Shown piece by piece: positions 1-64,000 of a stretch of DNA of 64,000 nt. The notes under the pieces are model-generated. The model ran no database searches, was not told where the DNA came from, and was given only the letters and a program-made list of their open reading frames with translations. Numbering within the stretch: position 1 is the first letter of the stretch; every line of letters starts with the position of its first letter. The position numbers and the translations under genes were made by a program. The DNA is from Streptomyces sp. NBC_01244 (GTDB lineage Bacteria > Actinomycetota > Actinomycetes > Streptomycetales > Streptomycetaceae): positions 8,866,001 through 8,930,000 of the forward strand of contig NZ_CP108488.1 of assembly GCF_035987325.1 (NCBI RefSeq), in the 5' to 3' direction.

Positions 1-2
1 TC

Positions 3-251
3 GTCACCCGCCGCAAGGGGCTCATCTGGCCCGCCCTCGGCTGGATGGCCGCCACCCTGTTCGCCCTGGCGGCCTTCCGCAACACCGCCCCGGGCACACC
101 GCCGATCGGCTGCCTCCTCGACTACCTCGCCTTCCTCTGGGCGGAGATCCTCATCGCGTTCTGCCTGATCACCGTCGTCGTCATGGGGATCAGGGCCGAG
201 TCCCGCGCGGAGCCTGCGGCGGACGGGGCCGTGGGGGCGGTCGGGGACTGA
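3..251 (+). CDS. C-terminal part of a small membrane protein (5' end outside window)
   Basis: The frame is open from the first bases and ends at TGA 249-251, so only the last 82 residues are visible; the first internal ATG is at 45. It has two hydrophobic stretches: one around GWMAATLFALAAF, and one around YLAFLWAEILIAFCLITVVVMG (split: LDYLAFLWAEILIAF then CLITVVVMG). A charged/acidic tail follows and probably lies in the cytoplasm. I do not recognise a family. It looks like an ordinary short integral membrane protein; nothing in the visible part points to a substrate or partner. Confidence 0.6.
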   Translation, partial: VTRRKGLIWPALGWMAATLFALAAFRNTAPGTPPIGCLLDYLAFLWAEILIAFCLITVVVMGIRAESRAEPAADGAVGAVGD

Positions 252-299
252 GGCGCGGTACGGGCGCCGACGGCCCGTGCGGGCCGCGGCCCCGTGCCA

Positions 300-340
300 C
301 CCCCGCACCCCCGCCGGCGGTACCGGACGGGGTGCGGGGG
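300..340. terminator. Strong hairpin between the membrane protein and the next gene
   Basis: A perfect 12-bp inverted repeat (CCCCCGCACCCC at 300-311, GGGGTGCGGGGG at 329-340) with a 17-nt loop lies 48 bp after the stop of the upstream gene and 75 bp before the next start. A second, smaller 6-bp hairpin sits at 271-286. There is no clear T-run, as is usual for Streptomyces terminators. Confidence 0.5.
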
Positions 341-415
341 CATTCGGGTGGCCCGCCGCGGCCCGACCGCGTGACGCGCGGGGCGGCTACGGAGGGCGCC
401 GTACCGTGGCTGACC

Positions 416-1201
416 ATGACGCTCCAGAGCGACCGGGCCGGACAGGCCGACGAGACCGGGCCTGCCGGGCGGCGCGGGCAGCGCGAGCCGGTCACGCAGC
501 ACGCCCCGGTCGGGGGCGTCGCCCGGATCGCGGCGCTCGTGCGGGACGCGGACCCGGGGGCCGGCTGGGCCGTCGGTGGCGCGGACGGTCCGGACGCGGT
601 GGTGGAGGCCGTGGACCCGGCCACCGCCCCCGATGTCGGCGGGCTGGTGGGCGTGCTGGCCGTCTGGCCCGTGATCGGGGTGCTCGTGGACGCGGGGGAG
701 CTGGCCCTGCACACCCCGCTCACCGCCTACGGGGCGGGCGACGGCCTCCCCGCCGGAACCACCGCGCACCATCTGCTCACCCACGGTTCCGGGGTGTCGC
801 CCGCCCTCTTCGGGCTCGCCGAGCGGCTGTGCGGCAGGCCCCTCGCCGGGTTCGCCGCCGACCGGATCTGGGGGCCGCTCGGCATGACCCGGACCGGCTT
901 CACCGCCGACGGGACCCTGTGTGCGCCCGCCGCCGACCTCGGCCGGTTCCTGAGCCACCTCCTCGCCCCGGCGGGCGGCCCCGTCAGCCCGGCCTGGACG
1001 GCGCAGTCGCTCCGCATCCGCACCGGCGAACTGCTCCCCGCCCGCGGCCTCCTCTGGCACCCCGCCGCGCACGGATCCTGGTCCCACGGCGAAGGCCCGG
1101 TGCTGTGGATCTCCCCGCGCGGACAGCGCTGGGCCGCCCTCCTCCCCACCATCCCGTCGGCCCCGCTCCGGACGGCCTTCCGCGAGGCGGCCTTCACCTG
1201 A
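416..1201 (+). CDS. Beta-lactamase-fold (serine hydrolase-like) protein lacking the catalytic SxxK motif
   Basis: 261 residues from ATG 416; the frame is open further upstream to ATG 332, but the upstream residues look non-coding. Fold landmarks of the class C beta-lactamase/esterase family are present in order: an LTHGSG-like segment (family: LLTHTSGL), a WGPLGMTRTGF segment (family: PLGMxxT), and a late GSWSHGEGPVLWISP segment where active members have an HTG-type loop. The S-x-x-K that should precede VDAGELALHTPL is absent (the sequence there is VGVLAVWPVIGVL), and the YxN motif is also missing. At 261 residues it is much shorter than the usual 350-400. It is therefore likely a non-catalytic or strongly divergent member. 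The family is fairly clear; the function is unknown. Confidence 0.7.
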   Translation: MTLQSDRAGQADETGPAGRRGQREPVTQHAPVGGVARIAALVRDADPGAGWAVGGADGPDAVVEAVDPATAPDVGGLVGVLAVWPVIGVLVDAGELALHTPLTAYGAGDGLPAGTTAHHLLTHGSGVSPALFGLAERLCGRPLAGFAADRIWGPLGMTRTGFTADGTLCAPAADLGRFLSHLLAPAGGPVSPAWTAQSLRIRTGELLPARGLLWHPAAHGSWSHGEGPVLWISPRGQRWAALLPTIPSAPLRTAFREAAFT

Positions 1202-1244
1202 ACCCGGTTGCACCGCACCGTGGCCGTATCTTCGGAGTCCGAGG

Positions 1245-1652
1245 ACGAAGACCCGGCAGAAGGACCGCGACGTGCCCGGTCCGCAGCGTCCCCGGGACGA
1301 GATCACCCCCGGCCTGTGAATGGGCGGCCACTACTGGACCGACCCGGCCGGAGAGCTGCGGCCGGTCGTCGTCGGAGCCGAGGTCGACCTCGTCATCAGC
1401 CTCTTCACCCGCCCGGGCCACGGCCCCGACCCGCGTGTGGAACACCTGGTCGGCGAGCTGCCCGATGCCCCGCTCACGGGCGCGCAGCTGCGTACCGCCC
1501 TCGGCCTCGCCGGAGCCGCCCGCACGGCTCTCGACTCCGGACGGCGGATCCTGGTGCGCTGCCATTGCGGGTACAACCGTTCCGGCCTGGTCGTCGCCCA
1601 GTGCCTCGTCGACGGAGGCCTCGCGCCGTCCGCCGCCATCGGCCTGGTCCGC
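1245..1652 (+). pseudogene. Decaying dual-specificity/tyrosine phosphatase gene
   Basis: The reading frame (phase of 1320) encodes a CX5R phosphatase signature (RCHCGYNRSG: Cys codon at 1560, Arg seven codons on). Upstream in the same frame is DVPGPQRPRDEITPGL, then TGA at 1317-1319, then MGGHYWTDPAGEL. From memory, members of this family read through here with Trp (GLW), so a TGG-to-TGA change is the simple explanation. No ATG/GTG start lies in frame at the expected N-terminus; ACG 1245, with GGAG upstream, is a possible former start. The 3' end is also lost: homology stops after SAAIGLV (about 1652), and the frame runs on without a stop into the P450. A re-start at ATG 1320 would give a truncated phosphatase or a phosphatase-P450 fusion. 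The motif is seen directly; the decay is inferred. Confidence 0.7.
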
Positions 1653-1764
1653 CCGTGGCCCCCGTACCCCCCTCGTGGTCCTCGGGGCGCGGACCGGGGG
1701 CGGTCGACGTACGGTGAGCGCGAGATCACCGACCGTCGAGTCCAGGCTGCGCGGAGGTACACGG

Positions 1765-1836
1765 ATGCGTACGGCCCACGAGACCGCCCGCGGTGCGCGC
1801 ACGCCACCGGCCCCGGCCGCGGAGGCCCCCGTATGA
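1765..1836 (+). CDS. Possible 23-codon leader ORF coupled to the P450
   Basis: ATG 1765 is preceded by GGAGG at 1753-1757. The short frame (MRTAHETARGARTPPAPAAE...) ends at TGA 1834-1836 and overlaps the P450 ATG as ATGA. Spacing, Shine-Dalgarno and overlap are those of a translated, coupled ORF, but at this length that could be chance or a remnant of a longer gene. No function is assigned. Confidence 0.35.
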   Translation: MRTAHETARGARTPPAPAAEAPV

Positions 1837-3104
1837 CGGCCCGGGCGGGGCGCGGCGAGAGCGCCCGGTTCGCCGGCGCGCATGCGCTGCCGGCCCTTGT
1901 ACGGGGCTTCGTGGGTGTCCGGCCCCGTGCGGTGCCCGGGCACGCGGGGCCCGGCCGGCCGCGCTGGTCCGCCGCCACCCTGCGGGCCCTGCGCGAGCGG
2001 CACGGCGGGGCGCCCGTGCTCGTCCGGGGGCTGACCGGCACCGTCCTGCTCATCCTCGATCCGCAGGACATCCGGCAGTTCTACGCCGAACCCGTCGGCT
2101 CCCTCGTCCAGCCCGCCGGAGAGGCGGACGGCAATTGCGCCCACGCCGGGATCCGCGCCGGGCGGCGGGCGGTCGACGACTCCGTGCTCGCCGCGGGGCT
2201 GACCGTGCACCCCTCCTGCGGGGCGTTCCTCTCGGTCCTCACCGATGAGGCCCGGCGCCTGACGGCGGGGCGTTCCCTCGAACTCGCCCGCGTCCGGCAC
2301 TCCGTGGCCCGCGCGGCCCGGCGCATCGTCCTCGGCGACGCGGCCGCCGAGGACACGGAACTCGGCCGCAGCCTCGGGCGTTCCCACGACAGGGCCGGAG
2401 CGCGGATCGCCGCGTACGCCGACCTCGCCGAGCCGCACACCCTCATCGGGCGGGCCCGCCGCCATGCGGACGCCCTCGCCCGGCCGGACCGCCACGGGGC
2501 GGACCAGGTGCAGGCGGACCCGGTCGGGCAGGTCCGCCAGTGGCTGGCCGCCTTCGACCTCGTCCCCGGCGTGCTGCTGCGCACCCTGCTGCTCCTCGGC
2601 GCGCACCCGGCCGAACAGGACGCCGTCGCCGCCGAGGCACGCGCCGCCGGATGGGTGCAGGGCGCCGACGCCCAGGGCGCGCTGCCCCGGCTGCGTGCCT
2701 GCGTCCGGGAATCGCTGCGGCTGTATCCGGCCGTCCCCGACCTGATAAGGATCACCCGCGCCGAAACCGAATGGCGGGGCGTGCGGCATCCCGCCGGGAC
2801 CTGTGTGGTGCTGCCCGTGCTGTTCCACCAGCGCGACCCCGAACACGTGCCGGCCGCGCACGTCTTCGTACCGGGCCGGTGGGCTTCCCGCGAAGCGGAC
2901 CAAGACGTCCGGATGGCCCCGTTCAGCCATGCCGACGGCCGCTGCCCCGGCGAACAACTGGGGCTGCTGGTCACCGCGGCGCTCTGCGCGGAGGTGCTGC
3001 GCGGACACCGGGTCCGGCCCGTCCGGCCCGTGCTCGACCCCCTGGGCCCGCTCCCCGCGGCCCTGGACCCGCAGGGCATCCGCCTGCGCCTGACCCGCCG
3101 CTGA
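1833..3104 (+). CDS. Cytochrome P450
   Basis: 423 residues from ATG 1833, with GGAGG at 1821-1825. The heme-binding loop reads FSHADGRCPGEQL, with the axial Cys near residue 371. The K-helix ExxR motif is RESLRLYP, followed by a plausible PERF-like region (FVPGRWAS). The usual I-helix oxygen-activation sequence (A/G-G-x-D/E-T) is not obvious: the region reads WLAAFDLVPGVLLRTLLLLGAHP, so proton delivery may be unusual. Family members oxidise small hydrophobic substrates with electrons from ferredoxin/ferredoxin reductase; no redox partner is encoded nearby. The frame is open upstream through the phosphatase remnant, so the start rests on the SD and the ATGA overlap. Substrate unknown. Confidence 0.88.
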   Translation: MTARAGRGESARFAGAHALPALVRGFVGVRPRAVPGHAGPGRPRWSAATLRALRERHGGAPVLVRGLTGTVLLILDPQDIRQFYAEPVGSLVQPAGEADGNCAHAGIRAGRRAVDDSVLAAGLTVHPSCGAFLSVLTDEARRLTAGRSLELARVRHSVARAARRIVLGDAAAEDTELGRSLGRSHDRAGARIAAYADLAEPHTLIGRARRHADALARPDRHGADQVQADPVGQVRQWLAAFDLVPGVLLRTLLLLGAHPAEQDAVAAEARAAGWVQGADAQGALPRLRACVRESLRLYPAVPDLIRITRAETEWRGVRHPAGTCVVLPVLFHQRDPEHVPAAHVFVPGRWASREADQDVRMAPFSHADGRCPGEQLGLLVTAALCAEVLRGHRVRPVRPVLDPLGPLPAALDPQGIRLRLTRR

Positions 3105-3251
3105 CCCCGGCACCGGTCTCGACCGCGCACCGGCGGCGCCACGTCATCCGGCCCGCCCGCCAGCCCCGACTGACTGACTGACTGCCTGCCGACCGATTCT
3201 GTTCGTCCCGCCCCGTCCTGCCCGATGCTCATCCGACCCGACGAGGAATCC

Positions 3252-4409
3252 ATGTCCGACGCCGCGACCCCCGGGACCTCCGCGACCTCCGCGCCCACCG
3301 ACCCGGATGCCGATCAACTGGGCGCCCTGTGCCGGGAACTGGCCGAGGCGGCCGACGCCGTCGGCGAAGCCTCCCGCTACGCCTCCCGGCTGGCCCTCGG
3401 CTCCCGGCTGCCGGTCACCGCACTGGGCCTCGGCAGCCGCCGCCGCGCGGCCTGGCGTACGCTGCTGCGCGCCCTCACCGACCCGCACGGACTCGGCTGG
3501 GCCGCCCGGGGCCGGGGCGTGGCGCGGGCCGGGTGGCTCGCCGGGGTCTTCACCGGCCGGGAGAGCCTCGCCGTCAGCCTCGCGGTGTGCGGCCTCAGGG
3601 GCCGGATCCGGGCCGAGAGCACCCGTAACCCGGCGAGGTCGGCGGACCCTGCCGCGGCCGAGGTGTTCCTCGCGGTGGATGAGGGCCGGCAGGCGGACGC
3701 CGTCCGGGCGTTCCGCGCACTCGTGCGCCGACGCGGCGAGGGTCCCGCCTTCGCCCCGCTGAACCCCTCCTTCGCCGACATCCTGGCCTGGAACGCGCTG
3801 ACGGACGACAACCCGTTCAACGACCACGCCGGCTGGCAGGTCGCCACCGGCAGGGCCGTGGCCGCCGAGCCGCTCCTCGGGATCGGCGCCGCCCTGCGGG
3901 CCTTCTTCGACCGGGGACCCGCCTGCTCCGAACCGGGGACCCGCCTCCTCGCCGAGCTGGACACCAGCGGCACCCCGGCCGGGTACCGGGGCAATGCCGA
4001 CCGGATCGGCGCCGCCGCGGGCGCGGTCCTGCTCCAGCAGGTCGCCGGCCCGGACGGGGTGGAGCGGTGCGTGCTCCACCTCGCGGGACCACCGACGCAG
4101 TCCGGCCGCGCCGAAGCCCCGTACGAGGACCCGGCCGCGCACGTCCGCGAAGTGGCCGCGACCGTACGCCGCCTGGTGCCTTCCGGGACCGAACTCGCCC
4201 TCCTCGGCCACGGTCCGGGCGCCCGGACGGCCGGACGGCTGGCCGCGAGCCGGGAGTTCACCACGGTCTACCGGGTCACCTGGGTGGGTTCCGGCCCCGA
4301 GCCGGGTCCGGCGGCGGCCCTCGCGTGCTTCGGGGGCCGCGTCACCGGAAGCCACCTCGTGCGGCTGCCGGGACATCCCGACGTCTACGTCCCGGGGCGG
4401 ACCCAGTGA
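3252..4409 (+). CDS. Alpha/beta-hydrolase-like protein with GHGPG in place of the nucleophile elbow
   Basis: 385 residues from ATG 3252, with AGGAA just upstream (an alternative ATG at 3225 has no SD). The N-terminus is Ala/Glu-rich and helical (CRELAEAADAVGEAS). The C-terminal third has a strand-elbow-helix signature: ELALLGHGPGARTAGRLAA. In active alpha/beta hydrolases this is GxSxG; here the Ser position is Gly, so hydrolysis by the usual mechanism is unlikely. It then continues through a VTWVGSG strand and ends in a VRLPGHPDVYVPG segment, resembling the late His loop of DUF1023-type hydrolases. It is translationally coupled to a WXG100-like gene (GTGA overlap), which suggests the two proteins work together, perhaps at a type VII-like secretion substrate. 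That is inference only. Confidence 0.65.
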   Translation: MSDAATPGTSATSAPTDPDADQLGALCRELAEAADAVGEASRYASRLALGSRLPVTALGLGSRRRAAWRTLLRALTDPHGLGWAARGRGVARAGWLAGVFTGRESLAVSLAVCGLRGRIRAESTRNPARSADPAAAEVFLAVDEGRQADAVRAFRALVRRRGEGPAFAPLNPSFADILAWNALTDDNPFNDHAGWQVATGRAVAAEPLLGIGAALRAFFDRGPACSEPGTRLLAELDTSGTPAGYRGNADRIGAAAGAVLLQQVAGPDGVERCVLHLAGPPTQSGRAEAPYEDPAAHVREVAATVRRLVPSGTELALLGHGPGARTAGRLAASREFTTVYRVTWVGSGPEPGPAAALACFGGRVTGSHLVRLPGHPDVYVPGRTQ

Positions 4410-4690
4410 CGGACGCCGCCGGGCCCGCGCCCCGGGCCGAGACCCTCGCGGCCCCGGCCGAGGGGCTGCGCGCCCACTCGGCCGCCCTGCGTTCGCACGC
4501 CGAACGGCTCCGCATCGCCGCCGGAGACCTGCGCTGGCAGGGCCCGGGGGGCGATGCCTTCCGCGCCGAGGTGGCCTCCCTGGCCGACCGCTGCGCCACC
4601 GCGGCGGGCGGCTTCGAGCTGGCGGCGGCCCAACTGACCTGCCCCGGGTCCCGGGAAGGGACGCGGGGCAGGCACCGGCGGACCGGCTGA
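4406..4690 (+). CDS. WXG100-like small protein
   Basis: 94 residues from GTG 4406, which overlaps the upstream stop by 4 nt. It is helical with a central turn carrying a W-x-G signature (LRWQGPGGDAFRAEV), and heptad-like residues lie on both sides (LRAHSAALRSHAERL; VASLADRCATAAGGF). This matches the two-helix hairpin of WXG100/ESX family proteins, which are typically about 100 residues and dimerise. The C-terminus is basic and disordered (REGTRGRHRRTG). No EccC-type ATPase or other type VII component lies in the window, so secretion is unproven. Its partner is probably the coupled upstream gene. Confidence 0.65.
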   Translation: MTDAAGPAPRAETLAAPAEGLRAHSAALRSHAERLRIAAGDLRWQGPGGDAFRAEVASLADRCATAAGGFELAAAQLTCPGSREGTRGRHRRTG

Positions 4691-4760
4691 CCGGAAGGCG
4701 GCGGCCGACCGGAAGGCGGCGGCCGACCGGCATGCGGCGGCCGATCGGAAGGCGGCGGGG
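4689..4760. repeat. Four tandem 18-bp repeats
   Basis: Four units at 4689-4706, 4707-4724, 4725-4742 and 4743-4760, with consensus GACCGGAAGGCGGCGGCC. Units 1 and 2 are identical; units 3 and 4 differ at a few bases. The array begins in the stop codon of the WXG100-like gene and ends 17 bp before the end of the convergent gluconate permease, so it is the whole intergenic space. Its role is unknown; it could act in termination or be a slippage product. Confidence 0.9.
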
Positions 4761-4777
4761 GAGCGGGCCGCGGGCGG

Positions 4778-6175
4778 TCAGAGGGCCAGTGACAGCAGCA
4801 GGACGAAGCCCAGGCCGACCACCGAGATGATGGTCTCCATCACCGACCAGGTCTTGAGGGTCTGGCCGACCGTCATGCCGAAGTACTCCTTCACGAGCCA
4901 GAACCCGGCATCGTTGACGTGGCTGAAGAACAGCGACCCCGCTCCGATGGCGAGGACCAGCAGAGCGGTCTCCGTGGACGACATGCCCGCCGCCAGCGGG
5001 GCCACCAGTCCGGCGGCGGAGATGGTGGCGACCGTCGCCGAGCCCGTCGCCAGGCGGATGGCCACGGCGATGAGCCAGGCCAGCAGCAGGGTCGGTATCG
5101 CCCAGTTCTCGGACAGGTCCATGATCATCTGGCCGACGCCCACGTCGATCAGCGTCGTCTTGAAGCCGCCGCCCGCACCCACGATCAGCAGGATGCCCGC
5201 GATCGGGGCCAGCGACTTCTCCACCGTCTCGGACAGCCGCGCCTTGGTGAAGCCGGCCGCCCGGCCGAGGGTGAACATGCCCACGAGCACCGCCGCGAGC
5301 AGCGCGATCAGGGGTGAGCCCGCCACGTCCGTGACCCGCTGGACCGCGTTGGCCGGGTCGTTGACCACGATGTCGACCAGGGCCTTCATCAGCATCAGGA
5401 CCACCGGGAGCAGCACGGTGAAGACCGTGGCCCCGAAGCGCGGGCGGTGTTCCGGCTCCGCCGAGGGCCGCTGCGGGATCATCCGCTCGGGCGCGGGGAT
5501 GTCCACCCACCGTGCCGCGTACCGGGAGAACACCGGGCCCGCGATGACGACGGTCGGGACGGCGACGAGCACGCCGAGCGCGAGGGTGAGCCCCAGGTTG
5601 GCGTCGAGCGCGTCGATGGCGACCAGCGGACCGGGGTGCGGCGGGATCAGTCCGTGCATCACGGACAGGCCGGCCAGCGCGGGGATGCCGATCCGCATGA
5701 GCGAGTAGTTGCCCCGCTTGGCCACGAGCAGGACCACCGGGATCAGCAGCACGATGCCGACTTCGAAGAAGAGCGGGAGGCCGATCACCGAGGCGATCAG
5801 CACCATCGCCCACGGCATGGCCCGGCCCTTGGCGCGCGCCAGGATGGTGTCCACGATCTCGTCCGCGCCGCCCGAGTCGGCGAGCAGCTTCCCGAGGATG
5901 GCGCCGAGCGCGATGAGGACGCCGACCCCCGCGACGGTCGAGCCGAGCCCGGCCGTGAAGCTGGAGATGGTCTTGGCCAGGGGGGCGCCGGCGAACACCC
6001 CGAGGGCGAGCGAGCCGAGCGTCAGTGCCAGGAAGGCGTGCAGCTTGAGGCGGGTGATGAGCAGGACGATGACGGCTATGCCCGCGAGGACGGCCACACC
6101 CAGCTGGGTGTTTCCGGCCGAGGTGATCGGCTCGGTGGCGGCCGCTGCGAGAGTCTCGACGCTGAGACTGGTCAC
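4778..6175 (-). CDS. gntP: Gluconate permease, GntP family
   Basis: 465 residues from GTG 6175, with AAGGAA about 9 nt upstream on the minus strand. It is a polytopic membrane protein, hydrophobic throughout with about 12-14 segments. GntP family signatures include GLPLFFEVGIVLLIPVV, HGLIPPHPGPLVAID, GGGFKTTLIDVGVG and GAGSLFFSHVNDAGFWLVKE. These transporters import gluconate by proton symport across the cytoplasmic membrane. Its gene lies 122 bp downstream of gluconokinase on the same strand, and the two probably form one operon. Convergent to the WXG100-like gene. Confidence 0.93.
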   Translation of the reverse strand: MTSLSVETLAAAATEPITSAGNTQLGVAVLAGIAVIVLLITRLKLHAFLALTLGSLALGVFAGAPLAKTISSFTAGLGSTVAGVGVLIALGAILGKLLADSGGADEIVDTILARAKGRAMPWAMVLIASVIGLPLFFEVGIVLLIPVVLLVAKRGNYSLMRIGIPALAGLSVMHGLIPPHPGPLVAIDALDANLGLTLALGVLVAVPTVVIAGPVFSRYAARWVDIPAPERMIPQRPSAEPEHRPRFGATVFTVLLPVVLMLMKALVDIVVNDPANAVQRVTDVAGSPLIALLAAVLVGMFTLGRAAGFTKARLSETVEKSLAPIAGILLIVGAGGGFKTTLIDVGVGQMIMDLSENWAIPTLLLAWLIAVAIRLATGSATVATISAAGLVAPLAAGMSSTETALLVLAIGAGSLFFSHVNDAGFWLVKEYFGMTVGQTLKTWSVMETIISVVGLGFVLLLSLAL

Positions 6176-6297
6176 GGTGACGGGTTCCTTCGTTCTTGTT
6201 CCGGGGCAGGGCAGAGGGGCTGCGGGCAGGGGGCTGCGGCAGTGGGCGGGGTGGGGCGGGGTGGGGGCGGGGCGGGCTCCGGGCCTGATCCGGGCGG

Positions 6298-6813
6298 TTA
6301 CGCGGCCGGCGCCGGGAGGCGGCGCAGGGCGGACAGCGCCCGTGCGGCGATCTCCTCCGGGCCTCCGGACACGTCGACGAGAACGCCGAGTTCGTCCGGC
6401 TGGAGCGGCTCCAGCGTGGCGAACTGCGAATCCAGCAGCGTGGTGGGCATGAAATGCCCCTTGCGCGCGGCCATGCGCTCCTCGATCAGCGGCCGCTCGC
6501 CGGTGAGGTGGACGAAGACGGTGTCCGGTGCGACGGCCCGCAGCCGGTCGCGGTAGGCCCGCTTGAGGGAGGAGGCGGAGACGACCCCGCCGCCGATCCC
6601 GGCCCGGTTGCGCATCCACTCGCCGATCAAGTCCAGCCAGGGCCGGCGGTCCGCGTCGTCCAGGGGGATGCCGGCGGACATTTTGGCGACGTTGGCCGCC
6701 GGGTGGAAGGCGTCGCCCTCCGCGTAGGGGAGGGCGAGCGCGTCGGCGAGCAGCCGGCCCACGGTCGTCTTTCCCGTCCCGGCCACGCCCATCACCACAA
6801 TGACGCGCGTCAT
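6298..6813 (-). CDS. gntK: Gluconokinase
   Basis: 171 residues from ATG 6813, with AAAGAGGTG upstream. The P-loop GVAGTGKTT is at residues 9-17, followed by the gluconokinase signature (EGDAFHP, then MSAGIPLDDADRRPWL) and the CSALKR-equivalent (SASSLKRAYRDRLR), with a late HFMPTTLLDSQFATLE segment. It phosphorylates gluconate to 6-phosphogluconate with ATP, feeding the pentose phosphate pathway. The length is typical (about 170). It lies directly upstream of the permease and divergent from the GntR regulator across 152 bp, so regulation by that protein is likely. Confidence 0.95.
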   Translation of the reverse strand: MTRVIVVMGVAGTGKTTVGRLLADALALPYAEGDAFHPAANVAKMSAGIPLDDADRRPWLDLIGEWMRNRAGIGGGVVSASSLKRAYRDRLRAVAPDTVFVHLTGERPLIEERMAARKGHFMPTTLLDSQFATLEPLQPDELGVLVDVSGGPEEIAARALSALRRLPAPAA

Positions 6814-6917
6814 CGCGCACCTCTTTTTCGTTGGTCCTTGTCCTCGTCGACATCGGCCCGGAGGACCTGGGCACCACTGAAGCCCATTACGTAGTACTTA
6901 TTCAAGGGGTCCTCGGT

Positions 6918-6934
6918 AAAACATCACATCTTTT
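6918..6934. promoter_or_regulatory. Candidate GntR operator between gntK and gntR
   Basis: A 17-bp AT-rich imperfect palindrome, AAAACATCACATCTTTT, lies in the divergent gntK/gntR intergenic region; 6 of 8 positions per arm are symmetric. It stands out in a GC-rich genome. A second symmetric element around TTACGTAGTAC lies at 6887-6897. FCD-type GntR proteins normally bind such divergent promoters. The assignment is by position and symmetry only. Confidence 0.5.
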
Positions 6935-6965
6935 GTCCATCCGGGGGTCACCGTACGCTTACGCC

Positions 6966-7676
6966 ATGACCACTGACGGGCCGGGCGGCCAGGGGCTCCA
7001 CTCCCGCGTGCTGGACACGATCGGCCTGGCGATCACGGCGGGGGAGTACCTGCCCGGCAGCGTGCTGCGCACCGACGAGATCGCCGAACGCTTCGACGCC
7101 TCCCGGACCGTGGTCCGCGAAGTGGTCCGCGTGCTGGAGTCGATGCAACTGGTCGAGTCCCGCCGCCGGGTCGGCGTCACCGTCCGCCCCACCGAGGAGT
7201 GGAACGTCTACGACCCGCGCGTCATCCGCTGGCGCCTCGCCGGCGCGGACCGCCCGCGCCAGTTGCGCTCCCTCACCGTGCTGCGCTCGGCCATCGAACC
7301 GGTCGCGGCCGGACTCGCGGCGCTGCGGGCCACCCCGGAGCAGTGCGCCGAGCTCACCGAGGCGGCCCTCGGCATGGTCCGCACCTCGCGCGGCCACCAG
7401 CTCGACGGGTACCTCCACCACGACATCGCCTTCCACCGGATCGTGCTCAACGCCTCCGGCAACGAGATGTTCGCGCGGCTCGGCGATGTCGTCGCCGAGG
7501 TCCTGACCGGGCGCACCCAGCACGCGGTGATGTTCCACGACCCCGACCCGGCCGCCGTCACCCTGCACGTGCGGGTGGCCGAGGCCGTACGGGAGGGCGA
7601 CGCGGCCGGCGCCGAGGCGCTGACGCGGCAGATCGCGGTGGGCGCGCTGGAGGAACTGGACGTGCTCGCGCCGTAG
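6966..7676 (+). CDS. gntR: GntR-family (FadR/FCD) repressor of the gluconate genes
   Basis: 236 residues from ATG 6966. The N-terminal winged helix spans about residues 10-75, with YLPGSVLRTDEIAERF and SRTVVREVVRVLESMQLVESRRRVGVTV. The C-terminal FCD ligand domain (about 95-230) includes the metal-site pattern DxxFHR (HHDIAFHRIVLNASGN) and later His residues (HVRVAEAVREGD). FCD members bind small organic acids and release DNA; gluconate or 6-phosphogluconate is the expected ligand here. It is divergent from gntK with a shared 152-bp control region. The name rests on context plus family. Confidence 0.9.
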   Translation: MTTDGPGGQGLHSRVLDTIGLAITAGEYLPGSVLRTDEIAERFDASRTVVREVVRVLESMQLVESRRRVGVTVRPTEEWNVYDPRVIRWRLAGADRPRQLRSLTVLRSAIEPVAAGLAALRATPEQCAELTEAALGMVRTSRGHQLDGYLHHDIAFHRIVLNASGNEMFARLGDVVAEVLTGRTQHAVMFHDPDPAAVTLHVRVAEAVREGDAAGAEALTRQIAVGALEELDVLAP

Positions 7677-7748
7677 GCCCATCGCCGGCCCGCTCCTTCG
7701 GACCTTGTTGCAGAGAGGGCCTGCCTGGCGGGCGGACCGGCCGGCCGG

Positions 7749-8597
7749 TCAGTCGGGTAGCCGGACGGTCGCCGGGGGGCGTGCTTCGGCGCTGTCCGCG
7801 CTCAGGCCCGCGAGCAGCCGGAGTCCGTCCTCGGCGGGGCTGCCGGGGGCCGCGGACAGGATCAGCAGCTCCATGCCCGACTCGCCCGGCAGCGCGAAGT
7901 TCTCCTGGTGCAGTTCCAGCAGCCCGATCAGCGGATGGCGGTACGCCCTGCGGCCGTGGGTGCGGGCGCGCACGTCCGCGCGGGCCCACAGGCGGCGGAA
8001 CCGCTCGCTGCCCATCGCCAGTTCGCCGATGAGCGAGGCCAGCTTGGGGTCCTCGGGGTACTGGCCGGTGGCCAGGCGCAGGTGCCCGACCACGTCGAGG
8101 GTGCAGTGCTCCCAGTCCGCGTAGAGGCCGCGCTCGGCCTCCTCGAGGAAGAGGTGCCGGGCGATGTTCAGGCCCGGCATCGGCCGGCCGAAGAGGAGCC
8201 CGGCGAGGCGGTTCCCGGCGAGCACGTCCAGCCGGTGGTTCATGATCATCGCGGGTGCTCCGGCGACGAGGTCGAGGACGCGCAGCACCTCCGGGCGGAT
8301 CCGCCCGCCCGGTGCCTTCGTGCGGCGGTGGCGCTGCCGGGCGAGGCGGTAGAGGTGCTCCCGCTCGGTCTCGTCGAGGCGCAGGACGCGGGCAAGCGCG
8401 TCGAGGACCTGCTCGGAGGGCTGGGTCGCGCGGCCCTGCTCCAGGCGCACGTAGTAGTCGACGCTGACACCGGACAGGTGCGCGACCTCTTCGCGGCGCA
8501 GGCCTTCGACCCGGCGGCGGCTGTCGGTGGGTATGCCGACGGCCGCCGGGTCGACCCGTGCACGCCGGGTCCGCAGGAAGCCCGCAAGATCGTCCAT
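7749..8597 (-). CDS. XRE-family regulator with MmyB-type ligand domain
   Basis: 282 residues. An N-terminal helix-turn-helix lies at about residues 8-80 (RRVEGLRREEVAHLSGVSVDYYVRLEQGRATQPS), followed by the MmyB/MLTR-type ligand-binding domain (from about 105; NRLAGLLFG, NIARHLFL, HPLIGLLELHQENFALPGE). In Streptomyces such regulators very often lie divergent to an oxidoreductase and control it, sensing fatty-acid-like or redox-related ligands. Here the partner is the quinone reductase starting at 8735, with 137 bp between the starts. The gene ends inside a 16-bp perfect palindrome (7735-7750), which may help termination. Confidence 0.93.
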   Translation of the reverse strand: MDDLAGFLRTRRARVDPAAVGIPTDSRRRVEGLRREEVAHLSGVSVDYYVRLEQGRATQPSEQVLDALARVLRLDETEREHLYRLARQRHRRTKAPGGRIRPEVLRVLDLVAGAPAMIMNHRLDVLAGNRLAGLLFGRPMPGLNIARHLFLEEAERGLYADWEHCTLDVVGHLRLATGQYPEDPKLASLIGELAMGSERFRRLWARADVRARTHGRRAYRHPLIGLLELHQENFALPGESGMELLILSAAPGSPAEDGLRLLAGLSADSAEARPPATVRLPD

Positions 8598-8734
8598 GGG
8601 CCCAGTATGGCCGCGGCGACGCCGGCGAGGGTGGCCCTGCCGGTACCAGGAAGTCCGGTCCGACGGAAGCCGCGCCCCTGAACACCGGGCGCCGCGGGGC
8701 CCAGGATCAAGGCATCCGATCCCGAGGAGTTCCC

Positions 8735-9511
8735 GTGAAGACGCTGATCGTCTACGCCCACCCCGAGCCGAAGTCGCTCAACAGCTCGCTGAAGGACCTG
8801 GCGGTCTCCACGCTGGAGGGCGCCGGGCACGAGGTGCGGGTGAGCGATCTGTACGCCATGAACTGGAAGGCGGTCGTCGATGCCGCGGACTACGGCCCCC
8901 ACGCGTCGAGTCCGCTGAAGGTCGCCCTGGACTCGGGCCGGGCCTTCGAGGCCGGGGCGCTCACCCCGGACGTGCTCGCCGAGCAGGAGAAGCTGCTGTG
9001 GGCCGACACGGTCATCTTCCAGTTCCCGCTGTGGTGGTACACGATGCCCGCGATCCTCAAGGGCTGGGTGGACCGGGTGTTCACCTACCGCTTCGCCTAC
9101 GGCGTCGGCGAGCACAGCGACACGAAGTACGGGGAGCGCTTCGGCGAAGGGACCCTCGCGGGCCGCAGGGCCCTGCTGTCGGTGACCACCGGGGGCCCGG
9201 AGTCGCACTACGCCGCCCGCGGGATCAACGGCCCCATCGACGACCTGCTGTTCCCGATCCACCACGGGATCCTCTACTACCCCGGCATCGAGCCGCTTCC
9301 GCCGTTCGTGCTGTACGGCGCCGACCGGATGAGCGGCGAGGACCACGCGGACGTGGCCAAGGCGTGGGTGGAGCGCCTGCTCACTCTGGAGTCGACCGAG
9401 CCCATCGCCTTCCGGCGGCAGAACTTCGGCGACTACGAGATCCCCTCGCTGCACCTGAAGGAGGGTCTGGAGCCCACGGGCCGGACGGGGTTCGGGCTGC
9501 ACGTGCGGTGA
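8735..9511 (+). CDS. NAD(P)H:quinone oxidoreductase (flavodoxin-fold, NQO1/MdaB-like)
   Basis: 258 residues from GTG 8735, with GAGGAG at 8724-8729. Flavodoxin_2 fold: MKTLIVYAHPEPKSLNSSL at the N-terminus binds the FMN/FAD phosphate, FQFPLWWYTMPAILKGWVDRVF is the family signature, and LLSVTTGGPESHY forms the isoalloxazine loop. It performs two-electron reduction of quinones in the cytoplasm and protects against electrophiles. It is likely under control of the divergent XRE regulator. The length matches NQO1-type enzymes (about 200-270). Confidence 0.93.
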   Translation: MKTLIVYAHPEPKSLNSSLKDLAVSTLEGAGHEVRVSDLYAMNWKAVVDAADYGPHASSPLKVALDSGRAFEAGALTPDVLAEQEKLLWADTVIFQFPLWWYTMPAILKGWVDRVFTYRFAYGVGEHSDTKYGERFGEGTLAGRRALLSVTTGGPESHYAARGINGPIDDLLFPIHHGILYYPGIEPLPPFVLYGADRMSGEDHADVAKAWVERLLTLESTEPIAFRRQNFGDYEIPSLHLKEGLEPTGRTGFGLHVR

Positions 9512-9679
9512 CCGCCGGCCGCGGGGTGGACTGGCCAGGGCGGCCGGGCTGACCTGGCTGGTCGGACAAGTCGGCCTGGTTGGACACGTTGGTCTTGCCG
9601 TCGGGGCCGGTGCGGTGGCCTCCGGCGGTGGAGCGGTGTCGGCCGTCCGGGCCGGTGCGCCGGCTACGGGCGGTGGCGT

Positions 9680-9823
9680 GGTGCCGGAGTCCGGGAAGGG
9701 CACGGTGCTTGAGTCCGGCAGGGGAGTGGTGCCCGAGTCCGGGAGGGGCGCGGTGTACGAGGCCGGGAAGGGCACGGTGTTTGAGTCCGGCAGGGGCGTG
9801 GTGCCCGAGTCCGGGCGGGCGCG
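9680..9823. repeat. Six tandem 24-bp repeats upstream of the collagen-like gene
   Basis: Six units of 24 bp start at 9680, 9704, 9728, 9752, 9776 and 9800. The core is GGTG-N4-GAGTCCGGG or near. Because 24 is a multiple of three, several frames stay open: one + frame would give octapeptides such as VVPESGKG and TVLESGRG, and a minus frame gives [12 protein letters not shown] units. No convincing start, SD or signal peptide belongs to either. The stretch 9512-9844 has no other feature I can support. Confidence 0.9.
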
Positions 9824-9844
9824 GCGGTTGGCTCTGGGCGGGGG

Positions 9845-10990
9845 GTGCCGGACTTCGGGGGGCGTGCGGGCGGAGACGTCGGTGTGGCGGCGGGGGAATC
9901 CGCCGGTGGGGCCGACTCCCGTGAACGGTCCGCCCTGCACCCGGCGTACGCGCCCCCGGGGTCCGGCGCGCCGACCGCTCCGCAGTCGCTACGGGCCGTC
10001 CGCGCGGCGGAGCCGGGCAGCGGCGGGCCCGCGGCCAACTGTGCGCGGCCGCGCGCCGAGGCGGTCCCGGAGAACGGTCACCAGTGCCCGGGTCCCGCCG
10101 GGGCCCAGGGCCCCAAGGGGCCGAAGGGGCCCGCCGGACCGCCCGGCGTGAAGGGCGTGAAGGGCGTGAAGGGCGAAAAGGGGGACAAGGGCGAGAAGGG
10201 CGGTTCCGGGCCCAAGGGTGACGCGGGCCCGCAGGGTCCCCGGGGTGAGGCGGGCGAGAAGGGGAACGCCGGCGCCAAGGGGGATGCCGGGCCGCCCGGG
10301 GCCAGGGGCGAGCAGGGGATCGCCGGGCGCAAGGGGGACCGGGGGGCCGTCGGGCGCAAGGGGGATCCGGGGCCCAAGGGGGACCTCGGGCGGACCGGAG
10401 ACGTCGGGTCGGCCGGGCCGCAGGGCCAGCAGGGACCCGCGGGTCCGGCCGGGCCGGCGGGTTCGCAGGGGCTGCCCGGCCTTCCCGGCACCGCGGGTCC
10501 GCAGGGTTTCGCGGGTCCGCCCGGCCGGCAGGGCGCCCCGGGGCCGACGGGTGCCACCGGGGCGCTCGGTCCGCTGGGTCCGGTGGGGCCGCGGGGAGTT
10601 CCCGGCCCGATGGGCCCCTGCGCCTCGGTGGACAACCAGATGCCCGACAACTCCGAGGAGTTCGCACTCGTCCTCAAGGACGGCAAGACCTACCTCGGCC
10701 GCCGCACCCGCGATATGGCGGGCCAGTGGGGCGACTTCGACTGGACCGACCTCACCGTGGCCCCGGTCACCGGCTACCCCGCCGACGTCTGCACCGTCGC
10801 CCTGGCCATCAACGGCAACGACGTGAAGGTCAAGGCCATCACCAAGACGGGCACGCTCCACCACACCCACTGCGGGACCAACGGGCGCGCCGTCACCTGC
10901 GACGCACCCTGGGCGCCCGTTCATCCGCAGCCCGGAGCGGTGACGCCCGCCGTCGCCGGCACCCTGACCCGGGAGCCCGCCCGGGAGTGA
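9845..10990 (+). CDS. Collagen-like Gly-X-Y repeat protein
   Basis: 381 residues from GTG 9845; the start is uncertain. Residues 1-82 are low-complexity with no signal peptide. About 58 uninterrupted Gly-X-Y triplets follow (about 10091-10621). The first half is rich in charged [12 protein letters not shown] triplets and the second half in GPA/GPP/GLP. A C-terminal non-collagenous domain of about 120 residues begins at [16 protein letters not shown] and holds four Cys (one each in PCASV, DVCTV, THCGT and VTCDA). Bacterial collagen-like proteins form triple helices stabilised by Lys-Gly-Asp/Glu pairs, normally at the cell surface or secreted. The missing export signal suggests the true N-terminus is misread or that it lies in the repeat-rich upstream region. 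Confidence 0.8.
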
Positions 10991-11012
10991 CCGCACGTGC
11001 GGCACCCGCCCC

Positions 11013-13133
11013 GTGCGCCACACTGGGCGGGTGCTGGGACATGGCGACGGGTACGAGGCCGCGGACCGCGCCTCCTTCGTGGGGCGGACCGGAGAACTGG
11101 CCCTGCTCGAACGGGCTTTGCGCGAGCACCGGCTGATCACCCTGACCGGGCCGGGCGGTGTCGGCAAGACCCGCCTGGCCCGCCGCGCGGGGGTGGATGC
11201 CGCCGCCCCGGCGGGCCCCTTCCCCGACGGGGTGCACTGGGCCGACCTCTCCCCGCTGCCCGACGAGCGACTGCTCGTGGCCACGGTGGCCGACGCCCTG
11301 GACCTCGCCGACCACACCGTCCGGACCCCGGCCGCAGCGGTGCGGCAATGGATCGGCGGGCGCCGGCTGCTCCTCGTACTGGACTGCTGCGAGCACCTGG
11401 TGACGGCCGTGCGGGGCCTCGTACGGGAGCTGCTCGACGCGGCCCCGCACCTCGTCCTGCTGCTCACCAGCAGGCAGCCGATCGGACTCGCGGACGAACA
11501 CGTCCTGGACATCGGCCCGTTGCCGCACGCCGTGGACCCGTCCGGAGCCGAAGAGGCCCTCTCCCTGTTCACCCGGCGGGCCGCCGCTGCCGCCCCCGGG
11601 CAGGCGCCGCCCTGGACCGAGGCCCGGCTCGCGGCCGCCCGCTCCGTGTGCGCCCGCCTCGAAGGGGTACCCCTCGCGCTGGAACTGGCCGCCGCGCAGT
11701 TGACCGACCACACCATCGAGGAGCTGGCCGAGCGGCTCGCCCGCAGGATCGGCCCGCTGTCCGCACCCGCACCCGCGCCCGCCCCCGGCCGACCGCCGCG
11801 CCACCGCGCGCTGCGCACCGCCATCGGCTGGAGCCACGAGTGGTGCGCGCCGCGCGAACGGCTGCTGTGGCTGCGGCTGTCCGTCTTCGGCGGCTCCTTC
11901 GACCTGGCGGCCGCACGCGCCGTCTGCGCCGCCGCCCCGCTCACCGAGGCGGACGTCCCGCCACTGCTCGACGCGCTGGTCGCCAAATCCGTCGTACGCC
12001 GGGTCGCGGACGGCACGTACCGGATGCTGGACACGATCCGCGAGTACGGGGCCATGTGGCGCGACGAGGCCGGGGAGCGCGAGGCGCTCCGGGAGGCGCA
12101 CGCCACGTACTTCACCGAGCTCGTGCGCACCGCCGAGCGGGACTGGCTCGGCCCCGCCCAGCGGATCGGGTACCGCAGGGTCGAGGCGGTGCACGGAGAC
12201 CTGTGCGCGGCCCTCGAACACCACCTGGCCACCGCCCCCGAGCGGGCCCTGGACCTGGCCGCCCGGGCCGGCTTCTACTGGGCCTGCTGCGGCCACCTGC
12301 ACGCCGCCCGCGGCTACCTGGAGCGGGCGCTGGCCGCCGCGCGGCCCGAGGAGGTGCCCCCGCGGATCAGGGTGCACGCCCTGTGGGCCCTCGGGGTGAC
12401 CCTGCTGCTCCAGGGCGAACAGGAGCAGGCCCACCGGATCGCCGTCGGCTGCGAGGCCCTGGCCGCCGGGCTCGGCGAGGGCCCGGACGGGAACGGGAGC
12501 CCGGCGCTGGACGCCGCCTACCTGCTGGGCCTGAGCCACCTGCTGGCCGGGCGGCCGCTGGCCGCACGGATCGTCTCCGACAACGCGCTGGAGGCCTTCC
12601 CCGGCACGCCCTTCGACTCCCCTCCCCGGATCCGCTGCCACCTCGTACGGGTCTTCGCGCTCACCGGAACGGGCCTGTTCACCGACGCCCGGGAAGAGGC
12701 CGAACTGCTGCGCGCCGGCTGCGCCGAGCGGGGCGAACACTGGACCCGGGCCTACGCCGACTACCAACTGGCCCTGATCTGCCTCTTCGAGGGGCGCCCC
12801 GCCGAATCCGCCGTACACGCCCGCGCCATGTTGGAGGGCAAGCGGGAGCTGGGCGACAGCTTCGGCACGGCCCTGGGCCTCGACCTGCTCGCGGCGGCCC
12901 GCGCGGCGACCGGGGACGGGGCCGGCGCCGCCCGCGCGTACGGTACGGGCCACGCCTACTGGCAGGCCGTCGGCCACCCGCAGCGCGGGACACCCGAACT
13001 GGCTTCCGTACGGGCGGAGTTCGAGCGCACGGCGCGCGGAGCACTCGGCGACCAGGCGTACGAGGCGGCCTTCCGCGAGGGCCTGCGGCACGGCCACACC
13101 CTGCGCACCCGCCCCCACCCGTACGGGGGTTGA
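11013..13133 (+). CDS. AfsR/NB-ARC-type ATPase without DNA-binding domain
   Basis: 706 residues from GTG 11013 (GTG 11031 is equally possible; neither has a clear SD). The NB-ARC module spans about residues 20-340: FVGRTGELALLERAL, Walker A GPGGVGKTRLA, Walker B LLLVLDCCEH, LVLLLTSRQP (sensor), and the EGVPLALELAAAQL GxP motif, followed by the winged-helix-like FGGSFDLAAA region. The C-terminal half is TPR-like helices. Streptomyces homologues usually carry a LuxR or SARP DNA-binding domain; neither end has one here (the C-terminus stops at a short basic tail). It may act as a protein-protein signalling ATPase. It follows the collagen-like gene by 22-40 bp, so co-transcription is likely. Confidence 0.85.
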   Translation: MRHTGRVLGHGDGYEAADRASFVGRTGELALLERALREHRLITLTGPGGVGKTRLARRAGVDAAAPAGPFPDGVHWADLSPLPDERLLVATVADALDLADHTVRTPAAAVRQWIGGRRLLLVLDCCEHLVTAVRGLVRELLDAAPHLVLLLTSRQPIGLADEHVLDIGPLPHAVDPSGAEEALSLFTRRAAAAAPGQAPPWTEARLAAARSVCARLEGVPLALELAAAQLTDHTIEELAERLARRIGPLSAPAPAPAPGRPPRHRALRTAIGWSHEWCAPRERLLWLRLSVFGGSFDLAAARAVCAAAPLTEADVPPLLDALVAKSVVRRVADGTYRMLDTIREYGAMWRDEAGEREALREAHATYFTELVRTAERDWLGPAQRIGYRRVEAVHGDLCAALEHHLATAPERALDLAARAGFYWACCGHLHAARGYLERALAAARPEEVPPRIRVHALWALGVTLLLQGEQEQAHRIAVGCEALAAGLGEGPDGNGSPALDAAYLLGLSHLLAGRPLAARIVSDNALEAFPGTPFDSPPRIRCHLVRVFALTGTGLFTDAREEAELLRAGCAERGEHWTRAYADYQLALICLFEGRPAESAVHARAMLEGKRELGDSFGTALGLDLLAAARAATGDGAGAARAYGTGHAYWQAVGHPQRGTPELASVRAEFERTARGALGDQAYEAAFREGLRHGHTLRTRPHPYGG

Positions 13134-13161
13134 GCCCCGCCCACCGGGTCGGGGCCCTCTC

Positions 13162-14022
13162 TCAGGGCTGGTCGGGGAAGCCCGCGAAGTAGCCGGCGGC
13201 CATGTCCTCGTCGCCGTGGCCCAGGGCGTCGGCGCGGTGGAAACGGGCCCGCGCGGCGACGGCCAGGTCCACCGACACCCCGGCCGACTCCGCCGCCTCG
13301 GCGATCAGGCCGGTGTCCTTCTCCGCGCCGCGCACCGTGAAACTCGGCGTGAAGTCCCGGTCCAGCACGGCCCGCATCTTGGTCTGGAGGTAGGGGCTGT
13401 CCATCGGCCCGCCGGTCACGACCTGCGCGAACAGGTCCGGGTCCACCCCCAGCCCCTCGGCCAGCGCCAGGGCCTCGCCGACCGCGGCCGTCACGGTGAT
13501 CGCGTACCCGACGGTGGCCAGCTTCAGCCGGGTCGCGGACCCGGGCTCCTCCCCGACCCGCAGCACGCTGCTCCCGACGGCGGCGAAGACCGGGTCCAGC
13601 CGCGGGTCGGCGGGGCCGCCGACCAGCACGACCAGGGTCCCGGCCTCGGCGGGCTGCCGGGTCCCCTGGACCGGGGCGTCCACGAAGACCAGCCCGTGTT
13701 CCCCCGCGAAGGCGGCCAGTTCCTCGAGGGAGGCCAGGCCGACCGTACCCATCTGCGCCCACACCTGACCGGCGCTCAGGCCGTCCACGGCGGCGGCCAT
13801 GGCCCGGGCCACCGCCGCACCGTCGGCCAGCATGGTGATCACCACGTCCGCCCCGGCCACCGCCTCGGCCGGGCTGTCGGCGACCACCGCGCCGTCGGCG
13901 GCCAGCGCGGCAGCCTTCTCCCGGGTCCGGTTCCAGACCCGGACCTCCTGCCCGGACCGCAGCAGGTTCCGGGCCATCCCCGTTCCCATGATTCCGGTCC
14001 CCAGCAGCGCGACGGTGCTCAT
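13162..14022 (-). CDS. NAD(P)-dependent beta-hydroxyacid dehydrogenase-type oxidoreductase
   Basis: 286 residues from ATG 14022. The N-terminal Rossmann domain has GxGxMG (LLGTGIMGTGMARNLL) and an Arg after strand 2 (VWNRTREKA), suggesting NADP preference. The family loop DAPVSGG reads DAPVQGT here, and the conserved catalytic Lys is present (SATRLKLATVGY). The C-terminal all-alpha dimer domain includes EKDTGLIAEAAES. Family members are 3-hydroxyisobutyrate, tartronate semialdehyde or 6-phosphogluconate-type dehydrogenases. Substrate unknown, and the altered substrate loop warns against naming one. It is the third gene downstream of the SoxR-box promoter, 118 bp after the VOC gene, so it may be co-transcribed. 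Confidence 0.88.
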   Translation of the reverse strand: MSTVALLGTGIMGTGMARNLLRSGQEVRVWNRTREKAAALAADGAVVADSPAEAVAGADVVITMLADGAAVARAMAAAVDGLSAGQVWAQMGTVGLASLEELAAFAGEHGLVFVDAPVQGTRQPAEAGTLVVLVGGPADPRLDPVFAAVGSSVLRVGEEPGSATRLKLATVGYAITVTAAVGEALALAEGLGVDPDLFAQVVTGGPMDSPYLQTKMRAVLDRDFTPSFTVRGAEKDTGLIAEAAESAGVSVDLAVAARARFHRADALGHGDEDMAAGYFAGFPDQP

Positions 14023-14140
14023 GGCGGTACTCCCATTCCGGTGATCCCTCAGGTACTCCCGGGAGACAGTCTCCACGGGCGCGGAGCCCGAACCCGCCAC
14101 CGGAACCTCGAGCCACCCCGCTGCCCGCACGGGCTCCGCG

Positions 14141-14527
14141 TCAGCTCGGGCCCGCCGAGGCCTGGCGCGGCGTGGTCTGCTGGACCGCCCAGCCGTTGCC
14201 GTCGGGGTCGGAGAAGTAGACGAAGGAACCCCAGGGCATGTCCTCGATCTCCGTCACCTCGATGCCCCGGCCCTTGAGATCGGCGAAGGCCTCCTCGATG
14301 TCCGCGACCACGACCTGCATGTTGTCCAGCGAACCCGGTGTCATCCGGGTCAGGCCCTTGCCGATGGCGATCGAACAGGCCGAGCCCGGCGGGGTGAGCT
14401 GGACGAAGCGGATCTCCTCGCTGACCGTGATGTCGTGGTCGGCGTGGAAGCCGATGCGTTCGTAGAAGGCCTTGGCCCGGTCGATGTCGGTGACCGGTAC
14501 GGCGACCAGTTCCAGTTTGATGTCCAT
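14141..14527 (-). CDS. VOC-superfamily (glyoxalase/bleomycin-resistance fold) protein
   Basis: 128 residues from ATG 14527, preceded by AGGAG. One complete glyoxalase fold with two beta-alpha-beta-beta-beta modules: VPVTDIDRAKAFYERIGFHAD at the start, then MQVVVADIEEAFADLKGRGIEV, FVYFSDPDGNGWAVQQ at the end. The metal-ligand positions are only partly filled, so it may be a dioxygenase-like, glyoxalase-like or ligand-sequestering protein. It lies 65 bp after the ABC exporter on the same strand and probably belongs to the same transcript. Confidence 0.9.
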   Translation of the reverse strand: MDIKLELVAVPVTDIDRAKAFYERIGFHADHDITVSEEIRFVQLTPPGSACSIAIGKGLTRMTPGSLDNMQVVVADIEEAFADLKGRGIEVTEIEDMPWGSFVYFSDPDGNGWAVQQTTPRQASAGPS

Positions 14528-14592
14528 CGGCTGCTCCTGACTCCGGTGTCCCAGTGCTTCCGGGGGGCCGGTTCCGGCCGCCCCGTTGGCCA

Positions 14593-16521
14593 TCATCCGC
14601 CGGAGACCGCCGCCGCGCCGCCCGGAAGGGCCCGCGCCGCCGGCGTGTCCCCGTCCGGGCCGGCCGCCGCGAACTGGGTGCGGTACAGCTCCTCGTACCG
14701 TCCGCCCACCGCCAGCAGCTCGGTGTGGGTGCCGCGTTCCACGATCCGGCCCTCCTCCACCACCAGGATCAGGTCGGCGGCCTGCACCGTCGACAGTCGG
14801 TGCGCGATCACCACGGCGGTCCGGCCCGACAGGGCCTCGGCCAGGGCCTCCTGTACGGCCGCCTCCGAGGTGGAGTCCAGATGGGCCGTGGCCTCGTCCA
14901 GGATCACCACCCGCTGGCCCGCGAGCAGCAGCCGGGCGATGGTCAGCCGCTGGCGCTCTCCGCCCGAGAGCCGGTAGCCGCGCTCGCCGACGACCGTGTC
15001 CAGCCCGTCCGGGAGCGAGGCCACGAGCCCGTCCAGCCGGGAGCGGCGCAGGGCCTCCCAGATCTCGTCCTCCCCGGCCTCCGGGCGGGCGAGCAGCAAG
15101 TTGGCCCGTACCGATTCGTGGAAGAGGTGGCCGTCCTGCGTGACCATGCCCAGCGTCTCGCGGATCGAGTCCGCGGTGAGGTCCCGTACGTCGACCCCGC
15201 CGAGGCGGACCGCACCCGTGTCGGTGTCGTACAGCCGGGGCAGCAACTGCGCGATCGTCGACTTCCCGGCGCCCGAGGAACCGACCAGGGCGATCATCTG
15301 CCCGGGCTCGGCACGGAAGGACACCTCGTGCAGCACCTCGGTGCCGCCCCGCGCGTCGAGGGTCGCGACCTCCTCCAGGGAGGCGAGGGACACCTTGTCG
15401 GGGGAGGGGTAGCCGAAGGACACCTTGTCGAACTCCACCGCCACGGGCCCCTCCGGCACCCGGCGGGCATCCGGCTTCTGGGAGATCAGCGGCTTCAGGT
15501 CGAGGATCTCGAAGACCCGCTCGAAGCTGACCATCGCGCTCATCACCTCGACCCGCGCCCCGGCGAGCGCGGTCAGCGGCGCGTACAGCCGGGTCAGGAG
15601 CAGGGCGAGGGCGACCACCGAGCCCGCGTCCAGGGTGCCGGCGAGCGCGTAGTGCCCGCCGAGCCCGTACACGAGCGCCAGGGCGAGCGCGGAGACCAGG
15701 GTGAGGGCGGTGATGAAGGCCGACTGGGCCATCGCCGTCCGGATCCCGATGTCCCGCACCCGGGCGGCGCGCGCCGCGAACTCCGCCGACTCCTCGTCGG
15801 GCCGCCCGAACAGCTTGACGAGGGTGGCGCCCGGCGCGGAGAAGCGCTCGGTCATCTGCGTGCCCATCGAGGCGTTGAGCGCGGACGCCTCCCGCTGCAG
15901 CGCCGCCATCCGCACCCCCATCCGGCGGGCGGGCAGCACGAACACCGGCAGGAGCACGAGGGCCAGCAGCGTGATCTGCCAGGAGATGCCCAGCATCACG
16001 GTCAGGGTCAGCAGCAGCGTCACGGTATTGGACACCACCCCCGACAGGGTGTTGCTGAAGGCCCGCTGCGCGCCGATCACGTCGTTGTTGAGCCGGCTGA
16101 CCAGCGCCCCGGTCCGGGTCCGGGTGAAGAACGCCACCGGCATCCGCTGCACGTGGTCGAAGACCGCCGTCCGCAGGTCCAGGATCAGTCCCTCGCCGAG
16201 CGTGGAGGACAGCCGGCGCAGGACCAGCCCCAGCCCCGCCTCCGCGACCGCGATCAGCGCGATCAGCAGGGCGAGGCGGGTGACCGTACCGCCCTCACGG
16301 CCCTCGACGATCGCGGTGACCACGCGGCTCGCGAGCACCGGGGTGGCCACCGCGAGCAGCGCCGTCACCACACTGAGCAGCAGGAAGAAGGTGAGCCCGC
16401 GCCGGTGCGGGCGGGCGAAGGCGGCGATCCGGCGCAGCCCGGCCCGCGAGAGCGGGCGCCGGTCCTGCTGGGCGTTGATCGCGCTGTGGAGCGAGGTCCA
16501 GGCGGTGACTTCCATGTCCAT
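14593..16521 (-). CDS. ABC exporter half-transporter (membrane domain fused to ATPase), likely SoxR-controlled
   Basis: 642 residues from ATG 16521 (ATG 16515 is possible). The N-terminal type-1 exporter membrane domain has six segments over residues 45-340. The ATPase spans about 370-620: Walker A GSSGAGKST, Q-loop VTQDGHLF, signature LSGGERQRLTIARLL, Walker B VVILDEATAHLD, H-loop IAHRLST. It exports small molecules or lipids from the cytoplasm as a dimer. The promoter contains a near-consensus SoxR box with 19-bp spacing, and the predicted transcript starts at or next to the ATG (leaderless). In S. coelicolor, SoxR activates a small set of genes, including an ABC transporter, in response to redox-active metabolites. 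Followed by VOC and dehydrogenase genes. Confidence 0.93.
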   Translation of the reverse strand: MDMEVTAWTSLHSAINAQQDRRPLSRAGLRRIAAFARPHRRGLTFFLLLSVVTALLAVATPVLASRVVTAIVEGREGGTVTRLALLIALIAVAEAGLGLVLRRLSSTLGEGLILDLRTAVFDHVQRMPVAFFTRTRTGALVSRLNNDVIGAQRAFSNTLSGVVSNTVTLLLTLTVMLGISWQITLLALVLLPVFVLPARRMGVRMAALQREASALNASMGTQMTERFSAPGATLVKLFGRPDEESAEFAARAARVRDIGIRTAMAQSAFITALTLVSALALALVYGLGGHYALAGTLDAGSVVALALLLTRLYAPLTALAGARVEVMSAMVSFERVFEILDLKPLISQKPDARRVPEGPVAVEFDKVSFGYPSPDKVSLASLEEVATLDARGGTEVLHEVSFRAEPGQMIALVGSSGAGKSTIAQLLPRLYDTDTGAVRLGGVDVRDLTADSIRETLGMVTQDGHLFHESVRANLLLARPEAGEDEIWEALRRSRLDGLVASLPDGLDTVVGERGYRLSGGERQRLTIARLLLAGQRVVILDEATAHLDSTSEAAVQEALAEALSGRTAVVIAHRLSTVQAADLILVVEEGRIVERGTHTELLAVGGRYEELYRTQFAAAGPDGDTPAARALPGGAAAVSGG

Positions 16522-16528
16522 GAGCCGA

Positions 16529-16559
16529 ACGGTAGGACCTCAACCGAACTTGAGGTCAA
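16529..16559 (-). promoter_or_regulatory. SoxR-type promoter (19-bp spacer) for the ABC exporter
   Basis: On the minus strand, -35 TTGACC (16559-16554) and -10 TACCGT (16534-16529) are 19 bp apart, the abnormal spacing typical of MerR-family activated promoters. The spacer holds an inverted repeat with 8-bp arms (16536-16543, 16550-16557). Its core CCTCAAGTTCGGTTGAGG matches the E. coli sox box CCTCAAGTTAACTTGAGG at 15 of 18 positions. The expected start of transcription is about 16522, adjacent to ATG 16521. No soxR gene lies in the window. Confidence 0.85.
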
Positions 16560-16623
16560 GGGGCGGATGGCCTTGGACGGCCAGGAACCCTGTTCGACAG
16601 GTCGATCGAGATCGATCGAGAGG

Positions 16624-17004
16624 TCAGTCGAGGCAGAAGATGTTCTCCTCGGGATCGGTCATCACGATGATGCCTTCGTTGACCTCATCGGATTCCAGGC
16701 GGTACAGCCGCTTCGCGCCCAGCGCCTCCAGCCTGGCGGCCTCCACCTCCAGCACGGCCATCCTCTCGTCCCCCTTCAGACCGGGTGCCGAGCGCACGTC
16801 CAGGTGCAGGCGGTTCTTCGCCGCGGTCTTGGCCTCCTGGACCTTCTGGAAGTAGAGCCGCGGCCCCTTGCCGTCCGGATCCGAGATGGCCGCCCAGTCG
16901 GCGGAGCCCCCCGGCTGGACGCGATAGCCCAGCGCCTGCGCCCAGAACTCGGCCTGCGCGCCCGGATCGGCGCAGTCGTACGTCACCTGGAATTCCTTGG
17001 CCAT
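16624..17004 (-). CDS. Glyoxalase-like domain protein (VOC fold)
   Basis: 126 residues from ATG 17004. A single glyoxalase-6-type domain: VTYDCADPGAQAEFWAQALGY at the N-terminus, PRLYFQKVQEAKTAAKNRLHLDV in the middle, and IVMTDPEENIFCLD at the end. The NRLHLDV and FCLD segments are signatures of this large actinobacterial group, whose substrates are mostly unknown. It lies upstream of, and transcribed toward, the SoxR-box promoter region, with a separate promoter. Divergent from the adenylation-like gene. Confidence 0.88.
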   Translation of the reverse strand: MAKEFQVTYDCADPGAQAEFWAQALGYRVQPGGSADWAAISDPDGKGPRLYFQKVQEAKTAAKNRLHLDVRSAPGLKGDERMAVLEVEAARLEALGAKRLYRLESDEVNEGIIVMTDPEENIFCLD

Positions 17005-17140
17005 GTGGCCTCCGACCATTCGAAACCTGTCCACCGGTACCAGTCGGCACCAGCGCAGGACGATAGTGGATCAACCATCGCTCGTACGAGGGATTTTCGC
17101 AGCCCTCGTGGCTGTCGGTGCCCGGTGCCAGAATCGGTCC

Positions 17141-19315
17141 ATGACGCAGGGATCAGAGCCCTTCACGCACTCCGGCCGCCGCGCCCGCGACACCGTTCTC
17201 TCCCGCTTCGAACGCTGGGCCCGCGACACCCCCGGAGCCCAGGCCCTCGCCGCGGGCGCCGAAAGCCTCACCTACGGACAACTCGACGCACGCGCCAACC
17301 AGTCGGCCCGCCACCTCCTCGACCGCGGACTGCCCGAACGGGCCGTCGTCGCCGTGTGCTCCGCCCCGCGGGCCGAGCTCCTCGTCCTCCTCCTCGGCAT
17401 CCTCAAGGCCGGCGCCGCCTACACCGTCATCGACGTCGAGAACCCGCGCACGGGGCAGCGCCAGCTCGCCGCCGCCCGCCCCTTCGCCCTGCTCGCCGAC
17501 GCCGCGGACCAGGCCCGCCTCGACGACGGCGGCGACCTGCGGGTGATCCGCACCGGCGGTGACCACGCGGTCGCCACCGCCGGACTGCCCACCGACCCGC
17601 CGGACCGGGCACCGCGAGGGGAGACGGCCGCCGTGCTGTTCACCGCGGGTGCGGACCGGCGGGCCGTCTCGCTCTCCCACGAACGGTTCCTCGCCGCCCA
17701 CGAAGGCTGGGCCCGGGTCGCGGGGCCGGTACCCGAGGACCGGCACCTGATCACCGCCGCCCCGGACCTCACCGGCTTCGCCGCCGGATGGACGCGGGCC
17801 CTGTGCGAGGGCGGCGCCCTCGTCCTGCCCGAAGGCCCGCGCTGGACACCCGAGTCACTGCGCCGCGCCGTCGACGCCGAGCGGGTCACCGTCCTGCACA
17901 CCGACCCGGGCACCGCCACCCAGCTCCTCGTCCGCGACCGGGAGGCCTCCCTGTCGCGGACCCTGCACCGTCCCGACGAGGGGCTGCGGTCGCTGCGCAT
18001 GGTCACGGTCACCGGCGACCGCCTCTACCTCGACGAGCAGGCCGCGCTGCTCGCCCGGCTGCGGCCCGGAGCCCGGCTGCTCAACGTCTACGGGCCCACC
18101 GAAGCGGCGGGCGTCGGCGCCCGCTTCGAACTCCCGCAGCTCGCCGGCCCCTTGGACGGGTCCGAGGAGCTCTCGCTGATCGGAGCCGCCTTCCCCGGCT
18201 GCGAACTGGACGTGCGCGACGGGCAGATCCACCTCACCGTGCCCGGCGGCGGCGAACCGATCCCCACCGGCGACCTCGGAGCGCCGCGCGCCGACGGCCT
18301 GCTGGAGTTCCGGGGCCGGATCCGCGACCGGCTCACCGCCGACGGAACGTCCCTCGACCCCCATCCCGTCGAGTCCGCGATCCGCAGCCACGAAGCGGTC
18401 GGCGCCGCGCTCCTGGCCGAGGTCAAGGGGGCCGGTACGGGGGTGAACGCGCGGCCGAGGCTCGTCGCCTTCCTCGCCCCGGCCGCGGAGAACGACGCCT
18501 GGCCCCCGGGCTCCGACCTCCCCGACGGCGGGGAACTCCGCCGCCACCTGGCGGGCAGGCTTCCGGGGGTCATGATGCCGAGTGCCGTGGTCCGGCTGCC
18601 CAGGATCCCCCGGGACAGGGCCGGCCGCGAGCAGCGGGCCGCGCTCCCGATGCCGCCGGGGCGGGCCGGGGACGACCGCGGCGGCGACGGGGGTGGGGGC
18701 GGCAAGTACGGCGGTAGGTACGTGAGGAGCGACTCGGGGCCCAATATCGCCGGATGGGCCGGCGTCATCTTCTTCATCGCGGTCGGGCTGGTCCTGGTGG
18801 CCGGCTTCACCATGCTCCTGACCATGATCTTCTGGCCCGGTTCCACGGACCTCTCCGGCGTCCCGAACCCGTACGCGACGCTCTTCTTCCTCCTCTACAT
18901 GTGCGAATGCTGGGCTTTCGCGGCCGGCGTGTGGTTCCTGTTCGCCGGCCGGTCCCGGATGCGCCGCCACGGGCGCCGCGGCCCCCGCATCACCGCGGCC
19001 GCCCATCTGGCGATCGTCTACCTGCTGGCCGCGTGGTGGCCGCAGGACAACTTCTACCGGCTGGCGGCCAAACAGGACTGGCCGCAACAGGCCGCGCTCG
19101 TCTACGCCTTCAACATCCCGCTGATGATCGCCGCCGGGGTCGTGGCGGTCTACGCCTCCCGTCCGCCGCTCAGTGCCTTCGACGTGGAGTCGGATCCGGT
19201 GTCGGCCTCGGCGTCGGGTCCGGCGTCGGGTCCGGCATCGGCGTCGGGTCCGACTTCGGTTCCGGCGCAGGCACCGGTCCGGGACGGGGTCCGGGCCGAC
19301 GATCCGGCCGGCTGA
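17141..19315 (+). CDS. Adenylation-domain-like protein fused to a four-helix membrane domain; catalytic motifs degenerate
   Basis: 724 residues from ATG 17141. Residues 15-500 resemble an NRPS/acyl-CoA ligase adenylation domain: LTYGQLDARANQSARHL (A1 region), LKAGAAYTVID (A2), NVYGPTEA (A5), IPTGDLG (A7), GRIRDRL (A8). The phosphate-binding A3 loop, normally SGSTGxPKG, reads FTAGADRRAVSLSH, and the A10 catalytic Lys (family NGK) is replaced (RAGREQR). About four transmembrane helices follow (residues 535-680, beginning GWAGVIFFIAVGLVLV), then a Ser/Ala/Pro tail. It is probably a membrane-anchored pseudo-adenylation protein; no carrier protein domain is present. The last 166 bp overlap the convergent ATP-grasp gene. 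Confidence 0.82.
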   Translation: MTQGSEPFTHSGRRARDTVLSRFERWARDTPGAQALAAGAESLTYGQLDARANQSARHLLDRGLPERAVVAVCSAPRAELLVLLLGILKAGAAYTVIDVENPRTGQRQLAAARPFALLADAADQARLDDGGDLRVIRTGGDHAVATAGLPTDPPDRAPRGETAAVLFTAGADRRAVSLSHERFLAAHEGWARVAGPVPEDRHLITAAPDLTGFAAGWTRALCEGGALVLPEGPRWTPESLRRAVDAERVTVLHTDPGTATQLLVRDREASLSRTLHRPDEGLRSLRMVTVTGDRLYLDEQAALLARLRPGARLLNVYGPTEAAGVGARFELPQLAGPLDGSEELSLIGAAFPGCELDVRDGQIHLTVPGGGEPIPTGDLGAPRADGLLEFRGRIRDRLTADGTSLDPHPVESAIRSHEAVGAALLAEVKGAGTGVNARPRLVAFLAPAAENDAWPPGSDLPDGGELRRHLAGRLPGVMMPSAVVRLPRIPRDRAGREQRAALPMPPGRAGDDRGGDGGGGGKYGGRYVRSDSGPNIAGWAGVIFFIAVGLVLVAGFTMLLTMIFWPGSTDLSGVPNPYATLFFLLYMCECWAFAAGVWFLFAGRSRMRRHGRRGPRITAAAHLAIVYLLAAWWPQDNFYRLAAKQDWPQQAALVYAFNIPLMIAAGVVAVYASRPPLSAFDVESDPVSASASGPASGPASASGPTSVPAQAPVRDGVRADDPAG

Positions 19316-21258
19316 GCGCCGGCCGGCCGCTCCCCGGCCGGCCCGTCCCCGGCCATCTGCTCGAACACCGCCCCGACGGACAGGGCTTCCGCCCGCACCA
19401 GCCGTTCGGCCGCGTCCAGCAGCTCCCTGCCGGTCGCGGCCACCAGGGCGCCCATCCAGGGTGCCGGTTCGAAGGCGCCGGTGGGGATGGCGGGGAGGAA
19501 CACCGCGCCGATCCCGGCGCACCGGCGGGACAGCCGCTCGCACAGTTCGCCGAAGGCCGCCTCCGGCAGCCGGGCGCCGAGATCCACCCGGTCGGCGATC
19601 CGTACGAAGTGTCCCGCGCCCCGCAGTTCGTCGAGCCGGGCCGCCACCACGAAGGCGACGGACGGCCCGGTCAGGCGCAGGTTCGTCTCCGTCGGGGCGA
19701 GCCGTCCCGCGCCGTCGGCGACGAAGTCCACGTCGAACCAGCCCCGGTAGCCCGCTGCCGACAGCTCGCGTCCCACCGCGCGCCCGAAGGCGAGCAGCGG
19801 TTCCTCCGCCCACCCGGGCAGCACCCCCGGACCCACCGTCGCCCCGCGGTACCCGCCGTCCGCCACGTCCATCACCGCCCCGCCGACCTCGTGCACGCGG
19901 CCCCGCGCGTCCACGAACCCGTCGTACGTGAGATCGCGCGGCTCGGCCGGATCCGCCGGACCGCGTACGTACTCCTCCACCAGCAGAGGTCCGCGCGGCA
20001 GCGCCCGCACCACCGCCCGGGCGCCGCCCGCCGCCCGGACCCGCTCGGGGGTCATCACCGTGGTGCCCGAACCTCCGACGCCGTGCTCCGATTTCAGAAC
20101 AGTGCTCTCGCCCGCCCTGGTGCGGGACGCCAGCAGCCGGACCGCCGCCCGCCGGCTGTCCGCCCGCCACTGTGCGGGCAGCGTGATCGCGGGGTGCCCG
20201 CCCTCCGCGAGGATCCGGCCGAACAGCCCGTGCGCCGCGGACTTCGACTCGTACCGCAGCTCGTCCGGCCGCCAGGGCCGCCGGGCCAGCCGGGCGAAGG
20301 GGGCGGTCAGGCCCCACGGCACGAGGGGCGCGGCTTCGGTCCCGGCCCCGGCCTCGGCTCCGGTACCGGCCTCGCCCCCGGCTCCGGCTCCGGCCCTGGT
20401 CAGCCGTGCGGCCAGCGCCGGCCGGGACCGTACGGCGTCCGACAGGTCCCGGTCCCGCTCCGCGAGCCCGTCGTACACCTCCACCCCGGCGGGCCAGTCC
20501 AGTTGGCGCCCGAGCAGGGAGATCCAGCCCGGCGGCACCGGTCGCGGCAGCACCAGCGCGGCCGGCCGCGGGCTGTAGAAGGCGGCCAGGCAGGCGTAGT
20601 GGTGGGCTGCCCGCTGTTCCCGGTCCAGGGAGGCGTCCGCGAACTGCGCGTTGTACTCGGCGACGTTGCCCACGTGCACGGCCGCCCCGCCGCCCGTCCA
20701 GGCCCGGGCCCAGTCGGCCAGGGGCGCGGGCGCCACCTCGAACCGCACCAGCCCGCCGGGAGCGCCCGGCCCTGCATCGGGCCCTGCATCGGGCCCCGCG
20801 TCCGGCCCCGGCTCCGGACCCGAGGCCATCGCGCCCATCGCCCGGTAGAACCCGGCCGCGTGCGGATCGGCGTCGATCAGCAGCCGGCGGAAGCCGAGCG
20901 CCGAGGCGCGCCGCAGCACGTCCCGGTACAGCAGGCGTCCCACGCCCCCGCCGATGGCGGCCGGTTCGACGAAGAGCAGCCCCAGCCGTCCGAACGGCGG
21001 CTCCCCGTCCAGGGAGGCGAGTCCGAGCACGGCGTCCGGGCCGTCGCCGGACCGGGCCCCGGCACCCGCACCCGCGCCCGCGGCCTTGGCCTCGGCGACC
21101 ACGATCCGCCGCCGCACCTCGTCCCCGGCCCCGATCCGCAACTCGGGAGCGCACGCGGCGAGAAACTCGGCCCCGTAGCCCCAGTGGGCCTTGGAGCGCA
21201 TGACCAGCCCCGTCAGTGCGCCGGCCTCATCGGGCCGCGCCGCCCTGAGCTCTGCCAT
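19150..21258 (-). CDS. GNAT acetyltransferase-like / pre-ATP-grasp / ATP-grasp fusion protein
   Basis: 702 residues from ATG 21258, with AGGAA upstream. The N-terminal GNAT-like domain (about 1-150) has FGRLGLLFVEPAAIGGGVGRLLYRDVL. A pre-ATP-grasp-like region (about 190-300, VGNVAEYNAQF, AAHHYACLAAFYSP) follows. The ATP-grasp domain (about 360-600) has VLKSEHGVGGSGTTV as the nucleotide loop, GPLLVEEYVRGP, and the metal site GWFDVDFVADGAG...APTETNLRLTG. ATP-grasp enzymes ligate a carboxylate (through acyl phosphate) to an amine; such fusions in actinomycetes are suspected peptide or amide ligases. Low-complexity Gly/Ala/Pro/Asp linkers (GPDAGPDAGP) recur. The tail overlaps the convergent adenylation-like gene antisense. 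Substrates unknown. Confidence 0.82.
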   Translation of the reverse strand: MAELRAARPDEAGALTGLVMRSKAHWGYGAEFLAACAPELRIGAGDEVRRRIVVAEAKAAGAGAGAGARSGDGPDAVLGLASLDGEPPFGRLGLLFVEPAAIGGGVGRLLYRDVLRRASALGFRRLLIDADPHAAGFYRAMGAMASGPEPGPDAGPDAGPDAGPGAPGGLVRFEVAPAPLADWARAWTGGGAAVHVGNVAEYNAQFADASLDREQRAAHHYACLAAFYSPRPAALVLPRPVPPGWISLLGRQLDWPAGVEVYDGLAERDRDLSDAVRSRPALAARLTRAGAGAGGEAGTGAEAGAGTEAAPLVPWGLTAPFARLARRPWRPDELRYESKSAAHGLFGRILAEGGHPAITLPAQWRADSRRAAVRLLASRTRAGESTVLKSEHGVGGSGTTVMTPERVRAAGGARAVVRALPRGPLLVEEYVRGPADPAEPRDLTYDGFVDARGRVHEVGGAVMDVADGGYRGATVGPGVLPGWAEEPLLAFGRAVGRELSAAGYRGWFDVDFVADGAGRLAPTETNLRLTGPSVAFVVAARLDELRGAGHFVRIADRVDLGARLPEAAFGELCERLSRRCAGIGAVFLPAIPTGAFEPAPWMGALVAATGRELLDAAERLVRAEALSVGAVFEQMAGDGPAGERPAGAQPAGSSARTPSRTGACAGTEVGPDADAGPDAGPDAEADTGSDSTSKALSGGREA

Positions 21259-21363
21259 TTCCTGACCTCCCCATGGTCGGGTGCGGTGCCGTGCGATAGA
21301 TTCGGCCACCGCGACGACAGGCACGCGACGTACTTCCTACCCCACCCCGGAGACGGCTTCCCA

Positions 21364-21786
21364 ATGAGCGACATCATCAATGGACTTGGCCGCACCACCG
21401 CATTCGGCGGTGTCGGCCTGGTGCTGCTCATCCTCGGCATCGTCCTGGTGGACGTGCTGACCCCCGGCAAGCTGCCGAAGCAGATCTGGGAAGAGCGCAA
21501 CCGGAACGCCTCCGTGATGCTCTCCTCGGCGCTGCTCGGCATCGGCGGCATCGTCTTCACCTCGATCTGGACCACGTACGACAGCTTCGGCAAGGGCCTG
21601 CTCTCCACGGCGGCGTTCGGACTCCTCGGCCTGGTCCTGATGGCCGTGGCCTTCCTGGTGCTGGACCTGGTGACCCCGGGCAAGCTAGGCGCCATCGTGG
21701 TCGACCCCGAGCCGCACCCCGCCGTGTGGGTGACCGCCTCCTGCAACCTCGCGGTCGCCGCGATCGTGGCCGCCTCGATCGCCTGA
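21364..21786 (+). CDS. DUF350 (UPF0719) membrane protein
   Basis: 140 residues from ATG 21364. Four predicted transmembrane helices in two similar halves: GGVGLVLLILGIVLVDVLTPGKLPKQIW and FGLLGLVLMAVAFLVLDLVTPGKLGAIV (split here, each with the repeated D-x-x-TPGKL signature of the family). This internal duplication is characteristic of DUF350. The biochemical role is not known; in actinobacteria it often neighbours PspA-like or glutathionylspermidine synthase/ATP-grasp-like genes. The divergent ATP-grasp gene here starts 105 bp away. Confidence 0.9.
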   Translation: MSDIINGLGRTTAFGGVGLVLLILGIVLVDVLTPGKLPKQIWEERNRNASVMLSSALLGIGGIVFTSIWTTYDSFGKGLLSTAAFGLLGLVLMAVAFLVLDLVTPGKLGAIVVDPEPHPAVWVTASCNLAVAAIVAASIA

Positions 21787-21822
21787 CGGCCCGCGCACGC
21801 GTACGCGTACGCACCAACCACA

Positions 21823-21858
21823 CGAGAGCGCCGCTCCCCTCGGGGAGCGGCGCTCTCG
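21823..21858. terminator. Bidirectional terminator hairpin
   Basis: Perfect 17-bp inverted repeat (arms 21823-21839 and 21842-21858, arm sequence CGAGAGCGCCGCTCCCC) followed by TTTCG on the plus strand. It lies between the DUF350 gene and the convergent acyltransferase gene and can serve both. Confidence 0.85.
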
Positions 21859-21885
21859 TTTCGTACGGGTGCTCCGGCCGCCGCT

Positions 21886-23139
21886 CTACGCCAGCCCCAG
21901 TGCGAACACCGCGAACCCGGCCGCCAGCAGGCCCGCCACGGTGCGGCGCACCGCCGTGGACCGCGTCAGGCCTGCTGGAGGCCGCTCGAAGCGGCGGGCG
22001 TAGCGGGCGATGGCCACCAGCAGCGCCGCGAACACCGGCATCCATGCCAGCCGCGCCACGATCCACCCCACACTGTCCGGCGCCGTCGTCAGCCCGGCCA
22101 GGGCGCCCGCGAACGACCCCGGTACGGCGGCCGTCAGCATCGCCGTCTGGTGCCAGCACAGGATCGTCATCGCGCACAGGTTGATCACGACCACCGGGGC
22201 CCACAGCACCGGCCGGGCCAGCAGCCGGGCCAGCCGGTCCCGCAGCAGGATCGCGGCGCCCGACTGGACCGAGGCCAGGGCCAGTACCAGCAGCGACGGC
22301 GGATGCGAGTTGGTCCGGGCCTCACCCGGCACACCGACCATCGACGCCGGGTAGTGGAAGACCATCAGCAGGGCCGCGAACAGCGCGCCCCCGCCCGCCA
22401 GCAGCAGCAGGCCCCCGCGCCGCCCGATCCGGCCCTCGCCCCAGTCCACGCCGAGCTGGTACGCGAACAGCCAGCCCGGCAGGATGTTCACCAGCGCCAC
22501 CCACCCGGGCACCGAGTCCGCGAAGGGCCCGTAGCGCAGGAAGTCCACGACGGCCACCGAGGCGAGCAGTGGGGCCGCCGCCCAGCCGCCGAAGCGGTGC
22601 GCGGCGCGCACGCAGTACGGGGTCAGCGCGGTGACCACCACGTACACCCCGACGAACCACAGCGGCTGGATCACCAGCTTCGCCCCGGTCCGCAGGGTGG
22701 CCTCGGGCACTCCGGCCGCGTACAGCACGGGCGCGGCCAGCGCCCACACCGCCGTGACCCCGAGCACCGGCCGCCCCAGCCGGGCGATCCGGCCCTTCAG
22801 CCAGGCCCCGGCCGATCCGGTGTGCCGCCGGAAGGAGAGCGCCGCGGCGTAGCCGCCGACGAGGAAGAAGACGCCGAGCATCTGCAGCACCCAACTGGCC
22901 GGGGCCAGGCCGCCGAAGGCGGAGAGGGGGCTGGCGTTGTGCAGGGCCCCGTCGGCGTCGAGGGTGAACCCGCCGAGCAGCCAGTGCCCGGTCGGAACGG
23001 CCAGCAGGGCCAGCGCCCGCAGCCCGTCGATCGCCCGGTCCCGGTGGGCGGGGGTCTTCGCATCGATCCGGCCGGCGGCCGCCCGGGCCCTGGTGAGGAT
23101 GGACGGCGTGGTCGCCGTCGCGGTCATGGTCGCGCTCAT
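21886..23139 (-). CDS. Membrane acyltransferase (acyltransferase-3 family)
   Basis: 417 residues from ATG 23139. About ten transmembrane helices. The N-terminus carries the family signature: AIDGLRALALLAVPTGHWLLGG, with the His thought to be catalytic, then LQMLGVFFLVGGYAAALSF and RRHTGSAGAWLKGRIARLGRP. These enzymes O-acylate extracytoplasmic sugars, peptidoglycan or lipids from acyl-CoA. It overlaps the upstream secreted hydrolase gene by ATGA (23136-23139), so the two are co-translated and may act on one envelope or secreted product. Confidence 0.9.
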   Translation of the reverse strand: MSATMTATATTPSILTRARAAAGRIDAKTPAHRDRAIDGLRALALLAVPTGHWLLGGFTLDADGALHNASPLSAFGGLAPASWVLQMLGVFFLVGGYAAALSFRRHTGSAGAWLKGRIARLGRPVLGVTAVWALAAPVLYAAGVPEATLRTGAKLVIQPLWFVGVYVVVTALTPYCVRAAHRFGGWAAAPLLASVAVVDFLRYGPFADSVPGWVALVNILPGWLFAYQLGVDWGEGRIGRRGGLLLLAGGGALFAALLMVFHYPASMVGVPGEARTNSHPPSLLVLALASVQSGAAILLRDRLARLLARPVLWAPVVVINLCAMTILCWHQTAMLTAAVPGSFAGALAGLTTAPDSVGWIVARLAWMPVFAALLVAIARYARRFERPPAGLTRSTAVRRTVAGLLAAGFAVFALGLA

Positions 23140-24179
23140 CGGGCCGCTCCCGTCGCGATCGCGGCGAAGGCCTTCAGGGAGCGGGTGCCGGGAGTGAAGT
23201 AGCCGGTGTGGCCCGCCACGTCGGCGGCGTCGATCCGGCGGGCGCCGAAGGCGGCCGAGGTGGGATCGGCGCCGTGGCCGAGCCCGGCGAACTCCACGTT
23301 GGGCACGTCGGAGATCCAGTCGGAGGGCCCGCGCGCCGCCCATACGCGGGCGCCGGTGCGCAGGCCCTCGACGCTGCCGGACCGCATCCCCGGTGAGCCG
23401 AAGGCGACGATGTCGGTGGCGTCCGTGTGCCGGGCCGCCAGCCCGCAGACCACCGAGCCGTAGCTGTGGCAGAACAGCACCGGATCGGGTGCGCCGACCG
23501 CGTCGAGCCCCTCGGTGAACCGGGCGAGGCGGACCGCGCCCGCCTGCGCCAGCCGCCCGCGGGCCGTGTCCAGCCCCACCCCGACGGGGGTGGTGTAGCC
23601 GGTCCAGGCGATGACGGCGACGCCCTCCCCGGTCGCGGACCACAAGGCGCGGGCCATGCCCGCCGGGCCGGTGTGGGCGGCCCGCGGGCGGTCGTAGGTG
23701 GTGGCGTCGTTGTCCGAGCCCGGCACGATCACCGAGACGTGCGCGGCCCGCCCCAGGTCGCCGAAGACCTCGGCGACGGTGCCCCGACCGCGCGGGTCGA
23801 AGGCCAGGATCTGCCGGCCGGGCGCGGCCAGCGAAGCGAAGCGGGGCTCGCCGGTCGCCGTCACGGCCAGCCGGTTGGCCTCGTACCTGAGGGGGAGCGG
23901 AGCCCCGTCCAGATGGCCCACCACCAGCGGGTGGGCCCGTACGAGGTCCCGTGCCCGGGACCCGTCCAGCCCGGCGAAGAACCGCGCGACCTCCAAGGGC
24001 GTGGCCCGCGCCGGGTCCGGCAGCGGCTGCCCGGACATCGTGTCGGCCCGCCAGGCGGCGGCGCCCGGCGGCGGGCCGGTGACCGCGGACAGGGCGTCCG
24101 CGGAGGCCCATCCCGCGGTGCCGGCGACGACGGTCGCCGCCAGTGCGGCCGTGACCAGTGTCTTTGCGAAGCGGCGCAT
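23136..24179 (-). CDS. Secreted alpha/beta hydrolase (DUF1023 type)
   Basis: 347 residues from ATG 24179, with a purine-rich SD region (GAGGAGAAGG). Signal peptide at residues 1-28 (MRRFAKTLVTAALAATVVAG then TAGWASA, cut near AxA). The DUF1023 domain has VSVIVPGSDNDATTYDR, VIAWTGYTTPVGVGL and the nucleophile elbow LFCHSYGSVVCGLAA (CxSxG rather than GxSxG), with late Asp and His (VAGHTGYFTPGT). Predicted to hydrolyse an ester or amide outside the membrane. It is first in a two-gene operon with the acyltransferase. A 17-bp palindrome lies just upstream. Confidence 0.9.
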   Translation of the reverse strand: MRRFAKTLVTAALAATVVAGTAGWASADALSAVTGPPPGAAAWRADTMSGQPLPDPARATPLEVARFFAGLDGSRARDLVRAHPLVVGHLDGAPLPLRYEANRLAVTATGEPRFASLAAPGRQILAFDPRGRGTVAEVFGDLGRAAHVSVIVPGSDNDATTYDRPRAAHTGPAGMARALWSATGEGVAVIAWTGYTTPVGVGLDTARGRLAQAGAVRLARFTEGLDAVGAPDPVLFCHSYGSVVCGLAARHTDATDIVAFGSPGMRSGSVEGLRTGARVWAARGPSDWISDVPNVEFAGLGHGADPTSAAFGARRIDAADVAGHTGYFTPGTRSLKAFAAIATGAAR

Positions 24180-24191
24180 GCCCCTTCTCCT

Positions 24192-24208
24192 CTCCTCGTG
24201 ACGAGGAG
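24192..24208. promoter_or_regulatory. 17-bp palindrome upstream of the secreted hydrolase
   Basis: CTCCTCGTGACGAGGAG: perfect 8-bp arms around a central base, 13 bp upstream of the start codon on the minus strand and overlapping the purine-rich ribosome-binding region. It could be an operator or an SD-sequestering hairpin; the choice cannot be made by reading. Confidence 0.45.
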
Positions 24209-24359
24209 GAAGGTAAGAAGGAGGTGGCGAAGCGGGCGTCGCACCGTGGAGCCAAATCCGATGTCATACCCGGGTAGGGGGTGGAGGAGAAGATCCTCCC
24301 GGCGGGCCGGGATCCGGGATCCGGGGTCCGGGGCCGGGCGGGTCAGGCCGTCTCCTCGC

Positions 24360-25043
24360 TCAGGCCGTCGTGTCGCCCGGCCGAACCAGCCCGGCCTCGT
24401 AGGCGAAGATCACGGCCTGGGCCCGGTCGCGCAGGTCCAGTTTCCCCAGCACCCGCCCGATGTGCGTCTTGACCGTCTGCTCGGCGACCACCAGATGACC
24501 GGCGATCTCCTGGTTCGACAGCCCGCGCGCGATCAGTTCCAGGACCTCGGTCTCCCGCGGGGTCAGCCCGTTCAGCCGCAGCGCGGGATCGCGGCGCGGC
24601 ACGGGCCGCCGCTCGACGAAGTCCGCGATCAGCCGCCGGGTCACCGACGGAGCCAGCAGCGCCTCGCCCGAGGCGACCACCCGTACCGCCGCGATCAGAT
24701 CCGCCGGCGGGGCGTCCTTCAGCAGGAAGCCGGAGGCCCCCGCGCGCAGGGCCTCGTACACGTAGTCGTCGATGTCGAAGGTGGTCAGCATCAGCACCTT
24801 CGGCCGGTGCACCACCCCCGGCGGGGGATCGAGGAGCTCGCGGGCGGCGCTGAGCCCGTCCATCTCCGGCATCCGGACGTCCATCAGCACCACGTCGGGG
24901 TGGACGGTGCGGGAGACCTGGATCCCCTGGCGTCCGTCGGGCGCCTCACCCACCACGTCGATGTCGGCCTGCGCCGACAACAGCGCGGCGAAACCCGCCC
25001 GCACCATGGCCTGGTCGTCGACGATGATCACGCGGATGGTCAA
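24360..25043 (-). CDS. NarL/FixJ-type response regulator
   Basis: 227 residues from TTG 25043, chosen because GAGGAA lies at good spacing and the family start MTIRVIIVDDQ fits; GTG 25031 would cut into strand 1. The receiver domain (1-125) has phospho-acceptor Asp55 (VLMDVRMPEMDG), acidic pair DD (VDD), Thr (MLTTF) and Lys (LLKDAP). The LuxR-type HTH (about 160-225) has LTPRETEVLELIARGLSNQEIAGHL and TVKTHIGRVLGKL. The start overlaps the kinase stop by 4 nt (TTGA), so the pair is translationally coupled. It acts on transcription; targets are unknown, perhaps the hydrolase/acyltransferase operon just downstream. Confidence 0.95.
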   Translation of the reverse strand: MTIRVIIVDDQAMVRAGFAALLSAQADIDVVGEAPDGRQGIQVSRTVHPDVVLMDVRMPEMDGLSAARELLDPPPGVVHRPKVLMLTTFDIDDYVYEALRAGASGFLLKDAPPADLIAAVRVVASGEALLAPSVTRRLIADFVERRPVPRRDPALRLNGLTPRETEVLELIARGLSNQEIAGHLVVAEQTVKTHIGRVLGKLDLRDRAQAVIFAYEAGLVRPGDTTA

Positions 25044-26473
25044 CTTGGTTCCTCGGGAGCGGTGTTGATGGGCATGCGGGCGGCGACCCGGAAACCGCCG
25101 TCGGGCAGCGGACCGGTGTCCAGCGTCCCGCCCGTCAACCGTACGCGCTCCCGCATCCCCACCAGACCGTGCCCGGTGCCCGAGGTCTCCACCGCCACCA
25201 CCGCGTCCCGCGCCGGGCCGTTGACCACCAGCACGAGGAGCTCCTCCTCGTCGAAGGTCACCGAGACCCGCGTCGAAGCACCCGGCGCGTGCCGCACCAC
25301 ATTGGCCAGCGCCTCCTGGACGATCCGGTACGCCGACAGGTCCACGGCCGGCGGCGCCGCCCCGGCCGCGCCCGCGGCCAGCGCCAACTCCACCGGCTGC
25401 CCGGCCCGTACGGTCGCCTCCACCAGCTGCTGCAACCGGCCGAGCCCCGGCTGCGGGGTCCGGTCGGCGCCGTTCGCCTCGTCGCCGCGCAGCACCGTCA
25501 GCAGCCGCCGCATCTCGCCCAGCGATTCGCGCGCGCTCGACGCGATCGCCGCGAACTCCTCTCGGACCGGCTCCGCCATGCCGGGCAGCCGGTACGGCGC
25601 CGAATCCGCCTGGACCGTGATCACCGACATGTGGTGGGCCACCACGTCGTGCAACTCCCGTGCGATCCGGGCCCGTTCCTCCAGCAGGGTGCGCCGGGCC
25701 CGCTCGGCCTCGCTGATGCTCTCCTGCTCGGCGATCTTCTGGCGGGCATCGCCCAGCCCGCGCAGTGCTCCCGTCAGTGCGAGCACCACCCCGGACAGGA
25801 CGAACAGCAGGGCGACGGTGTTGGTCACCCCGTCCGGCTGGAAGGCGCTCAGCAGCGCCCCGGTCACCCCGGTCGCCAGCCACACCCCGACCAGGGTCCG
25901 GATGGACTCGCGCAGGCCCAGGCAGGCCATCAGCACCAGGTAGCCGATGATCACCATCGGGGTCCAGGGCCAGGCGTGCCCCGCCACCCGGTCGGCCTGG
26001 GTCAGCACGGCGGCCCCGGCCGTGTCCGCGAGCAGCACCATCCCCCAGGCGGGCAGCGGCCGGGTCACGGCGAGCAGCAGCGGCAGGGTCTGGGCCACGC
26101 CCAGCGCCCCGGCCCAGCCGCCGCCCGCCTTGTAGTCGTTGGTCAGCACCGCGATCGTCACCGGCAGCAGCGACATCACGCACACGGCGGTCACGGCGTA
26201 CGGCAGCATCCGCTGCCAGGCCTTGGGCGCCTGCGCGAGCAGCGGTTCGGCGGCCCGCGCGGGGGTACGCAGCGCCACCGCGAACTGCCCTGGCCGGGCG
26301 CGGGAGGCGTCCGGGTCCACCGGCCCGGACCGGGGCGGCGATCCGGGCCGGGACCCGGAGGGGGATCCGGACGGGGATCCGGACGGGGATCCCTGCGGCG
26401 GTCCGGACGGGGACCGGGATCCGGGCCGGGCTCGGAAGAGGGATCGGAATCGGGATCTGGCTCGCTCGCTCAT
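25040..26473 (-). CDS. NarL-family sensor histidine kinase (HisKA_3)
   Basis: 477 residues from ATG 26473. The N-terminal 60 residues are an unusual Pro/Gly/Ser-rich stretch (SPSGSPSGSPSGSRPG) made by a 12-bp DNA repeat. Five to six membrane helices follow (about 88-235), then a coiled linker (ARQKIAEQESISEAERARR) and the dimerisation/phosphoacceptor helix with His275 (ARELHDVVAHHMSVI). The HATPase_c domain has NVVRH (N box) and GTGHGLVGMRERV (G box). No extracytoplasmic sensor domain is evident, so the signal is probably membrane-borne. Coupled to its response regulator. Confidence 0.95.
   Translation of the reverse strand: MSERARSRFRSLFRARPGSRSPSGPPQGSPSGSPSGSPSGSRPGSPPRSGPVDPDASRARPGQFAVALRTPARAAEPLLAQAPKAWQRMLPYAVTAVCVMSLLPVTIAVLTNDYKAGGGWAGALGVAQTLPLLLAVTRPLPAWGMVLLADTAGAAVLTQADRVAGHAWPWTPMVIIGYLVLMACLGLRESIRTLVGVWLATGVTGALLSAFQPDGVTNTVALLFVLSGVVLALTGALRGLGDARQKIAEQESISEAERARRTLLEERARIARELHDVVAHHMSVITVQADSAPYRLPGMAEPVREEFAAIASSARESLGEMRRLLTVLRGDEANGADRTPQPGLGRLQQLVEATVRAGQPVELALAAGAAGAAPPAVDLSAYRIVQEALANVVRHAPGASTRVSVTFDEEELLVLVVNGPARDAVVAVETSGTGHGLVGMRERVRLTGGTLDTGPLPDGGFRVAARMPINTAPEEPS
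26361..26408. repeat. 12-bp tandem repeat inside the histidine kinase gene
   Basis: Units of GGGGATCCGGAC at 26361-26372 and 26373-26384, with degenerate copies to 26408 (GGGGATCCCTGC, GGCGGTCCGGAC). On the coding (minus) strand this gives the SPSG tetrapeptides of the kinase N-terminus. Copy number could vary between strains without breaking the frame. Confidence 0.85.
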
Positions 26474-26540
26474 GATCGGTCCAGCGTATGCGTCCGCGGC
26501 CCGCCGCAGCCGCTCGTCGTAGACTGCGGCCGTCGTGGAC

Positions 26541-26582
26541 GATCACTGAAGGGTGATCACCGAACGGCGATCACCGAACGGC
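26541..26582. promoter_or_regulatory. Three 14-bp direct repeats in the kinase/AEC intergenic region
   Basis: GATCACTGAAGGGT (26541), GATCACCGAACGGC (26555) and GATCACCGAACGGC (26569) lie head to tail; the last ends 15 bp before the AEC transporter ATG. The region also separates the divergent kinase gene. Tandem sites of this kind usually bind a regulator, but which one is unknown. Confidence 0.6.
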
Positions 26583-26597
26583 GGGGAGCGGGTACGC

Positions 26598-27548
26598 ATG
26601 GGCGGGGCGGCCGCGCTCGAGAAGCTGATACCGGTGGCGCTGGCCTTCGGCGCGGGCGTGTTCCTCGCGCGCCGCAAGGTGGTCCCCGCGGAGGCCTCCA
26701 AGGCCTTCGCCGACTACGCCTTCCTCTTCGCGGTCCCGTGCTACCTGTTCGGCAACATCTACGCCGCGGACCTCGCCGCCCTCTTCGACTGGCGGGCCAT
26801 CGGCGGCTACGCGGCGGCCGCCGCCCTCGCGGTCGCGGCCGTCGCCGCCGCCTCGGCGGCAGCCGGACTGCGCGACCCCCGGGCCGTGGCGCTGCGCGTG
26901 ATGGCCGGGGTCCAGGTCAACACCGCCTACTTCGCCGTCCCCGTGTTCATCACCTTCTTCGGCACGGCGGCGCCGATCTTCCCGGTGCTGCTCTTCCAGG
27001 TCTGCGTGCTGTCGCTCGTCGTCATCGCCATCATGGAACTGGGCCGCACCGGCCCCGGCTCGGGCGGCGGCCCCGCCCGGCGCCTGGGCCGCGCCGTCAG
27101 TGCCTCGCTCGTCACCCCGCTGGTCCTGGCCTGCAACGCGGGGATCCTGCTCAACCTGCTCTCCGTGCACGTCCCGGAGGTGGTTCTCGACGGTGCCGCC
27201 TTCGTCGGCGACAGTGCCTCCCCGGTGGCCCTGTTCGCCCTCGGACTGCACCTCGGCGGCATCGGCCTCGACGTCCGTGGGACGACCCGCGAGGAGTTGG
27301 CGCTCATCGGCTTCAAGTGCGTGGCCTTCCCGCTGCTGGCCTGGGCGGTGTGCGGGGCGCTGTTCGGGGTCCGGGGCGAGTGGCTCACGTACCTCGTGCT
27401 GATCGCCGCGATGCCGACGCCCCAGAACCTGTTCATCTTCGCCCAGCGCTACGACGTGGGCGTGGACCTCTCCGCCGCCGTCGTGATCAAGAGTTCCCTG
27501 GTCGCCCTCCTGCTGCTGCCCCTCTGGCTGCAGACGCTCTCCCCGTGA
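26598..27548 (+). CDS. AEC-family transporter (auxin efflux carrier-like permease)
   Basis: 316 residues from ATG 26598, with GGGGAG upstream. Ten predicted helices in two inverted halves of five. Family features: KLIPVALAFGAGVFLARRKVVP at the N-terminus, FAVPCYLF in helix 2, NTAYFAVPVF in the first half, and AAMPTPQNLFIFAQRYDV in the second half near the substrate crossing. AEC members export malate, other carboxylates or auxin-like compounds. Substrate unknown. Divergent from the two-component kinase across a region of three 14-bp direct repeats. Confidence 0.92.
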   Translation: MGGAAALEKLIPVALAFGAGVFLARRKVVPAEASKAFADYAFLFAVPCYLFGNIYAADLAALFDWRAIGGYAAAAALAVAAVAAASAAAGLRDPRAVALRVMAGVQVNTAYFAVPVFITFFGTAAPIFPVLLFQVCVLSLVVIAIMELGRTGPGSGGGPARRLGRAVSASLVTPLVLACNAGILLNLLSVHVPEVVLDGAAFVGDSASPVALFALGLHLGGIGLDVRGTTREELALIGFKCVAFPLLAWAVCGALFGVRGEWLTYLVLIAAMPTPQNLFIFAQRYDVGVDLSAAVVIKSSLVALLLLPLWLQTLSP

Positions 27549-27595
27549 CCTGGGCGGTCTTCGTTCCCCGGGCGGGCTCCGCTCGTTGAGCGGGT

Positions 27596-27988
27596 ATGGA
27601 GCTCCCGACGATCGCGGCGCCCGGCGTCGGTGAACAGGCCGACGCCGTGGCCGATGCCGCCTGCCACCTCTACGACACCCTCGCGCCCTGGGGGCGGACC
27701 GCACCCGGCGGGTGGAGCCGGGGCGCCGCCGAGGACGCCGCCGAGGCCATCGAGACGGCCGCGCACGCCCTCGCGTACGCCCATCCGCGGGCCGAGGTCA
27801 TCCTCGGGCCCGTGCACACCGCCCTCGCGGACCTGCGCCGGCAGCTCGGCCTCGCGCCCGCCGAACCGCTGAGCGCGCAGGGCCTGCCGGCGACCCCCCG
27901 TACGGTGGGCAACCCGCGCCGCACCCGCTGGGTGCGGGTGCTCACGCCACCCGCGCCCCGGCGAGAGCCTTCTCGTACAACTTCCTGA
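27596..27988 (+). CDS. Small helical hypothetical protein
   Basis: 130 residues from ATG 27596; no clear SD (GAGCGGGT upstream). The sequence is Ala-rich and helical (QADAVADAACHLYDTLAPWG, AAEDAAEAIETAAHALAYAH), followed by LGPVHTALADLRRQLGLAPAEPL and a basic Pro/Arg tail. I do not recognise a family. Strong codon bias for G/C in third position supports coding over the first 110 codons. The last 47 bp overlap the convergent secreted protease gene, so the true end may be earlier in evolution (extended 3' end). Confidence 0.55.
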   Translation: MELPTIAAPGVGEQADAVADAACHLYDTLAPWGRTAPGGWSRGAAEDAAEAIETAAHALAYAHPRAEVILGPVHTALADLRRQLGLAPAEPLSAQGLPATPRTVGNPRRTRWVRVLTPPAPRREPSRTTS

Positions 27989-28880
27989 TGTCGGCGCCGA
28001 AGTAGGAGCTGTAGGAGGTGTCGGGGGTGTCCCCGCCCGTCTTCCAGCCGCCGATCACCCCGACCACGTCGCCGGTCTCGGTCCGCTCGTCGAAGCCGGT
28101 CAGGAACGGGCCGCCGCTGGTGCCGCCCGGGTAGCCGGTGCAGTCGATCCGCAGGAACGATCCGGGGATCCCCGGATCGGTGCTGGTGAACTTGGTGGTC
28201 CGGTTCACGCACAGCCGGGGCCGGGCGGCGGAAGCCGGATAGCCGATCAGCGAGACCTTCTTGTGCGCGTACGTGGCGCCGGTGACCAGGCGGTTGCCGC
28301 CCACCACGTCCTCCACGGGGAAGCCGTCGGCGTCCGGGCCGACCTGGGCGAAGGCCACGTCGAGGGCTGCGCCCTTGTCCGCGCCGAGCTGCCGGTAGCG
28401 CGGGTCGATCCAGACCTTGGAGCGGCCGGCCGCGTCGCGCAGGACCGGGAACATCCCGTACGGCTGGGGGTTCTGGGCCGTGTACTGCGGTACGAAGGCC
28501 ACCTGCCGGGCGTCCGTCCCGAGCAGGCAGTGCGCCGCGCTGAGCACCAGGTCGCGGCCGGGGGAGGCGACCACGCTCGCGGTGCAGAAGTACGCCCCGC
28601 CGCCCTTCATGACGAACATCCGGCCGACGACCGGGATGCCGTCGAAGTCCCGGCCGGTCCCGTCCACCGCCGCCGGGGCGCCGCCCCGGCTGATGGGGAC
28701 CGCGGACGCCATCCGGTCGGGGGTCCAGAACGACTCCGCCTCCCGGGCCGACCACCGGTCGGTGGCGGGGGCCTGCGCCGGGGCCTGCGCCGGGGCGGTG
28801 CCGGCCTCGGCCTCGGGCAGGGGCCCGCCGGGCAGCAGCAGGGCGGCCGTGGCCGCCGCCACCGTCAACGTACGTCGCAT
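27942..28880 (-). CDS. Secreted trypsin-like serine protease
   Basis: 312 residues from ATG 28880. Signal peptide about residues 1-26 (MRRTLTVAAATAALLLPGGP), then a Gln/Ala/Pro-rich pro-region (PAQAPAQAPA). The S1-fold (V8/glutamyl endopeptidase-like) domain has catalytic His117 (LVLSAAHCLL), Asp174 (AALDVAFAQV) and Ser255 (YPGGTSGGPFL). Cys pairs lie near residues 99/118 and 224/247. Expected to be secreted and to cleave extracellular peptides; specificity cannot be read. The end overlaps the small convergent gene at 27596-27988 by 47 bp. Confidence 0.93.
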   Translation of the reverse strand: MRRTLTVAAATAALLLPGGPLPEAEAGTAPAQAPAQAPATDRWSAREAESFWTPDRMASAVPISRGGAPAAVDGTGRDFDGIPVVGRMFVMKGGGAYFCTASVVASPGRDLVLSAAHCLLGTDARQVAFVPQYTAQNPQPYGMFPVLRDAAGRSKVWIDPRYRQLGADKGAALDVAFAQVGPDADGFPVEDVVGGNRLVTGATYAHKKVSLIGYPASAARPRLCVNRTTKFTSTDPGIPGSFLRIDCTGYPGGTSGGPFLTGFDERTETGDVVGVIGGWKTGGDTPDTSYSSYFGADIRKLYEKALAGARVA

Positions 28881-28914
28881 GTCCGTCTCCTTCTTCGGGG
28901 ATGGGCAGGGAGGG

Positions 28915-30483
28915 TTATACGGCTTGGGGGAAGCGCAGCAGCCGGTCCGGGTCGTAGCGGCGGCGGACCTCTTCGAGGCGGGCCAGGTTCGGCCCGTAGT
29001 AGGCCTCGCGCCAGCCGGTCAGCTTCGGATCGGCGTAGTTCTGGTACGCGGCTCCGCCCGCCCAGGGCCGCAGGTCCTGCCAGAGCGCGTCCAGCCAGCC
29101 CTGGTGCCGGCCGATGACGGCGGCCGGAGCAGAACCGGGCCAGTAGACGAGGTACTGGGCGAGGAACCCCGCCGAACGGTGCGCGAAGGCGGTGGCCCGC
29201 GCCGGGATCCGGTTGAGGGCTCCGCCGCAGACCCCGTCGAACTGCACCACGCCGAACCCGCCGCGCGGCACGCTCCCGGCGTAGCGCCGCAGGGCGGCCA
29301 GTACCGCCGAGGCGGCCGGTCCGCTCAGCCCGTCCGGGTCCCAGAAATCGGACCGGGCGGCGTAGGAGTCGCGGCCGAGCCGCCCCAGGGGATCGCGTCC
29401 CGGCAGGGTGCCCGGCAGGCGGCACTCGGCGGGGTTCCGGTCCAGGCAGCCGGCCATCGCCCGGACGGTGTCCGCGTAACCGCGCACGACGGTCCACGCG
29501 TCCCGGGGCGGACCGCCCACCAGGTCGGACAGCCGGGTCAGTTGCCGCTCCAGCTCCGTCGGCCCGCCGTCCAGGCAGAGCACCCGCAGGGCCGGGGCGC
29601 CCAACGGGCCGCCGTCCACGGTGAACTCGACCTGGCTCCAGAACGGATCGGGCAGCGCCCGGAGCCAGCGCTGCCACCCGCGCAGGACGGCGGGGGAGTC
29701 GGCGGCGGACCAGCGCAGTTCCGCGAAGGCGCAGTCGGAGACCGGGTGGGTGCGGAAGCGGAACCCGGTGACCACCCCGAAGTTGCCGCCCCCGCCGCCG
29801 CGCAGGGCCCAGAACAGATCGGGCTCGCGGTCGGCGCCGACCTCGCGGACCGTCCCGTCGGGGGTCACGACGGTCACCCCGGTGAGCCGGTCGCAGGCGG
29901 CGCCCCAGGAGCGGGAGGAGAGGCCCAGCCCGCCGCCGAGGGTGAGACCGGCGATGCCGACGGAAGGGCACAGCCCCGTCGGGACGGCCACGCCCCGCGC
30001 GGCGAGGACGGAGTTCACCTCCCCGAGCCGGGCGCCCGCACCGATCCGGACCCCGGTCCCGGACTCCGCGGCCACCTCCGCCATGGCGCCCGTGTCGATG
30101 ACGAGTCCGGCCTCACGGGTGGACCAGCCCGCGTAGCCGTGGCCGCCGCCGCGCGGCACCACGGGGACGGCCGAGCGCCGGGCGAAGTCCAGACAGGCGG
30201 TCACGTCCCCCGGGTGCGCGGGGTAGGCCACCGCGCCCGGCCGGACCGTGTCGTAGCGGGGCTGGAACAACTGCCGGGCCTCGTCGTAGTCCCGGTCGCC
30301 CGCCGTCACCACCCGGCCGTCGAGGGCCCGGGCCAACGCCCCGTAGTCCGGGTCCGCGCGGCGGGTCGTCGTACGGGTGGTCGTACGGGTCGTCGTGCGG
30401 GCCGCCGCAGGGGCAGTCGAGCCGATCGGGGCGAGGACGCCCGCGGCGGCTCCCGCGAGCACCTGGCGGCGGTGGAGGGTCAT
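28915..30483 (-). CDS. Secreted FAD-linked oxidase (berberine bridge enzyme type)
   Basis: 522 residues from ATG 30483. A twin-arginine-like leader (LHRRQVLAGAAAGVLAP) is followed by a Thr/Arg repeat (TTTRTTTR), then an FAD-binding-4 domain. Both covalent flavin attachment residues of BBE-type oxidases are present: His in PRGGGHGYAGW and Cys in GLCPSVGIAGLTLGGGLGL, suggesting bicovalent FAD. The C-terminal BBE domain ends YYGPNLARLEEVRRRYDP. These enzymes oxidise sugars, alkaloids or other alcohols/amines using O2. Folding with cofactor before Tat export is consistent. Same strand as the protease downstream (34-bp gap). Substrate unknown. Confidence 0.93.
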   Translation of the reverse strand: MTLHRRQVLAGAAAGVLAPIGSTAPAAARTTTRTTTRTTTRRADPDYGALARALDGRVVTAGDRDYDEARQLFQPRYDTVRPGAVAYPAHPGDVTACLDFARRSAVPVVPRGGGHGYAGWSTREAGLVIDTGAMAEVAAESGTGVRIGAGARLGEVNSVLAARGVAVPTGLCPSVGIAGLTLGGGLGLSSRSWGAACDRLTGVTVVTPDGTVREVGADREPDLFWALRGGGGGNFGVVTGFRFRTHPVSDCAFAELRWSAADSPAVLRGWQRWLRALPDPFWSQVEFTVDGGPLGAPALRVLCLDGGPTELERQLTRLSDLVGGPPRDAWTVVRGYADTVRAMAGCLDRNPAECRLPGTLPGRDPLGRLGRDSYAARSDFWDPDGLSGPAASAVLAALRRYAGSVPRGGFGVVQFDGVCGGALNRIPARATAFAHRSAGFLAQYLVYWPGSAPAAVIGRHQGWLDALWQDLRPWAGGAAYQNYADPKLTGWREAYYGPNLARLEEVRRRYDPDRLLRFPQAV

Positions 30484-30652
30484 CCCTCCTTCCTGCCACC
30501 GCCCGGCCCGTTCGGGGCGAAGGCGGGCCCACGGGGGCGGGCTTGCCCCCCGAACGGCCCATGCCGGGGCGGCCCCGGAGGCTTCGAGCCGGGCCGCCGG
30601 CCGGGCCCTGACGGGAACGGCGCCGCTCCGTCGGCGGTCAGCCCGCCCGCGG

Positions 30653-31309
30653 TCAGCCCGCCCGGCGGGCCAGCAGGAAGCCCTGCGGGGACTTCTCCGT
30701 GGCGTCCGGTTCCCGGATCAGGCGGGCCGTCTCGGCCAGGCCCGCTCCGGCCAGCAGCTCGCTGACCTGCTCGGGCGGTGTCCAGTACACGTCGAGGTCG
30801 ACCGGATGCCCGTACGCGTGGTCCAGCCGGAGCTGCCGGTCGCCCGCCTTGAACGCGATCAGCAGGTACCCGCCCGGCGCCAGCACCCGGGCGAACTCGG
30901 CGAACAGCACGGGGAGCCCGGAGGGCGGGGTGTGGACCGTGGAGTACCAGGCCAGCACCCCGCCGAGGACCCCGTCCGCGATGTCCAGCGCGGCCATCGA
31001 GCCGACCTCGAAGCGCAGCCCCGGATACGTCCGGCGGGCCACCGCCACCATCGCGGGGGACAGATCGACCCCGAAGGCCCGTACCCCCAGGCCGTCCAGG
31101 TGCGCGGTCACCCGGCCCGGGCCGCACCCCAGGTCCGCGACCGCCCGGCCGGCGCCGGGCCCGTCCCCGCGCACGCACTCGGCGAAGGCGGCCAGCATGG
31201 CCCGGTCCAGCGGTTTGCCCTCCAGCTCTCCGGTCAGCAGCGCGGCGTAGTCGGCGGCGACGGCGTCGTAGGACGACCGGACGGAGTTCAAGCGCGAAGT
31301 CGATGCCAT
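30653..31309 (-). CDS. SAM-dependent methyltransferase (class I)
   Basis: 218 residues from ATG 31309. Class I Rossmann fold: motif I VADLGCGPGRVTAHL, acidic residue after strand 2 (FGVDLSPAMVAVARR), motif IV GGVLAWYSTVHTPP, and post-motif VLAPGGYLLIAF. The pre-motif N-terminus (SYDAVAADYAALL) is typical of small-molecule methyltransferases. Target unknown. It follows the NIS synthetase by 32 bp on the same strand and could tailor its product or simply be a neighbour. Confidence 0.92.
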   Translation of the reverse strand: MASTSRLNSVRSSYDAVAADYAALLTGELEGKPLDRAMLAAFAECVRGDGPGAGRAVADLGCGPGRVTAHLDGLGVRAFGVDLSPAMVAVARRTYPGLRFEVGSMAALDIADGVLGGVLAWYSTVHTPPSGLPVLFAEFARVLAPGGYLLIAFKAGDRQLRLDHAYGHPVDLDVYWTPPEQVSELLAGAGLAETARLIREPDATEKSPQGFLLARRAG

Positions 31310-31341
31310 GCCCCCGGACAGTAGCCCGCCCGAGCCCGAAC

Positions 31342-32949
31342 TCAGGCCCCGGTCAGCGGATTGTCCAGCTCGGCCCACTGATCGCCCGGGACCCCCGGGC
31401 TCAGCCGCATCAGGGTCAGCGCCTTGGTCGGCAGCGGCCCGGTCAGCAGCGCCCGGGTGTCCGCGGTCGGGGGCAGGCCGGGCGCTGCCGCCGCCAGATC
31501 CACCGCGAGCGCGGCGGCCGAACCGGCCGTGGAGCCGAGCGCCCCCGCCACCAGCGACCCGAAGAGCTTGCGGCGCAGCAGGGTCACGTCGTCGGTGATC
31601 AGCCGGCCCGACAGCGGCGGCACCGACAGGCCGTGGCGGGCGAGGCGGGCCGGGCTGATCCGGATGTCGGCGAGGTCGCGGTACACGAGCCGCAGGGGGG
31701 CGCCGTCGGCGGACAGTACGACCAGCAGGTTCTGGCCGTGCGCCTCCAGGGCCACCCCGAGATCCAGGACCCGCAGGCACACCGACAGCGCGAGGCGGGC
31801 GAAACCGGCCCGCCAGACGTCGGAGCGCGCGTACGGGGTCAGCGCCAGGGCGGCCACGGGCAGGACGCGCTCGCCCGCGCCCCGGTCCGCGTACGCCTCG
31901 GGCGGCTCGCGGAGCACGGCGGCCAGGTCCGGGGTGCCAGCGGTGACGGCGCCCAGGGTGCGGGTGATGTGCAGGCGGCCGTCGAGCCGCTCGGACAGGC
32001 TCTGGGCGAAGGCGGAGACCGCGGCGGCCGTCTCGATGGAGTAGACGGAGATGTCCCGCACGGAGGAGGTGAGGCGGGTGCTGAGCGCGGTCTTCACGTG
32101 GGGTCCGCCGTCGGCGGGGGACAGGGTGCGCAGGGCCATCAACGGGTGCGCGGCGGGCCCGGGCCGCAGCTCGTGCCCGTACCCGTTGTGCTGCGCTTCC
32201 CCCTGTTTCACCACGTGCTCGGCCTGCCAGGGGTGGACCGGTACGAGGATCCGCCCGGCCTCCCGCCACCGGTCCGGCCAGGCACCGGTCACCCGGCACT
32301 CCGCCTCCCGTACGGCGGCCAGCCCGAGGGCGACCAGCGGCCGGTGCTCGGGTCCGTACGCGAGCTGCTCGGCCACGGTGAAACCGGGGCGGGAGCGGCA
32401 GTTGGGGTGGTACGGATGGCCGTCCACCACCCGCTGCTCCCATTCCCAGGCGGCGAGGTCCCAGGCGGTGAGGTCCCCGGCGTCCGGGCCGGCCGGCTGG
32501 CCGGCCCGGGACAGGGCGAGGGAGGCCGTGCTCTCGTCGAGCTCGGCGGCGAACTCCTCCCCGTACGGCAGCCCGAGCGCCGCCATCAGCGGGGCGGCCC
32601 GCCGGTAGGGGCGGCCGTCGAGCAGCAGCTCGGTCACGGGGGGCGCGGACGCGCGGGCCGCGCAGAAGGTCGTCGCGTACGGGTCGGGGAGGGGGCCCTC
32701 CAGCCGGGAGCCCGAGGCGAGCCGGAGCGCGAGCGACCCGGAACCCCGCTCCCGGTGGGTGATCCACGGCAGCGGCTCGTAGGCGAACGCCCGCCACAGC
32801 CGGGTCAGTACGGCGCCCCGCGCGCCGGGGAGCGCGGCCGCGTAGGCGGACCCGAGGCCGTCGGGGCGCGTGCCGGCGGGGCCGGTTTCGGACAGCCCGG
32901 CCAGTTCGGCGGCGACGGCCTCTTCGGCCGCGGTGGCGGGGAGGTGCAT
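31342..32949 (-). CDS. IucA/IucC-family NRPS-independent siderophore (NIS) synthetase
   Basis: 535 residues from ATG 32949 (the frame is open to GTG 33045, but a longer start would bury the palindrome at 32978-33000). NIS signatures in order: GHPYHPNCRSRPGF, VPVHPWQAEHV (ATP/citrate-site His and Gln), KTALSTRLTSSVRDIS (triphosphate-binding Lys/Arg/Thr), and LEAHGQNLLVVL with YRDLADIRIS. The C-terminal helical lobe (FhuF-like) has KALTLMRLSPGVPGDQW. These enzymes adenylate a carboxylate such as citrate and condense it with a polyamine or amino acid. Paired head-to-head with a second NIS synthetase at 33069. No uptake genes lie adjacent. Confidence 0.92.
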   Translation of the reverse strand: MHLPATAAEEAVAAELAGLSETGPAGTRPDGLGSAYAAALPGARGAVLTRLWRAFAYEPLPWITHRERGSGSLALRLASGSRLEGPLPDPYATTFCAARASAPPVTELLLDGRPYRRAAPLMAALGLPYGEEFAAELDESTASLALSRAGQPAGPDAGDLTAWDLAAWEWEQRVVDGHPYHPNCRSRPGFTVAEQLAYGPEHRPLVALGLAAVREAECRVTGAWPDRWREAGRILVPVHPWQAEHVVKQGEAQHNGYGHELRPGPAAHPLMALRTLSPADGGPHVKTALSTRLTSSVRDISVYSIETAAAVSAFAQSLSERLDGRLHITRTLGAVTAGTPDLAAVLREPPEAYADRGAGERVLPVAALALTPYARSDVWRAGFARLALSVCLRVLDLGVALEAHGQNLLVVLSADGAPLRLVYRDLADIRISPARLARHGLSVPPLSGRLITDDVTLLRRKLFGSLVAGALGSTAGSAAALAVDLAAAAPGLPPTADTRALLTGPLPTKALTLMRLSPGVPGDQWAELDNPLTGA

Positions 32950-32977
32950 GCTGGGATCCAGGGCCCCGGTCCTCTCG

Positions 32978-33000
32978 GATGACGTGATGATCACTTCATC
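32978..33000. promoter_or_regulatory. 23-bp palindrome between the divergent NIS synthetase genes
   Basis: Interrupted palindrome GATGACGTGAT-G-ATCACTTCATC, symmetric at all but one pair plus the centre (32989). It lies 28 bp from the minus-strand start and 68 bp from the plus-strand start. The arm core GTGAT/ATCAC is AT-rich for this genome. It does not match the actinobacterial DmdR/IdeR iron box (TTAGGTTAGGCTAACCTAA); a Fur/Zur-like or other metal regulator is possible. Confidence 0.65.
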
Positions 33001-33068
33001 ATCGCGGATACTGAAGATCACGGCCGGTGGTACGCCCCCGCGCACCTCCGGCGCTCTGGACGTACCGA

Positions 33069-34724
33069 ATGGAATCCGTGGACCTCAACGCCACCGACAA
33101 CGCCGCCGCCGACACCTACGCGGCCACCCCGCTCCTGAACTGTCTCCTGCGGGAGGCCGCCACACCGGCCCCGCTCGCCGGGTCAGGGGATTCCGAGGGG
33201 GACGGCTGGAGCGCGTACCGGCTGGCGGGCAGCGGACGGTCGCTGCGGGTGCGCGCGGGGCGCAGGCCCGAGCGGCCCGAGCTGGGGACCGGGGCCGGGT
33301 GGCATCCGCTCACCCATACCGAACTGGTCAAACTCGTCTCCGACGAACTGCGCCAGTACACCGGGGTGTCCAACGACGAGCTCCCGGTCGAGATCGCCGA
33401 CAGCCGCGAGACCATCGCCGCGCTGCTGGCCGCCCGCGAGACCATGCCGCCGCCGGCGGACCCGTACGTCCGGTCCGAACAGTCCCTGGTCATGGGCCAC
33501 CCCCACCACCCGGCGCCCAAGGCCCGGGGCGGCGGGCCGGCCAACGGCTGGCTGCCCTACGCCCCCGAGGCCTACGCCCGTTTCCCGCTGGCCTTCCTGG
33601 GAGTGCGCGAGGACCAGATGGCCGAGGAGGGCGGGCCGGCCGCGGCCGCCGCGGTCGATTCGCTCGCGGAGACGCTGGGCGGGCCGCGCGCGCCGGCCGG
33701 CTACCGGCTGCTGCCCGCCCACCCCTGGCAGATCGACCTGGTCGCGGGCAGGCCCGCCGTCCGCGAGGCGCTCGCGGACGGGAGGCTGCTGTCGCTGGGA
33801 ACCGGGCGGGTGCCGGTCTGGCCGACCGCCTCGATCCGGACCCTGTACGTTCCCGGCGGCAGCGGCAGCGGCAGCGGCAGCGGCTCCGGCAGTGGCGGGG
33901 GCAGCGGTGGAGCAGGCGCGGACACAGGCGCCCGCGCCGCCGGCGACCTGTTCGTGAAGTTCAGCCTCGATGTGCGGATCACCAACGACGTGCGCCGGCT
34001 GTGGCGGCACGACCTGCTGAAACTGCGCCGCACGGACGCGGCGGTCGAGGCGGGCTTCGCGGAGCTGCGCCGGTCCGGGTCGGGTGCTGCCTGGCTGCCC
34101 GACCGGGGGTACCGGACGGCCGCCTTCGCCTTCGAGGAGCTCGCCGTACTGGTCCGCGACGGCCTGGCGGCGCACGCGGAGCCCGGGGTCACGCCCCTGC
34201 TGGCGGCCGCGCTGGCGGAGGGCTATCCGGGCAGCCCGCTGGCGGGGACGGCCGACCCGGCCGGGTGGTGGCGGGCGTACCTGCGCCAGGTGGTGCCGCC
34301 CGTGCTGCACCTCTTCGCCCGGCACGGAGTGGTCCTGGAAGCGCACCTCCAGAACACCCTGGTCGCCGTTGACGCCCAGGGCGTGCCCGCGCAGGCCCTC
34401 TTCCGGGACGCGGAGGGCGTGAAGCTCCTCCCGGACCTGGACCGGGAGGCCGCCTGGCAGCGCCTCGTCTACTGCCTGGTGGTCAACCACCTGACCGAGG
34501 TGGCGGGCGCGCTCGCGCAGAGCCACCCGGAGGCGGCCGGCGACCTGTGGCCCGCCGCGCGCGCGGAGTTCCGGCGCTTCGGCGCCGACCACGACCTCCC
34601 CGAGGTCGCCGCCCTGCTGGCCGCCCGGGTCCTCCCGGCCAAGACCAACCTGTTGCTGCGCTGGACCCGCGCCGACGGCGCCGACTCCCGCTACCTGCCG
34701 CTTCCCAACCCGCTGAGGCCCTGA
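33069..34724 (+). CDS. Second IucA/IucC-family NIS synthetase, with a Gly-Ser linker inserted in the core
   Basis: 551 residues from ATG 33069. NIS motifs: GHPHHPAPKARGG, LLPAHPWQIDLV, PTASIRTLYV, LFVKFSLDVRITNDVRRLW, LEAHLQNTLVAV, FRDAEGVKLL. Between the ASIRTLYV strand and LFVKFSLDVRI sits a roughly 30-residue Gly/Ser/Ala stretch made by a GGCAGC repeat (33855-33918); other family members have only a short hairpin here. Acts in the cytoplasm, probably with the divergent NIS enzyme on one siderophore-like product (two condensations, or two ends of a polycarboxylate). The shared palindrome suggests common regulation. Confidence 0.92.
   Translation: MESVDLNATDNAAADTYAATPLLNCLLREAATPAPLAGSGDSEGDGWSAYRLAGSGRSLRVRAGRRPERPELGTGAGWHPLTHTELVKLVSDELRQYTGVSNDELPVEIADSRETIAALLAARETMPPPADPYVRSEQSLVMGHPHHPAPKARGGGPANGWLPYAPEAYARFPLAFLGVREDQMAEEGGPAAAAAVDSLAETLGGPRAPAGYRLLPAHPWQIDLVAGRPAVREALADGRLLSLGTGRVPVWPTASIRTLYVPGGSGSGSGSGSGSGGGSGGAGADTGARAAGDLFVKFSLDVRITNDVRRLWRHDLLKLRRTDAAVEAGFAELRRSGSGAAWLPDRGYRTAAFAFEELAVLVRDGLAAHAEPGVTPLLAAALAEGYPGSPLAGTADPAGWWRAYLRQVVPPVLHLFARHGVVLEAHLQNTLVAVDAQGVPAQALFRDAEGVKLLPDLDREAAWQRLVYCLVVNHLTEVAGALAQSHPEAAGDLWPAARAEFRRFGADHDLPEVAALLAARVLPAKTNLLLRWTRADGADSRYLPLPNPLRP
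33855..33918. repeat. GGCAGC microsatellite-like repeat inside the NIS synthetase
   Basis: Five GGC-AGC or close hexamers run in phase, then decay to GGCTCC, GGCAGT, GGCGGG and similar. The product is an alternating Gly-Ser stretch. Slippage in multiples of 6 bp would keep the frame and change linker length. Confidence 0.85.
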
Positions 34725-34778
34725 GGGAGCGTGTGGTTCCGGCCAAACAGGGTCCGGATACCGGATCCCCCCTCACTC

Positions 34779-34806
34779 ACAGGTATAGACCAATGCTACG
34801 TTGGTC
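34779..34806. promoter_or_regulatory. HutC-type GntR operator(s) upstream of the gntR-like gene at 34850
   Basis: AGGTATAGACCA (34781-34792) differs at one base from TGGTATAGACCA, the form known for the HutC-type regulator PhnF, and ACAGGTATAGACCAAT fits the DasR site ACTGGTCTAGACCAGT at 13 of 16. The right part also starts a second inverted repeat, GACCAA (34788-34793) and TTGGTC (34801-34806). Position 44-71 bp before the ATG suggests autoregulation. Confidence 0.65.
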
Positions 34807-34849
34807 GAGCAGACCGCGCAGTCCTTGACCTCCCGTCAGAGGAGAAGCC

Positions 34850-35659
34850 ATGCCCTCCCCTTCGCGGGGCGGCGGCCCGGCCGCCATGCCCAAGTACCAG
34901 CGGATCGCCGCAGCGTTGCGGCGCGAGCTCGACCTCACCGCACTCACCCCCGGCGCCCGGCTGCCCTCCGAGCGCACCCTCGCCGCCCGCTACGAGGTCA
35001 ACCGGCAGACCATCCGGGCCGCCCTCCAGCACCTGAGGGAGGACGGCCTAGTGGTCACCGGCCGGCGCGGCACCCGCCCGGCGTTCCCGGCCGGCCATTC
35101 GGCCCCGGGCTCCGCCCCGGCCGCGGCTCGCGCCTCCGTGCCGGCGGCCCCGGCCGCCCCCGTACCGGCGGCCGCACCCGTGCATTCCGGGGGCTCTGCC
35201 CAGGCCTGGCTCACCCTCGTCACCCTGGCTCCGGCGCTCGCCGAGCAGCTCGGCATGCGCGGCGGGGAGCAGACCCTGGTCCACCACCACCGCGAGAGCG
35301 GCCCGACGGGCCAGACCCGGCGGCACGCGGTGACGTACCTCTGTCCCCGCACCGTCGTCCGGACCCCCGAACTGGCCCGCTACCGGGACCGCCTGGTGGC
35401 GGGCGTCCGCGACGAGGACCTGGGCCCCCTGCACCACTGGCTGGAGGGGGCCGCGCAGGCCGGCCGGGTGGCGGAGACCATCACCATGACCCGGACCAAC
35501 TCGCCGCAGGCCGCCACCGCGGCCGGCGGGCTCTCCGTGCGCCGCACCCTGCACGACGCCTCCGGCCGGCTGCTCGCCGTCACCGATCTCGCCTTCCCCA
35601 GCTGGGACCGGCTGACCTTCGACCGCTCCCCGGCCGCCATCGGCTTCCGGGTGACATAG
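34850..35659 (+). CDS. HutC-type GntR regulator (UTRA domain)
   Basis: 269 residues from ATG 34850, with GAGGAG upstream. The winged helix spans about residues 14-75 (KYQRIAAALRREL, LPSERTLAARYEVNRQTIRAALQHLREDGLVV). An Ala/Pro-rich linker (90-120) separates a UTRA-like effector domain (about 125-265: RRHAVTYLCPRTVV, ETITMTRTNSPQAA, GRLLAVTDLAFPSWDRLTF). HutC-type proteins bind amino sugars, histidine metabolites or phosphonate-like ligands. The upstream HutC-type operator indicates autoregulation. The divergent position relative to nothing obvious, between NIS genes and the GH20 block, leaves its target open. Confidence 0.88.
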   Translation: MPSPSRGGGPAAMPKYQRIAAALRRELDLTALTPGARLPSERTLAARYEVNRQTIRAALQHLREDGLVVTGRRGTRPAFPAGHSAPGSAPAAARASVPAAPAAPVPAAAPVHSGGSAQAWLTLVTLAPALAEQLGMRGGEQTLVHHHRESGPTGQTRRHAVTYLCPRTVVRTPELARYRDRLVAGVRDEDLGPLHHWLEGAAQAGRVAETITMTRTNSPQAATAAGGLSVRRTLHDASGRLLAVTDLAFPSWDRLTFDRSPAAIGFRVT

Positions 35660-35716
35660 GCATGGGCGCGGTGACGTAGTGCCGTGACCGGCCGGGGTCT
35701 TCGTCCGCACCCGGCG

Positions 35717-36562
35717 TCACGTGCTCGTGTGGACGTCCCCGGTGGTGGTGGAGGTGATGACCGCCCGGCGGCCGAGGTCGCCCGGCGGGATCCCCGGGTG
35801 GTGGCCGCCCGGCCGGCCGGCCGTCGGGGACACCCCGAGGGCCAGGCGCGAGACGATCCGGTAGCGGTCGCCCCGGTACACGGAGTGCACGTACTCCACG
35901 GGCCGGCCGGTGGAGTCGGTGGTGAGCCGCTCGATGAGCAGGGCGGGGGAGAGTAGTGGGACGTCCAGCAGCCCCGCCTCCCCCTCGTTGACCACCGTCG
36001 GCTCGATGGACTGCTGGGCCTCGTGCACGTACACGCCGTGGTGGTCGCGCAGGTGCTCGTAGAGGTCTCCGGCCTCCAGCTCCGCCGGGGTCAGGGCCGG
36101 TACCAGATCGGCCGGGATGTGCAGGTGCTCGATCGCCATCGGAGCCCCGTCCACCAGCCGCAGCCGGGCGATGTAGAGCAGGCTCGCACCGGGGGAGATG
36201 CGCAGGCGGCGACCGATCCGGGCGCCCGCCTGGACGGTGGAGTGTTCCAGGATCCGGCTGGACCAGTGCCCGGCCGCCTGCCGCATCGCGAAGGCCGCTT
36301 CGTCGGCGGCCAGTTCCTGGGTGATCTTGGCGGGGGCGACGAACATCCCGCGCCCGTGCTCGCGTACGAGCAGCCCCGTGGCCACGAGCTCGTCCACCGC
36401 CGCGCGCAGGGTGGGACGGGAGACCTCCAGGGCGGCGCACAGGGTGCGTTCGGAGGGGATCGCGTCGCCGGGCCGCCGGATGTCGATGAGCCCCAGCAGG
36501 TGCTCGCGGACCCGTTCCCGCTTGAGTACGGATCCTGACGAGTCGGTTGCGTCCTTCGTCAT
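35717..36562 (-). CDS. DasR-like GntR/HutC regulator divergent from the GH20 operon
   Basis: 281 residues from ATG 36562. HTH: ERVREHLLGLIDIRRPGDAIPSERTL then SRPTLRAAVDELVATGLLVREHGRGMFVA. The UTRA domain closely follows DasR: SLLYIARLRLVDGAPMAIEHLHIPA, YEHLRDHHGVYVHEAQQSIEPT, RPVEYVHSVYRGDRYRIVSRL. DasR-type proteins sense phosphorylated amino sugars such as GlcN-6-P. About 40 extra C-terminal residues (GGHHPGIPPGDLGRRAV...) are not in DasR. It is divergent from the N-acetylhexosaminidase operon, with TGGTC/ACCA half-sites in the 230-bp spacer, so it most likely represses that operon and itself. Confidence 0.9.
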   Translation of the reverse strand: MTKDATDSSGSVLKRERVREHLLGLIDIRRPGDAIPSERTLCAALEVSRPTLRAAVDELVATGLLVREHGRGMFVAPAKITQELAADEAAFAMRQAAGHWSSRILEHSTVQAGARIGRRLRISPGASLLYIARLRLVDGAPMAIEHLHIPADLVPALTPAELEAGDLYEHLRDHHGVYVHEAQQSIEPTVVNEGEAGLLDVPLLSPALLIERLTTDSTGRPVEYVHSVYRGDRYRIVSRLALGVSPTAGRPGGHHPGIPPGDLGRRAVITSTTTGDVHTST

Positions 36563-36582
36563 GGCCCCGCCCCCTTTTCTCT

Positions 36583-36610
36583 ATGCACCTATCCAACTGG
36601 TCATGTGCAT
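36583..36610. promoter_or_regulatory. Inverted repeat before the DasR-like gene
   Basis: ATGCAC (36583-36588) and GTGCAT (36605-36610) are perfect inverted arms enclosing an ACTGGTCA half-site (36597-36604). It lies 21-48 bp upstream of the regulator start on the minus strand and is a candidate autoregulatory operator. Confidence 0.5.
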
Positions 36611-36713
36611 CTAACCACTCGGGGAGGCTGGGGCGCGAGGAGTCCGTCGAAATCATTCGGGCCGTACGGGGTTGACGCCGCACTCGGGCCGTGTCACCTT
36701 CTAGCCACTCAGC

Positions 36714-36738
36714 TAACCAATTGGTCAGTTGGTCAACT
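36714..36738. promoter_or_regulatory. Double palindrome upstream of the GH20 operon
   Basis: TAACCAATTGGTCA (36714-36727), a palindrome with one mismatched pair, abuts AGTTGGTCAACT (36727-36738). Both carry the TTGGTC/ACCAA half-site also seen before the other HutC-type gene (34788-34806). They lie 55-79 bp before GTG 36793, suitable for repression of the operon by the divergent DasR-like protein. Confidence 0.65.
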
Positions 36739-36792
36739 CCTTGCCCTGCCGGTTGAGTTGACGGAACAGCCAGGTGAGGAACTTCCGAGACC

Positions 36793-38409
36793 GTGACCGA
36801 AGCCGTGACCGAAACCGCGCCCGATGCCGCCGTCGCCTCCCTCCGCCCCGACCTCGCGCTCGTCCCGCGCCCCGACTCGGTCACCGCCCTGCCCGGCCGC
36901 TTCACCCTGGACCACCGCACCGGACTGCGCGCCGGACCCGGCGCCGAGGCGGCGGCCGGCCTGCTGCGCGAACTGCTCACCCCCGCCACCGGGTTGCCGC
37001 TGGCCCCGGACCCCGAGGGGCGGATCGCCTTCCTCCTGACGCCCGGGGACACGGCTCCCGGGGAGCCCGGGGAGGAGCCCCTCGGCCCCGAGGGGTACGT
37101 CCTCACCGTCCGCCCCGACTCCGTCCTGCTGCGCGCCGCCCACCCCGAGGGTCTGCTCCACGGGGTGCAGACCCTGCGCCAGCTGCTGCCGCCCGAGGCG
37201 CTGGCCGCCGGGGGCGCGCGGCGACGTACCCCCGCCGCCGGCTGGTGGATGCCCTGCGTGCGGATCACCGACCGGCCGCGGTTCGCCTGGCGCGGAGCCC
37301 TGCTGGACGTGGCCCGCCATTTCCAGCCCGTGGCCTACGTACGCCGCTTCGTGGACCTGCTCGCGCTGCACAAGCTCAACGTCCTACACCTCCACCTCAC
37401 CGACGACCAGGGCTGGCGGATGCCCGTCGCGGCGTACCCCAGGCTCACCGAGATCGGCGGCCGGCGTGCCCAGACCGCGGGTGACGGGACCCCGCACGAG
37501 GGCGCCTACACCCGCGCGGAGCTGGCCGGGCTCGTCGCCTACGCGGCCCGGCGCGGGGTGAGCGTCGTGCCCGAGATCGAGATGCCCGGGCACGCCCGCG
37601 CCGCCCTCGCCGCCTACCCCGAACTCGGCAACCGGCCCGGGGCCCGGCTGGACACGTGGACCCGCTGGGGGGTCTGCGAGAACGTCTTCGGGGTCCACGA
37701 CGCCGTGCTCGACTTCTGCCGGGGCGTGCTGGACGAGGTCGCGGACGTGTTCCCCGGGCCCTACGTCCACCTCGGTGGCGACGAATGCCCGCGCGTGGAA
37801 TGGGAACGCTCCCCGGCCGCCCGCGCCCGGGTCGCCGCGGAAGGGCTGGCCGGCCCCGGCGCGCTCCACGGCTGGTTCCTCGGCGAGGTCGCGGAACACC
37901 TGGCCGGGCTCGGCCGCCGCCCGCTCGGCTGGACCGGAACCGGCACCGAACTGCCCGCCTCCTTCACGGCCCTGGCCTGGCTCGACGCGGAACACGGGCG
38001 TGCCGCCGCCCTGCGCGGCCACGACGTGATCATGACCCCCTACCGCTCCACCTACCTCGACTACCCGCAGTCCGCCGACCCCGGCGAACCCCGCGGCCAG
38101 GACGGCGGCGTGCTCGACCTGCGCGGCGTCTACGACAACGACCCCGCCCCCGCGCACTGGGAACCCGAGGCCGCCCGCCGCGTCCTCGGCACCCAGGCCC
38201 AGCTGTGGACCGAGTACGCGCGCACCCCGGCCGAGCTCGAATACCTGGCCTTCCCCCGGCTGAGCGCCCTCGCCGACACCGCCTGGTCGGCGCACCGCGA
38301 CTGGCCGGACTTCCTGCGCCGCCAAGGCCACCACCAGACCCGGCTCGCCGCCCTCGGCGTGCGCGGCCGATCCCTTCCCTCCCCCCACCCCGAGAGGAAC
38401 ACAGCATGA
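36793..38409 (+). CDS. Beta-N-acetylhexosaminidase, GH20
   Basis: 538 residues from GTG 36793 (GTG 36805 in frame also possible; GTGAGGAA lies upstream). An N-terminal GH20b-like domain (about 20-150) precedes the catalytic TIM barrel, which opens RPRFAWRGALLDVARHFQPV and has HLHLTDDQGWRMP, VVPEIEMPGHARAALAAYPEL and the catalytic Asp330-Glu331 pair in HLGGDECPRVEW. It releases terminal GlcNAc/GalNAc from chitooligosaccharides or glycans. No signal peptide is seen, so it is probably cytoplasmic and acts on imported oligomers. The stop overlaps the next gene as ATGA. Confidence 0.95.
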   Translation: MTEAVTETAPDAAVASLRPDLALVPRPDSVTALPGRFTLDHRTGLRAGPGAEAAAGLLRELLTPATGLPLAPDPEGRIAFLLTPGDTAPGEPGEEPLGPEGYVLTVRPDSVLLRAAHPEGLLHGVQTLRQLLPPEALAAGGARRRTPAAGWWMPCVRITDRPRFAWRGALLDVARHFQPVAYVRRFVDLLALHKLNVLHLHLTDDQGWRMPVAAYPRLTEIGGRRAQTAGDGTPHEGAYTRAELAGLVAYAARRGVSVVPEIEMPGHARAALAAYPELGNRPGARLDTWTRWGVCENVFGVHDAVLDFCRGVLDEVADVFPGPYVHLGGDECPRVEWERSPAARARVAAEGLAGPGALHGWFLGEVAEHLAGLGRRPLGWTGTGTELPASFTALAWLDAEHGRAAALRGHDVIMTPYRSTYLDYPQSADPGEPRGQDGGVLDLRGVYDNDPAPAHWEPEAARRVLGTQAQLWTEYARTPAELEYLAFPRLSALADTAWSAHRDWPDFLRRQGHHQTRLAALGVRGRSLPSPHPERNTA

Positions 38410-39878
38410 GCACCCCGACCCGTGCACCGAGCCACACGCCCCTCCGCAAGCGCCGTACGGCCCTGGCCCTGGCCGTAGCCCTGACCGCCGGTCTCGGCTC
38501 GGCCGCCCTGACGGCCCTGCCCGCCAACGCCGCGGCCGACTCCGTCAAGGTCCAGTACCGCACCAGCGCGAGCGGGGCCACCGCCGACCAGGCGGAGCCC
38601 TGGTTCAAGGTGGTCAACAACGGCACCAGCGCCGTCTCCCTGAGCCAGGTCAGCTTCCGCTACTACTTCAAGGCGGACAGCCCCAGCACCCAGTACCGGT
38701 ACGCCTGTTCCTGGGCGGTCAAGGGCTGCGCCAACATCACCGGCACCTTCGGCACCCTCGCCACCCCGACGGCCACCGCCGACCGCTACCTGGAGATCAC
38801 CTTCACCGGCGGCGCCGGCAGCCTCGCCCCGGGCGCCGACACCGGCGACATGCAGCTGCGCTTCCACCGTGCCGACTGGCAGACGCTGCGCCAGTCCGAC
38901 GACTACTCCTTCGACGGGTCCCGCACCGCGTACGGCGACTGGGACAAGGTGACCGCCAAGCTGGGCACCGGCACCGTCTGGGGCACCGCACCCGGGGGCA
39001 ACACCCCCGACCCGACGCCGACCGATCCCACCCCCAGCCCCACGCCCACCCCGACCGACCCGGGGCCGGCCGGAGCCACCCTCTTCGACGATTTCACGTA
39101 CACCTCCTCCACGGACCCCGCGATAGGGGCCCACGGCTGGAGCGTGCGCTCCAACGGGGGCGGCCCCGGCGTCCCGGGCGCCACCTGGGCGCCGGAGAAC
39201 GTCACCTTCGCGGCCGAGGGCGGCAATACGATCATGAACCTGGAGAGCTCGACGGCCGGCACCGGCGAGAGCACCAAGCACACCGAGATCCTCACCAAGA
39301 CGATGAAGTTCAAGAACGGGACGTACGCGGCGCGGGTGAAGTTCTCCGACGCCCCGAAGTACGGCCCGGACGGGGACCACCTCGTGCAGACCTTCTTCCC
39401 CATCAACGACCTCAAGGCCCCGCTGGCCGACGACTACTCGGAGTACGACTTCGAGTACCTCCCCAACGGCGGCTGGGGCGAGCCCTCGAACATCCTCTAC
39501 ACCACGTCCTGGGAGACGTACCAGGCCGACCCGTGGGTGGCCGTCAACCAGCACACCGAGTCCCGGATGAGCTATGCGGGCTGGCACGACCTGGTGCTCA
39601 CCATCGACAACAACGTCATCACCTACTACGTCGACGGCCAGGTCTTCGGCACGCACGACGCCAAGTACCTGCCCGAGCGGGGCATGTCGATCAACTTCAA
39701 CCAGTGGCTGATCGACCTCAACGGGCAGCCGGGCTCGACTCCCCGCGCCTACGACCAGAAGGTGGACTACGTCCTCCACGTCAAGGACCAGGTCCTCACC
39801 CCGGCCCAGGTCGCGGCCAAGGTCGGCGGCTACCGGACCGCGGGAACGGCGTTCGTGGACAACGTCCCCAACAGCTGA
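38406..39878 (+). CDS. Secreted CBM3 plus GH16-type glycoside hydrolase
   Basis: 490 residues from ATG 38406, with GAGAGGA upstream. Signal peptide about 1-44 (ends LPANAAA). A CBM3-like cellulose/chitin-binding domain (45-195) has VKVQYRTSASGATADQAEPW and WAVKGCANITGTFG. A Thr/Pro linker (PDPTPTDPTPSPTPTPTDP) joins it to a jelly-roll domain (about 225-490) with the GH16 catalytic pattern ExDxE (SEYDFEYLPNGGWGEPSN: Glu346, Asp348, Glu350). Likely endo-acting on a beta-linked polysaccharide. It is translationally coupled to the GH20 gene: polymer cleavage outside, oligomer trimming inside. The exact substrate is not readable. Confidence 0.88.
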   Translation: MSTPTRAPSHTPLRKRRTALALAVALTAGLGSAALTALPANAAADSVKVQYRTSASGATADQAEPWFKVVNNGTSAVSLSQVSFRYYFKADSPSTQYRYACSWAVKGCANITGTFGTLATPTATADRYLEITFTGGAGSLAPGADTGDMQLRFHRADWQTLRQSDDYSFDGSRTAYGDWDKVTAKLGTGTVWGTAPGGNTPDPTPTDPTPSPTPTPTDPGPAGATLFDDFTYTSSTDPAIGAHGWSVRSNGGGPGVPGATWAPENVTFAAEGGNTIMNLESSTAGTGESTKHTEILTKTMKFKNGTYAARVKFSDAPKYGPDGDHLVQTFFPINDLKAPLADDYSEYDFEYLPNGGWGEPSNILYTTSWETYQADPWVAVNQHTESRMSYAGWHDLVLTIDNNVITYYVDGQVFGTHDAKYLPERGMSINFNQWLIDLNGQPGSTPRAYDQKVDYVLHVKDQVLTPAQVAAKVGGYRTAGTAFVDNVPNS

Positions 39879-39897
39879 TCGGGCCGACCGCCGCGAA

Positions 39898-39940
39898 CGG
39901 CGGCGCGCTCCGGGGTCCTCAGCCCCGGAGCGCGCCGCCG
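39898..39940. terminator. Bidirectional terminator hairpin after the GH20/GH16 operon
   Basis: Perfect 18-bp arms (39898-39915 and 39923-39940; arm CGGCGGCGCGCTCCGGGG) with a 7-nt loop. It lies between the GH16 stop and the end of the convergent subtilisin gene. Confidence 0.88.
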
Positions 39941-39963
39941 TACTGCCGTTCGGAACCTGCCCT

Positions 39964-41526
39964 TCAGAACCGCAGCGCCCACCAGTCCAGGTACCCGGTG
40001 TTCCCGGAGAAGGCGTCGAACACCCGCAGTCGCCACACCCCGGCCGCCGTCTCCGAAGAGGCGTTGACCGTGTAGAGACCGACGAGGTCGCTCTCGCCCC
40101 AGTCGGTGTACTCGTCCTTGATCGGGTACACCGACCCGTCGGGTGCGATCAGATCGATCCGCAGGGTCCCGGAGTCCGGGTGCTTGACGGACACCTCCAC
40201 GTCCAGCTTGGAGGGGGCGTTGCCCTCGACCCCGCTGACCGTGATCGGGGACCTGATGGTCTTGAGGTCCCCGACCGCGTAGTTCCTGGTGTTGGAGACC
40301 CGCTTGGTGACCACCCGGTTCGCCACGCTGCCCATGTAGAGGGTGCGGTCCGGGGAGCCGGGACCGCGGTCGAGCACGGCCCCGGTGGTGGCCTTGCCCT
40401 TCAGGTAGGTCGCCACCTGGGCCGGGGTGGCGGTGCGGTTGAGGGACAGGTAGACCGCCGCCGCGCCCGCGACGTGCGGGGAGGCCATCGAGGTCCCCGA
40501 CATCTGGGTGCTCCACTCGTCGTCCCAGTACACCGCCGAGGTGATGGAGTCGCCGGGGGCGAACAGGTCCACCAGCGAACCGTAGTTGGAGTACGTGGAG
40601 CGGGCGTCGTGGGTGCTCAGCGCCCCGACCGTGATCGCCTGGGAGACCCGGGCCGGAGAATGCCCCGAGGCGTCCTTGTCCTGGTTGCCCGCGGCCACGG
40701 TGTAGGTGATGCCGGAGGCGATGGAGCCCCGCACGGCCGCGTCCAGGACGCTGTCGGGGTCACCGCCCAGGCTCATGTTCGCCACGGCCGGCTTCACCGC
40801 GTGCCGGGTCACCCAGTCGATGCCGGCGACCACCTGCTCGGTCGTGCCCTCCCCGTTCCAGTCGAGGACCCGGACGGCCACCACCTTGGCGCGCTTGGCC
40901 ACCCCGAAGGTGGTGCCCGCGACGGTCCCGGCCACGTGCGTGCCGTGTCCGTGCAGGTCCTCGGCGACGGAGTCGTCGTCGATCGCGTCGTAGCCGTACC
41001 GGGCACGCCCGCCGAAGTCCTTGTGGCTGATGTTGATTCCGGTGTCGATGACGTACGCGGTCACCCCCACACCGGCCGAAGAGGCGTACGTGTAGGCGTT
41101 GTTCAGCGGCCGCCTGCGCTGGTCGATCCGGTCCAGGCCCCAGGACGGCGGGGTCGGCTGGGTGGTGTCGAGGCGCAGCTTCCGATTCTGTGCGACCGTC
41201 TCCACGGCCGGATCGGCGGCGAGCCGCCGGGCCTGGCGCTCGGTCATCCGCACGGAATAGCCGTTGACCGCCGCGTCGTACGTCCGGCCCACCGTGCCGC
41301 CGAACCGCTCGACCAGGGACCGTCCCCGGTCCGTACGGGAACCCGCGCGCGCCGGGTCCAGCAGGACGAGGTAGCTGTCGGCGACGGCTCCGGGCGCCCC
41401 GGCGTACAGGACCTCGCCCTCCGGCGGGGCTGCTGCCGAGGCCCCGGTGTCCACCCCGAGCGCGAGCGCCGAGGCGAGTGCGAACGCGGCTCCGTACCGC
41501 CGCAATAAGCGTGATCTCGTGATCAT
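39964..41526 (-). CDS. Secreted subtilisin-family protease (S8) with inhibitor propeptide and P-domain
   Basis: 520 residues from ATG 41526. Signal peptide about 1-32 (ends GASAAA). I9-type propeptide about 45-122 (SYLVLLDP, YDAAVNGYSVRMTERQARRL). Peptidase S8 core about 130-395 with Asp161 (AYVIDTGINISH), His194 (LHGHGTHVAGTVAG), Asn281 (TVAAGNQDKD) and Ser346 (MSGTSMASPHVAGAAA). The C-terminal proprotein-convertase P-like beta domain (about 405-520) ends GNTGYLDWWALRF. It is an autoprocessed extracellular endoprotease. Divergent from the malXY-like operon, with an 11-bp repeat array in the shared upstream region. Confidence 0.95.
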   Translation of the reverse strand: MITRSRLLRRYGAAFALASALALGVDTGASAAAPPEGEVLYAGAPGAVADSYLVLLDPARAGSRTDRGRSLVERFGGTVGRTYDAAVNGYSVRMTERQARRLAADPAVETVAQNRKLRLDTTQPTPPSWGLDRIDQRRRPLNNAYTYASSAGVGVTAYVIDTGINISHKDFGGRARYGYDAIDDDSVAEDLHGHGTHVAGTVAGTTFGVAKRAKVVAVRVLDWNGEGTTEQVVAGIDWVTRHAVKPAVANMSLGGDPDSVLDAAVRGSIASGITYTVAAGNQDKDASGHSPARVSQAITVGALSTHDARSTYSNYGSLVDLFAPGDSITSAVYWDDEWSTQMSGTSMASPHVAGAAAVYLSLNRTATPAQVATYLKGKATTGAVLDRGPGSPDRTLYMGSVANRVVTKRVSNTRNYAVGDLKTIRSPITVSGVEGNAPSKLDVEVSVKHPDSGTLRIDLIAPDGSVYPIKDEYTDWGESDLVGLYTVNASSETAAGVWRLRVFDAFSGNTGYLDWWALRF

Positions 41527-41582
41527 GAAAGAGGACCCCCCTGAGTCGTCCGCTCAGAGTGCTGCCTTCACAGGCTCCGCAC

Positions 41583-41637
41583 AAGAGCTCCGGAAGAGCT
41601 CCGGAAGAGCTCCGGAAGAGCTTCGGAAGAGCTCCGG
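41583..41637. repeat. Five tandem 11-bp repeats in the subtilisin/malX intergenic region
   Basis: Units AAGAGCTCCGG start at 41583, 41594, 41605, 41616 (one T variant) and 41627. The 11-bp period places each unit on about the same face of the helix, as in multi-site binding of a regulator. They lie 57-111 bp upstream of the subtilisin start and 124-178 bp upstream of the PTS gene. The sequence does not match a known Streptomyces site that I can recall. Confidence 0.85.
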
Positions 41638-41760
41638 GCAGGGGCCCGCGCGGGAGGCATCAGGCCTTGTGGATTGGGGCCCTTCTCCTCTTAGCGCCAC
41701 CGGTTTACAGAACGGAATCTTTATGTGCGAACCCCTCCGAATCAGGACGAAAGATCCACC

Positions 41761-43362
41761 ATGAAGAAGACGAAGGCAGAGCTCTGGGAATTCCTCCAGG
41801 GCCTGGGCAAGACCTTCATGCTGCCCGTGGCCCTTCTGGCCTTCTGCGGCATCATGCTCGGCGTCGGCTCCTCGCTCTCCAGCCCGGCCGTCCTGCAGAA
41901 CCTCTCCTTCCTGGACAACGAACCCCTCCAGCTGGCCTTCACCTGGATGTCCAACACCGGACTGGTGGCCTTCAAGTTCCTTCCCGTGCTCTTCGCGATG
42001 GCGATTCCGCTGGGCCTGGCGCGTGAGGACAAGGGCGTCGCCGCCTTCTCCGGTTTCGTCGGCTTCGCCTCGATGAACCTCGCCGTCAACTTCTTCCTCA
42101 CCACGCGCGGCGTGGACTTCGAGGACAAGGGCGAGATCGCGCACTACGGCATCGCCGACGTGCTGGGCGTGAAGTCCATCGACACCGGACTGCTCGGCGC
42201 GGTCGCCGTCGGTGTGATCGTGGCCCTGCTGCACAAGCGCTACCGCACCCAGCAGATGCCCGACGCGCTCGCCTTCTTCGGCGGCCTGCGCTTCGTCCCG
42301 ATCGTCTCCGCCCTCGCCATGAGCATCGTCGGACTCCTCGTCCCGCTCGTCTGGCCCACCCTGGGAAGCTGGATCGCCTCCGTCGGCACGGGCATCGCGC
42401 ACGCCGGAGTCTTCGGCCCCTTCTTCTTCGGCATGGGCGAGGTGCTGCTCCGCCCCATCGGCCTGCACCACATCCTGGTCGCGCTGTTCCGCTTCACCGA
42501 CGCCGGCGGCGCCGGGGTGGTCTGCGGGGAGAACGTCAGCGGCGCCCTGAACCTTTTCTACGCACAGCTGTCCTGCCCCACCCCCTCCGGCGCGGCGCAC
42601 ACCGCGACGCAGTTCCTGTCCCAGGGCAAGATGGCCGCGTACCTCGGCGGTCTGCCGGGCGCCGCGCTGGCCATGTACCACTGTGCGAAGCGCACGATGC
42701 GCCCGGAGATCAAGGCGCTGCTCATCTCCGGCGTCGTCGCCTGCGTGGTCGGCGGGGTCACCGAACCGCTGGAGTTCCTCTTCCTCTTCATCGCGCCGTG
42801 GCTGTACCTGATCCACGCGGTCCTGGTGGGCCTCGGCTTCCTGGTCTCCGCCGTCCTCGGCGTGTACATCGGCAACACCGACGGCAACATCATCGACCTG
42901 CTGGTCTTCGGAGTCCTCCAGGGCACGACCACCAAGTGGTACCTGGTCCCGGTGATCGCCGCGATCTGGTTCGCCGTCTACTACTTCCTCTTCCGCTGGG
43001 CGATCACCAGGTTCGACCTGAAGACCCCCGGACGCGAGGACGAGCCCACCGAACCCGGAGCCGCGGACACCGGGGCCGAGGCCGACGCGGACGCCCCCAA
43101 GGCCGAGCTGGTCGCCGGTAAGTACGACCCGGTCGCCATCCTCGAAGCCCTCGGCGGCCCGGCCAACATCCACGCGCTCGACAACTGCGTCACCCGCCTG
43201 CGGATGACCGTCGGCGACGCCGCCCTGCTGGACGACACCCGGCTGAAGAAGCTCGGAGCCATCGCCGTGGTCCGGCTCGATGACCACAACGTGCAGGTCG
43301 TCATCGGCCCCCAGGTCCAGTCCGTGAAGGACGCCCTCGCCAAGCTCACCCCGGTCGGCTGA
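41761..43362 (+). CDS. malX: PTS transporter IICB, MalX-like (glucose/maltose group)
   Basis: 533 residues from ATG 41761. The IIC membrane domain (1-415) follows E. coli MalX closely in many blocks as I remember them: LGKTFMLPVALLAFCGIMLG, ENVSGALNLFYAQLSCPT, FLSQGKMAAYLGGLPGAALA, GVTEPLEFLFLF, VYIGNTDGNIIDLLVFG. An acidic linker (420-460) leads to the IIB domain with phospho-Cys476 (HALDNCVTRLRMTV) and the end VVIGPQVQSVKDALA. It transports and phosphorylates a glucose-type sugar, needing EI, HPr and a separate IIA (not in the window). A malY-like gene follows after 4 bp, copying the E. coli malXY arrangement. Confidence 0.92.
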   Translation: MKKTKAELWEFLQGLGKTFMLPVALLAFCGIMLGVGSSLSSPAVLQNLSFLDNEPLQLAFTWMSNTGLVAFKFLPVLFAMAIPLGLAREDKGVAAFSGFVGFASMNLAVNFFLTTRGVDFEDKGEIAHYGIADVLGVKSIDTGLLGAVAVGVIVALLHKRYRTQQMPDALAFFGGLRFVPIVSALAMSIVGLLVPLVWPTLGSWIASVGTGIAHAGVFGPFFFGMGEVLLRPIGLHHILVALFRFTDAGGAGVVCGENVSGALNLFYAQLSCPTPSGAAHTATQFLSQGKMAAYLGGLPGAALAMYHCAKRTMRPEIKALLISGVVACVVGGVTEPLEFLFLFIAPWLYLIHAVLVGLGFLVSAVLGVYIGNTDGNIIDLLVFGVLQGTTTKWYLVPVIAAIWFAVYYFLFRWAITRFDLKTPGREDEPTEPGAADTGAEADADAPKAELVAGKYDPVAILEALGGPANIHALDNCVTRLRMTVGDAALLDDTRLKKLGAIAVVRLDDHNVQVVIGPQVQSVKDALAKLTPVG

Positions 43363-43366
43363 CCCG

Positions 43367-44590
43367 ATGGGCACCTACGACTTCGACGCCCCGGTCGACC
43401 GGCACGGCACCTGGTGCACCCAGTGGGACTACGTCGAGGACCGCTTCGGCACCCCGGACCTGCTCCCCTTCACCATCTCCGACATGGACTTCGAGACCGC
43501 CCCCGAGGTCCTCGCCGCCCTGCGCGGCCGCATGGAGCACGGGGTCCTCGGCTACTCCCGCTGGCGCCACGAGGACTTCCTCTCCGCCGTCCGGCACTGG
43601 TACGCGACCCGCTATGACACCCCCGTCGAGCAGGACCGCATCGCCTACGCCCCCGCCGTCCTCTACCAGGTCGGCCGGATCCTGGACCTGTGGTCCTCGC
43701 CCGGCGACGGGGTCGTGGTCCACACCCCGGCCTACGACGCCTTCCCCCGCCTCCTCGCCGCCCGAGACCGGGACATGCGCGGGGTCCCGCTCCACGACCG
43801 GGACCGTCTGGAGCGGGAGTTGGCCCGCCCCGACACCGCCGTGCTGCTCCTGTGCTCCCCGCACAATCCCACCGGCCACGTGTGGAGCGGGGCAGAGCTG
43901 GAGCGGATGGCCGAGCTGTGCGAGCGCCACGGGGTCGCGGTGATCAGCGACGAGATCCACTCCGACCTCGCGCACGCCCCGCACCGCCCCTGGGCACTGC
44001 ACGGCCGCCCCGGCAGCCGCTGGGCCATCGTGACCTCCGCCTCGAAGTCCTTCAACATCCCCGCACTGACCGGCAGTTACGGCATCTTCGGCGACACGGA
44101 GTCCTGCGAGCGCTATCTCACCCTCCTCAAGGACGCCGACGGACTGTCCTCCCCGGCGGTCCTCTCCGTCGCCGGACACATCACCGCCTACCGCGAGGGC
44201 GGGCCCTGGCTCGACGCACTCAACGCCTACGTGGCGGACAACCTGCGCATGGTCGGCGACCGTCTCGCCGATGCCTTCCCCGAGCTGGACTGGCATCCGC
44301 CCCGGGCCGGCTACCTCGCCTGGATCGATCTCCGGCCCCTCGGAGTTCCCGACGAGGTGCTCCAACGTGAGCTGATTCATACCGAGAAGGTGGCGATCAT
44401 GCCCGGAACCGCCTACGGGCCCGAAGGCGCGGGCTTCGTACGCCTCAACGTGGGCTGCCCGCGCTCCAAGGCCGAGGCCGGCATCGAGGCCTTGATCCGG
44501 GCGCTGCGCACCACCTCGGGAGCCACCTCCGAAGCCGCCGTCGGCGCCGCTTCCCCCGACGCCACAGGGCCTACGGCCGCAGGGAATTGA
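43367..44590 (+). CDS. malY: MalY/PatB-type pyridoxal-phosphate C-S lyase / aminotransferase
   Basis: 407 residues from ATG 43367. Fold type I aminotransferase: N-terminal MalY/PatB signature (LPFTISDMDFETAPEVLAALRGRMEHGVLGYS), CSPHNPTGHVW, DEIHSDLA, Schiff-base Lys227 (VTSASKSFNIPALTGSYGIF) and C-terminal FVRLNVGCPRSKAEAGIEALIRAL. Known members are cystathionine beta-lyases; E. coli MalY also restrains MalT. No MalT-like activator is in the window, so a regulatory role here is unproven. It shares an operon with the PTS IICB gene (4-bp gap). The tail after residue 385 is low-complexity Ala/Thr. Confidence 0.92.
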   Translation: MGTYDFDAPVDRHGTWCTQWDYVEDRFGTPDLLPFTISDMDFETAPEVLAALRGRMEHGVLGYSRWRHEDFLSAVRHWYATRYDTPVEQDRIAYAPAVLYQVGRILDLWSSPGDGVVVHTPAYDAFPRLLAARDRDMRGVPLHDRDRLERELARPDTAVLLLCSPHNPTGHVWSGAELERMAELCERHGVAVISDEIHSDLAHAPHRPWALHGRPGSRWAIVTSASKSFNIPALTGSYGIFGDTESCERYLTLLKDADGLSSPAVLSVAGHITAYREGGPWLDALNAYVADNLRMVGDRLADAFPELDWHPPRAGYLAWIDLRPLGVPDEVLQRELIHTEKVAIMPGTAYGPEGAGFVRLNVGCPRSKAEAGIEALIRALRTTSGATSEAAVGAASPDATGPTAAGN

Positions 44591-44644
44591 CCGGACGGCC
44601 GAGGGGACTGCGGCCGGACGGCCGATGTGCGACCGGAACGGAGC

Positions 44645-44664
44645 CCTGCCGCAAATGCGGCAGG
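44645..44664. terminator. Hairpin after the malXY-like operon
   Basis: CCTGCCGC-AAAT-GCGGCAGG: perfect 8-bp stem and 4-nt loop, 55 bp after the malY-like stop. No T-run follows. Also upstream of the sigma-factor gene. Confidence 0.5.
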
Positions 44665-44778
44665 TCTCCGGCTCGTTGATCTAGGAAGAAGGGGACTGGG
44701 GAACGGATCCGGAACCGGCTAGGGTGAACGCCCATCAAGGTCATGCGCCGCAAGCCGACCAGCCCAAGGAGCGACCCC

Positions 44779-45876
44779 GTGCCGATGCCCACCCCGTTCT
44801 CCCATACCGCCGGCCCCCTTCCCGGTCCTCGGACCGGATCCCTTCCCGGCTCCCTTCCCGGCCCCCGCACCGGTACCCGTCCCGGCCCCTGCGCCGGCCG
44901 GCCGGCCGGCTCCGTCCCGGGCCCCGCCTCCGGCAGAGCCCCGAGCTCCGCCCCCGGCAGAGAGCCCGCGGGCACCTTGCTCCCGCCCCGGATCGCGGAG
45001 CCCCGCGAGGTGGCCCCCGCGGACGCGCGCGAGCTGACGCGACTCTTCTTCCGCCGGCTCCACGAGCTCGACGAGGGCACCCCCGAGTACCGGTACGTCC
45101 GCGAGACCCTCATCGAGATGAACATCTCGCTCGTCCGGTTCGCGATGCGCCCTTTCCGCGGCCGCGGTGACGGAGGTGACCTGGAGGACCTCCTCCAGGT
45201 CGGCACCATAGGCCTGATCAAGGCCATCGACCGGTTCGACCCCGCCCGCGAGGTGGAGTTCGCCTCCCTCGCCATGCCGTACATCACCGGCGAGATCAAG
45301 CGGTACTTCCGCGACACCAGTTGGGCGGTCCGCGTACCGCGCCGGCTCCAGGAAATGCGCATCGACCTGGCCAAGGCGAAGGAGGAGCTGACGGCGCTCC
45401 TCGACCAGCCGCCGACGGTCGCCGACCTCGCCGCTCACCTCTCGCTCACCGAGGAAGAGGTCATCGAGGGGCTCGTCGCCGCCAACGGCCACACCAGCGG
45501 CTCCCTCGACGCCCCGGGCTCCGAGCACTCCGACGGCCGCACCGAGGGCCACAGCCTCGCCGAGACGATGGGGGCCGAGGAGCCGGCGCTGGAGCGCGTC
45601 GAGGACATCCAGACGCTGGCGCCGCTGCTGGAACGCCTCAGCGACCGCGAGCGCCGCATGCTGGCGATGCGCTTCGGCGAGGAGCTCACCCAGGCCCAGA
45701 TCGGCGCCGCCCTCGGCATCTCACAGATGCAGGTCTCGCGCCTCCTGACCCGGGTGCTGGCGCATCTGCGGGCCTCGATGCTCGCCGACCCGGAGCGGTC
45801 CGGAGCCGGGTCCCCGCAGCAAGCGGAATCCGGTGGCACGGGCGCAGCCACGGGCGATGGCGGCGACGCAACGTAA
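44779..45876 (+). CDS. SigB/SigF-type RNA polymerase sigma factor (group 3) with Pro-rich N-terminus
   Basis: 365 residues from GTG 44779, with AAGGAG at 44766-44771. Residues 1-75 are an unusual Pro/Gly/Arg/Ser-rich extension (LPGSLPGPRTGTRPGPCAG). Region 2 (about 125-190) has NISLVRFAMRPF, DLEDLLQVGTIGLIKAIDRFDP and EFASLAMPYITGEIKRYFRD; region 3 has VPRRLQEMRIDLAKAK and QPPTVADLAAHLSLTEEEV; region 4 has LSDRERRMLAMRFGEELTQAQIGAALGISQMQVSRLLTRV (split motifs, HTH at the end). SigB-type factors drive stress and development genes. No anti-sigma or anti-anti-sigma gene is adjacent, and the neighbouring osmoprotectant transporter could be a target, by inference. Confidence 0.94.
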   Translation: MPMPTPFSHTAGPLPGPRTGSLPGSLPGPRTGTRPGPCAGRPAGSVPGPASGRAPSSAPGREPAGTLLPPRIAEPREVAPADARELTRLFFRRLHELDEGTPEYRYVRETLIEMNISLVRFAMRPFRGRGDGGDLEDLLQVGTIGLIKAIDRFDPAREVEFASLAMPYITGEIKRYFRDTSWAVRVPRRLQEMRIDLAKAKEELTALLDQPPTVADLAAHLSLTEEEVIEGLVAANGHTSGSLDAPGSEHSDGRTEGHSLAETMGAEEPALERVEDIQTLAPLLERLSDRERRMLAMRFGEELTQAQIGAALGISQMQVSRLLTRVLAHLRASMLADPERSGAGSPQQAESGGTGAATGDGGDAT

Positions 45877-46057
45877 GTGACATGACTCACTTCACCGTTT
45901 GCAGAGGTTAAGCGCGGGCAGTAGCGCTGCTGGAGCGGACCCGTCCGCCGGCCGACGACGGCCGGATCGCGGGTGACGGGCGGATCCCGTCGCGCTCCAC
46001 GGCCCGCCGGCCGCACGCAACCGGTGGGCCGTCTCCTGTACGACCCTTGAGGTGTAT

Positions 46058-47131
46058 GTGTCCACGCTCATAGCCGAGCATGTGTACAAGGTGTTCGGTA
46101 AAGGACCCGACAACGGCGCGGCCGTCGCGAAGGCGGTCCGCGCACTCGAAAGCGGCGCGACCGACCGCGACGAGCTGCGCGCCGAGGGAACGACGGCGGC
46201 GGTGATCGACGCCTCGTTCCGCGTCGAGCCCGGCCAGATCTTCGTCGTGATGGGTCTGTCGGGCTCGGGCAAGTCCACCTTGCTGCGCATGCTCAACGGC
46301 CTCCTGGAGCCCACCGCGGGGCGCATCCTCTTCGACGGCGAGGAGCTCACGGCCCTCTCGCCGGCCGGACTGCGCCGCGTACGCTCCACCAAGATCAGCA
46401 TGGTCTTCCAGCACTTCGCCCTGTTCCCGCACCGCGACGTGCTGGAGAACGCCGGCTACGGCCTGGAGGTCCAGGGCGTCCCCCGGGCCGAGCGCGAACG
46501 GCGGGCCGCCGAAGCGCTGGCCCTCTGCGGGCTCGGCGGCTGGGAGAAGTCCTGGCCCGACGAGCTCTCCGGCGGCATGCAGCAGCGCGTCGGCCTGGCC
46601 CGCGCCCTGGCCACCGACGCCGACCTGCTGCTGATGGACGAGTCCTTCAGCGCACTCGACCCGCTGATCCGCCGCGACATGCAGGACCAGCTGCTCGAAC
46701 TCCAGAAGAGCCTGGGCAAGACCATCGTGTTCATCACCCACGACCTCAACGAGGCCATGCGGCTCGGCGACTCCATCGCCGTCATGCGCGACGGCCGCAT
46801 CGTCCAGCAGGGCACGGCCGAGGACATCCTCACCCGCCCCGCCGACGACTACGTCGCCTCCTTCATCCAGGACGTGGACCGCTCGCGGGTGCTGACGGCC
46901 GACGCCGTCATGACCGGGGACCCCGGAGGCCGGCCGGACTGCGGCTGCCCCACCGTCTCCGCCGGCACCCCGCTCGCCGACGTGTGCGCCGTCAGCGCCC
47001 GGGTCCCGCACGACGTCGCCGTCACCGCCGAGGACGGCACCGTCGTCGGCTCCGTCCCGCAGGGCCGCCTCATCGCCTTCATCGGCGACGAGCAACGCGC
47101 CCCGCTGGACTGCGCGGAGGTGGCTGCCTGA
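46058..47131 (+). CDS. Glycine betaine/proline-type ABC transporter ATPase (OpuAA/ProV)
   Basis: 357 residues from GTG 46058, with GAGG at 46049-46052 (GTG 46052 would overlap the SD). The ProV/OpuAA features are the N-terminal extension (VYKVFGKGPDN, ALESGATDRDEL), Walker A GLSGSGKST, signature LSGGMQQRVGLARALA, Walker B LLLMDESFSALDP and H-loop VFITHDLNEAM. A C-terminal CBS-like region (about 290-350) may sense ionic strength. It powers uptake of osmoprotectants at the cytoplasmic face. The stop overlaps the next gene by 1 nt (TGATG), so the two are coupled. Confidence 0.95.
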   Translation: MSTLIAEHVYKVFGKGPDNGAAVAKAVRALESGATDRDELRAEGTTAAVIDASFRVEPGQIFVVMGLSGSGKSTLLRMLNGLLEPTAGRILFDGEELTALSPAGLRRVRSTKISMVFQHFALFPHRDVLENAGYGLEVQGVPRAERERRAAEALALCGLGGWEKSWPDELSGGMQQRVGLARALATDADLLLMDESFSALDPLIRRDMQDQLLELQKSLGKTIVFITHDLNEAMRLGDSIAVMRDGRIVQQGTAEDILTRPADDYVASFIQDVDRSRVLTADAVMTGDPGGRPDCGCPTVSAGTPLADVCAVSARVPHDVAVTAEDGTVVGSVPQGRLIAFIGDEQRAPLDCAEVAA

Positions 47132-48936
47132 TGCCCCGCCTGAACCTCGGTTCCTGGGTCGACAGCGGTGTCGACTTCCTCCAGAGCCACCTGTCCTGGC
47201 TGTTCGACGCCATCGCCGCGCTCGTCACCGGGCTCTACGACGGCATCGAAGCCGTCCTGTCCGCGCCGAACCCCCTGCTGCTGGCCGGCATCCTCGCCGT
47301 CGCCGCCTGGTGGCTGCGCGGTCTGCTCGCCGCCCTGCTCGCCTTCGCCGGCTTCGCCCTGGTCGACTCCGTCGCCCTGTGGCCCGAGGCCATGTCCACG
47401 CTCGCGCTGGTCCTCGTCGCCACTCTGGTCACGCTGGTCTTCGCGATCCCGCTGGGCATCTGGGCCTCGCGCTCCGACAAGGTCAGCGCCACCCTGAAGC
47501 CGGTCCTGGACTTCATGCAGACCATGCCGGCGATGGTCTACCTCATCCCCGGCATCATCTTCTTCGGGGTGGGCGTGGTGCCCGGCATCATCGCCACCAT
47601 CATCTTCTCGCTGGCGCCCGGCGTCCGGATGACCGAGCTCGGCATCCGCCAGGTCGACGCCGAACTCGTCGAAGCGGCCGAAGCCTTCGGCACCACCCCG
47701 CGCGACACCCTCGTACGGGTCCAGCTCCCGCTGGCGCTGCCCACCATCATGGCGGGCATCAACCAGGTGATCATGCTCGGCCTGTCCATGGTGGTCATCG
47801 CCGGCATGGTCGGCGGCGGCGGCCTCGGCGGCGCCGTCTACCGGGCCATCGGCAGCGTGGACATCGGACTCGGCTTCGAGGCCGGCATCTCCATCGTCAT
47901 CCTCGCCATGTACCTGGACCGGATGACCGGGGCCCTGGGCCGCCAGGTCTCCCCGCTCGGCCGCCGCGCCCTCGCCAAGGCCCGCTCCGCCGCCACCGGC
48001 ACCGCCAAGGTGTGGAGCCACCGCCCGCAGCCCGTCTTCGCCGTGGCCTCGGCCGTGGTGCTGTCCCTGGTCGCGGGTGGCCTCGGAATCTTCGGTGACT
48101 CCGGGAAGTCGCAGGTCAACGCCGTCGGCGGGGCCGGGGTCGAGAATATCGGCAAGGGCCGCAAGCTCAGCATCGGCTACATCCCGTGGGACGAGGGCAT
48201 CGCCTCCACCTTCCTCTGGAAGGAGCTCCTGGAGCGCCGCGGGTACCAGGTCGAGGCCAAGCAGCTGGAACTCGGCGCGCTCTTCACCGGGCTCGCCGGG
48301 GGTCAGGTCGACTTCCAGACCGATGCCTGGCTGCCGACCACGCAGTCCGAGTACTGGAAGAAGTACGGCAACAAGCTCGACGACCTCGGCACCTGGTACG
48401 GGCCGACCTCCATCGAGCTGGCCGTTCCCTCCTACATGAAGGACGTCAAGACCCTCGCCGACCTGAAGGGCAAGGCGGGCGAGTTCAAGGGCCGGATCAT
48501 CGGCATCGAGCCCAGCGCCGGCGCGATGGGCCTCCTCAAGGACAAGGTGCTGCCCCAGTACGGGCTCGACGGGGAGTACAAGGTCGTCGACGGATCGACC
48601 CCGGGCATGCTCGCCGAACTCAAGCGGGCCTACGAGAAGAAGGAGCCCGTCGCGGTCGTGCTCTGGTCGCCGCACTGGGCGTACGCCTCCTACGAGCTGA
48701 CGAAGCTCGAAGACCCCCAGGCCGCCTGGGGCAAGGGCGACGGCATCCACAACGTCGCCCGCAAGGACTTCGCGGCCGACGAGCCGAAGGTCGCCCAGTG
48801 GCTGAGCTCCTTCAAGCTGACGGAGGCCCAGCTCACCGGTCTGGAGGCCAGGATCCAGGAATCGGGCAAGGGCAAGGAACAGCAGGCCGTCCGCGCCTGG
48901 CTGGCCGAGCACCCCGAGGTCGCCAAGCTGGCCTGA
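47131..48936 (+). CDS. OpuA/ProW-type permease fused to its substrate-binding protein
   Basis: 601 residues from ATG 47131. The permease half (about 1-310) has the transport EAA region (ELVEAAEAFGTTPRDTLVRVQLPLALP) and MVVIAGMVGGGGLGGAVY. A further transmembrane anchor (VFAVASAVVLSLVAGGLGIF, about 310-330) exports the binding domain (345-601), which has LSIGYIPWDEGIASTFLWKELL, DFQTDAWLPTTQSEYWKKYG, VLWSPHWAYASYELTKLEDP; Trp residues in these segments form the aromatic cage for quaternary amines in OpuAC proteins. The fusion matches OpuABC of lactococci and others. Likely imports glycine betaine or proline betaine under osmotic stress. Confidence 0.94.
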   Translation: MPRLNLGSWVDSGVDFLQSHLSWLFDAIAALVTGLYDGIEAVLSAPNPLLLAGILAVAAWWLRGLLAALLAFAGFALVDSVALWPEAMSTLALVLVATLVTLVFAIPLGIWASRSDKVSATLKPVLDFMQTMPAMVYLIPGIIFFGVGVVPGIIATIIFSLAPGVRMTELGIRQVDAELVEAAEAFGTTPRDTLVRVQLPLALPTIMAGINQVIMLGLSMVVIAGMVGGGGLGGAVYRAIGSVDIGLGFEAGISIVILAMYLDRMTGALGRQVSPLGRRALAKARSAATGTAKVWSHRPQPVFAVASAVVLSLVAGGLGIFGDSGKSQVNAVGGAGVENIGKGRKLSIGYIPWDEGIASTFLWKELLERRGYQVEAKQLELGALFTGLAGGQVDFQTDAWLPTTQSEYWKKYGNKLDDLGTWYGPTSIELAVPSYMKDVKTLADLKGKAGEFKGRIIGIEPSAGAMGLLKDKVLPQYGLDGEYKVVDGSTPGMLAELKRAYEKKEPVAVVLWSPHWAYASYELTKLEDPQAAWGKGDGIHNVARKDFAADEPKVAQWLSSFKLTEAQLTGLEARIQESGKGKEQQAVRAWLAEHPEVAKLA

Positions 48937-48940
48937 CCAC

Positions 48941-48997
48941 GTGCGGGGCCGGTGCGCGAAGCCCGTTCCACGGAGCTTCGCGCACCGGCCCCCGCAC
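48941..48997. terminator. Long terminator hairpin after the osmoprotectant transporter
   Basis: Arms 48941-48962 and 48975-48997 pair over 22 bp with one bulged C (arm GTGCGGGGCCGGTGCGCGAA plus GC) and a 12-nt loop, 5 bp after the stop codon region. Confidence 0.88.
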
Positions 48998-49023
48998 GGC
49001 CGGATCAGCACGGCCGGATCGGA

Positions 49024-49449
49024 TCAGCCGGTCATGACCCGCTCCGACTCCCGGTGCCTGCCGCCGCACGGCACCGGCTCCTCGGAACCCGGGCGTCGCC
49101 GCACCGGCCACTACAGGAACCGGCCCAGGATCGCGGCCAGGGCCGGCACCAGCGGCAGCGAGAAGTCCACGCCCGGCCGGCCCGCCCCGTGCTGGAACAC
49201 CAGCGTCGAGGCACCCAGCGCCGCCGCGAAGCCCAGACCCACCGAGAGCATCACGTCCTCGTCCACGGCGGACGCGATGTCGGAGAAGACCGCCGCCGTA
49301 CCGCCGACATGTGCCTCGGTACCGTCCGTCCGGTGAGCGGCCACCGCCTCCCGGACCGGTCCGGCGACCATGTCGCGGGCCTCCTGTCCGTGCGGATCGG
49401 CGGTCGGGAACAGGTCGATGCGGGCAGACGGCCGGAGTTCCGGCCGGAC
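49024..49449 (-). pseudogene. Remnant of an MMPL/RND-type membrane transporter
   Basis: One minus-strand frame keeps recognisable pieces of the second half of an MMPL protein, in order: RIDLFPTADPHGQEARDMV (extracellular loop end), GGTAAVFSDIASAVDEDVMLS, then directly VGLGFAAALGASTLVFQHG and RPGVDFSLPLV, then directly PALAAILGRFL, TAG at 49113-49111, and WPVRRRPGSEEP to TGA 49026-49024. Intact MMPL proteins have about one helix more between DVMLS and VGLGF, the LYLFVVALGTDYN block after FSLPLV, and LGRxxWWP near the C-terminus. So there are two in-frame deletions, and TAG replaces a Trp codon. Upstream, TGA at 49452-49450 closes the frame; the N-terminal half is gone. Identification rests on remembered family sequence. 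Confidence 0.75.
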
Positions 49450-49642
49450 TCACACCGCGGGAGCGGAGGTCGCGGAGGGCGCGCGCTGAGCGCCAAGTCC
49501 GCGGCGAGGGGCGGGAGGAGCCCGGGGCGCACACCTCTGACCTGCCGGAACATCGCCGGAACACTGGAGGATTCACCCGTGCGCAAAGGGGCAGGTCCAT
49601 GGCACAGTGCGATCAGTCCAACCGCACGACCAGGGAGTCTCC

Positions 49643-49999
49643 ATGAGCGATCCGCACTCCACGCAGCTCGCGGCCGCCCCCGAGTACCGGGCCGAGCCCA
49701 GGCGGCCGAGCCCGTCGGGCCTGTTGAGCCCGGTGAGTCAGCTGAGCCCGGCGGGTCAGTCGAGCCCGGCGGGTCAGTCGAGCCCGGCGGGTCAGTCGAG
49801 CCCGGCGGGTCAGCCGGGTCCGCTGCCGTGCTGCCCGGTGTGCGACGAAGCACCCGAACGCATCTCGTGGCGTCAGCGTCCGGGGCAGCCGGTGCTTCTG
49901 GTCTTCGATCCCTGCGGACACCGGCACGGCTCGCCGGCGGCGCCGGTCCTGGCCGTGAGCCCGCTGCCCGTCACGGGTCGGCGACGGGCCCTCGCCTGA
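49643..49999 (+). CDS. Small protein with SPAGQS repeats and a CPxC...CGH metal-site-like motif
   Basis: 118 residues from ATG 49643, with GGGAG upstream. Residues 28-58 are 6-residue repeats (SPAGQS) encoded by five 18-bp units. The second half has CCPVCDEAPERISW and FDPCGHRHGSP; the spacing of Cys and His suggests a small zinc-binding knuckle, unproven. The tail is basic (TGRRRALA). No family recognised. It stands alone between the MMPL remnant and the convergent ClC channel gene. Confidence 0.6.
   Translation: MSDPHSTQLAAAPEYRAEPRRPSPSGLLSPVSQLSPAGQSSPAGQSSPAGQSSPAGQPGPLPCCPVCDEAPERISWRQRPGQPVLLVFDPCGHRHGSPAAPVLAVSPLPVTGRRRALA
49724..49813. repeat. Five tandem 18-bp repeats inside the small Cys-protein gene
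   Basis: Units at 49724, 49742, 49760, 49778 and 49796, consensus TCGAGCCCGGCGGGTCAG. The last three are identical; the first two differ at one to four bases. In frame, giving SPAGQS. Confidence 0.93.
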
Positions 50000-50089
50000 G
50001 CTTGCCGGCCAGCTGGACGAGCCCGCCGTCGTCCGTGCGGGGAACGCGGGTGCTGCCGTAGCCGATGGGCGGGGGAGCGCACCGCCGGC

Positions 50090-51424
50090 TCAGGCGTCGG
50101 CGGGGGCGGGCTGGAGGTGGGCCGGGTCCGCGGGGCGCTGGTGGTCGATCAGGGCCGAGGCCAGCAGGGCCGTCACCGCCGAGAGCACCAGCAGCGGCAT
50201 CAGGGTGGGCGCCTCCTTGCCCAGTAGGGCGGCGGCCAGGACCACGCCGGTCACCGGGAGCCGGGTACCGGCCACTCCGGCCGCGCAGATGCCGGCGGCC
50301 AGGGCGGGGCCCATGCCGAATCCGGGAAGGCCGCCGAAGGCGACGCCGATCGCCGCCCCGATCATGATGGACGGGAAGATGGGACCACCCCGGAGGCTGC
50401 CCAGGGCGATGCTCCAGCCGATCAGCTTGAAGACCGAGAGGGCGATCAGCGCGCCCACCGCCCAGGACGAGGGCTCGGCGGCCAGCATGCCGACGGTGTT
50501 CTGGCCGGACAGGGCCACCTCCTCGGGGGAGCGTCCGGTGATCAGCGCGTAGCCGGTGACGCAGAGGCCGACGGCCACCGCGCACAGGACGATCCGCTGC
50601 GCGGAGGTGCCCGTCCAGGCGTGCACGCGCAGGCCCCCGGACTTGCCCAGGGCGACCACGACGCCGATCAGGGCGGCCATCGGAATCCCCCACAGGAAGT
50701 CGCCCGCGTCGGGCAGGCCGACGGCGGGTTCCTGGGGGAGGGTGAGCGCGCCGATGCCCAGGCCCGTCCAGTGCCCGAAGCCGGTGAAGACCAGGGCTCC
50801 CACTCCGCTGGCGACCAGGGCGGGCAGGATCAGTACGAGGATGCGGGCGCCCCCGGCCACGAGGGCGGCTCCTTCCAGCACCATCACCACCGGGATCAGC
50901 GGACTGCCGAAGATGGTGCTGATGGCGGCGGTGGATCCGGCCATGCCCAGCACCGTGGCCAGCTCGGGCTCGGCGGCGCGCTTGGCCGCGCGGATGCTGA
51001 GCAGGGCGAGGCCGCTGCCCATCGCCATCAGGGGTGCCTCGGGTCCCAGCATCACGCCCAGGGGCAGGCAGGCCAGCGCGGCCAGGACCACGCTCAGGGT
51101 CTCGCGGGGCATGGTCGGCGGGCCGCCGAAGCCGTAGGCGGGGACGTGTCCGCCGGCGCCGGCCATCCGCGTGATGATCGGCGCGGCGAGCAGTCCGGCG
51201 AGGGTGAGCGTCGGCAGGCCCCACCACCACGGGGGGCGGGAGTAACCCAGCAGGTCGGGTGCGGTGTGCCAGACCCAGTGCTGGAGTTCGTGTTCGAGGC
51301 TGACGAAACCGAAGGCGAACAGCGAGACCGGGATGCCGATGAGCGCTGAGAGCACGAGCAGTCGCAGGGTCCCGGGGGCGAGGAGGAGCTGACGGAGCGA
51401 TGCGGGCTGTTGCGCCTGTGCCAT
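50090..51424 (-). CDS. ClC-family chloride channel/antiporter, divergent selectivity motifs
   Basis: 444 residues from ATG 51424 (frame open to 51505). About 10-12 membrane helices. The ClC core is recognisable by MLGPEAPLMAMGSGLA (position of GREGP), the helix with GSTAAISTIFGSPLIPVVMVLEG (position of GxxAGF), and RGGPIFPSIMIGAAIG (GxFxP). However, the first selectivity motif GSGIP reads AGGHVPAYG, and GREGP reads GPEAP, so ion selectivity and the external gating Glu region differ from classical exchangers. This resembles the actinobacterial ion-channel subgroup. Transports anions across the cytoplasmic membrane. Convergent with the small Cys protein. Confidence 0.88.
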   Translation of the reverse strand: MAQAQQPASLRQLLLAPGTLRLLVLSALIGIPVSLFAFGFVSLEHELQHWVWHTAPDLLGYSRPPWWWGLPTLTLAGLLAAPIITRMAGAGGHVPAYGFGGPPTMPRETLSVVLAALACLPLGVMLGPEAPLMAMGSGLALLSIRAAKRAAEPELATVLGMAGSTAAISTIFGSPLIPVVMVLEGAALVAGGARILVLILPALVASGVGALVFTGFGHWTGLGIGALTLPQEPAVGLPDAGDFLWGIPMAALIGVVVALGKSGGLRVHAWTGTSAQRIVLCAVAVGLCVTGYALITGRSPEEVALSGQNTVGMLAAEPSSWAVGALIALSVFKLIGWSIALGSLRGGPIFPSIMIGAAIGVAFGGLPGFGMGPALAAGICAAGVAGTRLPVTGVVLAAALLGKEAPTLMPLLVLSAVTALLASALIDHQRPADPAHLQPAPADA

Positions 51425-51550
51425 GAGTGCGGGGCCCTCCAGGAACGTCCGTGGTTCGTCCCAGGGTCGGTGCGCGGGGCGCGTCGCGCAGGGCGGGTGG
51501 GCCATACGGGTGAGGGATCACCTTCGGATCACCTTCCGCCCACGTGCTCA

Positions 51551-51615
51551 AAGATGCTCGCTGACCAGCCATTCCGAGCATCTTCCTTCAAATGGGGCCT
51601 CCGGGCCGCTATGTT
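51551..51615 (+). promoter_or_regulatory. Inverted repeat and candidate promoter for the GH31 gene
   Basis: A 9-bp perfect inverted repeat, AAGATGCTC (51551-51559) and GAGCATCTT (51576-51584), is followed at once by -35-like TTCAAA (51587-51592), a 17-bp spacer and -10-like TATGTT (51610-51615). The repeat sits where an activator or repressor would bind. The GH31 start is at 51672. Confidence 0.55.
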
Positions 51616-51671
51616 GCCCGGTGCATGCCAAAAGGTGTGTCGGCAGTCCGGACCGCACGAGGAGCCGCCCC

Positions 51672-54600
51672 ATGAGACTCATCAGCATCCGCAGAAGCCC
51701 ACGGCGGCGGCGCGCCCCGGCGGCCGCGCTGCTCGCCGCGGCCCTCGCCGTGGCCGGTCTGGCCACCGCCGGCCCCCTCTCCTCACCGGCCTCGGCGGGG
51801 GCCGCGGCGCCGGCCCCGGCCACCGCGGGCAACGCCACCGGCGTCACCCAGTCCGGGAGCACCTTCACGATCGCAACCTCCGGCGGGGCCAAGGCCCGGG
51901 TGGTCGTCGCCCGCGCCGACATCTTCCGGCTCTGGCTCTCACCCGACGGCACCTTCACCAGCGACCCGGCCGGCACCGACCTCGCCCCCACCACCGACTT
52001 CGGCCCCGTGAGCGCCGCCTGGACCGACGCGGGCACGTACTACAAGATCACCACCGGTTCCCTGTCCATCCGGGTCAACAAGACCCCGCTGCAGTTCTCC
52101 GTCTACCGGGCCGACAACTCCACCCTCGTCTGGCAGGAGACGCAGCCCACCTCCTGGACCGGCAGCCAGACCACCCAGTACCTCGCGCGCGGAACCGACG
52201 AGCAGTTCTACGGAACGGGCCTGCGCCTGGGCGAATGGGCGCTGCGCGGCAAGACCGTCCCGATCGCCGTCGACAACAAATGGCGCGAGAACAACAACGC
52301 CAGCCCCGCGCCCTTCTACGTGTCGACCAACAACTACGGCGTGATGCGCAACACCTGGGCCCCGGGCTCGTACGGTTTCAACGCCCCCACCACGCTGACC
52401 CATGACGAGAAGCGCTTCGACGCCTGGTACTTCACCGGCAATTCCCTCAAGACCGTCCTCGATGCCTACACCGACGTCAGCGGCAAACCCTTCATGGCCC
52501 CGGCGTGGGGCTTCGAACTCGGCAACGCCGACTGCTTCAACGCCTCCAACCCGGCCTACCAGGGCGATCACAACCGGCTCCGCCACCAGACCACCCCGGA
52601 CGTCGTCGGCTACGCCACGGACGCCCGCGCCGCCGACATGCCCTCGGGCTGGTTCCTGCCCAACGACGGCTACGGCTGCGGCTACACCGCGCCCCTGAAG
52701 TCCACGGTCGACGCCCTGAAGGCCAAGGGCTTCCAGACCGGACTGTGGACCTCGACGGGCCTCGGCAACATCAACGAGGAAGTGGGAGTCTCCGGTTCCC
52801 GGGGCGTGAAGACCGACGTCGCCTGGATCGGCGGCGGTTACAAGACGGCCTTCGCCGGGGTCCAGCAGGCCGTCGACGGCATCGAGAAGAACTCCGACGC
52901 CCGGCGCTACGTCTGGACCGTCGACGGCTGGGCCGGCACCCAGCGCAACGCCGTCGTCTGGACCGGTGACACCAACGGCACCTGGGACGACATGCGCTGG
53001 CACGTCCCCGCCATCACCGGTGCCGGCCTCTCCGGCCTCAACTACGCCACCGGCGACGTCGACGGCATCTTCGCCGGCAGCCCCAAGACCTACGCCCGCG
53101 ACCTCCAGTGGAAGGCCTTCACCCCGGCCTTCATGACCATGTCCGGCTGGGGCGCCACCGGTCCGACCGCCGGCTACCAGGACAAGCAGCCCTGGCGGTT
53201 CGCGGAGCCGTACCTCTCGATCAACCGCAAGTACCTCCAGCTGAAGATGCGGCTGATGCCGTACCTGTACACGATGAGCCGGACCGCGCACGAGACCGGC
53301 GTCCCGAGCACCCGCGCGATGGTCCTGGAGTACCCCGAGGACCCGGTGGCGCGCGGCAACCTGACCAGCGGCCAGTTCATGGCCGGTGACTCCTTCCTCG
53401 TCGCGCCCGTGGTCTCCGACACCTCCGTACGGGACGGCATCTACCTCCCGGCCGGCACGTGGACGGACTACTGGACGGGCAAGACCTACGCCGGACCGGG
53501 CTGGCTCAACGGCTACCAGGCGCCCCTCGACACCCTGCCCCTGTTCGTCAAGGGCGGCGCCATCGTCCCGATGTGGCCGCAGATGAACTACACGGGGGAG
53601 AAGCCCGTCTCCACCCTCACCTACGACATCCACCCGCGCGGCGCCACCTCCTTCAGCCTGTACGAGGACGACGGAATCACCCGCGCCCACCAGAGCGGAG
53701 CCTTCGCCCGCCAGCAGGTCGAGGTCACCGCCCCCGCCTCCGGCTCCGGCACGGTCAACGTGTCCGTCTCCGCCCCGGCCGGCAGCTACACCGGCAAACC
53801 GGCCTCGCGCGGCTACGAGTTCAGCCTCCACGTGGCCACCGCCCCCACTGCGCTCACCGTGGACGGCGCCGCCCTCACCCGGCTGACCGGCAAGGCCGCC
53901 TACGACGCGGCGGCGACGGGCTGGTTCTTCGACTCCGCCGACCGCGGCGGCATCCTGTGGATCAAGACGGGTACGAAGTCGGGCGCGTTCAGCGTCTCGG
54001 CAAGCGGCACCTCCGTCCCGGCCGCAGACCCCATCCCGGTCACCTCCAGCCCCGTCCCGCAGACCGCCTGGACCCTGGTCTCCGCCGACAGCCAGGAGAC
54101 CGGCGGCGAGAACGGCGCCGCCCGCAATGCCTTCGACGGGAACACCGGGACCATCTGGCACACCGCCTGGTCCGGTTCCGCCCCCGCGCCGCTCCCGCAC
54201 GAGATCCAGATCGACCTCGGCGCCCGCTACACCGCCGACGGTCTCGGCTACCTGCCCCGCCAGGACGGCGGGGTCAACGGCCGGATCGGCGGCTACGAGG
54301 TATACGTCTCGGACACCACCACCGACTGGGGCTCCCCGGTGGCCACCGGCACCTTCGCCGACACGGCGGCCGTCAAACAGGTCTCCCTCTCCGCGAAGGC
54401 GGGCCGCTACCTCCGGCTGAAGGCGCTGACCGAAGCGGGCGGCCGCGGCCCCTGGACCAGCGCCGCCGAGATCACCCTCACCGGCCGCCCGACCCCGCTG
54501 CCCGCGGCCGCCACCCTGGTCAACGGAGCCTCGACCACGTGCATCGACCTGCCGGGCAGCGCCACCACCCCCGGCACCCAGCCCACCCTCTACAGCTGCC

Positions 54601-54872
54601 ACGGCGGCCCCAACCAGCGCTGGACCCTGCAGGGAGACGGCCGGCTGACCGGCCTCGGCGGAGTCTGCCTGGACGCCGCCACCGCCAACGCCGTCGCGAT
54701 CCAGACCTGCAACGGCAGCTCGGGCCAGAGCTGGCAGACCGGCCCCGACGGCAGCCTGCGCAACTCCGGCCAGTGTCTGACCCCGGCCGGCTCCGCCACG
54801 GCCAACGGCACCAAACTCACCCGGGTCGCGTGCGCGACGACCGCGGCCCAGCGCTGGACCTTCACCCCGTGA
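51672..54872 (+). CDS. Secreted multidomain GH31 alpha-glucosidase-type enzyme with F5/8 and ricin-type carbohydrate-binding domains
   Basis: 1066 residues from ATG 51672, with AGGAG at 51659-51663. Signal peptide about 1-42 (RRSPRRRRAPAAALLAAALA then AxA sites). N-terminal GH31 beta domain about 50-240 (ARVVVARADIFRLWLSPDGT, FYGTGLRLGEWAL). TIM barrel about 260-600 with predicted nucleophile Asp382 (GVKTDVAWIGGGY) and acid/base Asp433 (VVWTGDTNGTWDDMRWHVP). C-terminal beta domains (FLVAPVV, DGIYLPAGTWTDYWTG, YEDDGITRAHQSG). F5/8-type C domain about 795-940. Ricin-B/CBM13 repeat about 945-1066 with QRW motifs (NQRWTLQGDGRL, QRWTFTP). It hydrolyses or transfers alpha-glucosyl groups on extracellular glucans; precise specificity is not readable. 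Confidence 0.93.
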   Translation: MRLISIRRSPRRRRAPAAALLAAALAVAGLATAGPLSSPASAGAAAPAPATAGNATGVTQSGSTFTIATSGGAKARVVVARADIFRLWLSPDGTFTSDPAGTDLAPTTDFGPVSAAWTDAGTYYKITTGSLSIRVNKTPLQFSVYRADNSTLVWQETQPTSWTGSQTTQYLARGTDEQFYGTGLRLGEWALRGKTVPIAVDNKWRENNNASPAPFYVSTNNYGVMRNTWAPGSYGFNAPTTLTHDEKRFDAWYFTGNSLKTVLDAYTDVSGKPFMAPAWGFELGNADCFNASNPAYQGDHNRLRHQTTPDVVGYATDARAADMPSGWFLPNDGYGCGYTAPLKSTVDALKAKGFQTGLWTSTGLGNINEEVGVSGSRGVKTDVAWIGGGYKTAFAGVQQAVDGIEKNSDARRYVWTVDGWAGTQRNAVVWTGDTNGTWDDMRWHVPAITGAGLSGLNYATGDVDGIFAGSPKTYARDLQWKAFTPAFMTMSGWGATGPTAGYQDKQPWRFAEPYLSINRKYLQLKMRLMPYLYTMSRTAHETGVPSTRAMVLEYPEDPVARGNLTSGQFMAGDSFLVAPVVSDTSVRDGIYLPAGTWTDYWTGKTYAGPGWLNGYQAPLDTLPLFVKGGAIVPMWPQMNYTGEKPVSTLTYDIHPRGATSFSLYEDDGITRAHQSGAFARQQVEVTAPASGSGTVNVSVSAPAGSYTGKPASRGYEFSLHVATAPTALTVDGAALTRLTGKAAYDAAATGWFFDSADRGGILWIKTGTKSGAFSVSASGTSVPAADPIPVTSSPVPQTAWTLVSADSQETGGENGAARNAFDGNTGTIWHTAWSGSAPAPLPHEIQIDLGARYTADGLGYLPRQDGGVNGRIGGYEVYVSDTTTDWGSPVATGTFADTAAVKQVSLSAKAGRYLRLKALTEAGGRGPWTSAAEITLTGRPTPLPAAATLVNGASTTCIDLPGSATTPGTQPTLYSCHGGPNQRWTLQGDGRLTGLGGVCLDAATANAVAIQTCNGSSGQSWQTGPDGSLRNSGQCLTPAGSATANGTKLTRVACATTAAQRWTFTP

Positions 54873-55048
54873 CCCCGCGGGCGCGCCCCCGTGACGTGCC
54901 CGGCATCCCGATGAGAGCCGCCTGACACCCCCCACCGAGCCCGGCCCGGCACCCAGCCGGGCCGGGCTCAGGCGTGCCGGGGCGCGGCCGTTACCGTGGG
55001 GGCCGCGATCCTCGTACCTCGTACCTCGTACCTTTCAGGAAGGTGCTC

Positions 55049-55960
55049 ATGCCCGCCGGGAAAATGCACGCCGACGAACCCGACATCGACACCGCCCTCG
55101 TGCGCAGGCTGATCGCCGGGCAGTTCCCCCGGTGGGCGGAGCTTCCGGTCGAGCGGGTCGACTCCGCCGGAACGTCCAACGCCATGTACCGGCTGGGCGG
55201 GGACCTGGTCGTACGGCTGCCGCGCACGCCCGGCGCGGCCGGCGACGTGGGCATGGAGCACGTCTGGCTGCCGCGGCTCGCCCCGGACCTGCCGGCCGCC
55301 ATCCCCGCCCCCATCGGCATGGGGCGGCCCGCCGAGGGCTATCCCTGGTCCTGGTCCGTCTTCGGCTGGGTCCCGGGCGAGAACCCCGTGCCCGGCCGGA
55401 TCGCGGAGCCGGACCTCCTGGCCGAGGAGCTGGCGGAGTTCATCTCCGCACTGCACCGGGCCGATCCGGCGGACGCTCCCGCCTCCTACCGCGGCGAGAC
55501 CCTGGCGGACCGGGACGCCGCGACCCGCGCCGCGATCGCGGAACTGGGCGCGAGCGCCGACGCCGACGTCCCGACCGGGGCGGTGACCGCCCTGTGGGAG
55601 GAGGCCCTGCGGGCCGGGCCCTGGTCCGGGCCGCCGGTCTGGATCCACGCCGACCTGCAACCGGGGAACCTGCTCCTCGCGGACGGAAAGCTCGCCGCCG
55701 TCATCGACTTCGGCTGCGCCGGCCTCGGCGAACCCGCCGTCGACCTGATCCCGGCCTGGTACGTCCTGCCGGCCGCGGCCCGACCCGCCTTCCGCGCCGC
55801 CCTGGACGCCGACGACGCGATGTGGACGCGTGCCCGCGGCTGGGCCCTGTCGATCGCCCTCATGGAACTGAACTACTACAAGGAGACGAATCCGGTCATG
55901 GCGGCCATCGCCCGCCACGTCATCGGCGAACTCCTCGCGGCGGTCCCGGGGCCCGAATGA
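55049..55960 (+). CDS. Aminoglycoside phosphotransferase-family kinase (APH)
   Basis: 303 residues from ATG 55049, with AGGAAGG upstream. Protein-kinase-like fold: nucleotide loop region DSAGTSNAMYRLGGDLVVRLPR (Lys position replaced by Arg), hinge WSVFGWVPGENP, catalytic loop WIHADLQPGNLLL (Asp and Asn of HxDxxxxN) and metal-binding AVIDFGCAGLGEPAVDL. These enzymes phosphorylate antibiotics or cellular alcohols such as choline or macrolides. The APH family includes many non-resistance kinases, so the substrate should not be assumed. A 7-bp repeat (CCTCGTA x3, 55010-55030) lies just upstream. Confidence 0.92.
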   Translation: MPAGKMHADEPDIDTALVRRLIAGQFPRWAELPVERVDSAGTSNAMYRLGGDLVVRLPRTPGAAGDVGMEHVWLPRLAPDLPAAIPAPIGMGRPAEGYPWSWSVFGWVPGENPVPGRIAEPDLLAEELAEFISALHRADPADAPASYRGETLADRDAATRAAIAELGASADADVPTGAVTALWEEALRAGPWSGPPVWIHADLQPGNLLLADGKLAAVIDFGCAGLGEPAVDLIPAWYVLPAAARPAFRAALDADDAMWTRARGWALSIALMELNYYKETNPVMAAIARHVIGELLAAVPGPE

Positions 55961-56059
55961 CCGGAACGCGCACGGGACCGGGCGGGAATGACGGGAACGC
56001 GCACGATCCGACCGGACGGTCGGCCGGGGTATGGCTCGTTGTCAGTGCCGGTTGCGAGC

Positions 56060-56473
56060 ATGGGCGGCATGACGCCTTTCCTTCTGACCGACATCGACCG
56101 CGCCGTCCGCAGCAGTTGGAGCGCGATGACGTGCACGCCCGAGTACCGCGACCGATGGACCAGGGAGAACCCGGCCCGCGACCAGTGCGGTGTGACCGCC
56201 ATGGTCCTCAATGACTTGCTGGGCGGCGAGCTGATCCGCGGCGAGGTCCTCGTCGACGGCGAGCGCGTGGACTACCACTGGTGGAACCGTCTGGGCCTCG
56301 GCATAGAGATCGACCTCACCCGCGAGCAGTTCGGCCCGGAGGAGAAGATCACCGAAGGCATCGTCATGCCCCGTCCCCCGGAGAGCGAATGGCGCCGGCT
56401 GCGGACGGAGTACGAGCTCCTGCGCGACGAGGTGATGGCCAAGCTCACCGGTGCCCCGAAAGAGACGGCCTAG
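56060..56473 (+). CDS. YunG-like small protein
   Basis: 137 residues from ATG 56060 (ATG 56069 equally possible; no strong SD). Key pattern: DQCGVTAMVLNDLLGGELIRGEV, then VDYHWWNRLGLGIEIDLTREQF, with a conserved-looking Cys, His and Trp-Asn; this spacing resembles the YunG group, thought to have a papain-like or transglutaminase-like arrangement. The function is unknown. It follows the APH gene by 99 bp on the same strand and is followed by a hairpin terminator. Confidence 0.72.
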   Translation: MGGMTPFLLTDIDRAVRSSWSAMTCTPEYRDRWTRENPARDQCGVTAMVLNDLLGGELIRGEVLVDGERVDYHWWNRLGLGIEIDLTREQFGPEEKITEGIVMPRPPESEWRRLRTEYELLRDEVMAKLTGAPKETA

Positions 56474-56488
56474 CTCCAGCGGGTCGGC

Positions 56489-56522
56489 ACCCGGTCCCAC
56501 CCTCGCGATGGCGGGACCGGGT
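56489..56522 (+). terminator. Hairpin after the YunG-like gene
   Basis: Perfect 10-bp arms ACCCGGTCCC (56489-56498) and GGGACCGGGT (56513-56522) with a 14-nt loop, 16 bp after the stop; no T-run. Confidence 0.55.
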
Positions 56523-56589
56523 TGCCGCCCTGGGCCGTGAACTGATCGTCGGACAGCCGGACATCCAAGTCAATCCTCCGGATTTCTCG

Positions 56590-56617
56590 CAACCCCCAAG
56601 GGATAGCTTGGGGGTTG
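56590..56617. promoter_or_regulatory. Perfect 11-bp inverted repeat running into the LysR start codon
   Basis: CAACCCCCAAG (56590-56600) and CTTGGGGGTTG (56607-56617) with a 6-nt spacer; the last base of the right arm is the G of GTG 56617. As DNA it is a candidate autoregulatory LysR operator; as RNA it would hide the ribosome-binding region. No other SD is visible for the gene. Confidence 0.75.
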
Positions 56618-57546
56618 TGACCCTCGATGATCTCCGCGTCTTCGTCGCCGTCTGCCGGGCCGGCAGCCTCAGTGCCGTCGCCCGCGACCTCGGCCGCACG
56701 CAGTCCGCCGTCAGCCAGCACATCCGCCGGCTGGAGAAGGAAACCGGCACCGCGCTCCTGGAGCGCCACCCGCGCGGGGTCTCGCCCACCTGGGCCGGCC
56801 TGATCCTCCGGGCGGCCGCCGCCGACGTCATCGCCGGGCTCGACGGAGCCCTGCGCCGGCTCGACGACCTCGTACGGGGCGACGGCGGCTCGGTCCGAGT
56901 CACCACCGGGGCCACCACCGTGCGCCACTTCATGGCGGAGGCGATCGTCGCCTTCCGGCGCGGCCACCCCCGGGTCAGCCTGGAGTTCCAGACCGAGAAC
57001 TCCAGCCGGAGCTGTTTCGAAGCCCTCTCCGCCGAGGACCTCGACCTCGCGTGGATCACCATCGGCGCCCCCGTGCGGGGCATCGAGCAGCGCCCCGTCA
57101 TGCGGCTGCCCTGGGTCCTGGCGGTCGGCGCCGACGACCCCCTCGCCGCCCGCTCCCGCCTGGAGCCGGCCGACCTCGGCGCCATCCGTCACATCCGGCT
57201 GCCGGAGAACTCCGCCTCCCGCGCCCAGCTCGACGCCGCCCTCGCCGAAGCCGGCGTCCGGATCAGCTCCGACACCAGCGCCGCCGACTGGGACACCGCC
57301 CTCCTCCTCGCCGAACTGGGCCTCGGCCACGCCGTCGTACCGGCGCTGCCCGGCTGGCAGGTACCCGGATCAACCGGACCGCTGCGCCTGGTCCCGGTCC
57401 CCGCCCTGCCGCCGCTCGCCGTCGGCTGGGCCGTCCGGCGCTGGTCCGCCCTCTCCCCGCTCGCCCGCGCCTTCGCCGACGAGGTGGCCCGCAGCTGCAC
57501 GGCCCGCGCGACCGCCCCCGGCCGGCCGGGACCCGGTCAGCCGTGA
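56617..57546 (+). CDS. LysR-family transcriptional regulator
   Basis: 309 residues from GTG 56617, fixed by the family start MTLDDLRVFVAVCRAGSLSA. Winged HTH at about 1-60 (SAVARDLGRTQSAVSQHIRRLEKETGTALLERHPRGV). The co-inducer domain (about 88-295) is periplasmic-binding-protein-like: SVRVTTGATTVRHFMAEAIVAFRRGHPRV and LGHAVVPALPGW. Target genes are not evident: the convergent MFS gene has its own TetR partner. The 3' end overlaps the MFS gene antisense by 177 bp. The start lies inside a perfect inverted repeat. Confidence 0.92.
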   Translation: MTLDDLRVFVAVCRAGSLSAVARDLGRTQSAVSQHIRRLEKETGTALLERHPRGVSPTWAGLILRAAAADVIAGLDGALRRLDDLVRGDGGSVRVTTGATTVRHFMAEAIVAFRRGHPRVSLEFQTENSSRSCFEALSAEDLDLAWITIGAPVRGIEQRPVMRLPWVLAVGADDPLAARSRLEPADLGAIRHIRLPENSASRAQLDAALAEAGVRISSDTSAADWDTALLLAELGLGHAVVPALPGWQVPGSTGPLRLVPVPALPPLAVGWAVRRWSALSPLARAFADEVARSCTARATAPGRPGPGQP

Positions 57547-58827
57547 CGACGGCAGTCGTGACGACGGCAGCCGTGACGCGGGCAGCAGTCCTACGGCGGC
57601 CAGTGCGGCCAGCGCCGCGACCGAAGCCCCGGTCCCCGCGGCCACCGCGATGCCGAGGGCGGGTCCGACGTTCATCGCCGTCTGCTTGAGCCCGCCCACC
57701 ACCCCCGCGTGCCCGGCCGGGGCGTCCCCGACCACCGTCCCGGTGGCCGTCACCATCACCGCGGCGAAGCCCGCGCCGAGCACCCCGAACCCCCAGCCCG
57801 GCCCCAGTCCCGTGATCCCGAGCGCCACCAGCCCGGTCCCCGCCATCGCCGTCCCGCGGGCTCCGAACCGGCGCAGCAGGGCCCCCGCCACCGGTGCGCC
57901 GACGACCATGGCGGCCGTCATCGGCAGCACGCGCAGCCCGGTCGCGAGCGGATCGAGCCCCGCCGCGTCCTGGAGCGCGAAGCTGGCCCCGAACAGCGCC
58001 CCGAACAGTGCGGCGGAGATCACGGCCAGCAGTGCGACGGACGCCGTCACCGGTACGGAGCGGGCCACCGGGCGCGGCACCAGGGGCTGGGCGGAGCGGC
58101 GCTCGGACCGTACGAGCAGGGCCGCCAGCGCGGCCGCCGCGGCGAACCCGGCCAGGGTCCGGGGCCCCGACCAGCCGTGTTCCGGTACGCCGGCCAGCGC
58201 GTGGACCAGCACCGCGAGGGCCGCCGCGAGGAGGGCCGCACCGCCGGGCCGGATCCGGCCGGGCTCGGTGGGCGGGGGCGCGGGGACCCGTACGAACAGG
58301 GCCGCCGCCGCGATCGCGAGGGCGGCGGGGACGTTCGCCACGAACACCGCGCGCCAGCCGAAGCGTTCGACCAGCACACCCCCGAGCAGCGGCCCGGCCG
58401 CCGCGGCCAGCCCGATCGCCGTGGTCCGCACCGCGACCGGCCCGCCGATCCGCCCGGGCGGGTACGCGAGCCGCAGCAGGGCGAGCGTCGCCGGCTGGAG
58501 CAGTGCCCCGAACAGCCCCTGGGCCGCGCGCAGGGCGATCACCCAGCCGGCCCCGGGAGCGAGCGCGATGCCCGCCGAGGCCGCCGCGAAGCCGAGTACG
58601 CCGGTGAACAGCAGCCGGGTGTGCCCGTACCGGTCACCCAGCCGCCCGGCGAGGACCAGGAAGGCGGCCACGCTCAGCAGGTACGCGCCGCTCGTCCACT
58701 GCACCTCGGCCAGACTCGCGCCGAGGTCCCGCCGCAGGCTGGGCTGCGCCATGAGCAGGACCGTCCCGTCGAGGGCGACGAGCATCGCGCCGGCCGCGCT
58801 GACGCAGAGCGCGAGCCGGGGTCTCAC
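57370..58827 (-). CDS. MFS drug:H+ antiporter (DHA2-like) with an extended C-terminal tail
   Basis: 485 residues from GTG 58827, which overlaps the TetR stop by 4 nt. About 12-14 membrane helices. MFS motif A LAGRLGDRYGHTRLL, motif B-like RAAQGLFGALLQPATLALL, motif C-like GPLLGGVLVERFGWRAVF, and DGTVLLMAQPSLRRDLGAS at helix 1 (DHA2 motif D1). It exports drugs or metabolites by proton antiport. After the last helix (VAALAALAAVGLL) comes a tail of about 80 residues, first LPSSR repeats, then Gly/Arg/Glu-rich. It lies antisense to the end of the LysR gene, so it may reflect loss of an earlier stop codon. Confidence 0.9.
   Translation of the reverse strand: MRPRLALCVSAAGAMLVALDGTVLLMAQPSLRRDLGASLAEVQWTSGAYLLSVAAFLVLAGRLGDRYGHTRLLFTGVLGFAAASAGIALAPGAGWVIALRAAQGLFGALLQPATLALLRLAYPPGRIGGPVAVRTTAIGLAAAAGPLLGGVLVERFGWRAVFVANVPAALAIAAAALFVRVPAPPPTEPGRIRPGGAALLAAALAVLVHALAGVPEHGWSGPRTLAGFAAAAALAALLVRSERRSAQPLVPRPVARSVPVTASVALLAVISAALFGALFGASFALQDAAGLDPLATGLRVLPMTAAMVVGAPVAGALLRRFGARGTAMAGTGLVALGITGLGPGWGFGVLGAGFAAVMVTATGTVVGDAPAGHAGVVGGLKQTAMNVGPALGIAVAAGTGASVAALAALAAVGLLPASRLPSSRLPSSRLTGSRPAGGGRAGRAAAGHLVGEGAGERGEGGPAPDGPADGERRQGGDRDQAQRSG
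57542..57586. repeat. Three tandem 15-bp repeats in the MFS/LysR 3' overlap
   Basis: Units at 57542, 57557 and 57572 (CGTGACGACGGCAGT, CGTGACGACGGCAGC, CGTGACGCGGGCAGC). On the minus strand they encode LPSSR/LPASR pentapeptides at the end of the MFS protein. Confidence 0.9.
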
Positions 58828-59429
58828 CGGCGGTGCCCGGGCAGATGTGCGTCGAGGGCGGCGTCGACCACTCGGTCGACGGAGGCCGCCGGATCGCCGT
58901 CGAGCACCAGCGGCAGACTGCCCCAGGCCCACAGCTGCGCCACGCCGTGCAGATTGGCCCAGAGCGCGGCGGCGGTGATGCGGGGGGCTTCGGTCGCCGC
59001 GCACCGGGCGACCAGGGAGACGAGCAGCTCGAACAGCGGCAGCGTGGAGTCCCGGAGCCGGCCCCCCGGCGGCCCGTCCTGCCCGCTGCCGTCCAGCAGG
59101 TCGTGGCGGAACATCAGCTCGAACATGCCGCGGTGCTCCAGCGCGTAGCCGACGTACGCGCGCCCCAGCGCCCGCACCTGCCCGCGCGGATCGTCCGCAC
59201 CCGGGCCCGCCATCGCGGCGGGGATGCGGGAGCCGAGCTCCTCGAAACCGCGCCGGGCGATCGCGGACAGCAGCGCGTGGTGGGTGGCGAAGTACCGGCG
59301 GGGCGCCCCGTGGGACACCCCGGCGCGGCGGGCGATCTCGCGCAGCCCGAGCGCGGCGGTCCCCTCGCTCGTCACGAGCTCCACGCCGACGTCGATCAGC
59401 CGCTCGCGCAGCCCGCTCTCCTGATCCAT
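58824..59429 (-). CDS. TetR-family repressor of the MFS exporter
   Basis: 201 residues from ATG 59429. N-terminal TetR HTH (RLIDVGVELVTSEGTAALGLREIARRAGVSHGAPRRYFATHHALLSA), C-terminal TetR_C-like ligand domain (FELMFRHDLL, LWANLHGVAQLWAWG). It is first in an operon with the MFS gene (GTGA overlap). Two copies of GACAGTGTC lie directly upstream, one next to the start codon, so it likely represses its own operon and is released by an exported compound. Confidence 0.93.
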   Translation of the reverse strand: MDQESGLRERLIDVGVELVTSEGTAALGLREIARRAGVSHGAPRRYFATHHALLSAIARRGFEELGSRIPAAMAGPGADDPRGQVRALGRAYVGYALEHRGMFELMFRHDLLDGSGQDGPPGGRLRDSTLPLFELLVSLVARCAATEAPRITAAALWANLHGVAQLWAWGSLPLVLDGDPAASVDRVVDAALDAHLPGHRR

Positions 59430-59430
59430 G

Positions 59431-59465
59431 GACAGTGTCTACCACCGAGCCGTAGACAGTGTCTA
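59431..59465. promoter_or_regulatory. Twin TetR operators upstream of the TetR/MFS operon
   Basis: TAGACAGTGTCTA (59453-59465) and GACAGTGTCTA (59431-59441) share the palindrome GACAnTGTC; their centres are 24 bp apart, a little over two helical turns. The proximal site starts one base upstream of the ATG, suitable for tight repression. Confidence 0.8.
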
Positions 59466-59542
59466 TCTCCTTCTCTCGGTGATGATGGGATGAGCGCGGC
59501 CGGGCGAGGCGCCCGGCCCGGCCGAGGGAGAGGTGACCTGCC

Positions 59543-59803
59543 ATGGCGGAGCGCGAGGCCCGTGAGGCCGGGCCGTCGGCGGGCGGACTCGAAGAGGGCC
59601 GCCTGATGAAGGAGCTCGAAGCCATCCACCGCACGCGTCACGAAACCCTGCTGCACGGATCGGACGACGCGCTGGTCACGCACACCCGGCGGATGGAGGA
59701 ACTGGAGGGCGAGTACCTGCGCCGCCATCCGGAACGCGCCCAGACCACCGGCCGCACCCGCTCCGGCGCGCGCGCCCGCACGGGAGCGGACGAACAGGGG
59801 TAG
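59543..59803 (+). CDS. DUF6158-type small acidic/helical protein
   Basis: 86 residues from ATG 59543, with GAGAGG upstream. The core LMKELEAIHRTRHETLLHGSDDALVTHTRRMEELEGEYLRRHPER (given here in pieces: LMKELEAIHRTRHETLLHG, SDDALVTHTRRMEELEGEYL, RRHPER) is the family pattern as I remember it. It is helical, charged and cytoplasmic, with a basic tail (TRSGARARTGADEQG). Widespread in Streptomyces, function unknown. Stands alone. Confidence 0.82.
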   Translation: MAEREAREAGPSAGGLEEGRLMKELEAIHRTRHETLLHGSDDALVTHTRRMEELEGEYLRRHPERAQTTGRTRSGARARTGADEQG

Positions 59804-59939
59804 CGGGGCTCGGGCCGTGAGCGGCGGGTTCGCAACCGACCACAAATGACCACAACTGAAAAGTGATCGTCCGGCCGACGTGGAGTCCCTAGCCTGGTTC
59901 GAGGAATTCGAGGAACCGGTCTGGGGAGAGGACGCGTGC

Positions 59940-60338
59940 ATGGACCAGCAGGGCCGTGAGGCATTGATCGCCGGAGTTTCGGAGCTGGCCGTCCTGAGGG
60001 CGCTGCAACTCGCCGGGAACCGGATCGTGGGCAAACGCGGCCGCTCGGTCCGGGGGCCGATGAGGGCGATCGACCCGTGGTCGGTGCATGTGCACCTGCG
60101 GGTGGAAAACCATGAACTGGATGCCGTTCTGGAGGACGCCTGGCAGATTCCCGCAGCGGCCGGTCTGCCGGACGAACTGCTCTCCGCACTCGACGGGCAT
60201 GCCCGCACTTTGCTGGCCGCCGGCATCGAGTTCAGCCGGGACGATCTCCTGCTGACGTTGTCCCAGCTCCCCAGCGAACTTGCTTTGCCCTGGGAGCCGC
60301 AGGGTCCCTCGGAGGATCGGCATGTCGCTCAGCAGTAG
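59940..60338 (+). CDS. Unknown helical protein, first gene of a two-gene operon
   Basis: 132 residues from ATG 59940, with GGGGAGAGGA upstream (an in-frame GTG at 59880 lacks an SD). Predicted mostly alpha: ELAVLRALQLAGNRIVGKRGRS, ELDAVLEDAWQIP, ELLSALDGHARTLLAAG, and FSRDDLLLTLSQLPSELAL. I do not recognise a family. Codons with A or T in third position are more frequent than in neighbours, as in the next gene, which hints at more recent arrival. Its end overlaps the next gene by 17 bp. Confidence 0.75.
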   Translation: MDQQGREALIAGVSELAVLRALQLAGNRIVGKRGRSVRGPMRAIDPWSVHVHLRVENHELDAVLEDAWQIPAAAGLPDELLSALDGHARTLLAAGIEFSRDDLLLTLSQLPSELALPWEPQGPSEDRHVAQQ

Positions 60339-61548
60339 CCAGGAGAGCGAACTCGCCGCCGCCCGCATCGTTGAGCATGCGACCGGCCGGAAGGTCGAGC
60401 CTTACGACGAGTGCGTCGAATGCCGCGATTTCCATGACAGGAGTACGCCTGTCAACGGCCGGTACGACTTCCATCAGGGAGAGTGCGGCGCGCTGGAGGT
60501 CACGTTCGCGACCAGCGGGGTCGCGGAGCGGAACGAACGCGATTGGAACCCCTACCTCGCGGCGTGCCCGGCCCCGACGCTGCGCTCCGGCTGGCACGTC
60601 ATGGTCGACAGCACCGTGAAGGTGAAGGCTCCCCGGGGAAAGAAGGGGGCGCGGGAATCGAGGGACTTCCTCGGAGTGGTCGTCCCTGCCCTGGAGGAGC
60701 TGGAACGGCGCGGCGTATCGGACCTGCTGATGGGGAGAGTCTGCGTCTCTGCCCCCCTTCATGATCCTGCCTGCCCGTACGGAGTGCTGAGCCGAGCGGG
60801 GGTCCTGTCCGCCTGGGCCGAACCCGGTGGCGATGGGGCGGGCGAGATCCGGACAGGGGTGCTTTTCGGGTTCGACGGCATGCCTGCCGTCGATGAGGAG
60901 GACGCGAAGAAGAAGGAGGCCAGGCAGCGTAAGAAGGAGCAGGCCAAGGGAGGCGTGCGGCCTGCGCCCGCGACCGCCGCGCCTACCGAGGCATCCATGG
61001 GGCCGGTGAAGTCGTTCGATCCGGGGTTCATCGCTCGTCTGGAGTCGCGACGAGCGGACGACGAGCTGAAGGCAGTCGAATACCTCCAGGCCCTGTTCCC
61101 TGGCGGGCTGTCGGAATCCGAGCTCGTCGAGCGTGCGCGCAGGCTGGTGGACGAAAGGATCGAGCTCGCGAAGGCCACGACCTGGCGGGAGGGCGTTGCG
61201 GCCCTTCCCGGGCCACGGAGCGCGGATGCGGGAACGGACCTGGTCGACCTCCTGGAGGGCGAATTCTCGCTTCACCCCGACCTGGCGGCGAAGCTGCTCC
61301 GAGCCGATCCTCGCCGGGTGAGGCGTGAGGTCTTCTTCTGGCTGACCTGGACGAGGGTGCCGGCCTGGAATCGCCTGGTGCGCGACGGGCTGCTTCCCGA
61401 CCGTGCCCCGGAGCTGCCCGCCGGGGTGACCGGCATGTGGGCCGGTTGCCTGCCGGACCGCACGCAGGTCCTGCACTGGAGTGCCGAGGCTGGGTGGGTC
61501 CGCCACAGCACTGAGGGTCTCTCGCCGGTAGCCATCTGCCGGAGATAG
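60322..61548 (+). CDS. Unknown 408-residue protein with a PD-(D/E)xK nuclease-like N-terminus
   Basis: Start ATG 60322 with GGAGG at 60311-60315, inside the upstream gene. N-terminal 130 residues: a helix with ESELAAARIVEHATGRKVEP, then RYDFHQGECGALEVTFAT, a pattern (Asp-x-x ... Glu-Val-Thr) like the active site of PD-(D/E)xK folds found in several Streptomyces hypotheticals, followed by GWHVMVDSTVKVKAPRG. A Lys/Glu-rich coiled linker (DEEDAKKKEARQRKKEQAK, about 194-212) leads to a second domain of about 180 residues (ELVERARRLVDERIELAKA, VRREVFFWLTWTRVPAW). Catalysis is unproven and no family is named. Base composition is slightly lower-GC than neighbours. Confidence 0.75.
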   Translation: MSLSSSQESELAAARIVEHATGRKVEPYDECVECRDFHDRSTPVNGRYDFHQGECGALEVTFATSGVAERNERDWNPYLAACPAPTLRSGWHVMVDSTVKVKAPRGKKGARESRDFLGVVVPALEELERRGVSDLLMGRVCVSAPLHDPACPYGVLSRAGVLSAWAEPGGDGAGEIRTGVLFGFDGMPAVDEEDAKKKEARQRKKEQAKGGVRPAPATAAPTEASMGPVKSFDPGFIARLESRRADDELKAVEYLQALFPGGLSESELVERARRLVDERIELAKATTWREGVAALPGPRSADAGTDLVDLLEGEFSLHPDLAAKLLRADPRRVRREVFFWLTWTRVPAWNRLVRDGLLPDRAPELPAGVTGMWAGCLPDRTQVLHWSAEAGWVRHSTEGLSPVAICRR

Positions 61549-61556
61549 CCGGCCGC

Positions 61557-61733
61557 CTACTTCTCGGCGTGCTCGCCCAGCATGAACAGCAGCCAGACGA
61601 ACCCCGCCAAGAGGTGCGTGCCGGCGATGTAGAAGAAGGCGCGCAGCAGTACGCCGTTCTCCTTCCACTTCTCGTACTTCGCCGCCGCGGCGGCGGAGCG
61701 CGCCCGCTCGGAATGCTCGTCCTGGTCCGTCAT
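61557..61733 (-). CDS. DUF6126-type single-pass membrane peptide
   Basis: 58 residues from ATG 61733 to TAG 61559-61557. N-terminus charged and Ala-rich (MTDQDEHSERARSAAAAAKY), then EKWKENGVLLRAFFYIAGTH and LFAGFVWLLFMLGEHAEK: one transmembrane helix with the WxE/KxGVxxRxFFY-THLFAGF pattern I associate with DUF6126. Function unknown; common in Streptomyces. Convergent with the unknown two-gene operon. Confidence 0.8.
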   Translation of the reverse strand: MTDQDEHSERARSAAAAAKYEKWKENGVLLRAFFYIAGTHLLAGFVWLLFMLGEHAEK

Positions 61734-61813
61734 CACCCGAACAGCCTACGGGCGCGTCCGTGCGTCCCCCGACGTCGTTCGTGAATCAGACTTGCTTCAT
61801 GTGAGACAAATTT

Positions 61814-61827
61814 GTATCGTTTGATAC
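61814..61827. promoter_or_regulatory. TetR-type operator upstream of the TetR/DHA2 pair
   Basis: GTATC-GTTT-GATAC: perfect 5-bp arms, extended weakly by TT/AA outside (TTTGTATCGTTTGATACGAA). It lies 14-27 bp before ATG 61841 and overlaps the start of the SD region, suited to autorepression of the regulator and the exporter behind it. Confidence 0.7.
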
Positions 61828-61840
61828 GAAGGAGGATCGC

Positions 61841-62401
61841 ATGATGAACCAAGAAGAGCTGCTGGACGGCGCCGCACGCGTGCTCGCCGGCGATCACAGT
61901 GCCTCCATGGCGCACATCGCCGCGGGCATCGGGACCAGCCGCGCCACGCTCAGCCGCCGCTACGCCACCCGCGAGGCGCTCCTCAAAGCCGTCGCCGTGC
62001 GGGCCATCGAGGTGGTCGACGGGTGCCTCGCCCCCGCCGACCTGCCCGGCGACGCCGACGGAGCGGAGTTCGACGCCGCGCTCGAGCGGCTCGTCACCGG
62101 GCTGCTGCCCGCCGCGCACCTGTACGGGTTCACCTCCCGCGACGCCACCGTGCTCGCCGACCCCGAGTTCCGGGCCGGGATCCAGCGCCAGGACCAGCGG
62201 GCCCTCGCCTTCCTCGCACTCGGCCAGCGCCTCGGCCGGCTCCGCGTCGACCTGCCCGCGTACTGGATCTGGTACTCGCTCTGGGGACTCCTCGACGCCG
62301 CCGCCGAGGGCGTCCGCGACGGCCACCTCGCCCGCCGCGACATCGGCCGGCTCGTCCTCGCCTCCTTCCTCAGCGGAACCCGGCCGTCCCCGGCGGCCTG
62401 A
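61841..62401 (+). CDS. TetR-family repressor of the DHA2 exporter
   Basis: 186 residues from ATG 61841 (ATG 61844 possible), with AAGGAGG upstream. The HTH covers about residues 5-50 (LLDGAARVLAGDHSASMAHIAAGIGTSRATLSRRYATREALLKAV). The ligand domain includes WIWYSLWGLLDAAAEGVRDGHLARRDI. Autoregulation is suggested by the GTATC/GATAC operator just upstream. It lies 59 bp upstream of the exporter gene on the same strand, the common TetR-exporter operon. Confidence 0.93.
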   Translation: MMNQEELLDGAARVLAGDHSASMAHIAAGIGTSRATLSRRYATREALLKAVAVRAIEVVDGCLAPADLPGDADGAEFDAALERLVTGLLPAAHLYGFTSRDATVLADPEFRAGIQRQDQRALAFLALGQRLGRLRVDLPAYWIWYSLWGLLDAAAEGVRDGHLARRDIGRLVLASFLSGTRPSPAA

Positions 62402-62460
62402 GCCCGCACCCCCGAACCCCTCCCGCGTACGACCGTGAAACAACCGTGAACGGAACCCCC

Positions 62461-63984
62461 ATGCACACCCCCACGCAGGACCCGCGCCGCTGGATCGTGC
62501 TCGCGATCCTCTCCGGCAGTCTCCTGCTCATCTCGATGGACACCACGATCCTCAACGTGGCCTTCCCCTCGCTCGTCGGCGACCTCCAGCCGGGCGCCGT
62601 ACAGCAGCTGTGGATCATCGACATCTACGCACTCGCCCTCTCCGGGCTGCTGGTCACCGCGGGCGCCCTCGGCGACCGCTGGGGCCGCAAGCGACTGCTC
62701 ATGGCGGGCTTCGGCATCTTCGCCCTCGCCTCGCTCATCGCCGTCTTCTCCACCGAGGCCTGGCACGTCATCGCGGCCCGCGCCCTCCTCGGCGTCGGCG
62801 GCGCCGCGATCATGCCCTCCACCCTGTCGATCCTGCGCAGCGTCTTCACCGACGCCAAGGAACGCGCCTTCGCGCTCGCCGTCTGGGCCGCCGTGTTCGG
62901 CGGCGGCATGGCCTTCGGCCCCGTCGTCGGCGGCCTGCTCGTCCAGGACTACGGCTGGCACTCCGCCTTCCTCCTCAACCTCCCCGTCACCGCGGTCATC
63001 GTCGCGGCCGGCCTGCGCTACCTCCCCGAGTCCCGCTCCCCGCGCTCCACCGGAAAGTGGGACTGGACCGGCGTCGGCCAGTCGATCGTCGGCATGCTCG
63101 CCCTCGCGGGCGGCATCAAGCAGCTCGGCAAGAGCGGTGTCGCCGACCCGCTGCCCTGGGCCCTGCTGGTCCTCGCCGTCGTCGCGCTGACCCTGTTCGT
63201 CCGCCGCCAGCTCCGCGTGGACAACCCGCTGCTCCAGGTCCGGCTCTTCACCAAGCCCGCCTTCAGCGTGGCCGCCACCGCGATCTTCCTGCCCATGGTG
63301 GGCATGGGCGCGATCCTGTTCCTGGTCACCCAGTGGTTCCAGTACGGCCAGGGATACACCCCGCTGGAGGCGGGCCTGCGCCTGCTGCCCGCCCCGCTCG
63401 CGCTGATCTGCGCCTCGATGGTCGCCCCGACCCTCATGCAGCGCTTCGCGATCCGCCACGTGCTCGGCGGCGGCCTGGTGGTCCTCGCGGCGGGCATGGC
63501 CCTGCCCTGGACCCTCCAGCAGTTCACCGGCCTCGGCTACCCCGCCTTCGCCGTCGCGCTGACCATCATGGGCGTGGGCGCGGGCATCGCGACCACCGTC
63601 GCCTCGGTCACCCTCATCTCCACGGCGCCGGCCGACCAGGTCTCCAGCGCCGCCGCCATCGAGGAGACCTGCTACGAACTCGGCTCGGCCATGGGCGTCG
63701 CCATCCTCGGCTCCACCGCCGCCACGCTCTACCGGGGCAACCTCCCGGCCCTGGAGCTGGATTCCACCACCCTGGCCGCCGTACGGGACTCCGTGGGCGA
63801 GGCAGCCCACACCGCCGAGCTGCTCGGCGGCGGCGTCGGCCGGACCCTGCTCGAGGCCGCCTCGCAGGCCTACACCCTCGCGATCACCCCGGCGTTCCTG
63901 ATGGCCGGCGTCCTCGCGATCGCAGCCGCGGCGACCACCTGGACGCTGATCCCGCGCGACCTGAGGCCGACCGAGAACCACTGA
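62461..63984 (+). CDS. DHA2-family MFS multidrug exporter (14-TM, EmrB/QacA/SmvA type)
   Basis: 507 residues from ATG 62461 (GTG 62446 in frame is possible). Fourteen predicted helices. Motif D1 SMDTTILNVAFPSLVGDL at helix 1, motif A AGALGDRWGRKRLLMAGF, motif B region RALLGVGGAAIMPSTLSIL, motif C GGGMAFGPVVGGLLVQDYGWHSAF, and GIATTVASVTLISTAP in the second half. It exports cationic or hydrophobic drugs, dyes or a self-made product by proton antiport. Probably repressed by the TetR protein encoded upstream. Confidence 0.95.
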   Translation: MHTPTQDPRRWIVLAILSGSLLLISMDTTILNVAFPSLVGDLQPGAVQQLWIIDIYALALSGLLVTAGALGDRWGRKRLLMAGFGIFALASLIAVFSTEAWHVIAARALLGVGGAAIMPSTLSILRSVFTDAKERAFALAVWAAVFGGGMAFGPVVGGLLVQDYGWHSAFLLNLPVTAVIVAAGLRYLPESRSPRSTGKWDWTGVGQSIVGMLALAGGIKQLGKSGVADPLPWALLVLAVVALTLFVRRQLRVDNPLLQVRLFTKPAFSVAATAIFLPMVGMGAILFLVTQWFQYGQGYTPLEAGLRLLPAPLALICASMVAPTLMQRFAIRHVLGGGLVVLAAGMALPWTLQQFTGLGYPAFAVALTIMGVGAGIATTVASVTLISTAPADQVSSAAAIEETCYELGSAMGVAILGSTAATLYRGNLPALELDSTTLAAVRDSVGEAAHTAELLGGGVGRTLLEAASQAYTLAITPAFLMAGVLAIAAAATTWTLIPRDLRPTENH

Positions 63985-64000
63985 GCGGAGCAGGGGAGCA

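Follow-up and report, generated by a model that had tools for sequence, protein, structure and literature searches.

The window analyzed here, which denotes the full 64,000 nt stretch of Streptomyces sp. NBC_01244 (NZ_CP108488.1, 8,866,001-8,930,000), carries two genes, A and B, which by their sequences are two intact, co-inherited, and divergently placed citrate-type NIS synthetase genes. We consider it about an even bet that the two enzymes attach one amino-acid nucleophile to each arm of citrate and yield an undecarboxylated chelator that resembles the staphyloferrin B core. In favor of this reading we counted the conserved divergence of the pair, its dN/dS values, the AcsD residues of A, the AsbB and SbnF matches of B, and homologous operons with a decarboxylase closest to SbnH and an exporter. 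The initial annotation had described a head-to-head pair of NIS siderophore synthetases that share a 23-bp palindrome. Open reading frames (ORFs), Pfam searches, and sequence shuffles confirmed this: both IucA/IucC genes are intact, and the palindrome that separates them is exact. The features of the locus are as follows.

30653-31309, minus strand: SAM methyltransferase, 218 aa (PF13649, 64.9 bits), a companion of B in the window's lineage
31342-32949, minus strand: gene B, encoding an NIS synthetase of 535 aa that is AsbB/SbnF-like but divergent (PF04183 and PF06276; AsbB the best solved relative; motif residues kept)
32978-33000, no strand: 23-bp palindrome GATGACGTGATGATCACTTCATC, lineage-limited (exact; shuffles and locus counts)
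32986-33003, no strand: GATGATCACTTCATCATC, an inverted repeat of 18 bp with better conservation in the window's lineage, a probable operator over the A promoter
33007-33014, plus strand: −10-like box GATACTGA of gene A, common to most divergent pairs
33069-34724, plus strand: gene A, encoding an AcsD-like NIS synthetase of type A with 551 aa (PF04183 and PF06276; AcsD profile; invariant AcsD residues)
34850-35659, plus strand: GntR-type regulator adjoining A (PF00392)

The two synthetases and their conservation

An alignment of relatives favored ATG 33069 as the start codon of A, and ATG 32949 was preferred for B, giving 535 aa, because protein P0121 is 100% identical over that length. Both proteins exceeded the Pfam cut-offs for PF04183 (25 bits) and PF06276 (25.2 bits), A with 118.1 and 111.3 bits and B with 122.1 and 44.7 bits, in keeping with the full IucA/IucC motif sets that had been ascribed to them. 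For neither protein did an NCBIfam model pass its cut-off, so that no match to a characterized pathway was found, which supports the initial annotation on this point. No description of the pair appeared among the matches listed in the open-licence literature, as far as titles and abstract openings tell.

The best solved relative of A is AcsD of achromobactin biosynthesis (profile E 1.8e-53), which has the same domain order and the same nucleophile-reading and adenylation residues; the roles of these residues are those assigned in PMC3323832, according to which E442, R501, and K563 of AcsD hold the L-amino-acid nucleophile. Their equivalents in A (E424, R465, and K525) are invariant; these three, together with the equivalents of R305 and H444, were found in 94/94 divergent-pair rows and in 18/18 others. 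Since two loci (L059 and L171) come from the same genome, the 94 rows represent 93 distinct ones. Of 18 positions checked against AcsD, all but S279 were invariant in the 94 rows; the S279 position is Ala in 61/94 A rows, which we counted against the best reading. A is grouped with the type A NIS synthetases, which include SbnE of staphyloferrin B, through its comparison with AcsD. In contrast to AcsD and SbnE, A belongs to a divergent locus of two genes, and the helper genes of achromobactin and staphyloferrin B are absent around it.

B is more divergent. It has motif residues in common with two type C enzymes, AsbB (petrobactin) and SbnF (staphyloferrin B); however, it aligned to AsbB, its best solved relative (E 4.4e-17), in pieces only, and it scored far below the cut-off of its best NCBIfam model, SbnF (5e-20; NF033586, 71.7 bits vs. 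900). We therefore use "SbnF-like" for how B may work and place it outside the SbnF (type C) family. The AcsD-type active-site residues are present in B in 92-94 of 94 rows, except at the S279 and R460 positions. In the tree, B sequences from every divergent pair group together in a clade of their own (support 0.999). Because B is remote from every characterized enzyme, the acid and the nucleophile that we propose for it are guesses.

Both genes were present in 78 of 150 sampled Streptomyces genomes and divergent in 77 of these 78, and they were divergent in all 80 relatives fetched with their flanks. Against five relatives, dN/dS was 0.26-0.34 for A and 0.23-0.30 for B, values that place both genes under purifying selection. 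The tree distances of A and B correlated at 0.92, a value uncontrolled for the species tree. We sorted the loci into 24 close ones, 57 others (L060-L116), and 12 further ones from other lineages; in the trees, neither the second nor the third lineage as sorted corresponds to a clade, and nor do the 94 rows of A form a single one. As far as clusters built on mechanical ORF calls can tell, the neighbors of the pair differ between lineages, and no partner gene is kept with it across them. Flanks conserved in L060-L116 encode a VWA protein, a 345-aa protein without a Pfam match, and an HxlR regulator; flank genes there also include what we take, from the sequence, to be an aminotransferase and a malate synthase. 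The conserved flank genes of these loci were rejected as pathway genes, as we saw no biosynthetic logic in them.

Putative regulatory elements between the two genes

The palindrome GATGACGTGATGATCACTTCATC is exact and arose in 0 of 100 dinucleotide shuffles, and so is not a product of chance. When two or fewer mismatches are allowed, its 19-bp core recurs just once elsewhere in the genome, inside an open frame. The core was found in 6/24 close loci, 0/57 of L060-L116, and 0/12 other loci; we therefore rejected the palindrome as a conserved operator, and the key role given to it by the initial annotation falls away. The 18-bp repeat that overlaps it occurs in 17/24 close loci and in 0/57 and 0/12 of the others. 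The motif [CG]ATAC[TC]GA was detected on the A strand in 82/94 rows (81/93 distinct) and on the other strand in none, against a mean of 0.5 and a maximum of 3 in shuffles preserving base composition only; its variants are GATACTGA and CATACTGA. By these counts, the intergenic element conserved genus-wide is this −10-like box and not the palindrome, and the 18-bp inverted repeat over the A promoter is probably an operator. A regulon defined by the repeat was considered and rejected (21 places in its own genome at three or fewer mismatches). The next best place after its own site, C1:8010731 (2 mismatches), precedes a gene whose end resembles a sigma factor by eye.

The box AGGTATAGACCA lies upstream of the GntR gene itself in the window and in 22/22 relatives that have this gene. 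The GntR regulator probably reads this box of its own, which argues against the adjacent protein as the reader of the palindrome.

Using consensus sequences, we also searched for metal boxes. Scanning one strand of the palindromic DmdR/IdeR pattern, we found no match at six or fewer mismatches in the window, where the best had 8/19; an iron box at the locus was thus rejected, in agreement with the earlier view that the palindrome is not one. A clear Zur box was rejected as well, as the best match had 6/15 mismatches in the window and 5-6/15 in any locus, which leaves the suggested zinc control with little sequence support. Zur-like matches at 6/15 or fewer mismatches occurred in 40/94 intergenic rows vs. 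8.8 expected from shuffles, which again preserved base composition only.

Companion genes and related operons

The methyltransferase ORF (31309-30653, minus strand) begins 32 bp behind B, and a match lies 38-74 bp from B in 19/23 close loci; in the remaining 57 relatives, none was matched next to A and B. The methyltransferase noted previously is therefore real but lineage-specific. A Pfam scan of 30 ORFs in the window turned up no siderophore-uptake domain, although two of these ORFs encode parts of ABC transporters of another type (14593-16521 and 46052-47131), and the nearest FecCD permease in the genome (C1:8827633-8828592) is ~69 kb away; in agreement with the initial annotation, no uptake gene was found adjacent to the pair. 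Nor did we find a precursor or export gene near it, and these absences weigh against the best reading.

The staphyloferrin B and achromobactin pathways have a decarboxylase and a third synthetase with their synthetases, whereas the window's pair has neither. An SbnH/AcsE-like decarboxylase had no match in 80 flanks, and one acting in trans was rejected because its own-genome candidates reached only 29-31% identity (best match, 31%). No third, SbnC/AcsA-like synthetase was found among the four PF04183 places in the genome; besides A and B, these are IucA-like (E 2.9e-51) and DesD/IucC-like (E 2e-101) genes at C1:6893525-6896952, likewise side by side, but on the same strand and with different neighbors. 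An SbnA/SbnB-family pair (L-Dap synthase; C2:227124-229070) scored above both cut-offs; it adjoins NRPS-like genes on another contig, unlinked to A and B, a position that weakens the case for it as their source of L-Dap and counts against the best reading.

Homologous genes in other actinomycetes form B-A-decarboxylase-MFS operons (L138-L141 and L170) and ATP-grasp-B'-A(-decarboxylase) operons (L142, L143, L145-L148, and L150-L153), whose decarboxylase is closest to SbnH of staphyloferrin B. Their A proteins are 37-42% identical to the window's A, and B of the first kind is about 40% identical to the window's B. These operons are same-strand with helper genes, whereas the divergent pairs lack the decarboxylase. 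In a distant relative (L154), a CDF cation-efflux gene lies right behind A; it had no match in 80 flanks or 14 further loci.

Proposed product and alternative roles

In the mechanism that we favor, A would adenylate citrate and couple one of its arms to an L-amino acid that carries an additional amine or hydroxyl, with L-serine or L-2,3-diaminopropionate as candidates by analogy with AcsD and SbnE. B, by analogy with SbnF, would adenylate the other arm of the A product and join a second nucleophile. The product would be a small carboxylate chelator, citrate with two amino-acid arms that would keep their carboxylates, since the pair lacks both an accompanying SbnH-like decarboxylase and a third synthetase; where a strain has the adjacent methyltransferase, the chelator may be methylated. 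Unlinked transporters would serve for export and uptake, and iron is the default assumption for the metal. A would be driven from the conserved −10-like promoter, with the 18-bp repeat over it as the likely regulator site in the window's lineage. The idea of an undescribed carboxylate-type metallophore hence survives in its plausible joint carboxylate product and in the missing match to a characterized pathway, but without the palindrome operator and the zinc control.

We regard as possible, though improbable, that the product of the pair is some citrate amide or ester other than a metallophore, such as an intracellular metabolite, a signal, or a building block. The lack of an exporter, uptake gene, or iron box found at the locus fits such a product, and broad conservation under purifying selection suggests a housekeeping-like role; however, the closely related enzymes with solved structures all synthesize siderophores, and homologous pairs accompany an exporter in L138-L141 and L170. 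An unlikely extension of the favored mechanism is a self-sufficient two-enzyme pathway to a new chelator class, bis-seryl or bis-Dap citrate with methylation in some strains, whose function would be intracellular or would concern a metal other than iron, as opposed to siderophore uptake of the classical kind. We doubt still more that A and B act in trans as an unlinked accessory locus, adding or capping units in another siderophore pathway: the genome does hold a second NIS pair (IucA-like and DesD-like), and PMC12161575 describes desJGH of S. coelicolor as accessory to desferrioxamine although unlinked, but A and B each have a full set of active-site residues, and they have no partner gene that is retained from lineage to lineage. 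A metallophore regulated by zinc or another metal through the 23-bp palindrome, for which the missing iron box, the slight excess of Zur-like matches over shuffles, and the CDF gene of L154 could be cited, is very improbable given the mismatches of the best Zur matches, the restriction of the palindrome core to a few close loci, and the isolated occurrence of the CDF gene.

The two-gene locus is found in about half of the sampled members of Streptomyces, the main antibiotic-producing genus, and its A and B enzymes offer a specific and cheap substrate test. If the favored mechanism is true, citrate assembly of the staphyloferrin B type would be reducible to its two ligases, and a likely product type would be assigned to a recurring, transporter-less Streptomyces locus.

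The divergent synthetase pair and its distribution

The initial annotation described two NIS (IucA/IucC-type siderophore) synthetases placed head to head around a 23-bp palindrome. In the 10.0-Mb genome of Streptomyces sp. NBC_01244, where the window spans G000:C1:8866001-8930000, both the arrangement and the enzymes proved to be as described, and the locus comprises the following features:

30653 to 31309, minus strand: methyltransferase ORF, 32 bp behind gene B
31342 to 32949, minus strand: gene B, ATG at 32949, 535 aa, IucA_IucC (PF04183) and FhuF-like (PF06276) domains above cut-off
32978 to 33000, between the A and B starts: palindrome, exact, found in 0 of 100 shuffles
33069 to 34724, plus strand: gene A, ATG at 33069, 551 aa, PF04183 and PF06276 domains above cut-off
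34850 to 35659, plus strand: GntR regulator, behind gene A

Among the matches listed, the nearest named proteins are from Streptomyces throughout. Gene A of this genome contains a Ser-Gly-rich insert (about 33853–33950) in a loop whose length is very different among relatives. Elsewhere in the window, a GH31 enzyme with F5/8-type and ricin-type lectin domains (51423–54872) adjoins an APH-family phosphotransferase (54974–55960).

Named genomes were scanned with an alignment of A, which returned at least 510 encoding stretches; the best 80 loci, all from Streptomyces, were kept, and B was divergent to A in every one (80/80; gap between matches, 79–638 bp). Of 150 Streptomyces genomes drawn, the own genome among them, 81 gave a B match with E 1e-30 or better. 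For pairing, each genome contributed a single A row and a single B row, with second copies and weaker relatives of 42–50% identity set aside; 78 genomes had both genes (77 divergent; 1 tandem, G023), two had B only (in G099, at a contig edge), and one, G102, is counted as A only because those weaker relatives were left out. Across the class, a draw of 296 genomes from 114 genera gave A matches (E 1e-35 or better) in 34 genomes and 9 genera. Genes for a methyltransferase, a GntR regulator, an FAD oxidase, a transporter, and a histidine kinase surround the pair in the window and in close relatives; at 57 loci of another lineage (L060–L116) the neighbors include, among others, an HxlR regulator and a VWA protein, the latter present in 51 of the best 80 loci. 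Since the neighbors vary by lineage, A and B form a unit that is kept together. The dN/dS values against five relatives were 0.26–0.34 for A and 0.23–0.30 for B. In trees, the B proteins from divergent pairs all group in a single clade (support 0.999); their A counterparts form no such clade. At the sequence level, these data show two intact, co-inherited, divergently placed siderophore-family ligases.

The intergenic region

The palindrome had been described as shared by the two genes. Its 19-bp core occurs in 6 of the 24 close loci, the window counted, and an overlapping 18-bp inverted repeat, GATGATCAnnTnATcATy, fits 17 of them; both are absent from the 57 L060–L116 loci and from 12 further divergent pairs, which argues against the palindrome as a shared control element. 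The second-best copy of the repeat (2 mismatches; G000:C1:8010731-8010748, L157) lies upstream of what by eye is a sigma-factor-like gene. The element that most divergent pairs have is a −10-like box, [CG]ATAC[TC]GA, found on A's strand in 82 of 94 rows (81 of 93 distinct) and never on the opposite strand (shuffles: mean 0.5, maximum 3). In the six distant pairs listed, an ATG starts 5–6 bases past this box, a spacing that we read as fitting a leaderless promoter. The GntR gene has its own near-palindromic GntR-type box upstream (AGGTATAGACCA, 34781–34792), identical in the window and in all 22 relatives having the gene (22/22), with one further exact copy in the genome (C1:9127457).

Iron and zinc boxes were scored against consensus strings. 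On this scale the best iron-box match in the window has 8 of 19 mismatches, and the best zinc-box match has 6 of 15. Against the same strings, iron-box matches with at most 8 mismatches occurred in 17 of 94 rows versus 10.6 in shuffles, and zinc-box matches with at most 6 mismatches in 40 of 94 versus 8.8. This mild excess speaks against dismissing zinc, yet it falls short of a site.

Catalytic residues and related gene clusters

The closest solved structure to A is AcsD of achromobactin biosynthesis (profile E 1.8e-53), and residue positions were mapped through HMMER alignments. In AcsD, E442 holds the second amine of the nucleophile, R501 and K563 are positioned for reading the nucleophile's L-carboxylate, and adenylation depends crucially on R305 (PMC3323832). 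Their counterparts in A (E424, R465, K525, and R309, respectively) are invariant in 94 of 94 divergent-pair rows (93 distinct) and in 18 of 18 others; among 18 AcsD positions checked, the sole variable one in A is the S279 position (Ser 33, Ala 61). B is more remote from solved or characterized enzymes, with AsbB as its best solved relative (E 4.4e-17) and SbnF as its best NCBIfam model, below cut-off (71.7 bits versus 900). Of the 94 rows, 92 to 94 keep each of B's motif residues, with exceptions at the positions of S279 (Ser 64, Ala 30) and R460.

Homologous pairs occur elsewhere with helper genes. Five Streptomyces operons (L138–L141 and L170) have the order B, A, SbnH-like decarboxylase, MFS exporter, with an OmpR-type regulator nearby, and possibly encode a staphyloferrin-B-like pathway in their own right. 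Ten loci (L142, L143, L145–L148, and L150–L153) combine A with an ATP-grasp protein and a more remote B (B'); the decarboxylase was matched in eight of them, L148 and L151 being without a match. L144 carries A and B' together with the decarboxylase and gave no ATP-grasp match in the stretch compared; L149 (A alone) and L166 (tandem A and B) gave no decarboxylase match. The L138 and L153 decarboxylases are closest to PDB 6knh/6kni/6knk (E 1.4e-90 and 9.5e-80), which are SbnH of staphyloferrin B (PMC7139808, PMC7857480). SbnH decarboxylates N-citryl-L-Dap (PMC7857480), and both SbnE and SbnF couple L-Dap to citrate (PMC3179956). The flanks of the best 80 loci gave no match to a relative of this decarboxylase, and a scan of the own genome found none above 31% identity. 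In the distant divergent pair L154, a CDF cation-efflux gene (PF01545; 10903–12045) lies directly behind A; it was matched neither in the 80 flanks nor in 14 additional loci. Apart from A and B, the own genome's NIS genes are confined to a tandem pair, one IucA-like and one DesD/IucC-like (G000:C1:6893525-6896952, L117), near a gene that by eye resembles NrdR; no separate DesD is among the genome's four PF04183 places.

Proposed product and standing of the locus

By analogy with AcsD, SbnE, and SbnF, A would join L-Ser or L-Dap to one arm of citrate and B would join a second nucleophile to the other; without decarboxylation, the product would keep its amino-acid carboxylates. An SbnA/SbnB-type pair (L-Dap synthase type) exceeding both family cut-offs lies on a 300-kb contig other than that of A and B (G000:C2:227124-229070, L173), among genes that by eye are NRPS-like. 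The methyltransferase match lies 38–74 bp from the B match in the 19 of 23 close loci having one, and the next gene beyond shifts by up to 3.2 kb; given this tight spacing, the methyltransferase may modify the product in the window's lineage. The absence of adjacent uptake genes was borne out: the surroundings of the pair yielded no gene for export, uptake, or a precursor, the closest FecCD gene lying about 69 kb away. Less probably, A and B serve a role outside metal uptake.

No account of the divergent pair was found in the open-licence literature searched. NI-siderophore clusters of Streptomyces have been counted in surveys (PMC11734326, PMC13293324) that probably include the locus unnamed. 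The A/B pair represents a genus-wide variant of citrate-type NIS assembly, with two genes and without the helper genes present in its relatives.
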